Of a stretch of 64,000 bases of DNA, positions 1 to 64,000 are shown in pieces; the first letter of the stretch is position 1, and each line of letters starts with the position of its first letter. The notes under the pieces are model-generated. The model had not been told where the DNA came from. It was given only the letters and a program-made list of their open reading frames with translations, and did not search any database. This stretch comes from Maribellus maritimus (GTDB lineage Bacteria > Bacteroidota > Bacteroidia > Bacteroidales > Prolixibacteraceae). The DNA is taken from NCBI RefSeq assembly GCF_022267315.1, contig NZ_JAIKLE010000035.1, forward strand, positions 1 to 64,000, read 5' to 3'. The position numbers were made by a program, and so were the translations under genes.

Positions 1-194
1 AACTGGTACAGTACAATGTTTTAAAACCCGAACAAACTACCACTGAATTGTACGACCTTTCAACAGATATTGGCGAGGAACACAATGTGGCAGATAAACA
101 TCCTGAGATTGTAAAAGAACTTCTGGAACAGATGAAATCTGCACGAACTGAATCGGAAGTGTTTACTTTTCAGTCTCCAACGATTATCAAGTAA
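1..194 (+). CDS. Sulfatase, C-terminal fragment (5' end outside window)
   Basis: An open frame enters from the left edge (codons in phase with position 3) and stops with TAA at 192-194. The visible 63 residues include ELYDLSTDIGEEHNVADKHP, which is the usual end of a family S1 sulfatase: the substrate-proximal ELYDL..D..E..N motif followed by a helix. The catalytic formylglycine region lies outside the window, so substrate cannot be inferred. It precedes a GH2 lipoprotein and another sulfatase on the same strand, as in a locus for sulfated glycans. Confidence 0.8.
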   Translation, partial: LVQYNVLKPEQTTTELYDLSTDIGEEHNVADKHPEIVKELLEQMKSARTESEVFTFQSPTIIK

Positions 195-262
195 ATTACT
201 AAATGGAACAGTTAACGCCGGCTTTTTATAATTTTCAGATAAAAAATCAACTAAACATAAAA

Positions 263-2803
263 ATGAGACCGCAAAAATCGCTATTCTGGTTGTTCTTGAT
301 TCCCCTGTTTTTATCGGCTTGTAAAAAACAGGCGGAGATAGTTCCCTCGCCTCAAAAAATCGATTTCGACTGGCAATTTCATTTAGGCGATGTTAAAAAT
401 GGCGAATTGCCGGAAACTAAAACTGAAAACTGGCGGGTACTGGATCTTCCTCATGATTGGAGTATTGAAGGAGAATATAGTCAGGAAAATGGAAGTGATT
501 GGCAGTCGGGCTTCCTCCCGGCCGGAATTGGCTGGTACCGGAAAACGTTGTTCTGGTCGCCCGAATGGGAAAAGAAACAGGTGAAAATTTATTTTGAAGG
601 CATTTACATGAACAGCGATGTTTGGATTAATGGTCACCATCTTGGTCACCGGCCCAATGGTTATGTAAGTTTTGAATATGATTTGACTAATTATCTGAAA
701 AAAGGGGAAAATATTATTGCCGTAAAAGTAGATCATTCCAAACCCTTGTCGGGACGTTGGTACACCGGTTCCGGAATTTACCGGCATGTTTGGCTAAAAA
801 TTAAGGATCCTGTTCATATCGCAAATTGGGGGGTGCGGGTTACGATGCCCGATGTCACCAGAGCCCAATCTGCTTATAATGCTTTTGTTAGCATCGTAAA
901 TGAAGGGAATAGTAAAAAAACAATGGAGCTTAAGTTAACATTGTTTGATAAAGAAGGAAATAAAGTTTCGGGCATAACAAGCGAATTTAAACCGGGAGAA
1001 AAAGGAGACAATATTATTGAACTGAGTGGAATTCTTAAAAATCCACATCTTTGGTCGCCGGAAAATCCTTATTTGTATAAATTAAAAACAGAAGTATACC
1101 AGGGAGGAAAGTTGAAGGATGAAAATATTCAAAAAGTAGGCTTCCGAAAATTGGAGTTTGATCCGAATTTGGGTTTTAAATTAAACGGGGAAGTCACAAA
1201 ACTAAAAGGAGTCTGTGATCATCATACGGCAGGAGCAGTAGGAGCTGCAGTTCCCGACGATGTTTGGTTATACCGCTTAAAACTATTGAAAGAAATGGGA
1301 TGTAACGCCATACGCACTTCTCATAACCCTTTTTCTCCCGCGTTTTATAACATTTGCGACAGCCTTGGACTGATGGTGATGAATGAATTTACGGATGGCT
1401 GGGAAACAGAAAAAGCAGCCTCTGATTACGGACTTTATTTTGAAGAGTGGTGGAAGACAGACGCTGCGGATTTTATTAAGCGCGACCGGAATCATCCTTC
1501 TGTAATTATGTGGAGCATCGGAAATGAGGTAAGGAAGCCTACCCGGGAAACCCAAAGACAACTGGTCGATTTTTTTCATCAGAGTGACCCAACACGACCG
1601 GTAACACAGGGAGGTATCGATCCAACCCGCAATATGAAAGGGGATAATCTACCCTCTCTTCTGGATGTAAAAGGGTTCAATGGTGATGGTGAGGAAAAAA
1701 ATGTACTGGAAGATTTTCATTCCCGTGAGCCCGATATTCCGGTGGTTTGTACAGAAGTTCCACATACTTACCAAACCCGCGGAGTATACCGCACTACAAC
1801 ACAGTGGCGGCGGCGCGATTTCCCTGCGATGTGGGAAAAACAAAGCTGGGATGGAACGATGCGTGGACTGGAAAAGCGGATTTATCCTATCCCTAATTTG
1901 GCGAAGAAAGAAGTTTTTCCCGAAGAAAAATGTTTAACATGGTATAAAGATGGCAAAGCATTCCCGCTTCAAATTACCCATAAATATGAACCGCATTTAT
2001 ACTATCAATCTTCTTATGATAATGCTTCGGTTCGTAGTAGCGCAAGAAAAGCCTGGCAGCGTACCCGCGATCTTGATTTTGTAATGGGACAGTTTCGCTG
2101 GGGCAGTTTTGATTATCTGGGCGAAACAAACGACTGGCCAAGCCGATTTGCTAATTTTGGAGTAATCGATATTTGCGGATTTCCAAAAGACCACTTCTTT
2201 TTGTACCAAAGTATGTGGACAACCGAGCCTATGGTGCATATTCTACCGCACTGGACACATCCCGGAAAGGAGGAAACAAAAATTCCGGTAGTAGTATATA
2301 CCAATTGCAATGAAGTGGAACTTTTTTTGAATGGAAAATCTCTCGGCATGCAGAAATATGAAGATGAACAACTGGTTTGGATGGTTCCATACACGCCGGG
2401 AACAATAAAGGCTGTTGCCAAACGAAATGGGAAAGTTGTTGCAGAAAAGAGACAAACAACTGCGGGCAAAGCAGCAGAAATTAAACTTTCGGCAGATAGA
2501 ACAAAAATTCGCGCGAACCGGACAGATGTTGTTTTTATCAGCGCGGAAATAACAGATGAAAATAGCACTTTTTGCCCAATGGCTGATGACAATATCGAAT
2601 TTGAAATTGACGGCCCGGGGCGGATTATTGGTATTGATAACGGAGATCCAATCGATCTTTCAAAATATAAAACGAACGAACGAAGGGCATTCCGGGGAAA
2701 AGTGATGTTGATGATACAATCAACAGATAAATCCGGTGTTTTAAAAATAAAGGCACATTCAGGAACAAAAAAATCGGAAACGTTAGCGATAGACGTCCTC
2801 TAG
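263..2803 (+). CDS. Glycoside hydrolase family 2 lipoprotein (beta-galactosidase-like)
   Basis: Probable exo-acting GH2 glycosidase on the cell surface or in the periplasm. I chose the ATG at 263 rather than the in-frame ATG at 203 because it gives a clean lipoprotein signal, MRPQKSLFWLFLIPLFLSAC, with a lipobox Cys at residue 20. A jelly-roll sugar-binding domain comes first (WYRKTLFWSPEW, then GSGIYRHVWL). An Ig-like domain and a TIM barrel follow. The acid/base candidate is Glu422 in MWSIGNEV and the nucleophile candidate is Glu498 in VCTEVPH. A C-terminal DUF4982-like and Ig-like region (EVELFLNGKSLG) completes the roughly 846 residues, which is normal for polysaccharide-locus GH2 enzymes. 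It is flanked by two sulfatases, so a sulfated galactoside or glycosaminoglycan-like substrate is plausible. GH2 specificity (beta-galactosidase, glucuronidase and others) cannot be fixed by reading. Confidence 0.88.
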   Translation: MRPQKSLFWLFLIPLFLSACKKQAEIVPSPQKIDFDWQFHLGDVKNGELPETKTENWRVLDLPHDWSIEGEYSQENGSDWQSGFLPAGIGWYRKTLFWSPEWEKKQVKIYFEGIYMNSDVWINGHHLGHRPNGYVSFEYDLTNYLKKGENIIAVKVDHSKPLSGRWYTGSGIYRHVWLKIKDPVHIANWGVRVTMPDVTRAQSAYNAFVSIVNEGNSKKTMELKLTLFDKEGNKVSGITSEFKPGEKGDNIIELSGILKNPHLWSPENPYLYKLKTEVYQGGKLKDENIQKVGFRKLEFDPNLGFKLNGEVTKLKGVCDHHTAGAVGAAVPDDVWLYRLKLLKEMGCNAIRTSHNPFSPAFYNICDSLGLMVMNEFTDGWETEKAASDYGLYFEEWWKTDAADFIKRDRNHPSVIMWSIGNEVRKPTRETQRQLVDFFHQSDPTRPVTQGGIDPTRNMKGDNLPSLLDVKGFNGDGEEKNVLEDFHSREPDIPVVCTEVPHTYQTRGVYRTTTQWRRRDFPAMWEKQSWDGTMRGLEKRIYPIPNLAKKEVFPEEKCLTWYKDGKAFPLQITHKYEPHLYYQSSYDNASVRSSARKAWQRTRDLDFVMGQFRWGSFDYLGETNDWPSRFANFGVIDICGFPKDHFFLYQSMWTTEPMVHILPHWTHPGKEETKIPVVVYTNCNEVELFLNGKSLGMQKYEDEQLVWMVPYTPGTIKAVAKRNGKVVAEKRQTTAGKAAEIKLSADRTKIRANRTDVVFISAEITDENSTFCPMADDNIEFEIDGPGRIIGIDNGDPIDLSKYKTNERRAFRGKVMLMIQSTDKSGVLKIKAHSGTKKSETLAIDVL

Positions 2804-2878
2804 CTAAAAAAACAAAGTAGAAATGGATGGTTACGATAAAAATGACTTTGATGAATAACAATCAATAAAATTGCAATT

Positions 2879-4765
2879 ATGAGAAATGCTTTTTTTACTA
2901 TAATTTTTATGAGCTTTCTGTTTTGTATTCATTCAGAAGCGCAGGTAGAAAGGCCTAATATTCTTTGGATATCGCATGAAGATTTAAGTCCCATTTATGG
3001 GTGTTATGGCGATAAATACGCCACTACGCCAAATATTGATAAACTGGCAAAATCGGGGATTATTTTTTTCCGTGCTTTTTCCAATGCGCCGATTTGCGCC
3101 CCTGCCCGGACAACATTAATTACGGGAATGTATGCACCTTCTTTGGGAACTCAGAATTTACGTTCAGATATCCCTGTTCCTGAAGACATGAAAATATTGC
3201 CGGAAGTTCTTAGGGGCGCCGGTTACTACACTTCAAACAACGTAAAAACAGATTACAACTTCAGTTTTGAAGGGCGGTGGGACGATTGCAGCAAAACAGC
3301 CCATTGGCGAAACAGGCCGGAAGGAAAACCGTTTTTCAGCGTTTTTAATTTTATGATTACTCATGAAGGGCCGATTAATGCTTTGCGTAGCGAGGATACT
3401 GGGCAATTGAAAAAACATCACGATCCGGACAAAGCAAAGTTGCCTCCTTATCTTCCTGACAGTCCGAAAATGAGAAAAATATGGGCACACATGTATGATT
3501 TGCTTTCTGTTTTTGACAACGATGTTGCTCATCTGTTGGAACAGTTAGAAGAAGACGGATTGCTGGAAAACACCATAATTTTTGTTTTTTCTGATCACGG
3601 ACATGGTCTTCCGGGGCACAAGCGCTGGCTGGACAATTCGGGCCTGCAGGTACCTTTTGTCCTTCATGTGCCGGAAAAATACAAGTACTTGGTTTCTAAT
3701 ATCAATACGCCAAAAACAGATCAGATAGTAGGCTTTGTAGATTTTGCACCAACGGTAATCTCTCTTGCCGGAGCACAAGTGCCGGAGATGATGGAAGGTA
3801 AAAATTTTCTGGGAGAGAAAAGTCAATCAAAAAAATATACGTATGGCTACCGCGACAGGGCGGATGATTGTTATGACATGTCTCGTTCTGTCTGTGATGG
3901 CCGGTATATTTATGTCAGGAACTTTATGCCGCAGATGCCTTATTTTCAAAATGCAATTATTTTTCATAAAGCGGGGAGTTATGAAGAAATACACCGGCTT
4001 GAGAAATTGGGGCAGTTGCCTGAAGGCACCCAAAAGATGCTCCGGCGGAAACCCGCGGAACAATTGTTTGATCTTAAAAATGATCCTTTTGAACAAAATA
4101 ACCTGATTGACAAAAGTAATTTACAGGATGTAGTTGCCAATTTAAGTGAAAAGCTGAACAGCTGGATGCTAAAACATCATGATACCGGTTTGTTTAACGA
4201 AGGTGAAATGATGCAAAGAGCAAAAAATTCTCATACCAGCGTTTTTGAAATGGCACGGGATTGCTCGGATCAGGATTTTGCAAGGATTCTGGAAGCGGCT
4301 CAAAAAGTTGGTAAAATAGAAGATGTTAAAGAATTGATCCCTTATCTGAAAGATGAAGACAGTGCCGTCCGCTACTGGGCAGTAGTTGCACTTGATGCTT
4401 TCGACGGGGACATTTCCGCGGTAGATGACATCCTTACTTCTTTGCTTGATGATAAGGCTGAAAGTGTGGCGATAAAAGCAGCCGAATTAAAAATTAAAAG
4501 ACAGAATGACGAAAAAGCGTTGGATACCCTGGCAAAAATGTTAAAGCTCGATTTTGAACCGATGGTTTTGCAGGCAGCCATCAGTACGAGGTTGATTGGA
4601 GACAAGGCGGCTCCTTTAATCTCCGAAATTCAAAATGAAATTATGCCCCGTTACTCCGGGAATGTTTGGGGGAGATACCAAAACTGGTTATACCCTATGT
4701 TTATTGGTATGGCCCTCGATCAAACTCAAATAAATTGTGGTTATAAAGTTGAAATAAATAAATGA
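2879..4765 (+). CDS. Family S1 sulfatase with C-terminal HEAT-like repeats
   Basis: Exported sulfate-ester or sulfamate hydrolase of 628 residues. A signal peptide (MRNAFFTIIFMSFLFC...SEAQ) precedes the alkaline-phosphatase-fold core. The first metal site is seen in ILWISHEDLSP. The catalytic motif is C73-A-P-A-R77, the Cys-type signature that needs conversion to formylglycine by a maturase not seen in this window. Further core motifs are FSDHGHGLPGHKRW and the closing EQLFDLKNDPFEQNNL. From about residue 450 the protein continues with two or three helical HEAT-like units (LIPYLKDEDSAVRYWAVVAL). This extension is longer than in a minimal sulfatase. The N-terminal half resembles heparan N-sulfatase-like S1 members, but the substrate is an inference. 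It lies 75 bp after the GH2 gene and probably shares its operon. Confidence 0.88.
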   Translation: MRNAFFTIIFMSFLFCIHSEAQVERPNILWISHEDLSPIYGCYGDKYATTPNIDKLAKSGIIFFRAFSNAPICAPARTTLITGMYAPSLGTQNLRSDIPVPEDMKILPEVLRGAGYYTSNNVKTDYNFSFEGRWDDCSKTAHWRNRPEGKPFFSVFNFMITHEGPINALRSEDTGQLKKHHDPDKAKLPPYLPDSPKMRKIWAHMYDLLSVFDNDVAHLLEQLEEDGLLENTIIFVFSDHGHGLPGHKRWLDNSGLQVPFVLHVPEKYKYLVSNINTPKTDQIVGFVDFAPTVISLAGAQVPEMMEGKNFLGEKSQSKKYTYGYRDRADDCYDMSRSVCDGRYIYVRNFMPQMPYFQNAIIFHKAGSYEEIHRLEKLGQLPEGTQKMLRRKPAEQLFDLKNDPFEQNNLIDKSNLQDVVANLSEKLNSWMLKHHDTGLFNEGEMMQRAKNSHTSVFEMARDCSDQDFARILEAAQKVGKIEDVKELIPYLKDEDSAVRYWAVVALDAFDGDISAVDDILTSLLDDKAESVAIKAAELKIKRQNDEKALDTLAKMLKLDFEPMVLQAAISTRLIGDKAAPLISEIQNEIMPRYSGNVWGRYQNWLYPMFIGMALDQTQINCGYKVEINK

Positions 4766-4830
4766 CCTCAAGAATATTGAAAATAATTTTTTGAAAACGA
4801 ACACTTTCAAATCCAATTAAATTTGATACT

Positions 4831-4864
4831 AAAGAGCTTGTTTTTTTATAAGCAGGCTCTTTTT
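4831..4864. terminator. Intrinsic terminator after sulfatase
   Basis: A 10-bp stem (4831-4840 with 4853-4862, one G-U pair) around a 12-nt T-rich loop is followed by Ts. It lies about 65 bp past the sulfatase stop and ends the GH2-sulfatase transcription unit. Confidence 0.7.
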
Positions 4865-4937
4865 GATGTTTTATATTGATTTACAAATCTTTTTTCTGTT
4901 ATTCAATGAGGGGAGGGGATAGGATAAGGCTTTTTTG

Positions 4938-5010
<73 letters not shown>

Positions 5011-5058
5011 ATTAGTGAAGCAAAATTACAATATTCTTTTTGAGAAAGACATTTTTCG

Positions 5059-6564
5059 CTATAATTTTAGTACAACCGGTTTACTCAGTTCGCTTTCGTT
5101 ATTTAAACGGTCGAGTAATGAAATACGAATTTCGTATTTTTTCTTTTTCCGGTTAAGGCGTTCAAATTGATATTCGTCTCCCTTCAAAATTGAAATAAAA
5201 GAGTTAGGATCATCTATATCCAGGTTTGTTCCTTTTTCATTGATATAAATCAGAATTCTTGTAGGAGTATTCATTTCGTCTTTGGTATCACAAACTTCCC
5301 ATTTTATTTTTTTGCCTCTTTTTTTGATTTTTACAACCGGTTGTGGGGGAATACTGTCGAGCCACGGCATGGGTGGTACAAGCGCCGTAGTTTTGTATAA
5401 GTGGTTTTTTAAGCTGTCTTGGAATCCCATTAAATCGCGCAAGAAATGCTTGCTGCTGTAAAATGCAGAACCTCCAATTCCCCGGATTTTTCTAAGTGTT
5501 TGTATTTGTTTTGGCAGTTCGTCGGCCATAGTCCACTCTTTTATTGTTGATGCCGGGTCGCTTTTATAAACACCATGGCCAATGTACATCGCCCGCCTGT
5601 ATGCATGGTTTTTCCACCAGTTGGCAAGCAATTCAAAATCCACCAATGGGTGACCAATTTGCCAGTATACCTGTGGCAGGCAATAGTCGATCCACCCTTT
5701 TTCCTGCCATTTTATAATGTTGGCATACAAATGGTCGTAATTGGTTGCTCCTGCTTTGGTGTCTGAACCAAGCGGATCATCTGCTTTGTTGCGCCATACG
5801 CCAAAAGGACTGATCCCAAATTTCACCCACGGTTTAACAGCTTTAATGGTGTCGTTGAGCATTTCTATAATAATGTCTACGTTTTCGCGTCGCCAGTCGG
5901 CCTTATTTTTCAGAAAGAAACCACGACTGTATATTTTAAATGAAGTAGTATCTGGAAATTCTTCTGCAAGCGGGTAAGGATAAAAATAGTCATCAAAGTG
6001 AATGGCATCCACATCGTAGCGTAAAACAATGTCTTTTACAACCGAAGTTACAAACTCGCGTGTTTGTGGTAACCCGGGATCAAAATAGAGTTTATTGCCG
6101 TATTCTAAAATCCATTCCGGATGTTCAAATGCAATGTGGTTTCCTGCCAACGGTTCATCTGCTTTTTGTGCAACCCGGTATGGATTTAACCAGGCGTGGA
6201 GTTCCATTCCTCGTTTATGGCATTCGTCGATCCAGAATTTTAAAGGATCATAAAAAGGCTCGGGTGCTTGCCCGGGTATTCCTGAAAGGTAACGCGACCA
6301 GGGTTCCAGGGTTGAAAGATAAAATGCATCTGCTGCCGGGCGGACTTGCAGTATTATGGCGTTCATTCCTAAATCCTGATGCAGGTTTAAAATATCGGTA
6401 ATTTCCTTTTTTTGCTGCTCTGTTGAAAGTCCTGGTTTTGAAGGCCAGTCAATATTATTTACTGTGGCAACCCAAACAGCCCGGAATTCAAATTTGGGTG
6501 AGTAAACCTGGGTCTCGGTGGGATAAACCAGAAAGAAAGTGACAAGAAACAGTAAATATCGCAT
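5059..6564 (-). CDS. GHL10/YngK-type glycoside hydrolase-like protein
   Basis: Exported protein of 501 residues with a signal peptide at its start (MRYLLFLVTFFLVYPTETQV). The core starts with FRAVWVATVNNIDWPS and continues with GMNAIILQVRPAADAFY and VDAIHFDDYFYPYP. These are hallmark motifs of the GHL10 (DUF187) TIM-barrel family typified by YngK. Family members are putative glycosidases linked in some cases to cell-wall polysaccharides; the two acidic residues of HFDDYF are candidate catalytic residues. A fibronectin-III-like tail (about residues 410-501) follows. It is transcribed away from the MurNAc-kinase/murQ pair, and that neighbourhood fits a role with peptidoglycan-type sugars. That role is inference. 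Confidence 0.8.
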   Translation of the reverse strand: MRYLLFLVTFFLVYPTETQVYSPKFEFRAVWVATVNNIDWPSKPGLSTEQQKKEITDILNLHQDLGMNAIILQVRPAADAFYLSTLEPWSRYLSGIPGQAPEPFYDPLKFWIDECHKRGMELHAWLNPYRVAQKADEPLAGNHIAFEHPEWILEYGNKLYFDPGLPQTREFVTSVVKDIVLRYDVDAIHFDDYFYPYPLAEEFPDTTSFKIYSRGFFLKNKADWRRENVDIIIEMLNDTIKAVKPWVKFGISPFGVWRNKADDPLGSDTKAGATNYDHLYANIIKWQEKGWIDYCLPQVYWQIGHPLVDFELLANWWKNHAYRRAMYIGHGVYKSDPASTIKEWTMADELPKQIQTLRKIRGIGGSAFYSSKHFLRDLMGFQDSLKNHLYKTTALVPPMPWLDSIPPQPVVKIKKRGKKIKWEVCDTKDEMNTPTRILIYINEKGTNLDIDDPNSFISILKGDEYQFERLNRKKKKYEIRISLLDRLNNESELSKPVVLKL

Positions 6565-6591
6565 TTTGGTAAATTCAATTTTTTAATTTAG

Positions 6592-6599
6592 CAAATGTA
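6592..6599 (-). promoter_or_regulatory. Bacteroidota -7 element upstream of GHL10 gene
   Basis: The minus strand reads TACATTTG, an exact TAnnTTTG match, about 28 bp before the GHL10 ATG. A TTTTG about 16 bp upstream is closer than the usual -33 spacing. Confidence 0.4.
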
Positions 6600-6682
6600 T
6601 ACATTACCCAAATAGCAAAAAATCATTTTACTGATTTCTTAAAATGAAAAGTCTGACACGTTAATTTTTCTAATTTTGAAGT

Positions 6683-7522
6683 ATGATTTTAATTGCAGAC
6701 AGCGGATCTACTAAAACGAAATGGTGTTTTATTTCTGATAAAAATAAAACAGAATTTTTGTTAACCAACGGTATAAATCCTTATTTCCGGACGACGGAGG
6801 ACATTGTAAAAGAATTAAAACAGGAACTTTTACCTAACCTCTCCGGGCGGGTAAGAAGCATCCACTTTTACGGAGCAGGAATTGTAAACCCGGAGGTCGC
6901 TAAAGTCGTTGAAGATGCATTGAAAGTATTGTTCCCCGGAGCAACAATTGAAACCAACAGCGATTTGTTTGCAGCTGCACGGGCTACACTTCAAAATAAG
7001 AAAGGGTTTGCCTGTATTTTAGGAACAGGTTCAAACTCGTGTTTATACGACGGAGAAAAAATCGTTGAGCACGTTCCTCCTCTTGGATTTATATTAGGAG
7101 ATGAAGGCGGAGGAGTTGTTTTGGGCAGGAAGATTCTGTCCGATTTTTTAAAAGGTTTGATGCCAGAGGTTTTGACGGAAAAATTTCGTCAGAGTTATCC
7201 TTTTCAATACGCAGATTATCTTCAAAAAGTGTATAAAGAAGAACGCCCCAATAGATTTTTGGCTTCGTTTGTTCCTTTCATCCATCAGAATATTCAGAAT
7301 GGATACTGTAAAAAATTAGTGGAAAAGTCATTCGAAGAGTTTTTAATTCGGAATGTTTTTCAATATTCAGGCTTTCAGATACATCCCGTTTGTTTTATTG
7401 GTTCTGTTGCATTTTATTTTGAAGATATTCTGAGGGCTGTTTTGCTGAAGAATGAGCTTAATTCCGGAATTATTTTACAGGAGCCGATGGAAGGATTGAT
7501 AAAATTTCACACAAAAAATTAA
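6683..7522 (+). CDS. BadF/BadG-type sugar kinase, probable MurNAc or GlcNAc kinase
   Basis: Cytoplasmic ASKHA-fold kinase of 279 residues. The phosphate-1 loop is DSGSTKTKW near the N-terminus. A second nucleotide motif, GTGSNSCLYDG, and a glycine-rich GDEGGG follow near residues 115-155, as in N-acetylglucosamine kinase-like members of the BadF/BadG/BcrA/BcrD family. The next gene (murQ) begins 12 bp later. In Tannerella forsythia a kinase of this family (MurK) phosphorylates MurNAc to the MurQ substrate, so a MurK-like function in cell-wall salvage is the best reading. GlcNAc kinase is the main alternative. Confidence 0.75.
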   Translation: MILIADSGSTKTKWCFISDKNKTEFLLTNGINPYFRTTEDIVKELKQELLPNLSGRVRSIHFYGAGIVNPEVAKVVEDALKVLFPGATIETNSDLFAAARATLQNKKGFACILGTGSNSCLYDGEKIVEHVPPLGFILGDEGGGVVLGRKILSDFLKGLMPEVLTEKFRQSYPFQYADYLQKVYKEERPNRFLASFVPFIHQNIQNGYCKKLVEKSFEEFLIRNVFQYSGFQIHPVCFIGSVAFYFEDILRAVLLKNELNSGIILQEPMEGLIKFHTKN

Positions 7523-7534
7523 AGTAAAAATCAG

Positions 7535-8350
7535 ATGGTAAATATAACTGAGTCGAGCTCAAATTACGATAATCTGGAGAAAATGTCGATCCGTGAGCTT
7601 CTGGAAGGAATTCATTCTGAAGACAAAAAAGTTTTACCGGCGGTAGGGAAAGTTATTCCGCAAATTGAGAAATTGGTTGCGGAAGTTGTTCCCCGTGTAA
7701 AAAAAGGCGGGCGCTTGTTTTATGTTGGTGCCGGAACCAGCGGGAGGTTAGGAATTTTGGATGCTTCAGAGATTCCTCCAACTTACGGCGTCGGTTATGG
7801 TTTGGTGGTTGGGTTGATTGCAGGGGGAGACCAGGCTATCAGGAAAGCTGTTGAGTCGGCGGAGGATGATGAGAATCTTTCCTGGAAGATATTAAAAGAG
7901 TATAAAATCAATGAATTGGATACTGTAGTTGGAATAGCAGCTTCGGGCAGAACTCCCTATGTAATTGGCGCCGTAAAAAAAGCTAAAGAAAACAAGATTT
8001 TAACTGCATGTATAACAAGTAACAAAGAGACGATTCTCGCTCAAAATGTAGACATACCGATTGAAGTTATTGTTGGCCCTGAGTTCGTTACCGGAAGTAC
8101 CAGAATGAAATCAGGCACTGCGCAAAAGCTGGTTTTGAATATGATAACCACAGCGTTGATGATTCAACTGGGGAAAGTGAAAGGAAATAAAATGATTAAC
8201 ATGCAGTTAACAAACCGAAAACTGATTGAAAGAGGTACAAAAATGATTACGGATGAGCTCGGATATGCTGAATCAAAGGCGAAACGTTTGTTGCTTTTAC
8301 ATGGCTCGGTTCAAAAAGTACTTGATGAGTTTAAAGCAAAAGAGCTTTAA
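7535..8350 (+). CDS. murQ: N-acetylmuramic acid 6-phosphate etherase
   Basis: MurQ cleaves the lactyl ether of MurNAc-6-phosphate to give GlcNAc-6-phosphate and D-lactate in the cytoplasm. The protein has 271 residues, close to the roughly 300 of the family. It shows the N-terminal T-E-S-S-x-N element, the SIS-domain loop YVGAGTSGRLGILDASEIPP with the conserved Glu, VGIAASGRTPYV, and TGSTRMKSGTAQK. It follows the BadF-type kinase by 12 bp, so the two form a kinase-etherase pair for peptidoglycan sugar recycling. Confidence 0.93.
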   Translation: MVNITESSSNYDNLEKMSIRELLEGIHSEDKKVLPAVGKVIPQIEKLVAEVVPRVKKGGRLFYVGAGTSGRLGILDASEIPPTYGVGYGLVVGLIAGGDQAIRKAVESAEDDENLSWKILKEYKINELDTVVGIAASGRTPYVIGAVKKAKENKILTACITSNKETILAQNVDIPIEVIVGPEFVTGSTRMKSGTAQKLVLNMITTALMIQLGKVKGNKMINMQLTNRKLIERGTKMITDELGYAESKAKRLLLLHGSVQKVLDEFKAKEL

Positions 8351-8393
8351 AGAAGTCTTTTAGTTTTGGTTATTCAAGTAAGAAAAAAATTGA

Positions 8394-8401
8394 TATCTTT
8401 G
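8394..8401 (+). promoter_or_regulatory. -7 promoter element in the murQ-pyrC gap
   Basis: TATCTTTG matches TAnnTTTG exactly. A TTTG lies at 8375-8378, which is closer (15 bp) than the usual -33 spacing. It points into a gene-free stretch that ends in a terminator. Confidence 0.4.
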
Positions 8402-8405
8402 TCAA

Positions 8406-8584
8406 CTATACAGTAAGAATATTTCTGTATATTTATTTGAAATAAAGGAATAGTAACAATATTTAAGAAAAATCATCGGGCTTACCGTTCTGGTAAGTTT
8501 GTGGTTTATTAGGTTTAGTTGGTTTAGGTTAGTTCCCGTGTAGGGGACAAAAAAGGCTGTCAGGGGACAGCCTTTTCTTTTTTT
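8406..8584 (+). ncRNA. Candidate small RNA between murQ and pyrC
   Basis: About 180 nt without a convincing ORF lie between an exact -7 element (8394-8401) and a strong intrinsic terminator (8551-8584). An internal perfect hairpin, CTTACC-GTTCT-GGTAAG, lies at 8481-8497. The boundaries and existence of the transcript are inferred. It could instead be a pyrC leader ending in an attenuator, because pyrC starts only 47 bp after the T-run. Confidence 0.35.
8551..8584 (+). terminator. Strong intrinsic terminator upstream of pyrC
   Basis: A perfect 11-bp stem (8551-8561 with 8566-8576), a four-base AGGG loop and a following T-rich tract. It ends whatever is transcribed from the murQ side. Confidence 0.85.
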
Positions 8585-8631
8585 AACAGCTGCATTCAGA
8601 AAGGAAACCCTTAACTTTGTAAAAAAAGAAG

Positions 8632-9978
8632 ATGAAGACACTGATTAAAGATGCGACGATTATTAATGAAGGATTAAAGTTTAGGGGAAGTGTATTAATT
8701 GGTGAAGACAAGATAGAAAAGATTTTTTTGAAAGTACCTCCTGTAGATTTTGATTTTAGTGGTGTTGAAGTTATTGAAGCTAAAGGTTTGCTTCTTATCC
8801 CCGGCGTTATTGATGATCAGGTACATTTTCGTGAACCCGGACTAACCCACAAAGGCGAAATAGCTACAGAGAGCAGGGCTGCTGTGGCCGGTGGTGTTAC
8901 AACATACATGGAAATGCCAAATACCAATCCGCAATCGGTTACACAGGAAGAGCTCCAAAAGAAATACGACAGGGCGGCCTTGGTTTCTCCGGCTAATTTT
9001 TCGTTTTACATGGGGGCAACCAACAATAATTTGGAGGAGGTATTAAAAACAGACCCTTCAACTGTTTGCGGAATAAAAGTTTTTATGGGTTCTTCCACCG
9101 GAAATATGCTGGTTGACGACGAAGAAACATTATCTGAAATTTTTAAAAATGCACCAACTTTGGTAGCAACACATTGCGAAGATGAAGCAACCATTCGTAA
9201 AAACAGCGAAATAGCACGTCAACGATATGGCGAGAATGTACCAATTTCACGTCATTGCCATATACGCAGCGACGAAGCTTGTTATATTTCTTCATCAAAA
9301 GCAGTAAGTTTAGCTTCAAAATTTAATACACGTTTGCATGTCTTACATCTGTCCTCAGCAAAGGAGATGGAGCTTTTCTCGCCAGGAAAAGTAACTGAAA
9401 AAAATATTACAGCGGAAGTTTGTGTGCATCATCTTTGGTTTGATGAGCGGGATTATATTACTCACGGCACAAGAATAAAGTGGAATCCATCTGTTAAGTG
9501 TGAGAGCGACAAGGAAGCACTTTGGGAGGCGTTGCTTGATGATAGATTGGATGTAATTGCCACCGACCATGCTCCTCATACATTTAGCGAAAAAAACAAT
9601 ACTTATTTTAAAGCACCATCCGGAGGCCCACTGGTTCAACATTCTTTGGTGGCCATGCTCGAAATGAGTAAAAAAGGGTTTATTCCAGTCGAAAAAGTAA
9701 TTCAGAAAATGTGCCATTCCCCGGCTGATTTATTTAGGATAGATCGGCGCGGTTATATTCGCGAAGGCTATTTTGCTGATTTGGTTTTGGTGGATCCAAA
9801 TAAATCGTGGGTGGTTTCTCCTGAAAATATCTTGTATAAGTGTGGTTGGTCTCCGTTTGAAGGGAGTGAATTTACTCATCAAGTAGTAAAAACTTTTGTT
9901 AATGGCATATTAACGTTTGAAAATGGACAAATTACAGATGATGTATTGGGGCGCAGAGTAGGCTTCATAAAACAATAA
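8632..9978 (+). CDS. pyrC: Dihydroorotase
   Basis: Catalyses cyclisation of carbamoyl-aspartate to dihydroorotate in pyrimidine synthesis (448 residues, class I type). Visible amidohydrolase motifs are DDQVHFREPG (residues 61-70), the carboxylated-lysine strand GIKVFMGSSTGNM, metal or substrate histidines in VATHCEDE and HVLHLSS, and ATDHAPH near the C-terminal third. The first His of the usual HxH pair is Gln here (QVH). I believe this is common in Bacteroidota homologues, but it should be checked by alignment. Allantoinase or hydantoinase is less likely given the MPNTNP motif and the absence of purine-catabolism neighbours. Confidence 0.87.
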   Translation: MKTLIKDATIINEGLKFRGSVLIGEDKIEKIFLKVPPVDFDFSGVEVIEAKGLLLIPGVIDDQVHFREPGLTHKGEIATESRAAVAGGVTTYMEMPNTNPQSVTQEELQKKYDRAALVSPANFSFYMGATNNNLEEVLKTDPSTVCGIKVFMGSSTGNMLVDDEETLSEIFKNAPTLVATHCEDEATIRKNSEIARQRYGENVPISRHCHIRSDEACYISSSKAVSLASKFNTRLHVLHLSSAKEMELFSPGKVTEKNITAEVCVHHLWFDERDYITHGTRIKWNPSVKCESDKEALWEALLDDRLDVIATDHAPHTFSEKNNTYFKAPSGGPLVQHSLVAMLEMSKKGFIPVEKVIQKMCHSPADLFRIDRRGYIREGYFADLVLVDPNKSWVVSPENILYKCGWSPFEGSEFTHQVVKTFVNGILTFENGQITDDVLGRRVGFIKQ

Positions 9979-10027
9979 CAATTTATTTAAAATTGTAAAA
10001 TTCTTTTTATTGAAAGCATAGTTAATT

Positions 10028-10035
10028 TATATTTG
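10028..10035 (+). promoter_or_regulatory. -7 element upstream of mfd
   Basis: TATATTTG matches TAnnTTTG and ends 15 bp before the proposed TTG start of mfd. It implies a very short leader. Confidence 0.4.
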
Positions 10036-10050
10036 CGCAAAATTTGAATT

Positions 10051-13000
10051 TTGGAAACTGCGCAGTTTCTTCCATATTTAAAGGGGCACAAAAATTTTAT
10101 CGAACTTCAGAAAAAACTAATTGCCCCCCCCGGTGAAAAAATTTACCTGCAGGGATGCATTGGCTCTTTTAAGACGACTTTACTTGCCAGTCTTTTTCGA
10201 CAAGTAAAAAAGAACTTTATCGTTTTTCTGAACGACAGGGAAGAAGCCGCTTATTTTTACGACGATTTAAATAATCTCGGTTGGGGCGAAAATACTCTCT
10301 TTTTTCCTGCTTCATTCAAGCGTTCCATTCAGTACGATTCAACCGAACAAGAAAATATTGTTCAGCGTACCGAAGTGCTGAACAAGTTATTGGATAAAGA
10401 GAATTCCTATTTTTTGGTTACTTATCCCGAGGCTGTTATCGAAACCGTAATTTCACAGGCAGGGCTTGAAACAAATACGTTGCAAGTAGCAACAGGTGAT
10501 AAAATTTCAATTGAGTTTATCAACGAATTTTTATTTGAATACGGTTTTGAGCGTGTGGATTTTGTTTATGAACCCGGACAATTTTCAGTGCGAGGTAGTA
10601 TTGTCGATATTTTTTCATTTTCACACGATGATCCGTATCGTATAGATTTTTTTGGCGATGAAATTGATTCCATTCGCAGCTTTAATATCGACAACCAGAT
10701 TTCAAAAGATTCTTTTAAACGGATTACAATTGTTCCGAATATTCATAACTCAAATATCGAGGGACAAAGAATATCTCTGATTGAGTTTTTAAATGATGAA
10801 AATATTTTTGTCGGGAATAATTTGGAACAGTTTTTTGATTTCGTTACTGAAATTCACCGGCAAACAATATTGGCAAAGGCTGATGTTGAAAATATTCTGG
10901 AACAGGTTATTACCGGCGACGAGTTAAAGAAGCAACTGCAGCAGGAAACTGTTTTCGACTTTGGCAGCGACCTGTTTTTTGAACCCGATTCTGTTTTGGA
11001 ATTTTCAAATTCGCGCCAACCTGTTTTTAATAAAAATTTCGATATGCTGGGAGAAAATCTGGTTGAATATCGGAAAAATGGTTATGAGATATTTATTCTT
11101 TCCGGAAATGAAAAACAAATTGAGCGCTTAACGGCTATTTTTCACGATACAGACATTAATGTCAAATTTACGCCGGTAAACTTTGTTTTACATGAAGGAT
11201 TTGTGGATAACGACTTAAAAATTTGCTGTTATACAGATCATCAGATTTTTGAACGTTATCACCGTTTTAAGTTAAAAAACCGGAAAGCAGAGAGAGAGGC
11301 AATTTCTTTAAAAGAATTAAACAAACTTCATCCGGGTGATTATGTCGTTCATATCGATCACGGGATTGGAAAATTTGCCGGTTTGGTAAAAACTGAGGTA
11401 AACGGAAAAATACAGGAGGCAATTCGTCTGGTTTACAAAGACAATGATTCGTTGTTGGTAAGTATTCATTCGCTGCACCGGATTTCAAAATACAAGGGAA
11501 AAGAAGGAGCAGAACCAAAAATAAATAAGCTGGGCACCGGAGCGTGGCAAAAAATGAAAAACCGCACCAAAGCGAAGGTGAAAGATATTGCCAAGGAATT
11601 AATCGCGTTATATGCCCAGCGTAAAGCTGAAAAAGGATTTGCATTTTCAGACGACACATACTTACAAACCGAATTGGAGGCTTCATTTATTTATGAAGAT
11701 ACTCCCGACCAGGAAAAAGCTACAATTGCGGTAAAAGAAGACATGCAAAAAAGCATGCCGATGGATCGCCTGGTTTGTGGTGATGTAGGCTTTGGAAAAA
11801 CCGAGGTGGCAATTCGTGCCGCATTTAAGGCTGTTGCCGATAGTAAACAAGTAGCAGTGCTTGTTCCCACTACAATTTTGGCATTACAACATTACAAAAC
11901 TTTCTCTGAAAGGCTGGAGGATTTTCCTGCGAAAATTGAGTTTGTAAGCCGCTTGAAATCTACTTCTGAAATAAAAAGTACCTTAAAAGATTTAGCGGAC
12001 GGGAAAATAGATGTTATAATAGGAACACACCGGCTCGTGAGCAAAGATGTGAAGTTTAAAGATTTGGGTTTGCTCATTATTGATGAAGAACAGAAATTTG
12101 GAGTCTCGGTAAAAGAAAAACTGAAACAGTTTAAAGTAAATGTTGATACACTTACGTTAACGGCAACTCCTATTCCGCGAACTCTCCAGTTTTCTTTGAT
12201 GGGCGCCCGTGATTTGTCGATTATACAAACACCGCCACCAAATCGTTATCCTATTCATACCGAAGTTCATGGATTTAATGACCAGTTAATTCGTGAAGCA
12301 ATTTCCTACGAAGTAGAGCGGAACGGGCAGGTATTTTTTATTCACAACCGGGTTCAGAATATCTATGAAGTTGAAGAAACGTTAAAACGAATAGTGCCGG
12401 GAATAAAAACAGGGGTGGGGCACGGACAAATGGATGGCCCGAAACTGGAAAAAGTAATGCTTGACTTTATAAACGGCAAGTTTGATGTTTTAATAGCAAC
12501 TACGATTATTGAATCAGGACTTGATATCCCGAATGCTAATACCATTATTATAAACCAGGCGCAGAATTTTGGATTAAGCGACTTACACCAGTTGCGGGGC
12601 AGAGTAGGGCGCTCAAACAAAAAAGCATTTTGTTACCTGATAGCACCACCGCTTTCAACTATTAATGCCGAATCCCGTCGACGGTTACGTGCTCTGGAAG
12701 AATTTTCTGATTTGGGTAGCGGATTTAACATTGCCATGCAGGACCTGGATATCCGTGGTGCAGGAAATATGCTGGGGGCCGAACAGAGTGGTTTTATTGC
12801 AGATATTGGTTTTGAAACCTACCATCGTATTTTGAATGAAGCTATCCAGGAATTAAAACAGGAAGAGTTCAAAGGAGTTTTTGACGAAGAGGATTCAAAA
12901 CAGACACAGGCATTTTTAAATGTGAAGTTTGTTAACGATTGCCAGATTGATACCGATCTCGAATTACTCTTCCCCGCAGATTATATCCCGGGAACTTCAG

Positions 13001-13395
13001 AACGAATGTTGCTGTACCGCGAGCTGGATAATATTGAAACCGAAGAACAATTAAAAGAGTTTGAAAATAATTTGATTGACAGGTTTGGAAAATTACCACA
13101 GGAAAGTTCTGAATTGTTGGGAGTTGTTAGTCTGAGATGGAAAGCGATAGATTTAGGAATGGAAAAAATTATCCTAAAAAATAAAAAAATGATCTGTCAT
13201 TTTGTTTCCGACCAGCAATCCGCATTTTACCGGTCCGATGCATTTATTCAAATTGTTCAGTTTATTCAAAAAAGAAAACTGGATGGGAAAATGAAAGAAA
13301 GTGACCAGAAATTAAAGCTTACATTTTCGAACGTTCCGAATATTGAAACAGCAGCTTTTTACCTTCAGAGAATTATTGATGAAATTAAACGTTAA
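10051..13395 (+). CDS. mfd: Transcription-repair coupling factor Mfd
   Basis: Displaces stalled RNA polymerase and recruits UvrA to transcribed-strand lesions; 1114 residues, the family's usual length. In order it has the UvrB-like N-terminal domain (YEPGQFSVRGSIVDIFSF), and the polymerase-interacting domain (GDYVVHIDHGIGKFAGL). Next is the RecG-like translocase with Walker A GDVGFGKTEVA, Walker B DEEQKFGV, TATPIPRTL and HQLRGRVGRS, and last the C-terminal TRCF domain (from about residue 960). The start is a TTG. An in-frame TGA lies six bases upstream and no ATG is available before conserved sequence, so the TTG gives the expected N-terminus. Confidence 0.96.
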   Translation: METAQFLPYLKGHKNFIELQKKLIAPPGEKIYLQGCIGSFKTTLLASLFRQVKKNFIVFLNDREEAAYFYDDLNNLGWGENTLFFPASFKRSIQYDSTEQENIVQRTEVLNKLLDKENSYFLVTYPEAVIETVISQAGLETNTLQVATGDKISIEFINEFLFEYGFERVDFVYEPGQFSVRGSIVDIFSFSHDDPYRIDFFGDEIDSIRSFNIDNQISKDSFKRITIVPNIHNSNIEGQRISLIEFLNDENIFVGNNLEQFFDFVTEIHRQTILAKADVENILEQVITGDELKKQLQQETVFDFGSDLFFEPDSVLEFSNSRQPVFNKNFDMLGENLVEYRKNGYEIFILSGNEKQIERLTAIFHDTDINVKFTPVNFVLHEGFVDNDLKICCYTDHQIFERYHRFKLKNRKAEREAISLKELNKLHPGDYVVHIDHGIGKFAGLVKTEVNGKIQEAIRLVYKDNDSLLVSIHSLHRISKYKGKEGAEPKINKLGTGAWQKMKNRTKAKVKDIAKELIALYAQRKAEKGFAFSDDTYLQTELEASFIYEDTPDQEKATIAVKEDMQKSMPMDRLVCGDVGFGKTEVAIRAAFKAVADSKQVAVLVPTTILALQHYKTFSERLEDFPAKIEFVSRLKSTSEIKSTLKDLADGKIDVIIGTHRLVSKDVKFKDLGLLIIDEEQKFGVSVKEKLKQFKVNVDTLTLTATPIPRTLQFSLMGARDLSIIQTPPPNRYPIHTEVHGFNDQLIREAISYEVERNGQVFFIHNRVQNIYEVEETLKRIVPGIKTGVGHGQMDGPKLEKVMLDFINGKFDVLIATTIIESGLDIPNANTIIINQAQNFGLSDLHQLRGRVGRSNKKAFCYLIAPPLSTINAESRRRLRALEEFSDLGSGFNIAMQDLDIRGAGNMLGAEQSGFIADIGFETYHRILNEAIQELKQEEFKGVFDEEDSKQTQAFLNVKFVNDCQIDTDLELLFPADYIPGTSERMLLYRELDNIETEEQLKEFENNLIDRFGKLPQESSELLGVVSLRWKAIDLGMEKIILKNKKMICHFVSDQQSAFYRSDAFIQIVQFIQKRKLDGKMKESDQKLKLTFSNVPNIETAAFYLQRIIDEIKR

Positions 13396-13473
13396 ATAAA
13401 AAGTACGCTGTACGCAACCCTTTTATTAAAATCACATCTAATGTTCAGTAAAATAATGAAGGGAAGAACGTTT

Positions 13474-13481
13474 TACATTTG
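13474..13481 (+). promoter_or_regulatory. -7 element upstream of lipoprotein gene
   Basis: TACATTTG is an exact TAnnTTTG match, 24 bp before the ATG at 13506. No clear TTTG is seen at -33. Confidence 0.4.
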
Positions 13482-13505
13482 TATAATATATTAAATTGAT
13501 TAAAT

Positions 13506-14231
13506 ATGAATTGGAAAAGACTTTTATCAAACGTATTACTGGTTACAATGATTTTGGGATTTACTTCCTGCTTCGATGATGAAGAAGAAGCATTTAGCAT
13601 TGAGGCAGATGTATACTACATTAATAAACTTGTAGACGGAGAATGGATGCATGGAACAACTTATTATGTATATGGAAATGAAAGCATGTCGTCGGCGAAA
13701 GTTACAACACCGGTTACAAACGAAACCATCGAACTTGAAGCAGCAGCGGCCTATTATAATGTAATGGTTAATTCACCTGCGCAGGAAGACTACTCAGTAA
13801 ATATACCGGAAGAAGGTAATTTTCAGTTTGAAGCAACAAATCAAAAAGGCGAAGTATTATATAGCACAGATGCACAGGAATTTGTTAATCTTGAAGGAGC
13901 AGAAATTGATAGTATTGGATTTGATAACAATAATTTTTTAATGTACGTGACCTGGAACGAGATAGAAGAATCAGATGGCTATTATTTAAAGATGTATGAT
14001 TCTTCAGATGAGCTTGTTTTCGAAGGTTATGGTGTACCTAGCGACGAGACTGAGTTTATCATTTCTGAGTATTATTCTACAGGAAACTGGATAAAAGACC
14101 CGGTTGAAGGTGATGATTATGAGCTTTTATTACAGACCTTTGTTTATGATGACGATGCTACAAACAGTAATTTAGCATACAATATTAAAGAAGTAACGGT
14201 TACAGATACAATGATAAACTGGGATTTCTGA
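13506..14231 (+). CDS. Acidic lipoprotein of unknown function
   Basis: I do not recognise the family. It has 241 residues. The N-terminal signal (MNWKRLLSNVLLVTMILGFTSC) carries a lipobox with Cys at residue 22, followed by an acidic DDEEEAF stretch that could favour surface export. The rest is rich in Asp, Glu, Tyr and Asn. A fibronectin-III-like stretch around residues 135-220 contains FLMYVTWNEIEESDGYYLKM. It is a single gene with its own -7 element and a terminator directly downstream. Confidence 0.7.
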   Translation: MNWKRLLSNVLLVTMILGFTSCFDDEEEAFSIEADVYYINKLVDGEWMHGTTYYVYGNESMSSAKVTTPVTNETIELEAAAAYYNVMVNSPAQEDYSVNIPEEGNFQFEATNQKGEVLYSTDAQEFVNLEGAEIDSIGFDNNNFLMYVTWNEIEESDGYYLKMYDSSDELVFEGYGVPSDETEFIISEYYSTGNWIKDPVEGDDYELLLQTFVYDDDATNSNLAYNIKEVTVTDTMINWDF

Positions 14232-14255
14232 CACATTTATACCGATAATATTGGG

Positions 14256-14284
14256 AAAGCTGCCTGTTTAGGTGGCTTTTTTTT
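14256..14284 (+). terminator. Intrinsic terminator after lipoprotein gene
   Basis: A 10-bp stem (14256-14265 with 14270-14279, two G-U pairs), a GTTT loop and a run of eight Ts, 25 bp after the stop codon. Confidence 0.8.
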
Positions 14285-14300
14285 GTTTTATGTAGTCATT

Positions 14301-14316
14301 TACTATGGAAATAGTA
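14301..14316. promoter_or_regulatory. Upstream BlaI-type operator
   Basis: A 16-bp dyad, TACTA-TGGAAA-TAGTA. It has the same arms and the same six-base spacing as the dyad on the blaI -7 element 54 bp downstream. Confidence 0.55.
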
Positions 14317-14354
14317 GAAATATTATAAAAATAGTTTTTATTCTAGATTTTTAG

Positions 14355-14370
14355 TACTATGTTTGTAGTA
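14355..14370. promoter_or_regulatory. BlaI-type operator overlapping the -7 promoter element
   Basis: The dyad TACTA-TGTTTG-TAGTA contains TATGTTTG (14358-14365), an exact TAnnTTTG. It ends 15 bp before the regulator's ATG. BlaI/MecI repressors bind TACTACA-like dyads, so autorepression by promoter occlusion is the natural reading. Confidence 0.65.
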
Positions 14371-14385
14371 GTAGTTTTTAGTATT

Positions 14386-14766
14386 ATGAAATCACTTACC
14401 AAGGCAGAAGAACAAGTTATGCAGATCCTTTGGGATTTAAAAGAGGCTGTAGTTAAACAGGTTGTTGAGAAATTTGATAATCCGCAACCGGCTTATACAA
14501 CTGTTGCAACAGTGATGAAAGTATTGGAGAAAAAAGGTTTCGTTTCTCATAAAAAGATAGGGAATACACATCTTTTTTTCCCGGCCGTTAGTAAAAAGGA
14601 ATACACAAAATTTCAGTTCAGTTCTCTTTTGAAAGATTATTTTAATGGTTCCTTTCCTAAAATGGCAACTTTTTTTGCCAAAGAAAATAACATTAGCATC
14701 CAGGAATTGGAGGAAATGCTGAAGATGATGGAAAATGAATTAAATAAAGACGAAAATACGAAATAA
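14386..14766 (+). CDS. BlaI/MecI/CopY-family repressor
   Basis: Small winged-helix repressor of 126 residues from the ATG at 14386. An upstream in-frame ATG at 14359 lies inside the operator and is unlikely. It opens MKSLTKAEEQVMQILWDLKEAVVKQV, cut here to the family's characteristic start, with the recognition helix in PAYTTVATVMKVLEKKGFV. A C-terminal dimerisation and protease-sensitive region ends with ELEEMLKMMENELNK. The M56 sensor gene starts 2 bp after its stop. In this family the repressor is inactivated when the BlaR1-type partner is triggered, commonly by beta-lactam or envelope stress. Two candidate operators lie upstream. Confidence 0.9.
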   Translation: MKSLTKAEEQVMQILWDLKEAVVKQVVEKFDNPQPAYTTVATVMKVLEKKGFVSHKKIGNTHLFFPAVSKKEYTKFQFSSLLKDYFNGSFPKMATFFAKENNISIQELEEMLKMMENELNKDENTK

Positions 14767-14768
14767 AC

Positions 14769-16427
14769 ATGGAAGCATTATTTACATTTTTGGTAAATGC
14801 ATCTGGAGGAATTATCCTTTTTTACGTCGTTTACTGGGTTTTTCTTAGGAATGAAACTTTCTATAATGCAAACCGGTGGTTTCTTTTTATGGCTTTAATC
14901 TCAGCTGTTTTATTGCCATTGTTCCCATTAAAATACCAGGTTATAATTGAACCTGAAAATAATGCAACAGTGTTAAAAACCATTTCAGATACTTTTAAAC
15001 ACATTCCTGTCGTCTCCGGTACAGAGTTTGAACGTCAGGGATTTAACTGGCATCAGGGAGTTTTGTTGGTCTATTTAACCGGAGCTTCAATATTCCTTTT
15101 ACGACTATTGATTCAGACTTTTATTCTTATTTACCTAATAATAAAATACCGGGTAAAATCGCTGGATGGAATCCGAATTGTAGAAAACGAAAAATATGGT
15201 TTACCATTCTCTTTTTTTAATGTTGTATTTATAAATCCGAAATTTCATAAACAGGAGAACCTGCCGGAAATTCTGGCTCACGAGAAAGTGCACATTCGTG
15301 AGAATCATTGGTTCGACCTGCTATTTATAGAACTGTTAACAGTCATCTTTTGGTTCAATCCATTTATATGGTTTTTTGAACGATCAATGAAACAAAACCA
15401 CGAGTACCTTGCCGACAAGGGTGTAGTTTCCATGGGGTACAGTGTGGCGCGGTATCAGGCTTTATTGTTAAACCAGTTAATGGGCATGCAGATTATTGGA
15501 ATTACCAACAACCTGAATTTTGCCCTTAACACAAATCGATTAAAAATGATGACAAAAACGAAAACTTCCGCTCTGGGGCGGGTAAAATTGTTGTGGGCTT
15601 TGCCCGCAGTGGCATTATTGCTATTTGCTTTTGCGGAACCTGAATATAGAGTATCGTCTGCACAGAATAATAAGAATACTAATACAATAGTCGATTTTTC
15701 AGGACAAAAAAAGATAACGGTCAGGGGAATAGTTTTAGATGAAAAAGGAGACCCTCTGCCGGGAACATCTGTAGTAATTAAAGGAGGTACCAGGGGTACT
15801 GTTTGCGATATGGATGGAACATTCAAACTGGATGTGCCGGAAAATGCCAGCATTGTGCTCTCATTTGTCGGGAAGAAAACCATTTCTGATTCCTACGCAG
15901 AAATTACATCCGGAGAACAAAAAGGTGATACTTTTAACCGGAAATACACGATGAAAAATTTTATAACTACTATTGTTAACAACTCCTACGACGGAGATTA
16001 TAGGACCTCTTACGACGGAGAACGGCTTGCTCCTCCACCTCCGCCACCACCACCTCCGCCAAAAGAAGCTGTGCCTGCAAATGGAAAAACACCACCTCCG
16101 CCAAGTGTAATACAAGGTGACGAAGAAGTGTTTTATATTATAGAAGTTATGCCCCATTTTCCGGGTGGTTATTATGCCAGACAGGATTACATTTTGAGGA
16201 TGCAACAAGAAATTGCAAAAGCAGAAGGCATAAAAGGAAAAGCAAAAGTATTATTTACCGTAAATGCTAAAGGCAAAGTTACAGATATCAAAATAGTGGA
16301 AAAAGATAATGAAGGAGCAGCCAGGGGGGCAGTCATGCTGGTATCGGGAATGCCCGACTGGACACCTGGGAAACAACGTGGAAAGGCTGTCCCGGTAAAA
16401 TATTTGCTGCCGGTAGTATTCAGATAA
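14769..16427 (+). CDS. BlaR1-type M56 metallopeptidase sensor with TonB-like C-terminus
   Basis: Inner-membrane sensor/antirepressor of 552 residues. N-terminal transmembrane helices (about residues 10-28, 36-54 and 98-127) precede the M56 zinc site HEKVH (His171, Glu172, His175) and NHEYLAD (about residues 210-216). A further helix (about 275-290) is followed by a periplasmic CarboxypepD_reg-like beta domain (about 316-395). Then come a ten-Pro tract and a TonB C-terminal-type domain (about 455-552; GKAKVLFTVNAKGKVTDIKI). This Bacteroidota architecture replaces the penicillin-binding sensor domain of classical BlaR1, so the ligand is unknown. It is co-transcribed with the BlaI-like repressor. 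Confidence 0.88.
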   Translation: MEALFTFLVNASGGIILFYVVYWVFLRNETFYNANRWFLFMALISAVLLPLFPLKYQVIIEPENNATVLKTISDTFKHIPVVSGTEFERQGFNWHQGVLLVYLTGASIFLLRLLIQTFILIYLIIKYRVKSLDGIRIVENEKYGLPFSFFNVVFINPKFHKQENLPEILAHEKVHIRENHWFDLLFIELLTVIFWFNPFIWFFERSMKQNHEYLADKGVVSMGYSVARYQALLLNQLMGMQIIGITNNLNFALNTNRLKMMTKTKTSALGRVKLLWALPAVALLLFAFAEPEYRVSSAQNNKNTNTIVDFSGQKKITVRGIVLDEKGDPLPGTSVVIKGGTRGTVCDMDGTFKLDVPENASIVLSFVGKKTISDSYAEITSGEQKGDTFNRKYTMKNFITTIVNNSYDGDYRTSYDGERLAPPPPPPPPPPKEAVPANGKTPPPPSVIQGDEEVFYIIEVMPHFPGGYYARQDYILRMQQEIAKAEGIKGKAKVLFTVNAKGKVTDIKIVEKDNEGAARGAVMLVSGMPDWTPGKQRGKAVPVKYLLPVVFR

Positions 16428-16481
16428 CAGAAAATTAGAAATACTTATTTTATTTACCCGGTGTACATAATGTTAAGGAAA

Positions 16482-17363
16482 ATGAAAAAAAATCAGCTAA
16501 TTGCGATTTTACTGCTTTCAATTTTTGTTTTTTCCTGCAACGAAAAATCAAAACAAACTCAATTAACAGTAAAGGTTGAAACGCTTGAACCTAATGTCAA
16601 TATCAGTGAACTTACTTCTGATTTTATGAAATGGTGGACGTATTATTCCTATAACATTTCTTTATCATCAGATTTTACAGGTTTAAACGAACAGTCAGAA
16701 ACGATTGACAAAAAACAATTTTTGGAAAAACTAATTACAGGCAATTATATTCCTCTAAAAATAAAATCGGACAATAAAATCGAAACATATAAACTTTATC
16801 AGCTCGACTCTATCGCAGACAAAGGAATTGGAAGCACAATAAAAAATGTATCAACCAGAGTCTATGGTTTATATGAAATGGAAGGAACGCCCATTCCACA
16901 GTTTAACTTTATCGACCTGGAAGGAAATAGCTACACCAACAAAAATACAAAGGGGAAAACGTTAATTCTAAAAACCTGGTTTATCCACTGCGGAGCTTGT
17001 GTAGCCGAATTTCCGGAACTAAATGAATTTGTAGAAAAATACAAAGATAGAAATGACATCATTTTTCTGAGTTTAGCGTTGGATACTAAATCGGAATTAG
17101 AGAAGTTCTTACAGCAAAAAGAGTTTGATTATAAGGTAGTTCCTAATCAGAAGGAGTTTATTATTAAAAAATTATATTTGAATGCCTTTCCGACCCATCT
17201 GGTTGTTGATGAAAATGGAACAATATTAAAAGTGGTAAATAAGGCATCAGAAATGATTGCCTTTCTTGAAAATGGAAAGAAATCAACAGACAAAAAATTA
17301 CCACCGCCATCTTCAGCAGCACCGCCGCCACCACCACCACCACCACCGCCACCTTCGAAATAA
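16482..17363 (+). CDS. TlpA/thioredoxin-like lipoprotein with polyproline tail
   Basis: Probable periplasmic thiol-disulfide protein of 293 residues. I prefer the ATG at 16482 (MKKNQLIAILLLSIFVFSC, lipobox Cys19); a GTG at 16461 and an ATG at 16470 are also in frame. The N-terminal 130 residues are not recognised. A redoxin domain follows (TPIPQFNFIDLEGN) with the active site C170-G-A-C173 and the cis-Pro strand NAFPTHLVVD. The C-terminus ends in a run of eleven prolines and then Ser-Lys. Its codons resemble the proline linker of the upstream BlaR1-like gene, which suggests recombination between the tracts. It lies between two copies of the TonB-like module. Confidence 0.8.
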   Translation: MKKNQLIAILLLSIFVFSCNEKSKQTQLTVKVETLEPNVNISELTSDFMKWWTYYSYNISLSSDFTGLNEQSETIDKKQFLEKLITGNYIPLKIKSDNKIETYKLYQLDSIADKGIGSTIKNVSTRVYGLYEMEGTPIPQFNFIDLEGNSYTNKNTKGKTLILKTWFIHCGACVAEFPELNEFVEKYKDRNDIIFLSLALDTKSELEKFLQQKEFDYKVVPNQKEFIIKKLYLNAFPTHLVVDENGTILKVVNKASEMIAFLENGKKSTDKKLPPPSSAAPPPPPPPPPPPSK

Positions 17364-17400
17364 AAACTTACATCAACCTTTACAAACAATTTTGAAATAG

Positions 17401-18021
17401 ATGCGAAAAGGAAATATTAATCTTTGGATTTTGGGTGTTTTATTTGGTTCGATACTGGCATATACAGGTTGGACTGGGGTGGGGACACAAACGTTTTTAA
17501 TGGGAAAAACCAGTGAAATTTCAGGAAAAGTAATCGAGGTATTTCCAAATAAAGAAGTACAAAATTTCAGTCGAAAAATTAAATATGTTTACTCAGTAGA
17601 TGACAACTTTTATGTTGACTTTAAAAAGCTCGGAACAGAAGATGCAAAGCAAGAAATTGGAAATGATTTGAAACTTATTTATTCGATTAAAAAACCAGAA
17701 AGAAATAGAGTTCAAAGACTTTCTTCAAACTATGACAATTCAGTCGGAAAAAAATATTATTCGACCAAAGAAAATGGTTATATAGAGTTACGACTGATTA
17801 ACGGAATCTTCAAATACAAAGAAGCTGCAGTAGGAGGTAAAATAATTCATGACTTTGTTGGAGAATATAAAATCATCAATGACTCCATAAAATTCGAGAA
17901 TTATATATTTGAGACTGATAATGAGCATAAAAACAGGCCTGAGCTTTTTGTGCTTTCACCAGGCAATCACCGTCAATTAGTTGATGTAAGCACAAAAAAA
18001 ATTTTTAAAAGATTTCATTAG
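17401..18021 (+). CDS. Membrane-anchored hypothetical protein, DUF3592-like
   Basis: 206 residues with one N-terminal transmembrane segment (about residues 7-27). An SGKVIEVFPNKEVQNF strand is followed by YVYSVDDNFY and GNDLKLIYSIKKPERNRV, a layout like DUF3592 proteins. The C-terminal half is charged beta-rich sequence I do not recognise. It follows the thioredoxin-like gene by 37 bp and may share its transcript. No function is proposed. Confidence 0.6.
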   Translation: MRKGNINLWILGVLFGSILAYTGWTGVGTQTFLMGKTSEISGKVIEVFPNKEVQNFSRKIKYVYSVDDNFYVDFKKLGTEDAKQEIGNDLKLIYSIKKPERNRVQRLSSNYDNSVGKKYYSTKENGYIELRLINGIFKYKEAAVGGKIIHDFVGEYKIINDSIKFENYIFETDNEHKNRPELFVLSPGNHRQLVDVSTKKIFKRFH

Positions 18022-18119
18022 TTGTGATTAAATTAAAAAAATTATGCACAATAAATACATATAGCAGGGCAGGTTTGGTGGTATGCTAACTGCGCCCTGA
18101 GGCTTTGGGATCGTTTCGA

Positions 18120-18534
18120 GTTCTACCGATAACTATCGGACAAGAACGCTCACCGAAATCCGCCTCAACAAAAGAAGCAGTACCTTCCATTGGAAAAAAA
18201 TCATCTCCACCCCCCTGTAAAACAAGGTGAAGAAGAAGTATTTTATATTGTGGAAGATATGCCCCATTCCGGTTGGTTGTTATGCTATGCAGGATTACAT
18301 TTCGAAAATGCAACAAAAATTGCACAAACAAAAGGAATAAAAGGAAGAGCAAAAGTATTGTTTGCCGTAAATGCTAAAGGCAAAGTTGCAGATATCAAAA
18401 TAGTGGGAAAAGACAATGAAGGAGCAGCCAGGGGGGCGGTCATGCTGGTATCGGGAATGCCTGACCGGACACTTGGGAAACAACGTGGAAAGGCTGTCCC
18501 GGTAAAATATTTGCTGCCGGTAGAATTCAAATAA
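18120..18534 (+). pseudogene. Decayed copy of the BlaR1-like TonB C-terminal module
   Basis: This repeats the 3' end of the M56 gene at an offset of 2107 bp. Over the last 107 bp, 101 bases match (16321-16427 with 18428-18534), and the shared stop is followed by the same ACAGAAA. Further upstream, indels with a net loss of three bases shift the frame within about 18260-18315, so the conserved G-G-Y-Y-A-R-Q-D stretch is read in a wrong frame. A 114-codon ORF from ATG 18190 survives, but it has no signal peptide and no membrane or peptidase part. It is probably a non-functional relic; expression as a free TonB-like domain is less likely. Confidence 0.75.
18126..18139. repeat. Short palindrome
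   Basis: CCGATA-AC-TATCGG, a perfect 6-bp-arm palindrome in the degenerate region just upstream of the TonB-like relic. No function is evident. Confidence 0.4.
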
Positions 18535-18562
18535 CAGAAACGGAAATAGTTATCTTATGTTT

Positions 18563-18593
18563 TACCCTGATTCTAAAAAGTCAGGGTATTTTT
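18563..18593 (+). terminator. Intrinsic terminator after the TonB-like relic
   Basis: Stem TACCCTGA/TCAGGGTA (18563-18570 with 18581-18588), a ten-base loop and a T-rich tail. Confidence 0.7.
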
Positions 18594-18760
18594 GTTTCAG
18601 GCTGATGAATATAGTCTGCTGCTCAAATTGATGTTCTTCATATGAAAAAATGCAACCAGAGTATTTTATTAATAAATGAGATTTGAATTTATTCCTCATT
18701 TTCAAATCAAATTGGTAAATTGGACGCAAAAATATCTAAACCAATTAAAATCAAACAAAA

Positions 18761-20134
18761 ATGACTGAAAGACGAGATTTTATTAAAAAGACCCTGGCAG
18801 GAACAGCAGGAATTGCAATTGGAGGAATAGGGTTCAGTGCCAAATCTTATGCTTCGATTATGGGAGCCAACGAAAGAATTACCATGGCTGTAATTGGTAT
18901 TCGGGGGCAGGGAAACGGGCACATCAGCCGCTGGTGTGATTTGAAAGAAAACAGAAATGTGTTTTTGAAAACCATTTGCGATGTGGATGAAGAATTGTAT
19001 CCGGAAAGAGTTAAAAAAGTAGAAAATGCTATTGGTACAAAACCGACGACAGAATGGGACATGCGCCGTGTGTTTGACGACAAGGATATTGATGCAGTTT
19101 CCATTGCAACTCCAAACCACTGGCATGCACTGGCAACCATTTGGGCTGCTCAGGCCGGGAAACATGCCTACTGCGAAAAACCAGCCTGTCATAATGTTTT
19201 TGAAGGGCGGAAAATGATAGAAGCTGCCCGGAAATACAATGTTCGGGTACAAATTGGTTTCCAAAACCGCTCCATTGCCAATGTGATGGAAGCTATGAAA
19301 TTTTTACATGAAGGCGGTATTGGCGACGTGTACATGGCAAAAGGATTATGCTACAAACCACGCGATTCGTTTGGTATTTCGGAAGACAGTTTGCCACCGG
19401 AAACTTTACATTACGACATGTGGCTCGGACCCGCAAACTGGCGCGCTTACAACGAGAAGAAAGGACACTATAACTGGCACTGGCACTGGGATACAGGAAA
19501 TGGTGATACCGGAAACCAGGGACCACATCAGTTTGATATTGCCCGTTGGGGACTGAATAAAAAGGAACATCCGGTTTCGATTTTTTCCGCCGGAGGTATT
19601 TATGGAATTAGCCCGAAAGAATGCTCACAGGAAACGCCAAATACACAAACTTCGTTGTTTACATACGAAGACGGTAAAGTTTTGGAGTTTGAAACCCGCG
19701 GACGTTACACAAACGGCGAATCGAGCTTGAGTGTGAAAATCGGAAATATGTTTTATGGAACCGATGGTTATCTGGAACTAAACGGAAGTACATGGAAAGC
19801 TTTCCGTCAGAGGGAAAAAGAACCTTTTGCCGGCTCTGATATGAAAACTTCTGAAGTTCCTACTGATCCAACATTCTTGGCACCTCCGGGAGGAACAGAA
19901 CATTACGCAAATTTTATTGATGCAATTCGCTCCGGAAGTAACTACGATTTACACTGCGATGTAAATGAAGGTTTCTATTCATCGGCCTTGCCTGCTTTGG
20001 CTAATATTTCATATCGCTTAAAAAGGGAATTGAATTTTAAAGGCAAATATGAAAAATTTGCCAACGATCCGGAAGCTGATATGATGTTGTCGAGAAATTA
20101 CAGAAAGCCTTATGTAGTGCCGGATGAGGTTTAA
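18761..20134 (+). CDS. Tat-exported Gfo/Idh/MocA-family oxidoreductase
   Basis: NAD(P)-dependent sugar dehydrogenase-like protein of 457 residues, probably periplasmic. The Tat signal (MTERRDFIKKTLAGTAGIAI) carries the twin arginines. The Rossmann start is MAVIGIRGQGNGH and the conserved nucleotide/catalytic motif is YCEKPACHN. A C-terminal beta-sheet domain has the WHWHWDTGNGDTGNQGPHQFD stretch found in the exported subfamily, shown here in part. Typical substrates are sugars or glycosides oxidised at C3, but this one is unknown. It is a single gene, convergent with the SusD gene across a shared terminator. Confidence 0.87.
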   Translation: MTERRDFIKKTLAGTAGIAIGGIGFSAKSYASIMGANERITMAVIGIRGQGNGHISRWCDLKENRNVFLKTICDVDEELYPERVKKVENAIGTKPTTEWDMRRVFDDKDIDAVSIATPNHWHALATIWAAQAGKHAYCEKPACHNVFEGRKMIEAARKYNVRVQIGFQNRSIANVMEAMKFLHEGGIGDVYMAKGLCYKPRDSFGISEDSLPPETLHYDMWLGPANWRAYNEKKGHYNWHWHWDTGNGDTGNQGPHQFDIARWGLNKKEHPVSIFSAGGIYGISPKECSQETPNTQTSLFTYEDGKVLEFETRGRYTNGESSLSVKIGNMFYGTDGYLELNGSTWKAFRQREKEPFAGSDMKTSEVPTDPTFLAPPGGTEHYANFIDAIRSGSNYDLHCDVNEGFYSSALPALANISYRLKRELNFKGKYEKFANDPEADMMLSRNYRKPYVVPDEV

Positions 20135-20173
20135 AGAGTAAAAACAAATGTGATTTAGTTTATTATAAATGAG

Positions 20174-20204
20174 AAGGGGATTTTCAATTGAAAATCCCCT
20201 TTTT
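20174..20204. terminator. Bidirectional terminator between Gfo/Idh and susD
   Basis: A perfect 12-bp stem (20174-20185 with 20190-20201), an AATT loop, Ts on the plus side and As on the other. It serves the two convergent genes. Confidence 0.85.
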
Positions 20205-20267
20205 CATAACTAACTTAAACTAAAATTTAGATTTCCACACAAAAGTGGAAATATTTTAAGCAATCTT

Positions 20268-22295
20268 TTATTCTCCATCGACTTCGCCAATAGCTACCAT
20301 TGGGTCGACGTTAGGCTCACCGGCAGGCTGAACAACATGTGTCAATGGCTCAATGTTATTTTCAGAACCATCATATCCTGTAGTTTGATTCAATATCGCA
20401 CCTACATTGCCTATAATAAAATCTTCATATACAGGCCAAAAGATATGTTTCGGGTCCATGGTGTATTTTATGTCAGGATAGGTTGACCACGCAACATTTT
20501 CTCTAAAGAAATTATTTTTTTCTATCATCCTGTCGTAGTAGAAATTGTTTTGCGACAGCGATTTTTCCATGTCCTTGCCATCCCAGGAATAAGTCTTGCC
20601 ATTGTAGCATGTTTTCCCTGTTTTGGCAAAGATTACCGAAATCCGCGCCAGTTCAAAGTGGCGGTATTCTTCTCCATACAACTCACGGGCACGTTCATCC
20701 AATATTGCCCCGATTCCCATGGATTGTAAATCTCCGGCAGTATACATTTCCTTTGCATTGGCACGCTGACGAATGACATTCAAATCATCGGCTGCGCCTG
20801 CATAATTTTCCTGCCAGAAGCGGGCTTCTGCTCTTATCAGGTAAACTTCTCCCATACGCATTATATACATATTCTGTTTCCCACCATCCTGGCGTTTTAC
20901 CTGGTCTTCATAGTTGTGTGCCCAGAATTTGTATATCGGGTAACCAAACCAGCAGCGGATGGAATCTTCGCATAATAATGTGCCATTGTACCATAGTCTT
21001 GCCGGCTGGAGATACCATTCCGTCTCACTTAGGTCTGGATTGTCATAAACCATCATATCCATGTCAAACCAGTTGCCTCTTTTATGACGGTAATCCTGGT
21101 TGTCCATTTCTCCTCCCTTAAACTGCCAGAGTTCATATTGCCCGTAATTGGTTGTGCGCGAAAACCCCTGACCACGGCCAAACTTCATCATTTGTTTTGT
21201 AACTTGATCCTGACGGATGTCCATCCCGGTTACCGTTCCTGATGGTGGAGCTTTTACCCCCTTGGTTGTACTTACGAAGTTAGGCCCCCATGCCCGAGGA
21301 CGGGCTGACCTTCCCTGGCTTCCATCGACAAATGGTGCATTAACTATAGTATATATTCCTTCCGGGTTATTTACCTTCTGGTTGTTTTCATTATCGAACA
21401 GTAAATTTACCGGGTCGGCAGGCTGCTCGCAGTCAAATCCCGGAATCAACTCGCCGGTGAAAGGATTTTCGTTGTTTCCAACCATCACTGTTTTTACGCC
21501 TGATGCATCCACGTCGGCCTGGGTAAACAAACGTGCTTGTCCACTGCTTATCACTTCATTCATCATGGCCTCCGCATCCGAAAATCGCTGGTTCATCATA
21601 TAATATTTGGCCAGCAAAATTCTTACGGCATTTACAGGAGGTTGGCCTATTGGTAACTCGCTTTTGGGTTTTACCCATTGTTCTGCCCATTCCAAATCGG
21701 CGATCATCTGGTCCCAGATACCCTGCATGTAAAATGCTTTAAAATCCTGGCGCGCTTCCGAAATTACATTTAACGGGAAAGCTACGTTCCCGTATCCCAA
21801 TGTAAGTTGAAGGTAGAAAAAGGCGCGGCAAAAATACGCGCTTCCCAACAGATGGTTCCTTTCCGGATCATTTGCTCCGCCTGCCCATTCAGGGAAATCA
21901 ATATTGTCGATTACTGTGTTCGCATTCTTAATCTGTTGATAATCCTGGTCGTAGATACGCCGCATGCCGCGCATCTCACCATCATAGTCAGTCTGCGGTG
22001 TGCAATACGTCCTCATGTCAACAGATGGCATATTGGGATTATCCGTTTTACCTGTTGTTATGTAATCGCCCATGGCAGCGTCAAACTGCAGGTCTCCTGC
22101 ATCACCATTCCACTGATTGAAAATCCCTTTTAACGCTGCATCCAGCGCGGTCTGTAATCCGCTCTGATTTACAAATGTATTCTCCGGGCTTAAGGTAGAT
22201 AACGGTTCCTGTACAAGAAAGTTATCATTACATGACATGGTAAATACCAGCAAAAATGCTAAAGCCAGTCCTGCTATATTCTTTATTTTTTTCAT
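20268..22295 (-). CDS. SusD/RagB-family outer-membrane lipoprotein
   Basis: Surface glycan-binding lipoprotein of 675 residues, long for the roughly 550-residue family. The signal peptide ends in the lipobox TMSC (Cys about residue 22), followed by NDNFLVQEPLSTLSPENTF, the usual SusD N-terminus. TPR-like helices follow (SAYFCRAFFYLQLTLGYGNV; YMMNQRFSDAEAMMNEVI). The C-terminal signature is MRMGEVYLIRAEARFWQENY with AADDLNVIRQRAN and ILDERARELYGEEYRHFEL. It lies 44 bp downstream of its SusC partner. No hydrolase lies beside the pair, so the ligand cannot be guessed. Confidence 0.93.
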   Translation of the reverse strand: MKKIKNIAGLALAFLLVFTMSCNDNFLVQEPLSTLSPENTFVNQSGLQTALDAALKGIFNQWNGDAGDLQFDAAMGDYITTGKTDNPNMPSVDMRTYCTPQTDYDGEMRGMRRIYDQDYQQIKNANTVIDNIDFPEWAGGANDPERNHLLGSAYFCRAFFYLQLTLGYGNVAFPLNVISEARQDFKAFYMQGIWDQMIADLEWAEQWVKPKSELPIGQPPVNAVRILLAKYYMMNQRFSDAEAMMNEVISSGQARLFTQADVDASGVKTVMVGNNENPFTGELIPGFDCEQPADPVNLLFDNENNQKVNNPEGIYTIVNAPFVDGSQGRSARPRAWGPNFVSTTKGVKAPPSGTVTGMDIRQDQVTKQMMKFGRGQGFSRTTNYGQYELWQFKGGEMDNQDYRHKRGNWFDMDMMVYDNPDLSETEWYLQPARLWYNGTLLCEDSIRCWFGYPIYKFWAHNYEDQVKRQDGGKQNMYIMRMGEVYLIRAEARFWQENYAGAADDLNVIRQRANAKEMYTAGDLQSMGIGAILDERARELYGEEYRHFELARISVIFAKTGKTCYNGKTYSWDGKDMEKSLSQNNFYYDRMIEKNNFFRENVAWSTYPDIKYTMDPKHIFWPVYEDFIIGNVGAILNQTTGYDGSENNIEPLTHVVQPAGEPNVDPMVAIGEVDGE

Positions 22296-22339
22296 CTCTT
22301 ATCTTTTTTTCAGTTATGTATTTCTTTCATTTAAACGTA

Positions 22340-25300
22340 TTACAATGAAATGTTCACGCTAAAGGAATAGGTACTGGGCATATCGGTGGTTGATTCCGGG
22401 TCGCCCTCTAACCACTTTGTGAAAACGGCCGGATTATCGGCTGTAAAAGCTATCCGTGCACTCTTGAGCTTAAGCGGTTCCAATAAATCTGACGGGATGG
22501 TATACCCCAGTGATATATTCTGGATACGCAAGTAGCTCCTCGATTGCCAAATCTGTGCACTTGCCAAGTTAATGGAGTTGATCCTGGCAGCGGTATTGAT
22601 CGGATTGTCGGGCGTCCAGTAAGGAAGGTTCCACCAGTTATGATTTTTAATATACGACTGAGAGTTGTTAAACGGCTGTGAGGTTCCACCGTAATAACCC
22701 AACTTGGACAACAATATCACTCCCAAGTCAAAATTTTTGTACTCGAAATTGTTAGTCAAAGTCATGTACCACGGCGCGGAGGTTAGTCCCTGGAATACCC
22801 TATCTTTTGCATTGATGACTCCATTATCATCCTGGTCAACATATTTGAAGTCTCCGGGAAACAACCCATACTTGGCAGCTTCTGTTTCCTCTCCTATCTG
22901 ATAAACTCCATCCATCTCATAATCCCAGATGATATCCTTGTTCTCACCGATAAACCAGCCATTGGAAATATCGTCCGGTTCTTTCATCACTGTGTTGCCA
23001 TTTTCATCAACCGTCGCTACTTTTTCACCGGTAAGCGATACAATCTTATTCGTGCTGTAGCTTAAATTGTAATTAGTGGTCCATCTGAAATCATTACTCT
23101 CAATATTTATCGTGTTTACCGATAAATCTACTCCGCCGTTTTTCAAACTTCCTACGTTGGTGGTAATCTGTTGAAAACCCGTTAATATCGGGAGCTTTTT
23201 ATCTAACAGCAATTCTGTGGTTTTTGATGTATAAACATCTATTGAACCTCTTAATCGTCCTTCCCACAAACCATAGTCAAGTCCGATATTGTAAGCCTGG
23301 TTTTTCTCCCATGCCAGGTTCGGATTGGCCATCCGGTTTATATAAAGGTATGGGGCAATAAAGTAACCTCCGTTATAATTAAGGTATTTATTATCGCTCA
23401 AAGTAGCATAGGCTGCATACTTGCTTAGACCACTACTGTTCCCGTTTACTCCCCAACTACCGCGTAGTTTCAGGAATGTCAACCACCCCGGTCGGCCGGC
23501 CATAAATCCTTCGTTGGTAAGCGTCCATCCTGCTGAAATGGATGGGAAAGTAGCATGTTTTTTATTTAATCCAAAACGAGAATAGCCGTCGCGACGGATA
23601 GAGGCTGAAAGGTTGTAGCGGTTACCATACGAATAGTTCACACGTCCCATTAATGCATCCCTGGTGATAACTTCGTCATCCGAATCTGCGGTAGGAATCA
23701 AACCAAACGCAATCGCATGGAATCCTAGCGCTTCGGTAGGTGAAAAATTCGTTGCGGCGGATTCGGTATACCACGACTGGCTCTTTTCAGTATTTACCAA
23801 ACCCGTTACATCTAAACGGTGCTGTCCAAATTCCTTGCTCCAGTTCAAGATATTGTCCAACTGATACTCATAAGACTGATTGTGGCGTCTTTGTACATAT
23901 CCCCCGTTATTCCAGACAGGGTTGGCGCTGTCTTCGTAACGTAATCTCTTCTGGAAATCAAAACGGGGAGAAAAATTTGAAGTTAACTGGATTCCAAATG
24001 GAAGCGTTAACTTGGCATACAATGTAGTAAATATCCTGTAACGATCGTACTTGCGGGTTGTATAGGCAGGATCCAGGTACGGGTTGCCCCGGTTCGAACC
24101 GGCTCCCGCTGTTTTTAAATATTCCCTCGGATACTTATTCGGCAAATCACCGATGGTCGGAATATTATCATTATAGACTACATTTTGCCACGGGGCATCG
24201 TACGGTGATGCGGAGCGGACATCAGCATCAATTGGTTCGTCTCCTTCATCCTGGTAGGCAAAATTAGCTTTTATCCCTAAATTCAAAAAACTGGTTGCTT
24301 TTACATCGAGGTTTAACCGGGAGGTAATTTGTGAAAAACTTTCTGCCATAACTACCGACTGACTGTTGGTATAACCCAAGGACCAGTAGTAGGATACATA
24401 ATTGTTTCGTCCGTTCACACTCAGGTCATAATCCTGGCGGATACCGGTATGGTATAAAAAGTCATTCCAGTCAAAAGTTCTTCCCAACAGGTAGTTTTCT
24501 TTTTCATTGGTTTCAAAACCAAAGGCATTAAGCCAGGCTGTGGTAATAACCGTTGGATCGGTTTCTCCAGATATTCCGTTGGCATCCAGCCAGTCGGACT
24601 GATATTCTGATGGAACATTCTCATATTTATCAAATTTAGACCAGGGATTCTGTGACAGGCTGTTGATAGATTCATTCATATCAGTCAACCAGGTCATAAC
24701 TTCATCCCCTGCCTCGTGCCAGTTTAAATGTTTCCCGCGGGTAACAATACCCAGTTTGGCACTCGCTGTAATGGTTGGTTGCCCTGTACTACCAGTTTTC
24801 GTGGTAAATACAATTACACCGTTCGAGGCACGCGAACCGTAAATGGCTGCTGCACTGGCATCTTTTAATATGTCAACAGTGGCTATGTCGTTGACATTGA
24901 TTGCGGTAATGTCTCCGTTAAAAATAACTCCATCCAGTACTATTAATGGTTTGTTGGCTTCTGCTTCTTCATCAATATCATCATCAACATCTGCTTTAAT
25001 GGTATTGTTTGCCCGTATCTCAAAATCAGGGGTGTTCTTGGCACTCGTACTGTAGCCAACCTTTAATCCCGGCACTGCTGAACGAATCAACTCCTGCACG
25101 TTGGCCGGCTGGTACTTGATCATCTGCTCCGCATTCACAGATGAAACTGCACCTGTAAGGTCCTGTTTCTTTGCAGTACCATATCCAATTGCTACTACTT
25201 CTTCAAGGCCAATTGCATCGGTTTCCATTGTAACGTCAATTGTTGATTGGTCAGTGACTTCAAATTCCTGTGTTTTCATCCCCACAAATGAGAATGCGAT

Positions 25301-25558
25301 AGTTGCACCGGAAGGAACATTGGAAATGGTATAATTTCCGTCGATATCAGTTACTGTACCATTTGTAGTTCCTTTTTCTACTACGGTAACACCCGGAACG
25401 GGAGCTCCATTTTCACCAGTAACTGTTCCTGAAATTGTTGTGGTTTGTTGGGCATAACCTGCAAATTGGATGAATAGAAAAACTCCAATTAGAAAAATTT
25501 TAGACAAGAGCCCAAAGCGTATTACACACAAAGAACTTTGCGTTGTGTTTCTTTTCAT
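22340..25558 (-). CDS. SusC/RagA-family TonB-dependent transporter
   Basis: Outer-membrane glycan transporter of 1072 residues. After the signal peptide comes a CarboxypepD_reg-like domain (about residues 40-115; GAPVPGVTVVEKGTTNGTVT). The plug (about 125-240) follows with AIGLEEVVAIGYGTAKKQDL and DASAAAIYGSRASNGVIVF, then the 22-strand barrel. It has no N-terminal STN domain, so it is unlikely to signal through a FecR anti-sigma factor. It is transcribed first in a susC-susD pair; no regulator adjoins it. Confidence 0.95.
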   Translation of the reverse strand: MKRNTTQSSLCVIRFGLLSKIFLIGVFLFIQFAGYAQQTTTISGTVTGENGAPVPGVTVVEKGTTNGTVTDIDGNYTISNVPSGATIAFSFVGMKTQEFEVTDQSTIDVTMETDAIGLEEVVAIGYGTAKKQDLTGAVSSVNAEQMIKYQPANVQELIRSAVPGLKVGYSTSAKNTPDFEIRANNTIKADVDDDIDEEAEANKPLIVLDGVIFNGDITAINVNDIATVDILKDASAAAIYGSRASNGVIVFTTKTGSTGQPTITASAKLGIVTRGKHLNWHEAGDEVMTWLTDMNESINSLSQNPWSKFDKYENVPSEYQSDWLDANGISGETDPTVITTAWLNAFGFETNEKENYLLGRTFDWNDFLYHTGIRQDYDLSVNGRNNYVSYYWSLGYTNSQSVVMAESFSQITSRLNLDVKATSFLNLGIKANFAYQDEGDEPIDADVRSASPYDAPWQNVVYNDNIPTIGDLPNKYPREYLKTAGAGSNRGNPYLDPAYTTRKYDRYRIFTTLYAKLTLPFGIQLTSNFSPRFDFQKRLRYEDSANPVWNNGGYVQRRHNQSYEYQLDNILNWSKEFGQHRLDVTGLVNTEKSQSWYTESAATNFSPTEALGFHAIAFGLIPTADSDDEVITRDALMGRVNYSYGNRYNLSASIRRDGYSRFGLNKKHATFPSISAGWTLTNEGFMAGRPGWLTFLKLRGSWGVNGNSSGLSKYAAYATLSDNKYLNYNGGYFIAPYLYINRMANPNLAWEKNQAYNIGLDYGLWEGRLRGSIDVYTSKTTELLLDKKLPILTGFQQITTNVGSLKNGGVDLSVNTINIESNDFRWTTNYNLSYSTNKIVSLTGEKVATVDENGNTVMKEPDDISNGWFIGENKDIIWDYEMDGVYQIGEETEAAKYGLFPGDFKYVDQDDNGVINAKDRVFQGLTSAPWYMTLTNNFEYKNFDLGVILLSKLGYYGGTSQPFNNSQSYIKNHNWWNLPYWTPDNPINTAARINSINLASAQIWQSRSYLRIQNISLGYTIPSDLLEPLKLKSARIAFTADNPAVFTKWLEGDPESTTDMPSTYSFSVNISL

Positions 25559-25995
25559 AGGTTTAATTATTAAGTGAGTAAAATATCGATACTTGTAAGC
25601 AAATAGATGCTAAGTCTATGTGTTTCAAAAGAATTATATCATTGAAAAAAAAAAGAAAGGTATCTACATAGGCGTACTGGTTTTAGTTATGTTAATTACG
25701 TTTAATTTACAAAAAAATACAACATATAAATGCCGCTTCTAGTTTTCGTTTACTTTCATTGTAACCTGGAATCAGGTGTTTCCGTTAGCGTTACCGGAAA
25801 ATTACAACATTAACTTCAAATAAAAAAATATCAGGCTATATGTCATACAGCATGTTTTCTCTATGTTTGTTTATAAATTGTTGATATTTAGGTGTTTTGT
25901 GTGTATCGGGAGCATGGAAATTAACTTTTATTTTTTTTAAATATTTTTTGAAAATAATGAAGGCTGTGCAGTTGGTTGTCTTTCAGTTATTTATA
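25559..25995. other. Gene-free stretch upstream of susC (minus)
   Basis: 437 bp of AT-rich DNA between the susC start and the 3' end of the GT2 gene. I see no ORF and no exact -7 element on the minus strand. A small palindrome, ACCTG-GAAT-CAGGT, lies at 25764-25777. The susC promoter must be here but I cannot place it. Confidence 0.5.
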
Positions 25996-26724
25996 TTACT
26001 TTTCATATTTATTAAACCAGCTGCGCAGTTTCATTTTTAAAACACCCCACAAAGCTTCGTTAAAAATTCCTCCACTCATTTTTGAAGTACCTTCCTGTCG
26101 ATCGGTAAAAACAATAGGAACTTCAACTATGTTAAAACCAAATTTATATGCTGTAAATTTCATTTCGATTTGAAAACCGTATCCTATAAGTTTAATTTTT
26201 TCAAAATCAATGGTTTCCAGAACTCTTCTGTGGTAACATTTAAAACCTGCGGTGGTATCTTTTACGTTCATTCCGGTTACAATGCGAACGTACATTGATG
26301 CAAAATAAGACATAAGTACCCGGCCAAGCGGCCAGTTAATAACATTTATTCCAGATATATATCTTGAGCCAATTGCCAGATCTGCGCCATTGACAGCAGC
26401 CTGGTATAATCTTTCCAAATCATCCGGATTGTGAGAAAAATCGCAATCCATTTCAAATATATAATCGTATCCATTTTCCAGAGCCCAATTAAAACCTGCA
26501 ATGTAAGCTGTTCCCAAGCCCAGCTTTCCTTTTCTTTCAAGAATGTGTAATTGATTTGGAAACTCTTTTTGTAATCTTTTAACAATGAGAGCTGTTCCAT
26601 CGGGAGAATTGTCTTCAACAATCAATAAATGAAATGGTACATTTAGCGAAAAAACTTTTCGCACCATTTTTTCCACATTTTCTTTTTCGTTATAAGTAGG
26701 AATAATTACAAGGTTCTTCGACAC
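25996..26724 (-). CDS. GT2 glycosyltransferase, polyprenol-phosphate mannosyl/glycosyl transferase-like (DPM1 type)
   Basis: Cytoplasmic-face GT2 enzyme of 242 residues, likely loading a sugar on polyprenyl phosphate. The nucleotide-sugar motifs are VIIPTYNEKENVEKMV and LLIVEDNSPDGT. The metal-binding element is DYIFEMDCDFSHNP, and GSRYISG and the acceptor-side DTTAGFKCYHRRVLE follow, as in short DPM1-type enzymes without membrane helices. The start codon is GTG (26724). It is divergent from the nifA-like gene. The sugar and the final glycoconjugate are unknown. Confidence 0.87.
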   Translation of the reverse strand: MSKNLVIIPTYNEKENVEKMVRKVFSLNVPFHLLIVEDNSPDGTALIVKRLQKEFPNQLHILERKGKLGLGTAYIAGFNWALENGYDYIFEMDCDFSHNPDDLERLYQAAVNGADLAIGSRYISGINVINWPLGRVLMSYFASMYVRIVTGMNVKDTTAGFKCYHRRVLETIDFEKIKLIGYGFQIEMKFTAYKFGFNIVEVPIVFTDRQEGTSKMSGGIFNEALWGVLKMKLRSWFNKYEK

Positions 26725-26966
26725 TTTTCTTTAAGTTTTGAATTCGTAAACGAAAATACACTTTTGTCAGTTAATTAAAATGCATCGGGTTTAATATTTA
26801 TTTTAAAAAAACTTAAAAAGCAGCCTGTGACCCTTCATTAAAAGAACATCTTTTTAAAATTCAAGTTAAAAAAATGTATAAATGTCATTATTTATTTTGT
26901 TTTTGTGTCATAAGTTTTCAATAATATTCATTTTTGTAGAAGTTAGGTAGTAAAAGAATTGGTTAA

Positions 26967-28523
26967 ATGGAGATAAAATGCAGAAAAGCAGGTGACGAAT
27001 GTTATGGGCTAAGAGAAATGATCTTGCTCTTTGACATTAGCCAGCGTTTAATTCAAACCCGCCAACTCAAGAATGATTTACCCACCATCCTTCGTATGAT
27101 TGTTGAATATCTCGAAGCAGAACGAAGTTTTCTTTCAATTTTTAACAGGGAAAGTTCAAAAATATATATTGAAGCAGCATATGGACTAAGTTCGGCTCAA
27201 CAGGCAAAAGGAAAGTATGAATTGGGAGAAGGAATAACAGGAAAAGTAGTAGAAATGGTACGGCCTGTGGTTATTGAAAAGATTTCAAAGTCCAGTCTGT
27301 TTTTGAATAAAACAAACCAGGAAATTCATAAAGACGGAAAAGAACTTTCAATAATTTGTGTGCCCATTGTAGATAGTGCGAAAGTTGTTGGAACTTTGAG
27401 TGTTGTGAGGATTTATAATCCTCGAATTTCTTTTGATGAAGACATTCGAATGCTGACAATCATCGGTTCTTTAATCGGGCAGGTAGTGCGGTACCGGCAG
27501 GAAAAGATGGAAGAGTTGGAGCTACTGAAGCAGAAAAATCTGGAACTGGAGACAAAGCTCTCAGGTATCAAGAATTTAAATATGATTGGGAATTCATCAA
27601 AGATGCGTGATGTTTTTTCATTGGTTCAGATGGTTGGGAAAACAAATTCTACTGTACTTATACGTGGAGAAAGTGGTGTTGGTAAAGAACTTGTTGCCGA
27701 TGCCATTCACATGGCCAGCGCGCGAAATGATAAAACCTTTGTAAAAGTGAATTGTTCTGCCCTGCCCGAATCACTAATTGAAAGTGAATTATTTGGACAC
27801 GAGAAAGGAGCTTTCACCGGAGCCGATTCACAACGAAAAGGGAGGTTTGAACTGGCAAATAAAGGAACCATATTTTTGGATGAGATTGGTGATATTCCAC
27901 TGTCGGCGCAGGTGAAAATACTGAGAATAATTCAACAACGGCAATTTGAAAGACTTGGTGGAACCGAAACAATAAGCACCGATGTGCGGATAATTGCAGC
28001 AACCAATCGGAATCTGGAAGAAATGATAAAAGGCGGAGAATTTCGCGAAGATCTATATTATCGTATTAATGTTTTTCCGATTTTTATTCCATCGCTTCGC
28101 GAGCGCAGGAATGACATTCCGTTGTTGGTCGATCATTTTATTGAAAAGTTTAACAAAGAAAATAATTCAAAAATAAAACGAATTACTACGTCTGCACTTA
28201 ATATGTTAATGGTATACTCGTGGCCAGGTAATATCCGCGAGTTGGAAAATTGTATCGAACGGGCCTGTATTTTAAGTGGCGATAATGTAATTCATAGTTA
28301 CCATTTGCCTCCTTCGCTTCAAACTGCTGATTCAACAAATACTTCGGCCAAAGGGGGAATGATTTATACCGTGGAGCAGGTAGAAAAACAATTGATACGG
28401 GAAGCATTGACATCAACCAAAGGCAACATTGTAAAAGCTGCGGAAAATTTAAAAATTACCGAAAGAATGTTGGGTACCCGGCTAAAAAAGTATAATATTG
28501 AAGCTTGGAGATTTAAAGTTTAG
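26967..28523 (+). CDS. nifA: NifA-like sigma-54-dependent activator (GAF-AAA+-Fis HTH)
   Basis: Enhancer-binding activator of 518 residues. An N-terminal GAF domain (about 20-175; YGLSSAQQAKGKYELGEGIT, as in NifA proteins) precedes the AAA+ domain. That domain has Walker A GESGVGKE (234-241), the sigma-54-contacting GAFTGA (281-286), GTIFLDEIGD and RIIAATNRN. A C-terminal Fis-type helix-turn-helix (about 475-518; GNIVKAAENLKITERMLGTRL) follows. The GAF sequence and the nif operon 23 kb away make NifA the best call. The linker after the AAA+ domain lacks the extra Cys-x4-Cys pair of oxygen-sensitive rhizobial NifA; only ENCIERAC in the AAA+ end has two Cys. Another GAF-type sigma-54 activator remains possible. 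Confidence 0.8.
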   Translation: MEIKCRKAGDECYGLREMILLFDISQRLIQTRQLKNDLPTILRMIVEYLEAERSFLSIFNRESSKIYIEAAYGLSSAQQAKGKYELGEGITGKVVEMVRPVVIEKISKSSLFLNKTNQEIHKDGKELSIICVPIVDSAKVVGTLSVVRIYNPRISFDEDIRMLTIIGSLIGQVVRYRQEKMEELELLKQKNLELETKLSGIKNLNMIGNSSKMRDVFSLVQMVGKTNSTVLIRGESGVGKELVADAIHMASARNDKTFVKVNCSALPESLIESELFGHEKGAFTGADSQRKGRFELANKGTIFLDEIGDIPLSAQVKILRIIQQRQFERLGGTETISTDVRIIAATNRNLEEMIKGGEFREDLYYRINVFPIFIPSLRERRNDIPLLVDHFIEKFNKENNSKIKRITTSALNMLMVYSWPGNIRELENCIERACILSGDNVIHSYHLPPSLQTADSTNTSAKGGMIYTVEQVEKQLIREALTSTKGNIVKAAENLKITERMLGTRLKKYNIEAWRFKV

Positions 28524-28551
28524 AAAAAGCAAAAAGCATTAAACTGGGGTG

Positions 28552-29019
28552 ATGAAAAAAAGAATTGTTCAGGTTGATTTAAACGATATAAGGCACTGCG
28601 ATGCATTGCTCCAGCTTTTGAATGACTATATGCTCGATGAAATGGGTATTGGAGAACCAATGCCGGCAGAACTGGGACCCAAAATCATTAAAGGCCTGAA
28701 AAATCATTCGGCATATATCGGTTTTTTTGTTTGTATTGGCGACGACTTTGCTGCCCTTGCCAATTGTAACCTTAATTTTTCAACCTGGAAAGCTAAACCT
28801 TTGATTAATATTCACGATTTTATCGTCTGTCCAAATTACAGAAAATTAGGCGTTGGTCTTTTTTTGTTGAACGAAATAGCTGTTTACGCATCAGAAAAAG
28901 GATATTGCAGGATAAATTTGGAAGTCCGAAACGACAATTATAAAGCTCAAAATCTTTACAGAAAGGCAGGTTTTAAAGAATGTAATCCGCCAAATTATTT
29001 CTGGGAGAAAAAGTTATAA
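28552..29019 (+). CDS. GNAT-family N-acetyltransferase
   Basis: 155-residue cytoplasmic acyltransferase. I chose the ATG at 28552 over the overlapping GTG at 28549. The acetyl-CoA motif is IVCPNYRKLGVGLFLLNEIA (R-x-x-G-x-G) and motif B is NDNYKAQNLYRKAGFKE. It starts 29 bp after the nifA-like gene and may be read through from it. The acyl acceptor is unknown and a link to nitrogen fixation is not supported. Confidence 0.85.
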   Translation: MKKRIVQVDLNDIRHCDALLQLLNDYMLDEMGIGEPMPAELGPKIIKGLKNHSAYIGFFVCIGDDFAALANCNLNFSTWKAKPLINIHDFIVCPNYRKLGVGLFLLNEIAVYASEKGYCRINLEVRNDNYKAQNLYRKAGFKECNPPNYFWEKKL

Positions 29020-29055
29020 TTTTTTTGTATAAATTTTTCGGAATTAATGAATTAA

Positions 29056-29631
29056 ATGCCCGGACAAGATTTTTTATTTAAGAGCAACAAAGAAGTTTTT
29101 AAGGATATTTTTCTTGATTACTACCAGCCACTTTGCCATTTAAGTAGCTACTATCTTGAAAATGAAGATGAAGCAAGGGGTGTGGTGCAAGAAGCTTTTA
29201 TAAAATTATGGGAACTTAGGAATGAGTTAGGACAAGATTCTAATATAAAAAACTTTTTGTTTACTCTTGTGAAAAATGGTAGTCTGAATGTTTTAAAGCG
29301 CCGAAAAGTTCTTTTGAAACATCACAACAAGATAAGAGAAGCAGAAATTCACTATCAATTTGAAAGTTTGAGTAGAATTAACGAAGATTATCTGGAGTTT
29401 AAAGAGCTAAAAGAAAAAATTGATGTTGCCATAAAAAATCTTCCTGAGCATTGCCGTGTTGTTTTTGAAATGAGCCGGTTTAAAGAAATGAAAAATCGCG
29501 AGATTGCTGAAAAACTTGGAATTTCCCAAAAAGCAGTAGAAGCTCGGATGACCAAAGCGTTAAAAATACTAAAAAATGAACTGAAGGATTATTTGCCTGC
29601 AGTGCTTTTTGTTACCTTTTTTCTCCCGTAG
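29056..29631 (+). CDS. ECF RNA polymerase sigma factor
   Basis: 191-residue sigma-70-family ECF factor of the Bacteroidota FecI-like type. Region 2 is seen in YYQPLCHLSSYYLENEDEAR and VVQEAFIKLWELR. Region 4 is seen in LPEHCRVVFEMSRFKEMKNR followed by EIAEKLGISQKAVEARM. FecR and an STN-bearing SusC follow, the standard trans-envelope signalling order. It probably drives the susC-susD genes downstream. Confidence 0.92.
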   Translation: MPGQDFLFKSNKEVFKDIFLDYYQPLCHLSSYYLENEDEARGVVQEAFIKLWELRNELGQDSNIKNFLFTLVKNGSLNVLKRRKVLLKHHNKIREAEIHYQFESLSRINEDYLEFKELKEKIDVAIKNLPEHCRVVFEMSRFKEMKNREIAEKLGISQKAVEARMTKALKILKNELKDYLPAVLFVTFFLP

Positions 29632-29714
29632 CTTTTTATAAAAGTTATTTTTTTTACTTTTTCGCAAGGGTATCCTTTTGTTTGATTGTTTATTCATAAA
29701 ATAACAATCTGCTC

Positions 29715-30707
29715 ATGAATGAAGGCTTGTGGCTGCATATTATCACAGGAGAGGCCACAGATAAAGAAAAGGAAGTGTTTTTCAATCATTTGAAAAGTGA
29801 TAAAAATGAAGAAGAACTATTTTATAAAGTAAAAAGTCTCTGGTTAAGGACCTCGATGCATCATACGGATGCAGACGTTGAATCAGAGTTTGAAAACGTA
29901 TGGCGAAAAATTAAACTGCAAGAGAATAAAAAGACACCCGTAGCAAGTGCAAAGATGTTTCGCTTAGCGGCAGTTTTTATTTTACTGCTTGGGATAGGAG
30001 GCATCGCAGGTTATCTGGTTTCTCAGAAAAACTTTGGCTATCGCGGACCAGGACTCCAAAAATATATCGCCACCCGCGGAAGTGTAAGTATTTTGGAATT
30101 ATCTGATGGAACAAAAGTCTGGCTGAATTCTGAGTCAGAGATTACCTTTTACGAAGATTACAAAAATAATCAACGCTATGCAGAACTGGCAGGAGAAGCC
30201 TATTTTGAAGTTACGCATCGTGAAGATTGTCCGTTGATAGTAAAAGTTGGTAATCTTTTGGTTCGCGACTTAGGGACAACTTTTAATATTAAAGCTTATC
30301 CTGAAGACGATTATATTGAAACATCTTTGGTAGAAGGCAAGGCTGATATTTTAACCACTTCCGGAAAAAAAATTATTGCACTCAACCCGGGTGAGAGCGC
30401 CATGTATCATATCACTGAAAAAAAGATGGAACTCCGAACAATTGCTGATAATGTTCTGTCGGCATGGAGAGAGGGTAAATTTGTTATACGAGATCAGAGT
30501 TTGGAGGATATTTTTAAGGAACTCAGCCGTTGGTATGGTATCAAGTTTGAATTTCAAAATGATGACCTGCGGGATTACCGGTTTACCGGAAATATTAAAA
30601 AATCTACTACTGTTTTGCATGTTCTGAAAGTTTTGAAGGCAGCTACAGATTTTAATTATAAAATTATTGAGAATGTAGACAAGCCCGATATAGTCATAGT
30701 TTATTAG
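29715..30707 (+). CDS. FecR-family anti-sigma factor
   Basis: 330-residue single-pass inner-membrane regulator. The cytoplasmic N-terminal domain (about 1-75) binds the sigma factor. One transmembrane helix (about 78-100; FRLAAVFILLLGIGGIAGYL) precedes the periplasmic FecR domain (about 115-215; LSDGTKVWLNSESEITF, GEAYFEV, TTFNIKAY). A C-terminal DUF4974 domain follows (DQSLEDIFKELSRWYGIKFE). The start of SusC lies 175 bp on, after a conserved hairpin leader. It should transmit ligand occupancy of the STN domain of that SusC to the sigma factor. Confidence 0.93.
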   Translation: MNEGLWLHIITGEATDKEKEVFFNHLKSDKNEEELFYKVKSLWLRTSMHHTDADVESEFENVWRKIKLQENKKTPVASAKMFRLAAVFILLLGIGGIAGYLVSQKNFGYRGPGLQKYIATRGSVSILELSDGTKVWLNSESEITFYEDYKNNQRYAELAGEAYFEVTHREDCPLIVKVGNLLVRDLGTTFNIKAYPEDDYIETSLVEGKADILTTSGKKIIALNPGESAMYHITEKKMELRTIADNVLSAWREGKFVIRDQSLEDIFKELSRWYGIKFEFQNDDLRDYRFTGNIKKSTTVLHVLKVLKAATDFNYKIIENVDKPDIVIVY

Positions 30708-30780
30708 CTTGAGTTAATTTTCTTACAACCAAATAATTTAAAATGAGAAAGCCTATGAAATATTTATAAACAAAACAAAA

Positions 30781-30853
30781 CCGGGATGCTGACAACATCC
30801 CGATCTATTCTTTTTGAAATTTTGGTTTTGGCAATTTACCGGTTACCAAAACC
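30781..30853 (+). promoter_or_regulatory. Two-hairpin leader upstream of susC (copy 1)
   Basis: Hairpin 1 has stem CGGGATG/CATCCCG (30782-30788 with 30796-30802) and a seven-base loop, followed by a T-rich stretch. Hairpin 2 has stem GGTTTTGG/CCAAAACC (30824-30831 with 30846-30853). The same pair, diverged, precedes the susC at 45848 at the same distance from the ATG. Hairpin 1 may be an attenuator or the fecR terminator. Confidence 0.55.
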
Positions 30854-30882
30854 GCATTATTAACAAATAAGCAAACAAAATT

Positions 30883-33800
30883 ATGAAGAAAAAACGATTT
30901 TTCCGAGCCGGAGCATGGCCTGGGATTAAGAAATTATTGGTAATCATGAAACTAACGACTTTTTTATTGTTTTTTTCTGCAATGGCGATGGCTACCGGAA
31001 GCTATTCACAAGATATCCGGTTTGATTTAAGTGTTAGAGATGCCTCTATTGTGCAAGTACTGGAGGAAATTGAAAAACAAACAGAATTCGGATTTTTATT
31101 TAAAACGAATCAATTAAACCTGGATGAGCGATATACGCTCGATTTGAAAAGGACGAAAATAGAAACCGTTATGAGTAAGCTCCTCAATGGTGAACTCTAT
31201 TCTTATCAAATAATGGATCGTATTATTGTAATTTCAAAACAGAGTACAGAGGTGTCAACTGATGGGGAGCAGCTCTCAGAGCGGGTTACAGGGAAGGTTA
31301 CAGACAATAACGGGCAACCGCTTCCCGGAGTTACCGTGTTGGTAAAAGGAACAACCAACGGAACAGTTACCGATGCAGATGGACAATACATTTTGTCTAA
31401 TGTACCCGAAGATGCTACTTTGCAATTTTCATTTGTAGGAATGTTAAAACAGGAAGTGCTTGTTGGAAATCAGACCATTATTGATGTTGCTATGACAGAA
31501 GATGCAATCGGTCTCGATGAAGTAATGGTTGTTGGTTATGGAACGCAGAAAAAGGCTGACTTAACCGGTGCCGTTAGTGCTGTTCAGGGTGAAGAACTGG
31601 CTAAAAAAATTGATGTAACCAATACCGCAACAGCTTTACAAGGATTGTCTCCGGGATTGACAATTCAAAACTTTGCTGGGGAACCAGGTGACGAAGATGT
31701 TAGAGTAAGGATTAGAGGAAACGGTACCCTTAATAATTCCGACCCTTTGGTATTGGTCGATGGGGTTGAACGTTCTCTGGCAACAGTTGAACCGAGCGAT
31801 ATAGAATCGTTAACTTTACTGAAAGATGCAGCTTCCGCTGCAATTTATGGTTCAAGGGCAGCAAATGGTGTTATCCTTATCACTACAAAACGAGGAGCAC
31901 TCGAAGGTACAACTGTTAATTATAGCTATAATGTTGGTTTTCAGAATACTTTGGGTTACCCTGAAGCAGCAGATAAAATTAGTTGGCTTAACCTTGAAAA
32001 TGAAGCACAGGTTAACGCAGGGAGCGACCCGATACATACTCAAGAGCATATTGATAATGTTGCTGCCGGAAGTGACCCGTTACATTACCCTTTTACGGTT
32101 TATGAAGACTACCTTTTTCATACAAATGCGCCTCAGCAGCGTCATAATATATCTCTTACATCCGGAGGAGAAAACGGAAGAATATTTGCTTCAATAAATT
32201 ATCTCGATCAGGATGGTGCAATTCATCGATTCAACAACAAGCGTTTGTCTGCCAGAATAAACTCGGATTTATATATTACGGATAAGTTGACCGCTAATTT
32301 CAATATGAATTACATGAACAGGAAAGCAACAGGTCCGGGTTTTACAGCACAGCGACTGGTTCAGGCAATGCTTCACATGAACAGAACCATTGTTGGTAAA
32401 TATCCGGACGGAACCTGGGATTTAATTAGTGGACAATGGAATGCCATTGCCATGATGGAAAATGGCGAAAGAGTATCTGACAGGGATGAAGTTGTTAGTC
32501 AGGTAGGACTTGAATATAAAATTTTGCCTTCTCTCACATTTAAAGGAGATATTACCCTGAAATCGTATGGGCAGGATGAGAGTACTTTTATGAATTCACT
32601 TCAGGGAATGAGAAATTATTTTACAGGCGAATTGGTGACTGTTGGGGGTTGGTTTGCAGTTAATAATCTTACCGAAAGGCAGGAAAATACGAAGGAGTGG
32701 AGCCAGAGGGCATACCTGAATTTTAATCAAACATTTGACAAACACTCCGTTGAAGCAACCGCTGGATATGAAGGTATTAGTAATAAATATAAATGGCTTC
32801 AAGGGTACCGACAAGATTTTTATAACAATGATTTGCGTGATTTAAGTTCGGGCGCGTCTGCGGCACAAACAGCAACCGGAGGACGTGAAGAATGGGGACT
32901 CCAATCATTCTTTGGAAGGGTGAACTACGCATTTGATTCCAAATATCTTTTGCAGGCAAATATTCGCTACGATGGTTCATCCAGATTTGCTGACGGTAAA
33001 AGATGGGGGCTTTTTCCTTCATTTTCTGCAGGATGGCGCATTTCTCAGGAAGGCTTCCTTTTGGATAACAGAATTATCAGCAACCTAAGGCTTAGGGCAT
33101 CGTGGGGGCAGTTAGGTAATCAGGATATTGGTCTTTACAGATATCTGAATACATATAATCTTGAAGAATCATATGCATTCAATGATGGTGTCGTTTCCGG
33201 GGCTGCCGTTACAACAGCCGGAAATCCGGAAATTACATGGGAAACTACAACTATGACCAATGTTGGATTTGACCTTGGTTTATTTGATAACAGTATGGAG
33301 ATAATTGCAGAATATTACTGGAATCTCACAGAGGATATTTTGCTTAGTTTACCAATTGCTCCAACTACAGGTGTAGGTGCTCCAACTCAAAACGCAGCCT
33401 CAGTTTCAAATAATGGGTATGAAATTTCGGTAAAATATTATAGCCCGAGAAGAAATGACGGCGGATTCCAATACTCTGTAGGACTTAATTTTGCGGATGT
33501 TAAAAACAAAATTGAGGATTTAAAAGGAACAGGTCCTTATTTCCCCGACAAATTTACAGTTTGGCAAGAAGGATATTCTATGACTTCCCTGCGCGGGTTG
33601 AAATCACCTGGCTTATATCTATCTGAAGCTGATTTTGAAAAGTATCCTGCCAAATTAGTTCCCCAGGTTACAATGGGGGATATAATATATGAAGATTTAA
33701 ATGGTGATGGCGTTATCAGTCAGGCAATGAACCCTGATGGGGATCAATATATAATGGGAGATGAAGATCCGCATTACGAATTTGGTATAAGCGCTGAAGC

Positions 33801-34230
33801 AAGTTATAAATCATTTGATTTTTCGGTATTTTTTCAAGGTGTATTGCAGAAGTACCATACTCTTGACGGTGCGCTGATGGAAGGTCCAAACTGGGGTAAC
33901 TTTATTCCTGCAATTATGGCGAAAGAAACATGGCATCCAACAAGAAATCCAAACGGAACATGGCCACTGGTAACTTATGGAAACAGTTGGAACCTTGTTG
34001 AAGCTGATTTTTGGCTTCAGGATGCAAAGTATATCAGGCTGAAAAATATTCAGCTGGGATATACCATTAGACCGTCCAAATATATCTCTAATGTCAGGGT
34101 TTATTTATCGGGTGAAAATCTGCTTACGCTTACTCCTACAGAACTTTTTGATCCTGAAACACCAAGAGGTAGGAGTCAGTTCTTTCCTCACACAAAAGTT
34201 GTTAGTGCTGGTGTGAATATTACATTTTAA
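30883..34230 (+). CDS. SusC/RagA-family TonB-dependent transducer with STN domain
   Basis: Outer-membrane transporter of 1115 residues that also signals. A long signal peptide (to about residue 43, ...ATGSYSQ) is followed by the STN domain (about 45-120; SIVQVLEEIEKQTEFGFLFK). It contacts FecR in this family. Next come a CarboxypepD_reg-like domain (about 135-210; GQPLPGVTVLVKGTTNGTVT), the plug (AIGLDEVMVVGYGTQKKADL; DAASAAIYGSRAANGVILI) and the barrel. It is preceded by its own ECF sigma and FecR genes and followed after 29 bp by its SusD partner. Confidence 0.95.
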   Translation: MKKKRFFRAGAWPGIKKLLVIMKLTTFLLFFSAMAMATGSYSQDIRFDLSVRDASIVQVLEEIEKQTEFGFLFKTNQLNLDERYTLDLKRTKIETVMSKLLNGELYSYQIMDRIIVISKQSTEVSTDGEQLSERVTGKVTDNNGQPLPGVTVLVKGTTNGTVTDADGQYILSNVPEDATLQFSFVGMLKQEVLVGNQTIIDVAMTEDAIGLDEVMVVGYGTQKKADLTGAVSAVQGEELAKKIDVTNTATALQGLSPGLTIQNFAGEPGDEDVRVRIRGNGTLNNSDPLVLVDGVERSLATVEPSDIESLTLLKDAASAAIYGSRAANGVILITTKRGALEGTTVNYSYNVGFQNTLGYPEAADKISWLNLENEAQVNAGSDPIHTQEHIDNVAAGSDPLHYPFTVYEDYLFHTNAPQQRHNISLTSGGENGRIFASINYLDQDGAIHRFNNKRLSARINSDLYITDKLTANFNMNYMNRKATGPGFTAQRLVQAMLHMNRTIVGKYPDGTWDLISGQWNAIAMMENGERVSDRDEVVSQVGLEYKILPSLTFKGDITLKSYGQDESTFMNSLQGMRNYFTGELVTVGGWFAVNNLTERQENTKEWSQRAYLNFNQTFDKHSVEATAGYEGISNKYKWLQGYRQDFYNNDLRDLSSGASAAQTATGGREEWGLQSFFGRVNYAFDSKYLLQANIRYDGSSRFADGKRWGLFPSFSAGWRISQEGFLLDNRIISNLRLRASWGQLGNQDIGLYRYLNTYNLEESYAFNDGVVSGAAVTTAGNPEITWETTTMTNVGFDLGLFDNSMEIIAEYYWNLTEDILLSLPIAPTTGVGAPTQNAASVSNNGYEISVKYYSPRRNDGGFQYSVGLNFADVKNKIEDLKGTGPYFPDKFTVWQEGYSMTSLRGLKSPGLYLSEADFEKYPAKLVPQVTMGDIIYEDLNGDGVISQAMNPDGDQYIMGDEDPHYEFGISAEASYKSFDFSVFFQGVLQKYHTLDGALMEGPNWGNFIPAIMAKETWHPTRNPNGTWPLVTYGNSWNLVEADFWLQDAKYIRLKNIQLGYTIRPSKYISNVRVYLSGENLLTLTPTELFDPETPRGRSQFFPHTKVVSAGVNITF

Positions 34231-34259
34231 TAGAAATGATAAAACTAAATGAGTTTGTT

Positions 34260-35807
34260 ATGAAAAAAAATATTATTATCTCATTCATATTTATATCAAT
34301 TCTCGGACTTTCTGGCTGCAATTTAAACGAAGAATTAAACACAATCCCTACAGGATCAGTTTCCGAATTGATTTTTTGGCAATCAGAAAATGATGCACTG
34401 TTAGCAGTTAATGCAGCCTACAGGGAACTTGACGGAAATGGATTGGCATATTTGGCAACTACAACAGATATAGCTATGCATGCTCCCTCCGGCCCGCAAA
34501 CATTGTATGATATCGCTGTGGGTACAATCGACCCAACAAATTATAATGTTAGCGATTATTGGGAACGTTATTGGATTGGAGTAAGAAAAACAAATGACCC
34601 AATCAATAATATCGACAGAATTGAAAATGGAGATGCAGAGTTGTTGGCAAGATTAAAAGCAGAAGCCAGGTTTCTTCGTGCGTATTACTATACCATGCTC
34701 ACTACCTTGTGGGGTGATGTTCCACTCATTACCGAACCATTGGAGATTCAGGCTCAGGTAAGCCGCACCAGTAAATCGGACGTTGTCAATTTTATTATTG
34801 ATGAATTGGATGCAATTGCAGGCACACTGCCTGTAAGTTATACCGGAGATGATATTGGAAGGGCTACACGTGGAGCTGCACTTGCATTAAAAGCAAGAAT
34901 CGCTTTATACAATGAAAGGCATGAAGTTGCCCGTGATGCAGCTAAAGCCGTAATGGATCTGGATGTATATGAATTATACCCTGATTATGAAAAGTTATTT
35001 TGGTATGAAGGCAAGAATTCAAGTGAAGTTATTTTTGACCACCAGTATGCTGTAGGCTACGGATATACGAATTATATCAGCCGATCGGCATCGTCGCTTG
35101 GAGGAGGGTCAGGTATTGATCCATTAAGATCATATTTACTTTTACACGAGTATAAGGGGGAAGAAAATCCTGAAAATGAATATGAAAACCTGGATCCCCG
35201 TTTTGGGTATAATGTTTTTTATCCGGGAGCTGAAATGCCCAACGGTGAGATTTACGATTCAAGACCATCCAGTACAACGGCTGATAAAATTGGGTCGAGC
35301 GAATTTGCAACAAACTACGGATTCAATGTCAGAAAAGGTATTGACTGGGAAATAGATGGAACGAATGCAGAACAGTCAACAATTAATTTTATTCTGATTC
35401 GATACGCAGACGTTTTACTCATGTATGCGGAAGCAAAAATTGAATTGAATGAGTTGGATGATTCTGTTTATGATGCCATCAATCAGGTACGTACTCGCAC
35501 GACAGTTGAGATGCCTGCAATAACCAGTGGTAAAACTCAGGATGAATTGAGGCAAATTGTCAGAAACGAACGTACTGTTGAATTAGCTTTTGAAGGGCTT
35601 CATTTGTTTGATATGAACCGTTGGGAAATGGGGGAAGAAAAAGCGCAGCCAGCGTTAGGAATAAGGTACAAAAATGAGAGCGGTGATTGGGTTATTGTGA
35701 ACAGAAACTTAACCCGAAACTTTAGAGCTGACAGAGATTATCTTTGGCCGATACCTCAGGAAGAAGTTGAAGTAAATGCTAACATTGGACAAAATCCAAA
35801 CTATTAG
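34260..35807 (+). CDS. SusD/RagB-family lipoprotein
   Basis: Surface glycan-binding partner of the preceding SusC; 515 residues from the ATG at 34260, which starts MKKNIIISFIFISILGLSGC with a lipobox Cys at residue 20. The earlier ATG at 34236 would put a polar extension before the signal. SusD features are NEELNTIPTGSVSELIFW, LKAEARFLRAYYYTMLTTLW, RYADVLLMYAEAKIELNELD and IVRNERTVELAFEGLHLFDM. It is the last gene of the ECF-FecR-SusC-SusD unit; a terminator-like hairpin follows. Confidence 0.93.
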   Translation: MKKNIIISFIFISILGLSGCNLNEELNTIPTGSVSELIFWQSENDALLAVNAAYRELDGNGLAYLATTTDIAMHAPSGPQTLYDIAVGTIDPTNYNVSDYWERYWIGVRKTNDPINNIDRIENGDAELLARLKAEARFLRAYYYTMLTTLWGDVPLITEPLEIQAQVSRTSKSDVVNFIIDELDAIAGTLPVSYTGDDIGRATRGAALALKARIALYNERHEVARDAAKAVMDLDVYELYPDYEKLFWYEGKNSSEVIFDHQYAVGYGYTNYISRSASSLGGGSGIDPLRSYLLLHEYKGEENPENEYENLDPRFGYNVFYPGAEMPNGEIYDSRPSSTTADKIGSSEFATNYGFNVRKGIDWEIDGTNAEQSTINFILIRYADVLLMYAEAKIELNELDDSVYDAINQVRTRTTVEMPAITSGKTQDELRQIVRNERTVELAFEGLHLFDMNRWEMGEEKAQPALGIRYKNESGDWVIVNRNLTRNFRADRDYLWPIPQEEVEVNANIGQNPNY

Positions 35808-35823
35808 ATTTTAGAAAGAAGGT

Positions 35824-35868
35824 TCTGATGAGGGATTTTTATTTGATTTCCTCATCAGAGCTTTAATT
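35824..35868 (+). terminator. Terminator-like hairpin after susD
   Basis: A 10-bp perfect stem TCTGATGAGG/CCTCATCAGA (35824-35833 with 35850-35859), a 16-base loop and an imperfect T tract. It ends the ECF-SusCD unit. Confidence 0.7.
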
Positions 35869-36200
35869 TAAATCTTTCTATTGTATCGTGTTGGTTGCTG
35901 TTACGCTACATGTTTTTTTAATCCTTATCATGTAGTGCGATATTAAATTGCTTCAAATATAAACCTGAAGCAATCAACGATGGGCCTGGAAATAGTTTTG
36001 CGAGTTGTAATATTAGATTTTCTTTTTATAAAATTTGGTTTATCGAATGTTGAATTTATGTGATATCCACATTGTTGTTTAATAAGCACAAATTGGGCTG
36101 TTTCTAATATTTAATTCAGGAATAAAGTAAGGTTGAAAAAACAGAAGTTGAGGGGCTGGAATCATTTTCAGGTGAATTTTTATAAAATAAAGTAAATAAT
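35869..36200. other. Gene-free stretch upstream of the Gfo/Idh operon
   Basis: About 330 bp of AT-rich DNA without a credible ORF. A near -7 element (TATAAAATTTG, one base too long) lies around 36030. The operon promoter presumably lies here but cannot be placed with confidence. Confidence 0.45.
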
Positions 36201-37535
36201 ATGAAATTTGATCGTAGAGACTTCATTGCCAAAACAACATTGGGAACCATTGGTGCAGCAAGTATTTTAGCTGCCTGCTCTTCAAAAAAAACAAAAACGG
36301 GAGAAATACAATTACCTGAATTATTGGATCAGGCTCCGGATGGGAAGATAATAAAAGCAGGACTTATCGGCTGCGGAGGCCGGGGAACAGGTGCTGCAAT
36401 CAATTTCCTGGATGCCGGACCAAATCTCCAAATTACTGCTTTGGGTGACGTTTTTCAGGATAAGATAGACAGTTGTCGGGAAAAATTAAAAACGGAAAAA
36501 GGAGTGGAAATTGCCGATGAAAACTGTTTCTTAGGTTTTGACAGCTATGAAAAAGTAATTGATTCGGGCGTAGATCTTGTACTTTTGTGCACTCCTCCTC
36601 ATTTTCGTCCGGAACATGTAGAAGCTGCAGTAAACGCACGTAAACATATTTTTATGGAAAAACCAATTGCTGTCGATCCTGTCGGAGCACGTTCGGTTAT
36701 GGCATCGGCAAAAAAAGCTGAAGCCATTGGTTTATCGATGGTGAGTGGAACCATTCGTAGGGTACAAAAAGATTATATGGAAACACAACGGCGTGTGGCA
36801 AATGGCGAAATAGGTGAAATTACAGGGGCAAATATCATCAGAAATGGTGGTGCTTTGTGGTACCGTAACCGTCAACCCGAATGGAGCGACATGGAATATA
36901 TGATACGCAACTGGGTAAATTTCTGCTGGCTTTCCGGAGACCATATTACTGAACAATTTATACATGAAATTGATGTAATGAACTGGCATGTTGACAAAAT
37001 ACCGGTAAAAGCGATCGGTTGGGGCGGCCGGCAACGCAGAGTAACAGGCGACCAGTACGACTTTTTCAGCATTGAATATGCCTACGATAACGGGATGCGC
37101 ACCCACTGTGCAGCGCGCCAGATTAACGGATGCACAAACCAAAAAGTACAGCAAATAAACGGAACAAACGGATATGCCGATGCTGCCGGAATGATTTACG
37201 ACTTAGAAGGTAATGAAATATGGAAATATCCTCATCCGGAAGAAGGGGATACAAACTCACAATGGAAAGTTACAAATCCGTTTGTGCAGGAACACATTAA
37301 CTTGGTTACCTCTATCCGGGCAGGAAAGCCAATTAGTGATGCCGAAGCACAGATAAACTCAACACTTATTACAATAATGGGCAGAATTTCGGCATATACG
37401 GGCAAAGATGTAACATGGGAGGAAATGTTAAACTCTGATTTATACCTTGGACCCAAAACCTATGTTCTTGGCCCGGTGCCTGAAATAAAGGAAGAAATTC
37501 CGGTGGCTGGTGCACCTGCTCCGGGAAGTTTGTGA
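36201..37535 (+). CDS. Tat-exported Gfo/Idh/MocA oxidoreductase lipoprotein
   Basis: 444-residue NAD(P)-dependent dehydrogenase-like protein. A Tat signal (KFDRRDFIAKTTLGTIGAAS) leads into the lipobox LAAC at about residue 27, so it is likely anchored on the periplasmic side. The Rossmann motif is AGLIGCGGRGTGAA and the EKP motif is FMEKPIAVDP. The C-terminal domain has RQPEWSDMEYMIRNWVNF and SGDHITEQFIHEIDVMNWH. It is clearly paralogous to the gene at 40417. As first gene of the 36-45 kb cluster it may oxidise a sugar ring before a lyase/hydrolase step. Confidence 0.87.
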   Translation: MKFDRRDFIAKTTLGTIGAASILAACSSKKTKTGEIQLPELLDQAPDGKIIKAGLIGCGGRGTGAAINFLDAGPNLQITALGDVFQDKIDSCREKLKTEKGVEIADENCFLGFDSYEKVIDSGVDLVLLCTPPHFRPEHVEAAVNARKHIFMEKPIAVDPVGARSVMASAKKAEAIGLSMVSGTIRRVQKDYMETQRRVANGEIGEITGANIIRNGGALWYRNRQPEWSDMEYMIRNWVNFCWLSGDHITEQFIHEIDVMNWHVDKIPVKAIGWGGRQRRVTGDQYDFFSIEYAYDNGMRTHCAARQINGCTNQKVQQINGTNGYADAAGMIYDLEGNEIWKYPHPEEGDTNSQWKVTNPFVQEHINLVTSIRAGKPISDAEAQINSTLITIMGRISAYTGKDVTWEEMLNSDLYLGPKTYVLGPVPEIKEEIPVAGAPAPGSL

Positions 37536-37703
37536 GATACCTTTTTTTAGAGTTCTTCAAATAGTAGAGAATTGAAGTAAGATACAGGTTCGACTGGTTT
37601 ATAAATCGAAGTTTTTTGTGAAATGCTTTTATCGATTTTTTATAAAAGGTAAACCGGTAATTTTTTATCGAATAAACTACTTAATCTTCTTAAAACTGAT
37701 AAT

Positions 37704-38576
37704 ATGAAATTCATTCTTGCATTTTTTTTTATTGCGTTTACAACGCTGTTTACTATGGCTCAAAACGAAAAATTGAATATTGTAGTAATAGGGGCTCACC
37801 CTGATGATGCTGATCTTAAAGCAGGAGGTACAGCTATTAAATTTGTCGAACTCGGGCACAATGTATTGTTTGTTTCACTTACGAATGGTGACGCCGGACA
37901 TTATAAAACAGGAGGTGGTGCTTTGGCTAAAATTCGAATTGCAGAAGCAAAAGAAGCCGGCAAAAGATTTGGAGTAACCTACAAGGTTCTGGATAATCAT
38001 GACGGAGAGCTGATGCCTGATTTACATGTGCGTTTGCAACTTATCCGTTTAATAAGAGAGTGGAATGCAGATGTGGTCATTGGCCCGCGCCCGAATGACT
38101 ATCATCCCGATCACCGAAATGCTGCAATATTGGTACAGGATGCTGCGTATATGGTTATTGTCCCGAATGTAGCACCGGACACTCCTTCTTTGAAGAAAAA
38201 TCCTGTATTTCTTTACGCCGAGGACAGGTTTCAAAAACCCTATCCTTTTCGCCCCGATATTGCGGTGGATATTTCAGATGTAGTTGATCAGAAAGTATTT
38301 GCTGTATCTGCTCATAAATCGCAATTTTTTGAATGGTTGCCCTGGGTTGACGGCTCTTTGGATTCTGTCCCGCCAACAGAAGAAGGGAAGTTGGAATGGC
38401 TTAAAAATCTTCGGATACACCAGGTTAAACCATCTGTTAAACAATCATTGATAAAATGGTACGGAGAAGAGAAAGGAAATAAAGCAGAAGTTGCCGAAGC
38501 TTTTGAAATATGCGAATATGGCAAACAACCCAATAAAGAAGATATTTATCGGCTGTTTCCCATGTTGAGGGAATAG
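37704..38576 (+). CDS. LmbE/PIG-L-family deacetylase
   Basis: Exported 290-residue zinc deacetylase-like protein with a signal peptide ending at about residue 19 (TMAQ). The zinc and catalytic motif is GAHPDDADLKAGG (His32, Asp34/Asp35), with a further ligand region NDYHPDHRNA (His134, His137). Known members remove N-acetyl groups from GlcNAc- or MurNAc-type sugars. The N-acetyl sugar theme fits the HGSNAT-like acyltransferase later in the same cluster. The true substrate is not shown by the sequence. Confidence 0.88.
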   Translation: MKFILAFFFIAFTTLFTMAQNEKLNIVVIGAHPDDADLKAGGTAIKFVELGHNVLFVSLTNGDAGHYKTGGGALAKIRIAEAKEAGKRFGVTYKVLDNHDGELMPDLHVRLQLIRLIREWNADVVIGPRPNDYHPDHRNAAILVQDAAYMVIVPNVAPDTPSLKKNPVFLYAEDRFQKPYPFRPDIAVDISDVVDQKVFAVSAHKSQFFEWLPWVDGSLDSVPPTEEGKLEWLKNLRIHQVKPSVKQSLIKWYGEEKGNKAEVAEAFEICEYGKQPNKEDIYRLFPMLRE

Positions 38577-38639
38577 TGCAAGGTGTTTAACCCAACAGAG
38601 ATAAAAACAGAGAAAAGATTAATTATAACATTTTAAATT

Positions 38640-39359
38640 ATGGCTCTAAAAAAAGAATTTGTTTTGGTATGTCTCATTATTTCCGTATTTCTGTTAGAAT
38701 CAGGCATTTTAAAAGCTCAGGTTCAGGTGGCCACATTTGGAAAGAATATTAATTATGAAGATGTTCTTTCAGCAAAATTTAAAAAGGCAGAGCCTGTAAA
38801 ATGGATCCAGGTGAATACCAACACCGATACATGGAAAGTTGACGGGAAAATTCTGAAATGTACAGGGCTCCCCATCGGCGTAATTCGCAGTGAAAACGAG
38901 TACGAAAATTTTATTATGCACATCGAATGGAGTCATCAGGAGGCAGGAGGTAATTCCGGGACATTTGTGTGGAGCAAAGCTCAACCTGGCGAAAATCGTC
39001 TTCCTGATGGCGTTGAGGTACAGATGTTGGATTTGGAATGGGTAAAATTGAATACCCGCGATGGTAAAGAACCGCCTGTTGCATATGTTCATGGCGAATT
39101 GTTTGGTGTTGGGGGAGTGGAAATAACTCCTGAAAATCCAAGAGGCAAGCGCAGTAAATCAAAAGAAAACCGGGTACTGGGGAAAAAGAAATGGAATACT
39201 TACGATGTTGTTTGTGTTGACGGTAATATAAAACTTTCAGTTAACGGTAAGTTTGTAAATGGTATCACTAATTCATCGCAGAAAAGGGGTTACATCTGTT
39301 TGGAAGCAGAGGGAGCAGAAATTCATTTCAGAAATATTCAGATTATTGAATTAGATTGA
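38640..39359 (+). CDS. DUF1080 (3-keto-disaccharide hydrolase family) protein
   Basis: Exported 239-residue concanavalin-like beta-sandwich protein with a signal peptide (to about residue 28). Family signs are [49 protein letters not shown] and the closing [20 protein letters not shown]. Pfam names this family 3-keto-disaccharide hydrolase. Some members cleave glycosides whose sugar was oxidised at C3 by a Gfo/Idh partner. Two such partners flank it here, which supports that route. Substrate unknown. Confidence 0.85.
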
Positions 39360-39409
39360 TTTACACAGAGAAAGCTGAAAATTATTTTTAATAGTTAAAA
39401 CCAAAAAGA

Positions 39410-40282
39410 ATGAACAAAAACGGAATAAGTCGTCGTAATTTTCTTCAAAAGACAGCTATTCTTGGAGCGACCAGTATGCTAACTCCTGGATTAGTATCAG
39501 GATTAAAAGCAAACCCTGCATCAAGAATGGTAACAAACGATATATCTATTGCTCAGTGGTCATTGGTCGATGAAATCAGAAAAGGAAAGTGGAAAACACT
39601 TGATTTTCCAAAAGTTGCACGAGAAGATTTTGACGTCAATGGTATTGAATTCGTCAATACTTTATTTGAAGTTCCAACATTACACTATTTAAAAACACTG
39701 AAACAGAATGCAAAAGACTATGGCATCTCCATGGTGCTGATAATGGTTGACGACGAAGGGGAGACCTGCACCCCATCAAAAGAAGAGAGAAAGCAAACCG
39801 TAATAAATCATCAGAAATGGATTGACATTGCCAATTATCTGGGATGCCATGCAATTCGCACAAATTGTCGCGGACCAGAGAATGCTCCAAAAGATGAAGC
39901 CTTAAAATGGGCAACAGAAACATATAATATGATGCTAGAGTACGCGGTGCCTGCTAATGTTAGTGTTTTGATTGAAAATCACGGAAGGCTTTCTAACGAT
40001 GCTGACTGGATGGAAGCTTTGATGAAAGAAGTCAACCACCTTTATTTTGGTTCTTACCCGGATTGGAGAGAACCTGGCCCTGAGTTTGACAACGTAAATT
40101 TTCTTCGTAAAATGTTGCCATACGCAGGTGGTAATTCCTATCGTAACCAACCAACGGAAGAATTAACGGCGCAAATGATTAAAATGTGTAAAGACGCCGG
40201 TTATCGGGGATGGTATGGGATTGAGTCAAGTGGACGCGAAGCAATCCATCAAGGTAGAGCATTGTTAAAAAAGTATTTGTGA
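39410..40282 (+). CDS. Tat-signal sugar phosphate isomerase/epimerase-like TIM barrel
   Basis: 290-residue exported protein of the xylose-isomerase-like/AP-endonuclease-2 superfamily. The Tat signal is GISRRNFLQKTAILGATSML. Barrel motifs with candidate metal ligands are NGIEFVNTLFEVPT, LGCHAIRTNCRG, VSVLIENHGRLSND and YRGWYGIESSGRE. In 3-keto-sugar loci, members of this fold act as isomerases or lyases on keto-sugars; that is inference here. It sits 50 bp after the DUF1080 gene. Confidence 0.83.
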   Translation: MNKNGISRRNFLQKTAILGATSMLTPGLVSGLKANPASRMVTNDISIAQWSLVDEIRKGKWKTLDFPKVAREDFDVNGIEFVNTLFEVPTLHYLKTLKQNAKDYGISMVLIMVDDEGETCTPSKEERKQTVINHQKWIDIANYLGCHAIRTNCRGPENAPKDEALKWATETYNMMLEYAVPANVSVLIENHGRLSNDADWMEALMKEVNHLYFGSYPDWREPGPEFDNVNFLRKMLPYAGGNSYRNQPTEELTAQMIKMCKDAGYRGWYGIESSGREAIHQGRALLKKYL

Positions 40283-40310
40283 AAACACTTATTGGTCGAA
40301 TAGCGTTGCA

Positions 40311-40333
40311 AGTCCCTTCAAAGGAGGGATTTA
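40311..40333. repeat. Small palindrome resembling the C/G-rich repeats of the nif operon
   Basis: AGTCCCTTCAAAGGAGGGAT forms an imperfect hairpin in the 134-bp gap before the second Gfo/Idh gene. It could be a weak terminator or a relic of a related repeat. Confidence 0.35.
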
Positions 40334-40416
40334 AATATTATGGAGAAACCTCGAATTGAAGGAATTGTAAAATATACGATTAAGGTATTTTTAATAATAA
40401 TAAAATTCTAAATATT

Positions 40417-41721
40417 ATGGACTTATCAAGAAGACAATTTACGAAGATTGCCGGACTGGCAACCGTAGGAACAGTTATTTCATCGAATTCCGTTTGGGCC
40501 GCCAACAGCGACACATTGAAAGTAGGACTTATTGGATGCGGCGGTCGCGGGACAGGTGCTGCAGAGCAGGCTTTAAATGCTGATCCGAATGTGGTGCTTT
40601 ACGCAATGGCTGATGCTTTTTCTGATCATCTGGAAGAATCATATAATTCATTGAAACAAAAATTTGGAGAAAAAGTACAGGTTACTGAGAATAAAAAGTT
40701 TGTGGGGTTGGAGGCGTTCCAAAAACTTATTGATTCGGATGTTGACGTGGTTTTGTTGGCTACACCGCCTGCTTTCCGTCCGGAACATTTGGAAGCAGCG
40801 ATAAATGCAGATAAACATATTTTTTGCGAAAAACCATTTGCTGTTGATGCTCCGGGTTTACGCAGGGTAATGATGGCAGCAAAAAAAGCAAAGGACAAAC
40901 AGCTTTCCCTTGTTTCAGGGTTTTGCTGGAGATACCATATCCCAAAAAGAGAGACATTTGGCCGTGTTTTAGACGGACAGATAGGAGAAGTAGTTGCAGC
41001 TGAAGCTACATATAACACTGGTGAATTGTGGTACAAAGAACGTCAGAAAGGTTGGTCGGATATGGAATACCAGTTACGTAACTGGCTTTATTACAACTGG
41101 CTGTCGGGCGATCATATTATTGAACAGGCCATACACAGTATTGATATGCTTTCGTGGGCAATGGGAGATGAGGCTCCTGTAAAAGTAAGCGGCACAGGCG
41201 GACGACAAAAACGTACAGACAAAAAATACGGCAATGTTTATGACCACTTTGGAATAACTTATGAATATTCAAATGGAACCAAAGCCTATGTTTTTTGCCG
41301 TCAGCAAACCGGAACTACCCCGTCGTATGCTGTTGAACTTACGGGTTTGGATGGTAAATGCCTTGTGGATTGCAGAACAGGATTACATGAAATAAAAGGA
41401 AAAAATCCCTGGAAATATGACGATGATACTAAATTTACAGATGAAAACGCTTATAAAAAGTCGAAAGTAAAAAATATGTATCAACAGGAACACGACGAAT
41501 TGTTCGCTTCAATCAGAAGTGGAAAGCCTATGAATGATGGGGAATGGATGACTCGTTCCAATTTGCTGGCTATGGCTGGTCGAATGGCTGCTTACTCAGG
41601 AGAGACCATTTCATACGAACAGGCACTCTCTTCGATGGAAGTATTATTCCCGGGAGATATCTCGTGGAAAACCAAATACGACATTCCGATTGCCGTTCCG
41701 GGAATTAAAAAATTTAAATAG
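40417..41721 (+). CDS. Tat-exported Gfo/Idh/MocA oxidoreductase (second copy)
   Basis: 434-residue paralogue of the protein at 36201. The Tat signal is MDLSRRQFTKIAGLATVGTV, the Rossmann motif VGLIGCGGRGTGAA and the EKP motif FCEKPFAVDAPG. The substrate domain has RQKGWSDMEYQLRNWLYY and SGDHIIEQAIHSIDMLSWA. It has no lipobox, unlike its paralogue. The next isomerase-like gene starts 7 bp after its stop, so the two are probably coupled. The pair of enzymes may catalyse oxidation and re-reduction around the hydrolase step. Confidence 0.88.
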   Translation: MDLSRRQFTKIAGLATVGTVISSNSVWAANSDTLKVGLIGCGGRGTGAAEQALNADPNVVLYAMADAFSDHLEESYNSLKQKFGEKVQVTENKKFVGLEAFQKLIDSDVDVVLLATPPAFRPEHLEAAINADKHIFCEKPFAVDAPGLRRVMMAAKKAKDKQLSLVSGFCWRYHIPKRETFGRVLDGQIGEVVAAEATYNTGELWYKERQKGWSDMEYQLRNWLYYNWLSGDHIIEQAIHSIDMLSWAMGDEAPVKVSGTGGRQKRTDKKYGNVYDHFGITYEYSNGTKAYVFCRQQTGTTPSYAVELTGLDGKCLVDCRTGLHEIKGKNPWKYDDDTKFTDENAYKKSKVKNMYQQEHDELFASIRSGKPMNDGEWMTRSNLLAMAGRMAAYSGETISYEQALSSMEVLFPGDISWKTKYDIPIAVPGIKKFK

Positions 41722-41728
41722 AAGGACC

Positions 41729-42643
41729 ATGAACAGGAAAAATTTTATTAAATCGACAGCACTTTTGGCGGGAGCAGCGACAATACTTCCCTCCACACTG
41801 TCGGCAAGCGTATCGCAGATAGAGGGTGCAGGAAAAGTTACCCTGAAAAAAAGTCTTGGCTTTGGTATGATAAAAGAGGAGTTATCTCTGACTGATAAAT
41901 TCAAACTGATAAAAGATTTGGGTTTTGATGGGGTAGAGTTGAACAGCCCAATTGATTTGGACAAATCCGAAGTGCTGGAGGCCAAAGCAAAGTCGGGTAT
42001 TGAACTTCCAAGTGTGGTAAATAAAGATCATTGGAAAAAACCTCTTTCTGATCCCAATCCTGAAGTGCGAAAACAGTGTATCAAGTCAGTTGCCCAGTCG
42101 TTACAGGATGTAAAAGACCTTGGTGGCGATACTGTTTTAGTAGTACCTGGAGTTGTAAACGAAGAAGTGGATTATGAACAGGCTTACAATACAGCACTCG
42201 ATTCCATTCGGGAATTAATCCCTTACGCAGAGAAAACGGGGATGCAAATTGCGCTTGAGAACGTATGGAATAATTTTTTAATCAGCCCGGTAGAAGCCAA
42301 ACGATTCGTGGATGAAATCAATCATCCGTTAGTGGGCTGGTATTTTGATATTGGTAACATTATGCGCTACGGTTGGCCCGAACAATGGATCAAGACACTT
42401 AATTCGCGCATTATGAAACTTCACATCAAAGAATACAGTCGCGAAATGATGAATACGAAAGGGCTGTGGGAAGGTTTTAAGGTAAACCTGTTGGATGGAG
42501 ATAATAACTGGCCGGTCGTAATGAAAGCAGTGAGCGAAATCAATCACCAGGGAGGTTGGTTAACAGCTGAAGTGAGTGGTGGAGACAGAACGCGTCTGAA
42601 AGATATATCAGAACGAATGGATAAAATTCTCGGATATTTGTAG
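41729..42643 (+). CDS. Sugar phosphate isomerase/epimerase-like TIM barrel (second copy)
   Basis: 304-residue exported xylose-isomerase-like barrel. I chose the ATG at 41729 (MNRKNFIKSTALLAGAATIL) with a GAAGGA just upstream; the in-frame ATG at 41690 lies inside the preceding gene. Metal-site strands are GFDGVELNSP, GGDTVLVVPGVV, MQIALENVWNNF, GWYFDIGNIM and MKLHIKEYSR, a fuller set than in the 39410 protein. A Tat-like export signal with a single Arg-Lys pair is present. It ends the tightly spaced part of the cluster; a terminator follows. Confidence 0.86.
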   Translation: MNRKNFIKSTALLAGAATILPSTLSASVSQIEGAGKVTLKKSLGFGMIKEELSLTDKFKLIKDLGFDGVELNSPIDLDKSEVLEAKAKSGIELPSVVNKDHWKKPLSDPNPEVRKQCIKSVAQSLQDVKDLGGDTVLVVPGVVNEEVDYEQAYNTALDSIRELIPYAEKTGMQIALENVWNNFLISPVEAKRFVDEINHPLVGWYFDIGNIMRYGWPEQWIKTLNSRIMKLHIKEYSREMMNTKGLWEGFKVNLLDGDNNWPVVMKAVSEINHQGGWLTAEVSGGDRTRLKDISERMDKILGYL

Positions 42644-42674
42644 TTTTAGGCTTAGTTAAACAGTGTGAGTACAA

Positions 42675-42708
42675 ATGCCAGGGGGTGAAGCCCCTGGTAT
42701 TTTTGTTT
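42675..42708 (+). terminator. Intrinsic terminator within the 36-45 kb cluster
   Basis: Stem ATGCCAGGGG/CCCCTGGTAT (42675-42684 with 42691-42700, one G-U), a six-base loop and a T run. It separates the last two genes from the rest of the cluster. Confidence 0.8.
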
Positions 42709-42741
42709 AATTTTTTACTATTATATGATAGATATTAATTT

Positions 42742-43860
42742 ATGAGTATAAATAATCAAACTTCAAAGGTGGCCTTACCGGGTAGAGTAGTGTCTGTAGA
42801 TTTTTTTCGTGGAATTACCATGTTTCTTCTGGCGGGTGAATCCACAAGATTGTTTGGACAGTTGCTGAAAATTGATAGTGGGTTTATGCAGTTTCTTGGA
42901 ACACAACTCGAACACCACGAGTGGCACGGCCTGCATTTTTGGGATCTTATTCAACCGTTTTTTATGTTTATTGTGGGAGTAGCCATCCCATTTGCAGTTG
43001 CCAACCGGAAACGAAAAGGCGCTACCGATAAACAAATATTGTATCATGTTTTAAAACGTTCCTTTTTATTGTTGTTTTTTGGCTGGGGACTTTATTTTGT
43101 TGCCGCAGGCAGACTGGTTTTTCGTTTTCAGAACGTATTGGCACAATTGTCTGTTACATATCTGGTTGCCTATCTTATTATGAATAAAAGTTTTCGCTTT
43201 CAGATAATTTTCACACTGCTTATTTTACTTTTAATTGATCTCGCGTACCGGTATTTCCCGGTAGAAGGTTTTAACCATCCCTGGACAAACTACGAAAATT
43301 TAGGTGCCTGGTTCAACAACAAAATTGAAGGTGTAGATAAAGCCAGCGAGTGGGCTACGCTTAACTTTGTTTCAACAACTGCGCATACCGTTTGGGGAGT
43401 ACTTTGTGGCAGGCTGTTGCAAAGCGACAAAAAACCGATAAAAAAAATACAGATTTTAACGGTAGCTGGAATAGCTGCTTTACTTATTGGCTTTTCTCTT
43501 GACTGGTTGAATGTAACGCCAATTATTAAAAAGATAGCAACTTCTTCTTTTGTATTTGCAAGCGGAGGCTTGACCATTCTTGTTCTGGCATTTTGTTACT
43601 GGCTCATTGATGTCAAAAAACTTTTCCAAAAAGGTTCGTTGTTTTTTATTATTGTGGGAATGAACAGCATTTTTATTTATATGTTTTTTCATCTTGGAGG
43701 ATCTGGTTGGATTCAGGAAATTTTAAATCCGTTTAGCGAACTTCTGTTTTCTTGGGGAGGTGAATTAGTTGTCGGAATCATAACAAGCCTGGCAACCTGG
43801 GCAGTACTTTGGTATATCACTTTTTGGCTTTATAAAAACAAGGTATTTGTTAAAATCTAG
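42742..43860 (+). CDS. HGSNAT-like (COG4299/DUF5009) membrane acyltransferase
   Basis: Polytopic inner-membrane protein of 372 residues with roughly ten hydrophobic segments. The family start is RVVSVDFFRGITMFLLAGES, followed by HEWHGLHFWDLIQPFFMFIV with the conserved His and FLLLFFGWGLYF. It resembles heparan-alpha-glucosaminide N-acetyltransferase and NagX-type proteins. Known HGSNAT moves an acetyl group from acetyl-CoA across the membrane onto a terminal glucosamine. Here it could re-acetylate amino sugars exposed by the deacetylase; that is inference. The next gene starts 5 bp after its stop. Confidence 0.82.
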   Translation: MSINNQTSKVALPGRVVSVDFFRGITMFLLAGESTRLFGQLLKIDSGFMQFLGTQLEHHEWHGLHFWDLIQPFFMFIVGVAIPFAVANRKRKGATDKQILYHVLKRSFLLLFFGWGLYFVAAGRLVFRFQNVLAQLSVTYLVAYLIMNKSFRFQIIFTLLILLLIDLAYRYFPVEGFNHPWTNYENLGAWFNNKIEGVDKASEWATLNFVSTTAHTVWGVLCGRLLQSDKKPIKKIQILTVAGIAALLIGFSLDWLNVTPIIKKIATSSFVFASGGLTILVLAFCYWLIDVKKLFQKGSLFFIIVGMNSIFIYMFFHLGGSGWIQEILNPFSELLFSWGGELVVGIITSLATWAVLWYITFWLYKNKVFVKI

Positions 43861-43865
43861 TCGAG

Positions 43866-45149
43866 ATGACAGGTTCTTCCCGACGTAAATTCGTAAAAAA
43901 AACAGTAAAGGCTGCTGCCGGAGCATCAATACTTGGCAATATGCAAATCATTAGTTCCTGTACCTCAGGGAAAAATGCTTCCGATGGATTGGAAATATTT
44001 ATTCCCATGCCTGTTCAGGTGGTAATCGACGATGTTGGCTGGTGGTCAGGGACAGATGGAAGCGAGTGGCAGGAGCCATATCGTACAGGTATAAATCGAA
44101 ATCATGTTCCAGCAGATTATCAGGCCATTGTTGAGCTTGGAAAATCTTTGGGGATTAGACCGCAGGCTGCCACTATTTTATGTGAGTGGGATAAGTATAA
44201 TATTTTGAGTCAACTTCCTACCAGCACCTGGATGGGAGAAAAATGGGATAATTCAAAATGGGTTGGCGACTGGCTTGATGAAGCTGCTGAAATCATCCGT
44301 AATAATAAGGAACACTTCGAATTAACAGTTCACGGTATCGGTCATGAATATTGGGAAAACGGAGCTTTTACACGAGCAGAATGGACGGATTCAAACGGGC
44401 AGATGCGTCCTGCAGTGCAAGTTGAATTGCATCTGGATTATTTTGAAAGATTGATGAAGCAACACAATCTGGGGTCATTTCCCAAATCATTTGTACCTAC
44501 TGCATTCAGGCATTCGTTCGGACCGTCGGAGGGAAGGAAAATTAGCCTGGCATCCCTACTCAGAAAAAGAGGGATAAATTACATTAATAGTCCGTTTGAG
44601 TCAATGTATAATTCACACCGAATCCAACACAAACTTTTTGGATTTGATGATGACGTAATTACTATCGACAGAGGTAAAGATGAGTTTCCATGGTTAACTT
44701 TTCCCGGAAATCCTTCTAAAGGATTAACAAGCCCTACATGTGGTTTGCATTGGCCCAATATGTTACATCCTGAGCCTGAAAGAAACTTGGAAGTGGTTCA
44801 AAAATGGGTAAACTATTTAAAACCCTATAATGAAAAGCCTGAAATGATGTTGGCTCCTGATTCTTTTTGTTTTCAGCAACAATTAGTCCATCATTCACTT
44901 ACCAAGACTGAGTTAAAAGGTAATTTAATTATTTTTGATTTTTCTGAAACAGATAAGCTTCCGAATAGAATAGGAAAAGAAGGGCTAATTATTAAAGTAC
45001 AAACAAATAAGCCTGTTCAGTTTAAGTCAAATGGAATAATAATAGAATCACAGTCTTCCGTTCAAAATGAAAAGTATTTGTTCACGCTTAAGCTAAGACG
45101 AATAGCTAATTCAAAAGGTGCACAGATTATTTTAAGTCGGCTCATGTGA
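43866..45149 (+). CDS. Exported protein, possibly polysaccharide deacetylase-like
   Basis: 427 residues. The N-terminus combines a twin-arginine motif (SSRRKFVKKTVKAAAGASIL) with a lipobox ISSC at about residue 35. I do not firmly recognise the family. VVIDDVGWW near the mature N-terminus, LTVHGIGHEYW and a late MMLAPDSFCF fit a NodB-like barrel with an Asp-Asp and His-based metal site. The C-terminal 90 residues look like a beta domain. It is tightly coupled to the HGSNAT-like gene, which is in keeping with amino-sugar chemistry. A glycosidase-like barrel is an alternative. Confidence 0.6.
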   Translation: MTGSSRRKFVKKTVKAAAGASILGNMQIISSCTSGKNASDGLEIFIPMPVQVVIDDVGWWSGTDGSEWQEPYRTGINRNHVPADYQAIVELGKSLGIRPQAATILCEWDKYNILSQLPTSTWMGEKWDNSKWVGDWLDEAAEIIRNNKEHFELTVHGIGHEYWENGAFTRAEWTDSNGQMRPAVQVELHLDYFERLMKQHNLGSFPKSFVPTAFRHSFGPSEGRKISLASLLRKRGINYINSPFESMYNSHRIQHKLFGFDDDVITIDRGKDEFPWLTFPGNPSKGLTSPTCGLHWPNMLHPEPERNLEVVQKWVNYLKPYNEKPEMMLAPDSFCFQQQLVHHSLTKTELKGNLIIFDFSETDKLPNRIGKEGLIIKVQTNKPVQFKSNGIIIESQSSVQNEKYLFTLKLRRIANSKGAQIILSRLM

Positions 45150-45740
45150 TTGATATCTTCAAACGAGTGAATAAAATCGATCGCATCTGTTTTCAATAAA
45201 ATTTGTTGTGTTCAATAATATCCTTTACAAGTTGACATAGCTTAAATGATGAAAACATCTTCCAAATTATGTCAAAAAACTATTATAAAAAGTCAAAAAA
45301 TACATGTTTTGCTAAATCGTTTAAGCAGATATTTGCTGTGGATGGATTTTTATTTTCTTTATGTTAAAATATCAACTGAGTTTCGGTTATTAGGATTTAA
45401 GAAACAACTGCTCTTTTCTTAATTAAAATGATTTGAAAAGGAAAAGTAAGGTTGTCTTAAATATTGTTGAGTGTTGGTATTTATTAGTTTAAAGGTGCTT
45501 TTGAATATTGCGAATATCTAGTATAGACATCGATTATGGATAAAAAGTCGATTTATAGAATAACTGATTTATTAGAGTATTAGAGAAATATGGATCACTC
45601 TACTACTTTTTTTAGATTAAGAAATACTGAAAAAATTTAATGATTATAGGATTATTAAAACTTTGATAGACCGTTTATTAGTTCGAATTAACAACCAGTA
45701 AAATCTAAAAGCCTATGACGTAAACCAAGTAGACCAAGAA
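45150..45740. other. Gene-free AT-rich stretch upstream of the third susC
   Basis: About 590 bp without a credible ORF on either strand, before the hairpin leader. Unlike the 29-35 kb system, no sigma/anti-sigma genes are found here. AAAGCCTATGA at 45708 recurs at 30748, so the similarity to the other susC leader may begin there. Confidence 0.5.
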
Positions 45741-45744
45741 AAAA

Positions 45745-45802
45745 CCGAGATGCCAACAACATCCCGGCTTATTCAATTTTAAATTTTTGGGTTAGGTAAT
45801 TT
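45745..45802 (+). promoter_or_regulatory. Two-hairpin leader upstream of susC (copy 2)
   Basis: Hairpin 1 pairs CCGAGATG with CATCCCGG (45745-45752 with 45760-45767, one mismatch) around the loop CCAACAA. Hairpin 2 pairs GGTTAG with CTAAACC with one bulge. Spacing from the CATCCC arm to the ATG is 88 bp, against 87 bp in copy 1. Confidence 0.5.
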
Positions 45803-45847
45803 TGCGAGTTATCTAAACCATAATATAAATAATAATCTAACAAAATT

Positions 45848-48800
45848 ATGAAGAAAAAACTTTTTTTCCTAGGCTGTCAATGGTCCGGGATGAGGAAGAT
45901 GTTGTTAATGAGTGGGTTGTCAGTATTTGCACTATTCTTTTCCGTAATTGCAATAGCAACCAATAATTATTCAGTAAATACTCAATTTGACTCAAAAGAA
46001 AAAAATGCTCCTGAATTGAATGTATTGGAGGACGGTATTCAGAGCCAGAAATTAATTTCCGGTAAAGTGACTGACAGTCGCAATATGCCGCTTCCTGGCG
46101 TAACTGTAGTTGTTAAAGGCACTACTCAGGGTACAACTACAAATGCAGATGGAGAATACACAATCACAAATGTTCCTGAAAATGCAACGCTTCTGTTTTC
46201 GTTTGTTGGTATGACAACAAACGAAGTTGAGGTTAATGGTCAGGGAAATATTGATGTTGTGATGGTTGAAACTGCCATCGGGTTGGATGAGGTTGTTGTA
46301 ACAGCACTCGGCATTACCAGGGATAAAAAATCACTTGGATATTCAGTTGGAACAGTTGACGGCGAAGAATTAAATGAAACACCTCAGGCTAGTGTACTTA
46401 GCTCATTGCAAGGAAAGACTGCTGGTGTACAGATTTCTCAAACCTATGGTGTTAAAGGTTCTTCTATGAATATGGTAATTAGAGGAGCGACATCGTTAAA
46501 CTCTGACAATCAACCCTTATTTGTTGTCGATGGTGTGCCGGTATACAATTCTACAGGTACCCTATTCAATCAGGCTGATCTTGGTAATGCTATATCAGAC
46601 CTGAATCCCGATGATATAGAATCAATTTCAGTATTAAAAGGACCTAGCGCTGCAGCTCTATACGGTTCACGCGCAGCGAACGGGGTAGTACTTATTACTT
46701 CGAAATCAGGTTCAGGAAAGAAAACGGGTATAGGGGTAGATTTCAATACATCATTTATTGTAGATAATCCGTATAGCTATCTTCCTGTTCAAAATGAGTT
46801 TGCTTCAGGGCAAGAAGGTGCATTTGTATTTGAAAACGATGCGTATGAATTTTGGGGCCCTGAGTTAAACAAGGGTTTTATTGCGCAGCAAAGAAATCAG
46901 GATAGTCCAAGCGAATTGATTTCTCATGAAAACAATATAAATCGTCAGCAGGATTTTTATCAAAACGGCTGGACACAAACCAATAATGTGGGTATTAATG
47001 GGAATTACGACAATGCTAATTTTCACGTTTCTTTAGGTAACTACGCTAACAAAGGCATTATGCCGAATATAGATTTAAAAAAGAATAATATTGGCATAAA
47101 TGGAACAATGAATCTGACTGATAATTTGGACGTAACTGTAATGACGTCTCTTAATGAGTCAAAATCAGATAACAGACCAAATACTGACAATAGTTTTCTG
47201 ACTCCAACACGAGCTATTTTAACTATTGGACCACAAGTTGACATGGCTCCTTATATAAATCCGGAAACATGGTGGATGCCTAACCAGGAAGGGGTAGTAC
47301 AACGCAGATGGAAAGAAAGATGGAATAATCCTTACCTGATGCAAGAATTAGCAACAACTTCTTTTGATCGTAAACAGGCAATGACAAAAATACAAGTGAG
47401 TTGGGAATTTGTAAAGGGTCTTAAATTTTCAGCAAAATATTTACGAAGTAATTTTAACCAAAAAGCTGTAAATCAAAGACCATGGGATACCAATAATTCA
47501 CCCAATGGAAATTTTGATATTCAATACTCCAATTTTAGAGAACAAAATTGGGAGGGCCTTTTTTCTTATAACAAAACATTGACCGATTTCACCCTATTGG
47601 CCAATATTGGTGGAAATCTTCGAACCAATCATCAGGAAAACATTCATAACTCGACAACTAACCTGGTTATTCCCGGGTTATATACCATTAGTAATGGAGG
47701 TCCCGGTTCGGTGACATATACTAACTTTTGGAGTGAAAAGAAAGTGAACAGTGTATTTGGGCAGGCATCTTTAGGCTATAAAAATATGGTATATCTTGAT
47801 CTTACGGCGAGAAATGATTGGTCTAGTACATTACCAAAAGAAAATCGCTCATATTTTTATCCATCGGCTTCTCTTAGTCTGCTTGTACATGAAATGATTG
47901 ATATGCCAGAATGGGTTAGCCAGGTGAAGGTACGTGCAGGATATGCTCAGGTAGGTAACGATGTAGATCCTTATCAGCTTCAAAGATATTACGAATTTGG
48001 TGAAGATTGGGGTAGTACTAAAAGAGCCAATCTTACTAAAATTGCTAAGAATGCCCAGCTAAAACCGGAAATAGCTACATCGAAAGAAATTGGAGCTGAC
48101 TTGGCTTTTTTTGATCACAGAATATCTCTGGATGCCACATACTATACTATGGATAATAAAAACCAGGTACTTGGCATTAGTACGCCAATTACTTCAGGAG
48201 CTGAAAGTAAGCAAATAAATGCTGGATTGGTAAGAAGTAAAGGATGGGATGTAACTCTAAACACCTCTATTATCAGACAAAAGGATTTTTCTTTTGATTT
48301 AGGATTAAATTTCACCAGAAACAGAACTACCATTGTAGAGCTTGCTGATGGGATCGAATATTTCGGGTATTCAAAAGGGTATTGCTATTTTTATACTTAT
48401 CCAGGCGACCAGGTTGGAGATATTTATCAAGCTCCTTTCTTTAAAGTGGAGGATGAAAATTCTGAATACTATGGGCATGCCATAATATATTCTAATGGCA
48501 AACCTAATAGAGATAATAATCCTGATCATTTTGAGAAAATTGGAAACTACAATCCCGATTTTATATTGGGTATAAGCCCTAGCATAGATTACAAAAACTT
48601 TAGCCTTACTGCAGTTTTTGACTGGAGATCAGGAGGGGAATTCTATTCAGAGACTCTGAGGCAAGGAAAGAATGATGGAAGGTTTCCAGAATCAATAAAT
48701 GGAAGTGTAGATTATGATCCTAATGTGGATATAGCACAGCAAATTAGGGAAAATCCTGATAAATACATAAATGAATGGGTAGGAGGCCGAACTGCTGAAT

Positions 48801-49282
48801 ATGGAGGTTTTGCATGGACAGATCCAGCAAAAAGAGAAGAAAGAAGTTATATAAATGCAGATGGACAAAGGATTTATATAGATGATGCCAGTTTCGATGT
48901 AGGAGTAAGAGAGGACGGAAATGGAGGCTATATCGAGAATTTTGGTGGCGAAGGAACAATATGGCTAAGTCCGTATAATGCGCAAAAGGGAGCAGATAGA
49001 TATTTGGCATCAGCTAATCTTTACAGTGCTACTTATGTGAAATTAAGAGAGTTATCTCTTACGTATAGGTTCCCGCGGGAATTAGTAAATAAAATGAGAA
49101 TGCAAAATATGTCTTTATCTCTAATCGGTCAAAATTTGTTTATGTGGACAAAGCACAGTGTATGGGTCGATCCGGAAACGGCTTTTACTGCCATTGATGA
49201 TGTTAATCAACCGGGCTATGAATTTTACTCCGTAATTCCTCGTACCCGTAGTTTCGGGGTGAAATTAATTGTTGGTTTTTAA
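45848..49282 (+). CDS. SusC/RagA-family TonB-dependent transporter (no STN domain)
   Basis: 1144-residue outer-membrane transporter. The N-terminal signal (MKKKLFFLGCQWSGMRKMLL...) resembles that of the susC at 30883 codon by codon at the start. In place of an STN domain there is a short unrecognised stretch (about 45-75). The CarboxypepD_reg-like domain (about 75-150; GKVTDSRNMPLPGVTVVVKG), plug (GPSAAALYGSRAANGVVLI) and barrel follow. The susD-like gene begins 11 bp later. Without STN it should be a pure transporter. Confidence 0.95.
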   Translation: MKKKLFFLGCQWSGMRKMLLMSGLSVFALFFSVIAIATNNYSVNTQFDSKEKNAPELNVLEDGIQSQKLISGKVTDSRNMPLPGVTVVVKGTTQGTTTNADGEYTITNVPENATLLFSFVGMTTNEVEVNGQGNIDVVMVETAIGLDEVVVTALGITRDKKSLGYSVGTVDGEELNETPQASVLSSLQGKTAGVQISQTYGVKGSSMNMVIRGATSLNSDNQPLFVVDGVPVYNSTGTLFNQADLGNAISDLNPDDIESISVLKGPSAAALYGSRAANGVVLITSKSGSGKKTGIGVDFNTSFIVDNPYSYLPVQNEFASGQEGAFVFENDAYEFWGPELNKGFIAQQRNQDSPSELISHENNINRQQDFYQNGWTQTNNVGINGNYDNANFHVSLGNYANKGIMPNIDLKKNNIGINGTMNLTDNLDVTVMTSLNESKSDNRPNTDNSFLTPTRAILTIGPQVDMAPYINPETWWMPNQEGVVQRRWKERWNNPYLMQELATTSFDRKQAMTKIQVSWEFVKGLKFSAKYLRSNFNQKAVNQRPWDTNNSPNGNFDIQYSNFREQNWEGLFSYNKTLTDFTLLANIGGNLRTNHQENIHNSTTNLVIPGLYTISNGGPGSVTYTNFWSEKKVNSVFGQASLGYKNMVYLDLTARNDWSSTLPKENRSYFYPSASLSLLVHEMIDMPEWVSQVKVRAGYAQVGNDVDPYQLQRYYEFGEDWGSTKRANLTKIAKNAQLKPEIATSKEIGADLAFFDHRISLDATYYTMDNKNQVLGISTPITSGAESKQINAGLVRSKGWDVTLNTSIIRQKDFSFDLGLNFTRNRTTIVELADGIEYFGYSKGYCYFYTYPGDQVGDIYQAPFFKVEDENSEYYGHAIIYSNGKPNRDNNPDHFEKIGNYNPDFILGISPSIDYKNFSLTAVFDWRSGGEFYSETLRQGKNDGRFPESINGSVDYDPNVDIAQQIRENPDKYINEWVGGRTAEYGGFAWTDPAKREERSYINADGQRIYIDDASFDVGVREDGNGGYIENFGGEGTIWLSPYNAQKGADRYLASANLYSATYVKLRELSLTYRFPRELVNKMRMQNMSLSLIGQNLFMWTKHSVWVDPETAFTAIDDVNQPGYEFYSVIPRTRSFGVKLIVGF

Positions 49283-49293
49283 TTAAATAAATA

Positions 49294-50973
49294 ATGATCA
49301 TGAAGAAATTACTTATAATATTATTGACAATAGCTCTTATTCCAATTTCCATGTCATGTGATGATTTTGATGAAATAAATAAGAGCCCTAATGATGTGAA
49401 TCAGATCGATCCAAGTTTTCTATTTACAACAAATACGAAGAATGTAGCCTATTTGTATAGTGATGAGGGCTATTGGGATGGACAAATTGCTTCCACAGTA
49501 CAGTATTTCAATGTGGGCGATGGTTATAATTCGGAGCAGCATAATGCTCTATTATGGACGACAGGATTCGCTAGTCCATGGGAAACTATATACGAACATT
49601 TAGTAGATGTCCAAGCGATGTATGACCTTAGTATAGAGGAAGGTAATACTTTTTTGGAGGCAGTGGCTTTGGTCTATCGGGCTATATTTATAGATTTGGC
49701 AGCAAAGATGTATGGAGATGTTCCCTTTTCGGAAATTAATAAGCTGGATGAAGGAATTGTTTTTCCAAAATATGATACTCAGAAAGAGATTTATGAGACC
49801 TTATTAATTGATCTGAAAACAGCAAAGAATATGATAGAGGCAATTCCTGGCTCTACCGTTCCCGTTTTGGATGGATATGACTTGTTGTACGGTGGAGATA
49901 AAACGAAGTGGATAAAGTTTGTTAATTCTCTCAGAATCAGGATGTGTTTGTTGTTGAATAATAAAAAAGACGAGTTAGGTGTGAACGTAGACGCAGAATT
50001 TCAGGATGCTGCTCAAAATGTTTTCACGAGTAATGACGATAATGCTGTTTTGAATTATCTTGGAACTTCTGCAGGTACTTCTTTTGACAATGGTCCAATG
50101 CGCTCTAGTGAACTTAGTTATTCTGAAAGAATGGGATTAGGTTTTCTTAATACTTTAAGAGATCAAAATGATCCGAGATTGTATAGGTGGTTACGACCTG
50201 TCGAAAAGAAATGGGATATGAATATTGCTACAGCAACAACTATCCAATATACTGACCCATTGGGGCAGACCTTCCCTGTTGAAGTATTACCTTACCCTAA
50301 TGGTTATGATTTGGATACAAACATGTACGTTGGATTACCAGTTGGTTACCAAAAGTCATGGACTTCATATAATGCTGGTCCCCAGGCTACTTCTGTTGAA
50401 CCAAAAACAACTCCGTTTAATAGCCGTCTTGCCGAGATGTATTTTCAAGATGCGAATGAATATGTTGGAATGGTTATTATCACCTATTCTGAAGTTGAAT
50501 TTATATTGGCAGAAGCAGCAGCCATTGGTGCTTTTGGTGTCAACGATGCAGAATCTCACTATAAAAAGGCCATTATAGCTTCTATGAATGATTGGGGAAT
50601 ATATAGTGACTACGTAGGTGGCTTTGATTTTGATGACTTTTATACTCAGGAAAATGTTGACTTGAGTAAAGCCTCAAATATACATGAGCGCATTATGACT
50701 CAAAAATATATATCAATGTTTTTCAGAATGGAGCCATGGTTCGACTGGCGTAGAACAGGTTATCCTGATTTTGAACCACCCGTCGATGCAGATCAGCCTG
50801 CATTGACTATAAGGTATCTTTACGATACACCTAATCCACCAGATCCTGCGTATGTCGCAAACTACAATGAAGCAGTTGAGAGATTAGAGAAAACTGAATT
50901 TGTGCAGAAGCCATCAAAAGATGATAACCGCTCACGAATGTGGTTACTGCAAGGTACGGGCAAACCTTATTAA
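49294..50973 (+). CDS. SusD-like (SusD-like_2 type) outer-membrane lipoprotein
   Basis: 559-residue partner of the preceding SusC; ATG 49294 or 49300 both give a lipoprotein signal ending in SMSC. The start of the mature protein, DDFDEINKSPNDVNQIDPSF, and YLYSDEGYWDGQIASTVQYF mark the SusD-like_2 branch rather than classical SusD. Other motifs are AVALVYRAIFIDLAAKMYGD, VPFSEIN and EVEFILAEAAAIGAFG. The C-terminus MWLLQGTGKPY is typical. A strong terminator lies 52 bp downstream. Confidence 0.9.
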   Translation: MIMKKLLIILLTIALIPISMSCDDFDEINKSPNDVNQIDPSFLFTTNTKNVAYLYSDEGYWDGQIASTVQYFNVGDGYNSEQHNALLWTTGFASPWETIYEHLVDVQAMYDLSIEEGNTFLEAVALVYRAIFIDLAAKMYGDVPFSEINKLDEGIVFPKYDTQKEIYETLLIDLKTAKNMIEAIPGSTVPVLDGYDLLYGGDKTKWIKFVNSLRIRMCLLLNNKKDELGVNVDAEFQDAAQNVFTSNDDNAVLNYLGTSAGTSFDNGPMRSSELSYSERMGLGFLNTLRDQNDPRLYRWLRPVEKKWDMNIATATTIQYTDPLGQTFPVEVLPYPNGYDLDTNMYVGLPVGYQKSWTSYNAGPQATSVEPKTTPFNSRLAEMYFQDANEYVGMVIITYSEVEFILAEAAAIGAFGVNDAESHYKKAIIASMNDWGIYSDYVGGFDFDDFYTQENVDLSKASNIHERIMTQKYISMFFRMEPWFDWRRTGYPDFEPPVDADQPALTIRYLYDTPNPPDPAYVANYNEAVERLEKTEFVQKPSKDDNRSRMWLLQGTGKPY

Positions 50974-51025
50974 ATTTATCTCGTTTTAGTTTAGTTTTAG
51001 TTAGTACTATCATAAAGTATAAATG

Positions 51026-51055
51026 AAAATACCGGGATTACAATCCCGGTATTTT
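51026..51055 (+). terminator. Intrinsic terminator after the third susCD pair
   Basis: A 14-base perfect inverted repeat (51026-51039 with 51042-51055) with AAAATACC/GGTATTTT outer arms and a GC-rich centre. It is symmetric, so it could stop transcription both ways. Confidence 0.85.
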
Positions 51056-51089
51056 ACATTATGTGCTAATGTGTCCAAATATCGGCTAA

Positions 51090-51431
51090 TCTTGTTTCGT
51101 AGCGGTATCCGTCCTACCAACCAGGTCTCCTATTTCAGTTCGACTTTTCCCATGTGTTTCAATCGGTTGGGATTACACACCACGTTTTCCGGCAAAGGAT
51201 ATACATGATGTTGTTCATTATCATAATACTCCCAAAAGTTTTGCTGCCTTACTTTCTAATGCAAAAAAATATGCTGACAGCCATCCTGAACAACCTAAAA
51301 TAATTACTATTAATGCCTGGAATGAATGGGGTGAAGGAAGTTACCTGCTTCCTGATATGCTCAACGGTTATGGATATCTTGATGCTGTGAAAGAAGTTAT
51401 GTCGGGGGAATATGATATATATGTTGAGTAG
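51090..51431 (+). pseudogene. C-terminal remnant of a WbsX/GH99-like gene
   Basis: The frame is open from just after a TAA (51087-51089) to TAG (51429-51431) without a usable ATG. It encodes VSIGWDYTPRFP, a Tyr/His-rich link, and ITINAWNEWGEGSYLLPD, the hallmark end of WbsX-family (glycosyltransferase WbsX/GH99-like) proteins. Full members are several hundred residues, so three quarters of the gene are missing. The terminator of the susD gene stands directly before it. It is a broken gene, likely left when the neighbouring DNA was rearranged. Confidence 0.75.
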
Positions 51432-52765
<1,334 letters not shown>

Positions 52766-52774
52766 AGCGCAAAT

Positions 52775-52855
52775 TGTCATTTCGAATCCTGAGGTACGAG
52801 GGTGAGAAATCTGTTCTTGGAAAAGGATTTCTCCTCATTCTTCGTCGAAATGACA
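52775..52855. repeat. nif palindromic repeat family 1, copy 1 (nifH|nifI1)
   Basis: An 81-bp inverted repeat that begins TGTCATTTCGA and ends TCGAAATGACA. Inner arms GAGAAATC and GGATTTCTC surround a short centre. It lies 9 bp after the nifH stop. Confidence 0.85.
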
Positions 52856-52885
52856 AAAGAATAAATCATATAAAAATCAAAAATC

Positions 52886-52891
52886 AGGAGG
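52886..52891 (+). promoter_or_regulatory. Strong Shine-Dalgarno of nifI1
   Basis: AGGAGG seven bases before the ATG. Most genes in the window lack such a site, as usual in Bacteroidota. Confidence 0.75.
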
Positions 52892-52898
52892 AACAAAT

Positions 52899-53225
52899 AT
52901 GTTAATGATTAGAGCAATTATACGTCCCGACAAATCAAGTAAAGTTTTGAAAGCCCTTTTTGAGGCTGGTTATATAGCAGTTACAAAGATTCCTGTTGTT
53001 GGCCGGGGAAAACAAAGAGGGATAAAAATCGGGGATGTAACCTACGATGAGCTTCCCAAAGAGATGTTGATTATGGTAGTTAAAGATGAAGATAAAGACT
53101 TTGCAGTAACAACCATAATGGAAGCTGCCCGCACCGAACCAAAAGGTGTATTCGGAGATGGTAAAATTTTTATCTCTCCGGTTGAAGAAGCTTATACAAT
53201 TAGTAGAGGAACGAAAGAATTATAA
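52899..53225 (+). CDS. nifI1: Nitrogenase-regulating PII-like protein NifI1
   Basis: 108-residue GlnB/PII-family protein (MIRAIIRPDKSSKVLKALFE; VVGRGKQRGIKIGDV in the T-loop region; FGDGKIFISPVEEAYTI at the C-terminus). In Methanococcus and other anaerobes NifI1 and NifI2 form a complex that binds dinitrogenase and turns it off when ammonium is available and 2-oxoglutarate is low. Its position between nifH and nifD, next to nifI2, is the defining context. Confidence 0.93.
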   Translation: MLMIRAIIRPDKSSKVLKALFEAGYIAVTKIPVVGRGKQRGIKIGDVTYDELPKEMLIMVVKDEDKDFAVTTIMEAARTEPKGVFGDGKIFISPVEEAYTISRGTKEL

Positions 53226-53245
53226 ACCATTAAAGTTTTTGAATT

Positions 53246-53620
53246 ATGAGAATGATAATGGCTATAATCAAAATTGACAAAATGAATGAGACCAAACGTG
53301 CTTTAACTGAAGCCGGTATTACTTCAATGACGGCTACAGGTAAAGTGTTTGGAAGGGGGAAAGGCTTTTGGGATGCTAAAGTAATGGAGGGCGCAAAAAA
53401 AGATATGCCCGAAGCACTTGCACATCTTGGAAAAGAGCCCAGACTCAGACCTCAGCGTGTGTTGAATATTGCAGTTTCCGACCACAATGTTCAATTAACA
53501 ATCGATACAATTATTGAAGTTAACCAGACGCCTGCTCCCGGAGATGGAAAAATCTTTGTCCTTCCCCTGGATGATGCATTTCGGGTTCGTACCGGTGAAA
53601 CAGGCACGACAATTCTTTAA
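53246..53620 (+). CDS. nifI2: Nitrogenase-regulating PII-like protein NifI2
   Basis: 124-residue PII-family partner of NifI1, starting 20 bp after it. Motifs are MAIIKIDKMNETKRALTEAG, the longer T-loop GRGKGFWDAKVMEGAKKDMP and GDGKIFVLPLDDAFRVRTGE. The longer T-loop is typical of NifI2 against NifI1. nifD begins 16 bp later, so nifI1-nifI2-nifD-nifK is a tight block without repeats. Confidence 0.93.
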   Translation: MRMIMAIIKIDKMNETKRALTEAGITSMTATGKVFGRGKGFWDAKVMEGAKKDMPEALAHLGKEPRLRPQRVLNIAVSDHNVQLTIDTIIEVNQTPAPGDGKIFVLPLDDAFRVRTGETGTTIL

Positions 53621-53636
53621 TTAAAAAGACAAAATT

Positions 53637-55268
53637 ATGCCGAATAAAAAGAATTATACAAATGGACTTCCGGATCCTTCCGAATTAAAGGAAGAGATTC
53701 TGAAAAAATATCCAAGGAAGGTAGCTAAAAAAAGAGCAAAGGCGATGATCGTCAACGACCCTTCTGAAGGTCAGGAAATCATGGCTAATGTTCGCACCAT
53801 TCCCGGAATTATTACACAGAGAGGATGTACCTATGCAGGGTGTAAAGGTGTGGTTCTTGGTCCGACAAGAGATATTATAAATATTACACATGGGCCAATT
53901 GGTTGTGGTTTTTACAGCTGGCTAACCCGCCGTAACCAAACCAAACCTGCTGAAGGCGAAGACAATTATATGCCTTATGCATTTTCTACTGATATGCAGG
54001 ATGAGAATATTGTTTTTGGTGGTGAACAGAAATTGAAAACAGCCATTCGCGAAGCTTTTGAAATTTTTAAGCCAAGCGCAATCAGTATTTTTTCCACATG
54101 CCCGGTTGGGTTGATTGGAGACGATGTACACGCTGTTGCCCGTGAGATGAAAGCCGAACTTGGGATTAATATTTTTGGTTTCAGTTGCGAAGGTTATCGT
54201 GGAGTTTCTCAGTCCGCCGGTCACCACATCGCCAACAACGGAATTTTCAAACATGTTGTTGGAAATACTGATCGCGAACGTACCGGCAAATTTCAGGTGA
54301 ACCTGATGGGCGAGTACAATATTGGAGGCGATGCTTTCGAGATTGAAAGAATTTTCGAAGAATGCGGAATTACACTACTTTCAACTTATAGCGGAAACTC
54401 AACCGTTGAAAGCTTTGCGTATTCACATACTGCCGATTTGAACATGGTAATGTGTCACCGTTCCATCAACTACATTGCCGAGATGATGGAAGAAAAATAC
54501 GGCGTTCCATGGATTAAAGTAAACTTTATCGGTGCTGAATCTACTGCAAAATCGTTGCGAAAACTTGCTGACTATTTTGGAGATGATGAACTAAAAGCCA
54601 AAGTAGAGGAAGTTATTGAGCGCGAAATGGCTAAAGTGAAGAAAGTTGCTGAAGAGGTAAAACCCAAAGTGGAAGGGAAACTGGCCATGATGTTCGTAGG
54701 TGGTTCACGTGCCCATCATTACCAGGATTTATTTAAAGAATTAGGAATAAGAACCGTTTCTGCCGGTTATGAATTTGCACACCGCGACGATTATGAAGGA
54801 CGTGAAGTTATTCCAAATATTAAAATTGATGCCGATACCCGGAATATTGAAGATTTGGAAGTTACAAAAGATGAGGAACACTTCCGCGACGACCTGGTGA
54901 CCAAAAAGGCAAAACTGGAAAAAGAGGGTTACACATTTAAAGATTACCAGGGAATGATGCCTGAGATGTCGAAAAATGCCCTTGTTGTTGACGATGTAAA
55001 CCATTGGGAAACTGAAAAACTCATTGAATTCTACAAACCGGATATTTTCTGTGCCGGAATTAAAGAAAAATACGTGGTTCAAAAGTATGGAGTGCCATTA
55101 AAACAATTGCACTCATACGACTACGGCGGACCTTACGCTGCTTTTGGCGGTGCTGTTAATTTCTACAAAGAAATGGAACGAATGCTGGCAACCAACATAT
55201 GGAAACTGGTTGATGCTCCGTGGAAACACGAACCGGAGATTGTAGGAAGTATTTCAATTGAGGCTTAA
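53637..55268 (+). CDS. nifD: Nitrogenase MoFe protein alpha chain
   Basis: 543-residue alpha subunit of dinitrogenase. P-cluster ligands are Cys64 (QRGCTYAG), Cys90 (GPIGCG) and Cys155 (FSTCPVG). FeMo-cofactor ligands are Cys273 (VMCHRS) and His492 (QLHSYDY); Gln192 and His196 near the cofactor are kept in GVSQSAGHHIAN. An extra segment (about residues 387-440) is inserted before VVDDVNHWE, as in the Clostridium pasteurianum-type proteins. No delta-subunit gene lies between nifD and nifK and the motif pattern is that of Mo nitrogenase. It runs directly into nifK, 17 bp on. Confidence 0.97.
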   Translation: MPNKKNYTNGLPDPSELKEEILKKYPRKVAKKRAKAMIVNDPSEGQEIMANVRTIPGIITQRGCTYAGCKGVVLGPTRDIINITHGPIGCGFYSWLTRRNQTKPAEGEDNYMPYAFSTDMQDENIVFGGEQKLKTAIREAFEIFKPSAISIFSTCPVGLIGDDVHAVAREMKAELGINIFGFSCEGYRGVSQSAGHHIANNGIFKHVVGNTDRERTGKFQVNLMGEYNIGGDAFEIERIFEECGITLLSTYSGNSTVESFAYSHTADLNMVMCHRSINYIAEMMEEKYGVPWIKVNFIGAESTAKSLRKLADYFGDDELKAKVEEVIEREMAKVKKVAEEVKPKVEGKLAMMFVGGSRAHHYQDLFKELGIRTVSAGYEFAHRDDYEGREVIPNIKIDADTRNIEDLEVTKDEEHFRDDLVTKKAKLEKEGYTFKDYQGMMPEMSKNALVVDDVNHWETEKLIEFYKPDIFCAGIKEKYVVQKYGVPLKQLHSYDYGGPYAAFGGAVNFYKEMERMLATNIWKLVDAPWKHEPEIVGSISIEA

Positions 55269-55271
55269 AAT

Positions 55272-55277
55272 AGGAGG
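55272..55277 (+). promoter_or_regulatory. Strong Shine-Dalgarno of nifK
   Basis: AGGAGG eight bases before the nifK ATG, in a 17-bp nifD-nifK gap. Confidence 0.75.
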
Positions 55278-55285
55278 ACAAAATT

Positions 55286-56668
55286 ATGATACTACGTCAT
55301 ACAACAAAAGAAGTTAAGGAAAGAACCGCGTTGACTGTTAATCCGGCAAAAACATGCCAGCCGATTGGTGCAATGTATGCAGCTTTGGGTGTTCACGGAT
55401 GTTTGCCACACAGTCATGGTTCGCAAGGGTGTTGCTCGTACCACCGAAGTACGTTAACACGCCACTACAAAGAGCCGGTTATGGCATCAACAAGTTCATT
55501 TACCGAAGGTTCTTCCGTATTTGGTGGACAGGCTAACCTGTTGCAGGCAATCGATAATATCTTTGGAATTTACGATCCGGATATTATTGCTGTGCACTCT
55601 ACCTGTCTGTCTGAAACCATTGGAGATGACTTAGGCCAGATTGTAGGAAAAGCAAAAGATGACGGTAAAATTCCGGAAGGAAAACATGTAGTTCAGGCAT
55701 CAACACCAAGTTATGTGGGTTCTCATGTAACCGGTTATGCGAACATGGTGGAAGCATTTGTAAAATATTTCTCATTCAACACCAACGAGAAAATTCGCCA
55801 GGTAAACCTGCTTTCAGGCTGGGTAGAACCATCTGATATGAGAGAAATAAAGAGGATTACTGAAATGATGGACATCAAATCTGTACTTCTTCCTGATACA
55901 TCGGATGTGCTAGATACTCCAATGACCGGTAAATACAAAATGTATCCGAAAGGCGGAACAACAGTGGACGAAATTGTAAGCATGGGAAACAGCATGAAAA
56001 CAGTTGCCATGGGTGAGTGGTGCAGTAAAAAGGCTGCTATCATGCTCGACAATAAATGTAAGGTTCCATTTAGTTTAACAGATGTTCCGATTGGATTGAG
56101 TGCGACTGACCGTTTCGTGCAGGCACTTTCAACAGCAGGAAAGGTTTCTATCCCGGAAATAATTTCAGAAGAACGTGGCCGGTTAATAGATGTGATTACC
56201 GATATGCACCAGTATTTCTACGGAAAACGTGTTGCGCTCTGGGGAGACCCGGACACTTTGATTCCGTTGGTAGAATTCCTGGTTGACATCGATATGAAAC
56301 CGGTTTACATTGTTTCGGGAACTCCCGGAAAACGTTTCGACAAGAGGATGGAAGAGATACTTAGCGAAAAAGTTCCGGAAGCCAAATACAAAAACGGACC
56401 GCAGGCTGATATGTTCCTGATGCACCAGTGGATTAAGGAAGAGCCAGTGGATTTGTTAATTGGCAACACGTATGGTAAATACATTTCACGCGATGAAGGT
56501 ATTCCATTTGTTCGTCTTGGGTTCCCGATTCTTGACAGAATCGGACATAGCTACTTCCCAACAGTAGGTTATCAGGGAGCTATCCGCATTTTGGAAAAAA
56601 TCCTTGGTGAAATCATGGATGAACAAGATGCCAAATCACCGGAAGAGTCTTTCGAATTAGTAATGTAA
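55286..56668 (+). CDS. nifK: Nitrogenase MoFe protein beta chain
   Basis: 460-residue beta subunit. P-cluster ligands are Cys24 (AKTCQPIGA), Cys49 (HGSQGC) and Cys107 (HSTCLSETIGDD). The conserved Ser region ASTPSYVGSHVTGY is present. It lacks about 50 N-terminal residues found in the Azotobacter protein, as in clostridial-type NifK. It pairs with NifD to form the alpha2-beta2 enzyme. A family 1 palindrome follows its stop and separates it from nifE. Confidence 0.97.
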   Translation: MILRHTTKEVKERTALTVNPAKTCQPIGAMYAALGVHGCLPHSHGSQGCCSYHRSTLTRHYKEPVMASTSSFTEGSSVFGGQANLLQAIDNIFGIYDPDIIAVHSTCLSETIGDDLGQIVGKAKDDGKIPEGKHVVQASTPSYVGSHVTGYANMVEAFVKYFSFNTNEKIRQVNLLSGWVEPSDMREIKRITEMMDIKSVLLPDTSDVLDTPMTGKYKMYPKGGTTVDEIVSMGNSMKTVAMGEWCSKKAAIMLDNKCKVPFSLTDVPIGLSATDRFVQALSTAGKVSIPEIISEERGRLIDVITDMHQYFYGKRVALWGDPDTLIPLVEFLVDIDMKPVYIVSGTPGKRFDKRMEEILSEKVPEAKYKNGPQADMFLMHQWIKEEPVDLLIGNTYGKYISRDEGIPFVRLGFPILDRIGHSYFPTVGYQGAIRILEKILGEIMDEQDAKSPEESFELVM

Positions 56669-56684
56669 ATATTCCACAAATAGA

Positions 56685-56766
56685 TGTCATTTCGAACTTG
56701 AGGCACGAAAGTGAGAAATCTGTTTCAACGAAGAGATTTCTCAGTCGTACCTCCTTCGAAATGACA
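56685..56766. repeat. nif palindromic repeat family 1, copy 2 (nifK|nifE)
   Basis: An 82-bp inverted repeat, TGTCATTTCGA...TTCGAAATGACA, with inner GAGAAATC/GAGATTTCTC arms. It starts 16 bp after the nifK stop and ends 16 bp before the nifE ATG. Confidence 0.85.
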
Positions 56767-56782
56767 GGTAAAATGAACTACA

Positions 56783-58120
56783 ATGAATCAATTTCTGAAA
56801 GACAGGGAAACACAAATTGTGACCAAAGGGAAACAGAGCGCAGAAATCGCCTGCGAGAAGAAAAGTCTGGCGGGTTCAGTCAGCCAGCGGGCATGCGTGT
56901 TTTGTGGTTCAAGGGTAGTTTTGTATCCAATTGCTGATGCACTGCACGTTATTCACGGACCGGTTGGTTGCGCTTCTTACACCTGGGATATTCGGGGAGC
57001 ACTTTCATCGGGGCCGCAATTGCACCGTCTGAGTTTTACCACCGATTTAAAGGAAAAAGATGTGGTTTTTGGCGGTGAAAAGAAATTGTATCATGCACTT
57101 TCTGAATTAATCGACAAGCATCAGCCGAAAGCCGCGTTCGTTTTTTCAACCTGTATTATTGGTGTTATCGGCGATGATGTGGAAGCCGTTTGCCGCCAGG
57201 TTACACGCGAAAAAGGAATTGATGTAATTCCGGTAATGTCGGAAGGTTTTAACGGAACCAAAAAAGATGGCTACAAAATTGCCTGCGGAGCGCTTTCAAG
57301 GTTGGTAGGAACCGACGATTCTTACAAGCCTTCAAAATACTCTATTAATATATTGGGTGATTTTAACCTTGCCGGCGAGCTTTGGATTCTTGCTGAATAT
57401 TATAAGAAATTGGGTGTTGAACTGGTTTCCTGCATGACCGGCGACGGCCGCGTGGAACAGATTCGCCGGGCACACAAAGCTACTTTGAATGTGGTTCAGT
57501 GTTCGGGGTCAATGGTGCATCTGGCAAAAGAAATGGAAGAAAAGTACGGCATTCCGTTTATGAAGGTTTCCTATTTCGGAATTGAGGACATGTCGGATGC
57601 TTTGTACGAAGTGGCTCGTTTTTTCAAAGATGAGGAGATGATGCAAAATGCCCGTGAACTGGTTCGCGAAGAAATTTCGCAATTGCTTCCGGCGTTGCAA
57701 CCGTATCGTCAAAAATTGGAAGGCAAAAAAGCAGCCATTTATGTGGGGGGGGCTTTTAAAGCCATTTCATTGGTAAAAGCCTTGCGTTTACTTGGAATGA
57801 AAACGGTAGTTGTTGGTTCACAAACCGGAAATGCCGACGATTACAAATTGCTCAAAGAATTGTGCGACGACGGAACCATCATCGTTGACGACTCCAACCC
57901 GAATGAACTTTCAGAATTTGTAAAACTTACAGGAGCCAACCTCTTTATCGGAGGAGTAAAAGAACGCCCGATTGCTCATAAGCTGGGTTTAGGTTTTTGC
58001 GATCATAATCACGAACGGAAAGAAGCCCTCGCCGGATATGTCGGCATGATGAACTTCGCCAAAGAAGTATATGCATCGGTTACCAGCCCTGTTTGGAAAT
58101 TTATTAACAGCCCCACCTAA
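56783..58120 (+). CDS. nifE: FeMo-cofactor scaffold protein NifE
   Basis: 445-residue NifD paralogue that with NifN receives NifB-cofactor and matures it to FeMo-co. Cys38 and Cys41 (RACVFCGSR), Cys63 (GPVGCASYTW) and Cys124 (FSTCIIGVIGDD) are visible. MSEGFNGTKKDGYKIAC and the NAGELWILAEYY-like stretch mark NifE rather than NifD. The last codons (…NSPT, stop at 58118-58120) are read out of a family 2 repeat that begins at 58108, so the natural C-terminus may have been replaced. Confidence 0.95.
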   Translation: MNQFLKDRETQIVTKGKQSAEIACEKKSLAGSVSQRACVFCGSRVVLYPIADALHVIHGPVGCASYTWDIRGALSSGPQLHRLSFTTDLKEKDVVFGGEKKLYHALSELIDKHQPKAAFVFSTCIIGVIGDDVEAVCRQVTREKGIDVIPVMSEGFNGTKKDGYKIACGALSRLVGTDDSYKPSKYSINILGDFNLAGELWILAEYYKKLGVELVSCMTGDGRVEQIRRAHKATLNVVQCSGSMVHLAKEMEEKYGIPFMKVSYFGIEDMSDALYEVARFFKDEEMMQNARELVREEISQLLPALQPYRQKLEGKKAAIYVGGAFKAISLVKALRLLGMKTVVVGSQTGNADDYKLLKELCDDGTIIVDDSNPNELSEFVKLTGANLFIGGVKERPIAHKLGLGFCDHNHERKEALAGYVGMMNFAKEVYASVTSPVWKFINSPT

Positions 58121-58144
58121 CCTCCCCAAAGGGGAGGAACTGAG
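58108..58144. repeat. nif palindromic repeat family 2, left arm at nifE stop
   Basis: A 37-bp C/G-rich element (CAGCCCCACC...core CCTCCCCAAAGGGGAGG). It contains the nifE stop codon. Its reverse complement matches the second in-frame element of nifN (58251-58287) at 31 of 37 positions. Confidence 0.85.
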
Positions 58145-58184
58145 AAAGAAGATTACTGAGTTGTAAAACTGAAAAAGTATTGAA

Positions 58185-59651
58185 ATGAAAAACACAAATG
58201 GAAATACGATTCTTAACTCCCCTCCCTTGGAGGGGCGGGGGGCGGCCGTTCTTAACTCCTCCCCTTTGGGGAGGTCGGGAGGGGCTGTTTCTACTCAAAA
58301 TGCCTGCAAACTCTGTTCTCCGCTCGGAGCGAGTGTTGCCTACAAAGGATTCGAAGGTTGTGTACCGCTAATTCATGGTTCGCAGGGATGCGCCACATAC
58401 ATTCGCCGTTATTTAATCAGCCACTACAAAGAACCCATCGACATTGCTTCGTCAAATTTTACGGAAGACTCTACCATCTTCGGGGGTGATAGAAATTTTA
58501 AAATTGCTGCACAGAATATTATCAATCAGTACAAGCCGCAAATCATTGGAATTTCTACTACCTGCCTGAGTGAAACGATTGGAGACGATATTACGCTGTT
58601 TCTTCATGAATTGAAGAGTGAAGATTTTGACGGGAACGTTGAATTTGTTGTGGCTTCAACTCCCAGTTACCAGGGGACTCACATCGACGGGTTTCATGAA
58701 GCTGTGGCTGCGGTGGTTCGTAAATTTGCCAAAAAAGGAAATACCGGCAACCACATTAATTTGTTTCCCGGTTTTATTTCTACCGAAGATATTCGCTTAC
58801 TAAAAGAAATTGTTGCCGATTTCGGAATTGAAACAGCTATTCTTCCCGATTATTCTGAAAGTTTAGACAATCCGGTTTGGGATACCTACAAACGAATTCC
58901 TGAAGGTGGAACAACTATGGAAGAAGTTGAACGAAGCGGTTCAGCCAAAGCTTCCATCGAATTTGGAACAGTATTGAACTTAGGAAAATTGAGTGGGCGG
59001 GTGAAAAATCAGAACCTGACCAAAACCGCAGCTCAGTACCTGGAAAAAGAAATGGATGTTCCGTTGGTGCGCTTACCAATGCCCATTGGAATTACGCAAA
59101 CCGACCGTTTTTTTGAAGAACTTGAAAAGTTAACAGGAAAGAAAACTACTGAAAAATATACGAAGCAACGTGGCCGTTTGGTCGATGCCTATGTTGATGC
59201 GCACAAATATGTTTTCGGAAAGAAAGCCGTGGTTTACGGTGAAGAAGATTTTGTGGTGGGTATGTGTGCTTTCCTCGATGAAATAGGAATTGAAATTGTA
59301 CTGGCTGCGTCGGGCGGTGAAAGTGGCTTGCTCGAAAAAGAAATTTTAAAGCACTGTCCTGAAAATGGCGAAAAAATAACTGTTCGCGAAGGTTTCGATT
59401 TTGAATCGATACGTGAATGGAGTATTACTAACAAACCTGATATTTTGGTTGGCCACAGCAAAGGCTACTACATTGCCCGCGAATTGGAAATACCGATTGT
59501 TCGGGTAGGTTTCCCCATTCATGACCGTATTGGCGGACAACGTATCAAGCACCTGGGCTATGCTGGAACCCAGGAACTCTTCGACAAAATTGTAAACACA
59601 CTAATAGAATACAAACAAGACTCATCACCGGTGGGATATAAATATATGTAA
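58185..59651 (+). CDS. nifN: FeMo-cofactor scaffold protein NifN with repeat-encoded N-terminal extension
   Basis: 488-residue NifK paralogue and partner of NifE. The conserved part starts at about residue 36 with STQNACKLCSPLGASVAYKG, then HGSQGCATYIRRYLISHYKE, SSNFTEDSTIFGG, STTCLSETIGDD and ASTPSYQGTHIDGFHE. Before it, residues 10-35 are two tandem in-frame copies of the family 2 repeat (LNSPPLEGRGAAV and LNSSPLGRSGGAV). The ATG at 58185 is the only ATG before the conserved region, so the extension is probably translated. The repeat arm at the nifE stop can pair with this segment, enclosing the start codon. Confidence 0.93.
   Translation: MKNTNGNTILNSPPLEGRGAAVLNSSPLGRSGGAVSTQNACKLCSPLGASVAYKGFEGCVPLIHGSQGCATYIRRYLISHYKEPIDIASSNFTEDSTIFGGDRNFKIAAQNIINQYKPQIIGISTTCLSETIGDDITLFLHELKSEDFDGNVEFVVASTPSYQGTHIDGFHEAVAAVVRKFAKKGNTGNHINLFPGFISTEDIRLLKEIVADFGIETAILPDYSESLDNPVWDTYKRIPEGGTTMEEVERSGSAKASIEFGTVLNLGKLSGRVKNQNLTKTAAQYLEKEMDVPLVRLPMPIGITQTDRFFEELEKLTGKKTTEKYTKQRGRLVDAYVDAHKYVFGKKAVVYGEEDFVVGMCAFLDEIGIEIVLAASGGESGLLEKEILKHCPENGEKITVREGFDFESIREWSITNKPDILVGHSKGYYIARELEIPIVRVGFPIHDRIGGQRIKHLGYAGTQELFDKIVNTLIEYKQDSSPVGYKYM
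58212..58287. repeat. nif palindromic repeat family 2, two in-frame copies inside nifN
   Basis: Tandem elements at 58212-58246 and 58251-58287, each starting CTTAACTCC. Both are translated without a stop into Ser/Gly/Arg-rich peptides. Confidence 0.85.
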
Positions 59652-59680
59652 AGCCCCTCCTAACCTCCCCAAGGGGAGGA
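59652..59680. repeat. nif palindromic repeat family 2, left arm after nifN stop
   Basis: AGCCCCTCCTAACCTCCCCA followed by AGGGGAGGA. It starts one base after the nifN stop and is in opposite orientation to the element inside nifB. Confidence 0.85.
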
Positions 59681-59720
59681 AAAAAGGAAAATAAATTATG
59701 AAACTTAAAAATGAATAGAA

Positions 59721-61037
59721 ATGAAAGATAAAAATACGAATGCTATTCAAAACTCCCTCTCTCTTGGAGAGGGTTGGGGAGAGGCTCTTAGGAAACATCC
59801 ATGTTTCAATAAAGAAGCAAAAGGAAAATATGCCCGGGTTCACCTGCCGGTAGCGCCACAGTGCAACATTCAGTGTAATTATTGCAAACGCGGTTTCGAT
59901 TGTGTAAACGAAAGCCGTCCGGGTGTAACCAGCGAAGTATTGTCGCCGGAACAGGCGTTGGCTTATACTATTCGATTAAAAGAAAAAATGCCGCATCTCT
60001 CGGTAGTTGGAATTGCCGGGCCTGGCGATCCGTTTGCCAATCCAATTCAAACGATGACAACTTTGCGTTTGATTCGGAAAGAATTTCCGGAGATGGTGCT
60101 GTGTCTTTCAACCAACGGGTTGAATGTGTTGCCGTACATCGAAGAATTAAAAGAACTGAATGTGAGTCATGTGACGGTTACTTTAAACGGAACCGAGCCC
60201 GAGACACTTTCAAAAATATACAAATGGGTGCGTTTCGAAAAACGGGGTTATTTCGGAAAACAAGCCGCTGAAATCCTGCTGAAAAATCAGATGGAAGCGA
60301 TTCGCGCTTTAAAAGGCGTTGGATTTATTGTGAAAGTAAATACCATTGTTGTTCCGGGAATTAATGATGATAAAGTAGGTGAAATTGCTGCTGCCATGAA
60401 AGAAATGGGAGTGGATGTGATGAATACCATTCCGCTTTACCCGGTGGAAGGAACTCCGTTTGCTGAAGTCGAAGAGCCGTCTTCTTCTTTCATGAAAGAA
60501 ATTCGGAAGGAAGTTCGTAAACACTTGCCGCCAATGACACATTGTTCCCGTTGCCGTGCCGATGCAGTAGGATTATTGGGGCAGGACGACCCGGAAGCAA
60601 AACGTATTCTTTCTGAAGTTTCATGTCTTTCAGTAAATATGGATGAATCGCGGCCAAACGTTGCGGTTGCCAGTTACGAAGGATTATTGGTAAACCAACA
60701 TTTGGGAGAAGCACAACAGCTTTTTATTTTCCGCGAAACGCCAAATGGATACAAAATGCTGGAACAACGTCCAACACCAAAACCAGGAGCCGGAAATTCC
60801 CGCTGGAAAGAATTGGGAGAAGTAATCAGCGATTGCCGCGCATTGTTGGTTGGCGGAATTGGGCCATCACCGTCTTCCATTCTTGGACGTTCGGGAATAA
60901 AAATCATGGAAATGACCGGTTTAATCGACGACGGGCTGGATGCCGTTTACAAAGGCAAGGAATTAAAAACACTGAAAAAGAAAGACGTGTTTAAATGTGG
61001 CGCTGAGTGTTCAGGCAAAGGAACTGGGTGTGGGTAA
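59721..61037 (+). CDS. nifB: NifB radical SAM protein with fused NifX-like domain
   Basis: 438 residues; makes the 8Fe-9S-C NifB-cofactor. The radical SAM motif is Cys48-x3-Cys52-x2-Cys55 (APQCNIQCNYCKRGFDC), with the nearby SRPGVTSEVLSPEQA and GIAGPGDPFANP. Conserved HCSRCRADAVG marks the C-terminal end of the core. From about residue 312 a dinitrogenase Fe-Mo cofactor-binding (NifX/NafY) domain is fused, ending with a Cys-rich FKCGAECSGKGTGCG tail. Residues 11-24 (NSLSLGEGWGEAL) are a translated family 2 repeat ahead of the expected start of the family. Confidence 0.95.
   Translation: MKDKNTNAIQNSLSLGEGWGEALRKHPCFNKEAKGKYARVHLPVAPQCNIQCNYCKRGFDCVNESRPGVTSEVLSPEQALAYTIRLKEKMPHLSVVGIAGPGDPFANPIQTMTTLRLIRKEFPEMVLCLSTNGLNVLPYIEELKELNVSHVTVTLNGTEPETLSKIYKWVRFEKRGYFGKQAAEILLKNQMEAIRALKGVGFIVKVNTIVVPGINDDKVGEIAAAMKEMGVDVMNTIPLYPVEGTPFAEVEEPSSSFMKEIRKEVRKHLPPMTHCSRCRADAVGLLGQDDPEAKRILSEVSCLSVNMDESRPNVAVASYEGLLVNQHLGEAQQLFIFRETPNGYKMLEQRPTPKPGAGNSRWKELGEVISDCRALLVGGIGPSPSSILGRSGIKIMEMTGLIDDGLDAVYKGKELKTLKKKDVFKCGAECSGKGTGCG
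59751..59786. repeat. nif palindromic repeat family 2, in-frame copy inside nifB
   Basis: AACTCCCTCTCTCTTGGAGA and a GGGTTGGGGAGAGGCT continuation, translated as NSLSLGEGWGEA. It is inverted relative to the element after the nifN stop; the nifB ATG lies between them. Confidence 0.85.
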
Positions 61038-61039
61038 AA

Positions 61040-61075
61040 AGCCCCTCCTTACCTCTCCAAGGGGAGGGACTAGAG
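61040..61075. repeat. nif palindromic repeat family 2, left arm after nifB stop
   Basis: AGCCCCTCCTTACCTCTCCA followed by AGGGGAGGGACTAGAG, three bases after the nifB stop. Confidence 0.85.
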
Positions 61076-61104
61076 AAAGAATATAAGAATTAAACTGATT
61101 TGAG

Positions 61105-61515
61105 ATGAATGATATTAAAAGAAAAGCTATTCCAAACTTCTCTCCTTTGGAGGGGGTGGGGGAGGCTTATCGAATAGCAGTTACAACAAGCAACGGTGAA
61201 AAAGTTGATCAGCATTTTGGGAAAGCAACCAGTTTCAATATCTACGATGTGGAAGACGGTGCTTTAAAAATGGTTGATTTGCGCCAGGTAGAATCGTATT
61301 GCGAATGTGAAAATGGAGAACCTGTAGATCCAAATCACAAGTTTGCGCCGGATCGGTTTTCCAAAGTAAAAGAAATCATAAAAGATTGCGAAAAGTTATA
61401 TACGCTTCAAATTGGTGACGTTCCAAAGGAGAAACTTGAAATTGTTGGAATTGCCGTTCAGGAATGCAAGTGTGCAATCGACAAAATTCCAAACTGCAAA
61501 GGAGAATGTAAATAA
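61105..61515 (+). CDS. NifX/NafY-type cofactor-binding protein
   Basis: 136 residues with one dinitrogenase iron-molybdenum cofactor domain (YRIAVTTSNGEKVDQHFGKA, residues 22-41, with the conserved HFG). A Cys-rich ending follows (CECENGE; CKCAIDKIPNCKGEC) that could bind a metal cluster. Residues 10-21 are a translated family 2 repeat (NFSPLEGVGEA), as in NifN and NifB. It probably shuttles or holds NifB-co/FeMo-co precursors. A nifX symbol is plausible, but NafY- and NifB-tail-like proteins look alike. Confidence 0.85.
   Translation: MNDIKRKAIPNFSPLEGVGEAYRIAVTTSNGEKVDQHFGKATSFNIYDVEDGALKMVDLRQVESYCECENGEPVDPNHKFAPDRFSKVKEIIKDCEKLYTLQIGDVPKEKLEIVGIAVQECKCAIDKIPNCKGECK
61135..61168. repeat. 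nif palindromic repeat family 2, in-frame copy inside the nifX-like gene
   Basis: AACTTCTCTCCTTTGGAGGG with GGTGGGGGAGGCTT, translated in frame. It is inverted relative to the arm at 61040-61075, with the ATG at 61105 between. Confidence 0.85.
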
Positions 61516-61523
61516 AAGATAAA

Positions 61524-61602
61524 TGTCATTTCGACGACGAAGGAGGAGAAATCTGTTTCCTTTTTGCTGAGATTTCTCAGTCATACTTCCTTCGAAATGA
61601 CA
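61524..61602. repeat. nif palindromic repeat family 1, copy 3 (nifX|ferredoxin)
   Basis: A 79-bp inverted repeat, TGTCATTTCGA...TTCGAAATGACA, with inner GAGAAATC/GAGATTTCTC arms, between the nifX-like stop and the ferredoxin ATG at 61631. Confidence 0.85.
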
Positions 61603-61630
61603 GAAAAGAATTAAATAGAAAATTACAAAA

Positions 61631-61936
61631 ATGAAAAAACCAGATTATCACATTTTAGTTTGCAACTCGTACCGGGTTGCTGGCGATGCCAAAGGCTACT
61701 GTAATAAAAACGGCGCGGCCGATTTTATACAATATATAATGGAAGAATGCAACGACCGCGGATTAGATGTTGCTGTTTCTTCAACGGCATGTTTAAATGT
61801 TTGCTCACAAGGGCCGGTTATGGTAATCCATCCTAATAATTATTGGTACGGCGGATTAACCGAAGAAAAAATTGACGAAATATTAGACGCACTCGAAGAG
61901 GGGGAGGCTGTTGAGGATTATCTCATCAGTGATTAA
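61631..61936 (+). CDS. Thioredoxin-like [2Fe-2S] ferredoxin
   Basis: 101 residues. Four Cys at 11, 24, 54 and 58 (C-x12-C-x29-C-x3-C; HILVCNSYR, GYCNKNG, STACLNVCSQGP) match the thioredoxin-fold [2Fe-2S] ferredoxins often found in nif clusters. It may carry electrons in cofactor assembly or to NifH. The role is inferred from position. It is the only electron carrier gene seen in the operon. Confidence 0.9.
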   Translation: MKKPDYHILVCNSYRVAGDAKGYCNKNGAADFIQYIMEECNDRGLDVAVSSTACLNVCSQGPVMVIHPNNYWYGGLTEEKIDEILDALEEGEAVEDYLISD

Positions 61937-62005
61937 TTTAAAGAGCTTGCTGTATTTCACTTCGTTATAATTCCCCCTCTTTTTTAAAATTAATTTTTAA
62001 AACAA

Positions 62006-63136
62006 ATGAAAAATCCACATCTAATCGATACAACACTACGCGACGGAGAGCAGGCGCCGGGTGTGGTTTTTTCTTTGGAAGAAAAAATTGAAATTGCGCG
62101 CCGGTTAGATGAAATTGGAATTCCTGAACTTGAAATAGGGACACCTGCAATTGGAAAAAATGAGCAGAACGACATTCGTTGTCTTATTAGCCAGGGATTT
62201 TCTTTTGATTCTACCTGCTGGGCGCGGGCAACAAAAAACGATTTGGAAGCTTCGTTGAAATGTGGCGCCAAACGCGTTAATCTTTCCTTTCCTGTTTCCG
62301 ATGTGCAATTAAAAGCCATCGAGAAATCAAGAAACTGGGTAATGGATTCCATTCCTGAAATTATGGAATTTGCTGCAGATTCATTTGAATTTGTTGCCGT
62401 TGGTGCGCAAGATGCTTCGCGTGCCGATATTCAATTTTTAAAAGAATACATTTCTGTCGTAAAATATTTTGGAGCCAAACGAATAAGAATTGCTGACACT
62501 GTGGGAGTTATGAACCCCGTGAGTGTGCAGAATCTTTTTGGTATTCTTGCCGATACTTTTCCTGAAATGGATTTTGAATTTCATGGGCACAACGATTTGG
62601 GAATGGCAACAGCAAATCATGCAGTTGCCTTAACTTCCGGCGCTTCTTCGGTCAGTTTAACCGTAAACGGACTTGGTGAACGCGCAGGAAATGCACCTTT
62701 GGAAGAAGTGATTTTTGCGCTGAAATACTCGTACGGTATCGATCCTGGTTTTGATGGGAAACTGCTCGTAGAACTTTCGTCTTATATTGAAAGAATCTCT
62801 GGAAGAAAATTATCCATTTCAAAACCGGTCACAGGAGAAATGGCTTTTTCGCACGAATCAGGTATTCACTGCCGCAGTTTGAAAGAAAACTTGTTGACTT
62901 ATCAACCTTTCAACCCTGAAGAAATAGGAAAAGAAACCATATTTATTATCGGAAAACATTCCGGAACAGGTGCATTAACCGATTTTCTGGCCAAACGAAA
63001 TATCTTTTTATCGAAAACCGAAACCACTGATTTGGTTATAAAAATCAAATCATTATCAACCCAATTAAAACGAGACCTGAACTTCACTGAAATTCAAAAT
63101 TTAATTCAAAAGAAACAACTTAATTTTTCAGTATGA
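62006..63136 (+). CDS. nifV: Homocitrate synthase
   Basis: 376 residues; condenses acetyl-CoA with 2-oxoglutarate to make homocitrate, the organic ligand of FeMo-co. The family start is LIDTTLRDGEQAPGVVFSLE. RIADTVGVMNP, the metal motif FHGHNDLGMATAN and NGLGERAGNAPLEEV follow, then SHESGIHCRSL. The length suits NifV rather than the roughly 500-residue isopropylmalate synthases. Its TGA overlaps the ATG of the next gene (63133-63136). Confidence 0.93.
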   Translation: MKNPHLIDTTLRDGEQAPGVVFSLEEKIEIARRLDEIGIPELEIGTPAIGKNEQNDIRCLISQGFSFDSTCWARATKNDLEASLKCGAKRVNLSFPVSDVQLKAIEKSRNWVMDSIPEIMEFAADSFEFVAVGAQDASRADIQFLKEYISVVKYFGAKRIRIADTVGVMNPVSVQNLFGILADTFPEMDFEFHGHNDLGMATANHAVALTSGASSVSLTVNGLGERAGNAPLEEVIFALKYSYGIDPGFDGKLLVELSSYIERISGRKLSISKPVTGEMAFSHESGIHCRSLKENLLTYQPFNPEEIGKETIFIIGKHSGTGALTDFLAKRNIFLSKTETTDLVIKIKSLSTQLKRDLNFTEIQNLIQKKQLNFSV

Positions 63137-64000
63137 AGTTTAAAATTGCAACTACAATGTTGTTGGTTTCATTTTTTGGAAAGTTTGTTTCAGGAAATGA
63201 ATCTGATGAGGAGAAATTTAAACCCACTATTTCTCCCTATTTAAAAGTTCAGTTTTGGAATGTTTACAGTGAAGGAATCCAGTCGGCAGATGGAGCACGC
63301 ACTCAAGAGCGTTTAGCTTCCTATTTCCGAAGGGGGCGTGCCGGATTAAAAGGGAATTTATTGCCTGAAATAAGTTACAATTTTATGGTGTCATTTGATT
63401 ACCTGGCAAAAGACGAGAATCTATCAACCAAAGGAACTGCAAGTGCCGGAACCTTTAGTATCTGGAGTTTTTATTTTACGTGGAAGTTAAATTCTGAAAA
63501 CGATTGGCTGAATATTACAGGAGGTTATTTCTTGCCGCATTTGAGCAGGGAATCAACTACTTCGCCCTGGACCGTTAGTTCACTTGATAAAACTGAAACT
63601 TCGTGCTATCTCCGTCAGTTTGTAACGGGTAAAACCAATGGAATTTCCCCGGGAATAAACATAGGAGGAACGGGCAAAATTGGTACACCAACTTTATTAT
63701 ATAATTTTTCGTGTGTCAACCGGCAGGATAAAACAAGTATTCAGACAGAAAGTTGGTCGCCCGTGCTGCTGGGGCATTTTATGTTGAATTTGGGCGATAG
63801 TGAATTTCAGAGGTATAAATACACTTTTTCAAATAATATTTTAAAAAAACAAAAAAGTGCGACCTTGGGAGTTGGATTCTCAAAACACGGAGAAACTGAC
63901 GCATTTGAATCTTCTTCAACGATTGGCGCTGATGCAACCATTTATTTGGGAGGCCTGAAAATGGATGGTGAATATTACCGATTGTCCCGGAAAAATGAAT
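63133..64000 (+). CDS. Porin-like outer-membrane protein (3' end outside window)
   Basis: An open frame of 289 codons from the ATG at 63133 to the window edge; the start overlaps the nifV stop as ATGA. A signal peptide (MKFKIATTMLLVSFFGKFVSG) precedes a beta-rich sequence with alternating aromatics. FRRGRAGLKGNLLPEISYNF followed by FDYLAKDE fits the phosphate-selective porin O/P family. Further strands such as FSIWSFYFTWKL and YTFSNNILKK suggest a barrel. Being coupled to nifV it should be expressed with the nif genes. What it lets through is unknown. Confidence 0.75.
   Translation, partial: MKFKIATTMLLVSFFGKFVSGNESDEEKFKPTISPYLKVQFWNVYSEGIQSADGARTQERLASYFRRGRAGLKGNLLPEISYNFMVSFDYLAKDENLSTKGTASAGTFSIWSFYFTWKLNSENDWLNITGGYFLPHLSRESTTSPWTVSSLDKTETSCYLRQFVTGKTNGISPGINIGGTGKIGTPTLLYNFSCVNRQDKTSIQTESWSPVLLGHFMLNLGDSEFQRYKYTFSNNILKKQKSATLGVGFSKHGETDAFESSSTIGADATIYLGGLKMDGEYYRLSRKNE

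Follow-up and report, generated by a model that had tools for sequence, protein, structure and literature searches.

The window analysed here, a 64,000-nt stretch of Maribellus maritimus DNA, carries a nif operon in which six junctions are occupied by palindromic repeats of two families; a sequence-only reading had placed them there, and all six were recovered at those positions. Family 1 occurs as solo palindromes, with no strand assigned, between nifH and nifI1 (52775-52855; RNA fold z -3.39), between nifK and nifE (56685-56766; z -8.60, -40 kcal/mol) and between nifX and the ferredoxin gene fdx (61524-61602; z -4.24). These are the three full copies in the window, the scan having given just single-arm matches with one mismatch in the other 51 kb, which were said to hold no full copies. 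The tight nifI1-nifI2-nifD-nifK block (52899-56668, + strand) was likewise described as free of repeats, and the scan agrees. A search with Rfam covariance models over 51500-63500 returned no match up to an E-value of 0.1.

Exact Family 1 copies number three in the whole 7.33-Mb genome and every one lies in nif; diverged copies occur within the trp operon and next to trxA. The genome-wide count that had been proposed as a check of nif enrichment came out positive also across the genus: in 18 nif-bearing genomes the nif operon holds 12 of 184 exact copies against 0.365 expected, a count in which copies are not independent, because those that share a junction were in part inherited, and in which exact ends were required, leaving slightly changed copies uncounted (for example nifK/nifE in genome G007 and nifX/fdx in G013). 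The suspicion that both families are dispersed repeats with insertions at these junctions is borne out for the genus, Family 1 being present in 26 of 36 same-genus relatives; in this genome, nearly all Family 1 copies lie in nif and trp. Family 2 ends are found at 12 places in that genome, three in nif and one in trp. As for single junctions, the closest relative, G031, has an empty site at nifH/nifI1 (a 41-nt gap without the palindrome), the nifK/nifE copy shares 90% identity over 81 nt with its counterpart at that junction in G007, and of 17 nif operons from the genus 9 carry a two-armed Family 1 copy at nifX/fdx and 2 more a single arm.

The three Family 2 elements, all on the + strand, run from the end of nifE to the start of nifN (58107-58288) and, as located by window scan and inverted-repeat comparison, lie at nifN/nifB (59652-59786) and nifB/nifX (61041-61167). 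Each consists of two inverted ends and so extends beyond the core alone. At nifE/nifN the 41-nt inverted ends agree at 85%; the left end covers 58107-58146 and the right end contains two units of 39 nt, repeated at a 39-nt spacing (58210-58248 and 58249-58287). The core proposed earlier, CCTCCCCAAAGGGGAGG, proved correct for this junction only, the nifN/nifB and nifB/nifX copies having CCTCCCCAAGGGGAGG / CCTCTCCAAGGGGAGG; the Family 2 end pattern that we searched with was derived from the copies in the window and favours their subtype. The short hairpins of Family 2 exceed shuffled sequence in stability by a modest margin at most (six stretches, z -2.43 to -0.13).

Although the sites of Family 2 were rightly assigned, they are not purely intergenic, since the right half of each element encodes the N-terminus of NifN, NifB or NifX. 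The start codons of nifN (58185), nifB (59721) and nifX (61105) lie inside the elements, and the repeat encodes MKNTNGNTILNSPPLEGRGAAVLNSSPLGRSGGAV at the start of nifN (58185-59651, +; PF00148 begins at residue 44), MKDKNTNAIQNSLSLGEGWGEA at the start of nifB (59721-61037, +; the next in-frame ATG, GTG or TTG is at residue index 73) and MNDIKRKAIPNFSPLEGVGEA at the start of nifX (61105-61515, +). Judged from the reading frames, these N-termini are probably made as read. The left end of the first element contains the stop codon of nifE (58118-58120, +); NifE ends ..WKFINSPT here, and ..WKFIK / ..WKFVK in G031 and G005.

At the captured genes the old starts have been lost. Start capture was seen for NifN in G000, G009, G029 and G053, with a similar case in G040, for NifB in G000, G031, G026, G029 and G053, for NifX in G000, and for TrpG at 8 of 30 loci, such loci having been obtained for 30 of the 50 genomes in which TrpG was matched; in G000 and G031 the trpG capture reads the repeat in another frame. 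The nifE/nifN distance is 6 nt in G031 and G020. A replacement of nifB in G020 was rejected: in the correct frame nifB is 97% identical to that of G031 and 86% to that of G020. A detector of N-terminal palindromes flagged none of 278 control ORFs and none of the 32 other ORFs of the window; its first version missed nifB and nifX and was widened afterwards, so that the window's own three are found by design. The widened version also flags nifN in G009, G053 and G029 and nifB in G031, G026, G053 and G029, misses the nifN of G040, and flags the nifH of G056, which we regard as fortuitous. The captured start was more open than the old start site in all 10 cases compared (medians 0.645 vs 0.375), in a comparison where the old site stands beside the hairpin by construction and cases from related species are not independent.

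The ends of the nif repeats are held in common with longer copies that carry a nuclease gene, as in MITE-type elements. For Family 1, a GIY-YIG ORF (PF01541) lies between arms on both sides in the own genome (C168, locus L034) and in G029 (L203), while in G016 (L352) the locus includes an arm on one side; a GIY-YIG homologue of 33% identity in L225 has no Family 1 arms. For Family 2, ends flank both sides of an in-frame DUF559 segment (PF04480) within IleRS in the own genome and in G031 (L394, L396), and the pieces beside the own segment correspond to positions 461-555 and 562-629 of the ileS profile TIGR00392. DUF559 was found in 4 of 40 fetched Family 2 core loci, in all four touching the core or at most ~160 nt from it. 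On a palindrome score with a cut-off of at least 14 (control 95th percentile 10.0), the own and G029 GIY-YIG copies reach 11.0 and the seven DUF559 loci from the genus group score 7.0-8.5, all below the cut-off; they were recognised by motif instead. The gene names of IleRS, ValRS and trp were confirmed.

Similar arrangements occur on plasmids, most of which belong to other phyla. Of 13 GIY-YIG loci scored there, 10 have the gene enclosed by inverted palindromes (score at least 14), compared with 2 of 93 control CDS, and another locus, from Shinella, scores 32.5; among the three loci below the cut-off, one represents a group of 8 similar Rhizobium records. Flanking palindromes were present in just 2 of 9 scored plasmid DUF559 loci (39 records). 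These loci (14 of 31 GIY-YIG and 9 of 39 DUF559 records) were hand-picked for different strains. A search of IMG/VR for GIY-YIG relatives confirmed none.

The sequence-only reading had further proposed that the repeats set the structural genes apart from the cofactor genes. Across Bacteroidota this is supported at nifK/nifE, because the gap there is usually long and hairpin-forming, while its sequence keeps changing; elsewhere it is weakly supported, and it finds no support as a rule for all six junctions. The nifK/nifE gap is structured (z<=-2) in 23 of 25 operons, our own included, and in 21 of the 28 groups left when related gap sequences were collapsed, compared with 33 of 92 controls (Fisher p=4e-4). 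One hairpin at this junction is common to 12 species and shows compensatory changes. Structure at nifK/nifE is conserved, with turnover of sequence. The corresponding numbers are 7 of 26 operons for nifH/nifI1 and 14 of 27 for nifE/nifN, which become 5 of 17 and 7 of 20 after collapsing related sequences, not above controls, and 19 of 20 for nifX/fdx, with related sequences counted separately. A clean nifD-nifK junction is not general (structured in 8 of 26 operons), and after collapsing, long gaps were structured in 9 of 15 groups at nifI1/nifI2 and 10 of 20 at nifD/nifK; nifK/nifE is therefore not unique in kind. Junction counts cover junctions shorter than 600-700 nt with both genes present, and group counts cover gaps of at least 70 nt, after dropping G048 and six loci that duplicate G genomes (L229, L230, L231, L256, L274 and L287); control gaps were taken from 20 stretches of 20 kb each, with ORFs called by a simple procedure.

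We consider it probable that the six nif repeats are solo copies of two nuclease-linked mobile palindromes, with effects on mRNA and on start codons. According to this explanation, the repeats would be gene-less copies of two small mobile elements: the full Family 1 element would be an 80-nt palindrome with a GIY-YIG nuclease gene of ~100 codons at its apex, and in the full Family 2 element the same double-hairpin ends would enclose a gene for DUF559, which resembles restriction endonucleases. Both would enter operon junctions in the genus, nif and trp prominently, presumably moved by their nucleases; no copy was caught moving. The Family 1 copy at nifK/nifE would occupy the place where other species keep unrelated hairpins, and would most likely form a hairpin in the RNA by which the nifHDK portion of the transcript is protected or processed, with separate expression of the cofactor genes as the result. 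The repeats may have a role in mRNA stability and may affect mRNA and protein levels. At nifN, nifB and nifX (and trpG) a Family 2 copy would have taken over the start codon, its AT-rich spacer supplying an open AUG and its right-hand hairpin, read in frame, becoming the new N-terminus.

A different explanation is that neutral REP/MITE-like repeats gather in tolerant operon junctions without any role, nif and trp being richer through exchange of DNA between species. The dispersal of both families in the genus fits it, as does the close match of the nifK/nifE copy to that of G007, and the identity to G031 drops over the 3' end of nifK (56151-56668), hinting at a recombination tract around that copy. 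However, unrelated hairpins recurring at nifK/nifE in 21 of 28 groups, together with compensatory changes, are unexpected of neutral sequence, and we regard this explanation as unlikely. The operon genes are 86-96% identical to those of G031 though junction contents differ, which argues against whole-operon transfer from a repeat-rich species; wholesale transfer as the cause of the local concentration of repeats was rejected on this high identity along the operon.

Two further alternatives fare worse than neutral repeats. Strong hairpins downstream of nifK and nifX might serve as intrinsic terminators or attenuators, interrupting transcription from one module to the next, but no + strand terminator-like site coincides with any repeat, the 10 sites found compare with 12.2 expected, and no printed hairpin tail has a run of five T (several tails are empty because the fold reached the gap end), which makes termination improbable. 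A GC hairpin followed by a T-run on the coding strand was not found at the repeats; one - strand terminator-like site lies in a Family 2 right end (59755-59773). Least probable, in our judgement, are elements of the REPIN type mobilised by a RAYT, a Y1 tyrosine transposase, acting on TGTCATTTCGA hairpins: inverted ends are present and Y1_Tnp genes are common (85 of 101 genomes), but a Family 1 or 2 pair surrounds the gene at 0 of 30 and 0 of 26 Y1_Tnp loci, with single arms at a few, and G007 has the most Family 1 copies (37) but 2 Y1_Tnp, G031 having 14 Y1_Tnp and no exact copy. RAYT was rejected as the mover on the lack of flanking repeat pairs at these 56 loci, which are the loci kept for the scan and do not all come from these genomes.

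Our preferred reading, solo copies of nuclease-linked palindromes, touches several known systems. The CGTC-tagged REP super-family consists, according to a 2013 survey, of short palindromes between co-directional genes that sometimes add amino acids to their neighbours; these REPs have no RAYT, the authors stating that a dedicated transposase is lacking and leaving the moving enzyme open (PMC3733652), and the term GIY-YIG is absent from the portion of its text consulted. Palindromes of the form CGTCATCC...GGATCCA, which by eye resemble CGTC REPs, flank the GIY-YIG genes that we found in Rhizobiaceae. Family 1 differs from the 20-40 nt CGTC unit, with its unpaired CGTC tag at one end and 4-5 nt loop (PMC3733652), in that it begins with TGTC, has paired tips and measures 79-82 nt (~80 nt); neither has a flanking tyrosine transposase, for the repeats here as judged from the 56 Y1_Tnp loci above. 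The GIY-YIG link offers a concrete candidate mover for CGTC-type repeats, testable in vitro. One may speculate further, and tentatively, on a cross-phylum class of minimal mobile elements in which a small nuclease encoded at the apex moves the palindrome, with GIY-YIG serving the GTCAT-type ones, CGTC REPs among them, and DUF559 the CCCCTAACCCTCCCC-type ones, and whose solo copies would be the REP-like repeats of many bacteria, settling at operon junctions as mRNA modules and even as gene starts.

As in REPIN/RAYT systems, in the parts of their accounts consulted (PMC3116915, PMC6006769), paired inverted repeats here look like non-autonomous units of a gene-bearing element; the associated gene is a GIY-YIG or DUF559 nuclease with no Y1 transposase link, and repeat copies flanked none of the 30 and 26 loci above. 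The Enterobacterial RU small mobile sequences with ORFs, likened by description, are also small repeats inside genes that can be read as protein, and the part of their description at hand mentions no nuclease link (PMC2759123). In the nif1 cluster of Anabaena, likened by description, stem-loops at sites of RNA processing are hairpins within a nif operon tied to transcript stability (PMC4284476); there they mark 5' processing sites, e.g. that of nifH1, whereas here they follow nifK and would derive from mobile repeats. The nif case presents hairpin turnover at a fixed operon position and a mobile repeat that supplies start codons to nitrogenase assembly proteins, both of which bear on how operons tune stoichiometry. 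Rickettsia palindromic elements, likened by description (PMC10969869, PMC3733652), are likewise palindromes read in frame within host proteins; Family 2 differs in replacing the start codon of an operon gene and in carrying DUF559 in its full form. By reading frame, an in-frame palindrome lies inside NifN, NifB, NifX, TrpG and IleRS.

All six repeats that the sequence-only reading had placed at junctions of the nif operon were present when we re-examined the window, and the nifI1-nifI2-nifD-nifK block that it had called repeat-free is indeed so. Family 1, a palindrome of 79-82 nt with a strong fold according to RNA folding, lies at nifH|nifI1, nifK|nifE and nifX|fdx. Family 2, which occupies nifE|nifN, nifN|nifB and nifB|nifX, exceeds its C/G-rich core, consisting also of two inverted ends of ~30-40 nt each with an AT-rich spacer of ~60-70 nt between them. 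Its left end overlaps the nifE stop codon or starts directly after the stops of nifN and nifB, and its right end sits within the downstream gene; the element sequence includes the stop codon of nifE and the start codons of nifN, nifB and nifX. Past the element, nifB has its first in-frame ATG/GTG/TTG at residue index 73 and nifX at index 48; the 400 nt examined for nifN hold none. The TTG and GTG codons in the right ends at nifN and nifX are repeat sequence too.

Such capture of gene starts by Family 2 recurs among relatives (G000 denotes the M. maritimus genome, other G numbers the genomes of relatives, L numbers fetched loci and C numbers contigs). The NifN N-terminus is repeat-encoded in G000, G009, G029 and G053, with a case of similar look in G040; that of NifB in G000, G031, G026, G029 and G053; and that of NifX in G000. 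A peptide filter on 80 named loci added NifN in L233, L237, L239 and L270, NifB in L233, and one stretch ahead of NifE in L238, located upstream of the NifE Met; by eye, more of the named loci resemble captured cases. Of 30 TrpG loci, eight show capture (G000, G031, G017, G027, G022, G006, G029 and G016). The capture detector found no case among 278 control-stretch ORFs or among 32 other ORFs of the window. The native ATG is absent in those captured genes that were read, and is kept a few bases past the element in three Family 2 insertions, at nifB|nifX (G009, G013) and nifX|fdx (G031). Openness was higher at the captured AUG than at the old site in all ten cases (0.645 versus 0.375), with native nif starts at 0.55 (n=139). 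According to work on Flavobacterium johnsoniae (PMC6847099), Bacteroidetes, which lack Shine-Dalgarno sequences, adjust initiation through mRNA structure and adenines lying upstream. We infer that a hairpin next to the old AUG made it unusable, and that the AT-rich spacer supplied an open AUG in its place.

Copies bearing nuclease genes exist for both families within the genus. Between trpC and trpF on C168 of the M. maritimus genome, two Family 1 arms enclose a 100-codon GIY-YIG ORF (PF01541), placing the gene by sequence at the apex of the palindrome. The same arrangement of arms and GIY-YIG gene is found in G029 (L203), where the ORF shifts frame near its C-terminus, and in G016 (L352) a Family 1 arm is visible on the side lying within the locus. 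The 3.1 Mb of fetched sequence holds four distinct GIY-YIG homologues, of which L034 and L203 had been fetched for a nearby Family 1 copy and a third with trpG; a weak homologue in L225 (33%) has no Family 1 arms. For Family 2, the IleRS genes of M. maritimus and G031 carry an in-frame DUF559 segment between Family 2 ends (PF04480 for the M. maritimus copy), an insertion of ~150 codons (L394, C179 near 155215; L396, C1 of G031 near 1923917) with pieces of ileS on either side in M. maritimus. Further DUF559 homologues lie at a Family 2 end, or at most ~160 nt from one, in G029 (ValRS), G019, G006, G030 and G013, those of G006 and G013 having a stop codon inside. More far-reaching than the module idea is that the repeats are probably solo copies of nuclease-bearing palindromes, and that they take over gene starts. 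The nuclease is a candidate for moving its element.

A similar association was seen on plasmids outside the genus. A tblastn search with the GIY-YIG protein against 72,556 plasmid records gave 31 records, all below 60% identity. Inverted repeats lying up to 150 nt from the ORF were scored with a cut-off of 14, which was reached by 10 of 13 GIY-YIG loci, picked by hand from different strains and in four cases with ORF limits taken from the match alone, versus 2 of 93 other CDS from the GIY-YIG and DUF559 loci (Fisher p=6e-10). The two controls that reached it were an IS4 transposase, which has inverted repeats of its own, and a CDS bordering the Picosynechococcus DUF559 gene. Three GIY-YIG loci fell below the cut-off, those of Photobacterium (8.0), R. 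tumorigenes (7.5) and Spirosoma, which scored 12.0 despite being of the GTCATCC type; an additional Shinella locus scored 32.5. Typical GIY-YIG flanks are CGTCATCCTCGGGCTTGACCCGAGGATCCA and CGTCATCCCCGCGAAGGCGGGGATCCA, which by eye resemble the CGTC REPs of PMC3733652. Of nine DUF559 loci scored, two reached 14, those of Picosynechococcus sp. PCC 7003 and Deinococcus aetherius, the latter with the Family 2-like CCCCTCTCCCAACCCTCTCCCGCAAGGGGAGAGGG. The sufB-sufC gap holds a GIY-YIG gene in an A. lipoferum plasmid (L441, 4998-5291) and a DUF559 gene in an S. parapaucimobilis plasmid (L451, 698-1108).

Among the open-literature matches listed, which take in few subscription papers and no bioRxiv preprints, the titles and abstract openings contained no description of GIY-YIG or DUF559 genes within palindromic repeats; they contained none of palindromic repeats of this sort in Bacteroidota nif operons either, which does not establish absence from print. 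Bacteroidetes tyrosine-transposase genes with atypical flanking structures are described in PMC6006769; for Families 1 and 2, the loci scanned showed no tyrosine-transposase link.

The six-repeat observation is real and non-random. The M. maritimus genome (7.33 Mb, 201 contigs) has three exact Family 1 copies, all in nif, and blastn added diverged copies on C168 together with a weak match on C110, adjoining a thioredoxin gene. Family 1 is present in 29 of 101 genomes, M. maritimus counted, and in 26 of 36 within the genus, with a maximum of 37 copies; the exact Family 2 core is present in 31 of 101. The 18 genomes with a nif operon have 184 exact Family 1 copies in all, 12 of them in nif versus 0.365 expected, same-junction copies being partly inherited. 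By orientation of neighbours, 21 Family 1 copies from 20 loci fetched in two genomes were co-directional (15), convergent (4), divergent (1) or inside a called ORF (1). The Family 2 end pattern occupies 12 distinct places in M. maritimus, three in nif and one in trp; in relatives, where distinct places were tallied by hand from overlapping rows, nif holds 4/4 in G009, 3/7 in G029 and 2/9 in G031, one of four lies at trpG in G006 (a genome with no NifN match), and G008 and G012 have none. A strict version of the Family 2 right end was found at 16 places across 61 genomes, five of them in nif. Since right ends vary, as in GTCCCCCTTCGGGGGATTTAGGGGGT (core loci L149-L188), Family 2 comprises a set of related subtypes. 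C168 carries the trp operon in the order trpE-trpG-trpD-trpC-GIY-YIG-trpF-trpB (L034, 4927-11272); besides the GIY-YIG gene it contains Family 1 copies and a TrpG start encoded by the repeat. Family 1 also lies at trpE|trpG in four other species (G015, G005, G024, G009). At nifX|fdx, the palindrome appears by eye in opposite orientations in L097 (G008) and L099 (G013).

The sequence-only reading had further proposed that the repeats separate structural from cofactor genes and might act on mRNA per module. Counting gaps with a fold z<=-2 as structured, nifK|nifE is structured in 23 of 25 operons, that of M. maritimus included, nifX|fdx in 19/20, fdx|nifV in 17/24, nifN|nifB in 15/26, nifE|nifN in 14/27, nifD|nifK in 8/26, nifH|nifI1 in 7/26, nifB|nifX in 6/18, nifI1|nifI2 in 2/26 and nifI2|nifD in 0/23, versus 34% of control co-directional gaps (n=106). 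In the 80 named loci the counts were 41 of 65 available for nifK|nifE, 11/74 for nifD|nifK, 11/62 for nifH|nifI1 and 20/75 for nifE|nifN. After pooling of both sets, removal of duplicates, restriction to gaps of at least 70 nt and collapse of related sequences into groups, nifK|nifE was structured in 21 of 28 groups versus 33 of 92 controls (Fisher p=4e-4, uncorrected for choice of junction), and the separation idea is thus supported at this junction, with a putative effect of the repeats on mRNA. Pooled counts elsewhere were 10/20 (nifD|nifK), 9/15 (nifI1|nifI2), 7/20 (nifE|nifN), 7/18 (nifN|nifB), 3/8 (nifI2|nifD) and 5/17 (nifH|nifI1). Among the seven junctions tested, nifK|nifE was most often long (70 of 85 operons). 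One nifK|nifE hairpin is common to twelve species, with 99.2% of cells paired and both sides changed in two pairs (7 cells). Its covariation score, 0.135 versus 0.074 shuffled, was reached by 0 of 500 shuffles; the number of both-side-changed pairs (155/500) and the pair types (102/500) were unexceptional against the shuffles. Family 1 at nifK|nifE thus fills a spot that usually carries a hairpin, the sequence of which can be replaced.

Junction contents turn over, as judged from the nif operons of 26 relatives, one of them partial. G031 shares 86-96% nucleotide identity per gene with the window and differs in its junctions: nifH|nifI1 is empty, and nifE|nifN has a stop-to-start distance of 6 nt, as in G020. 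At nifK|nifE, G000, G031 and G020 have three mutually unrelated hairpin-forming sequences. Identity to G031 is ~0.8 at the nifK 3' end (56151-56668) versus ~0.9 before, pointing to a possible short recombination tract with which the nifK|nifE copy may have arrived. In L115 (G029) the NifN match ends at residue 353 of 453, possibly a frameshift or an assembly error. At nifD|nifK, five species (L095, L097, L102, L107 and L115) have similar structured inserts of 138-139 nt, unlike Family 1 and Family 2.
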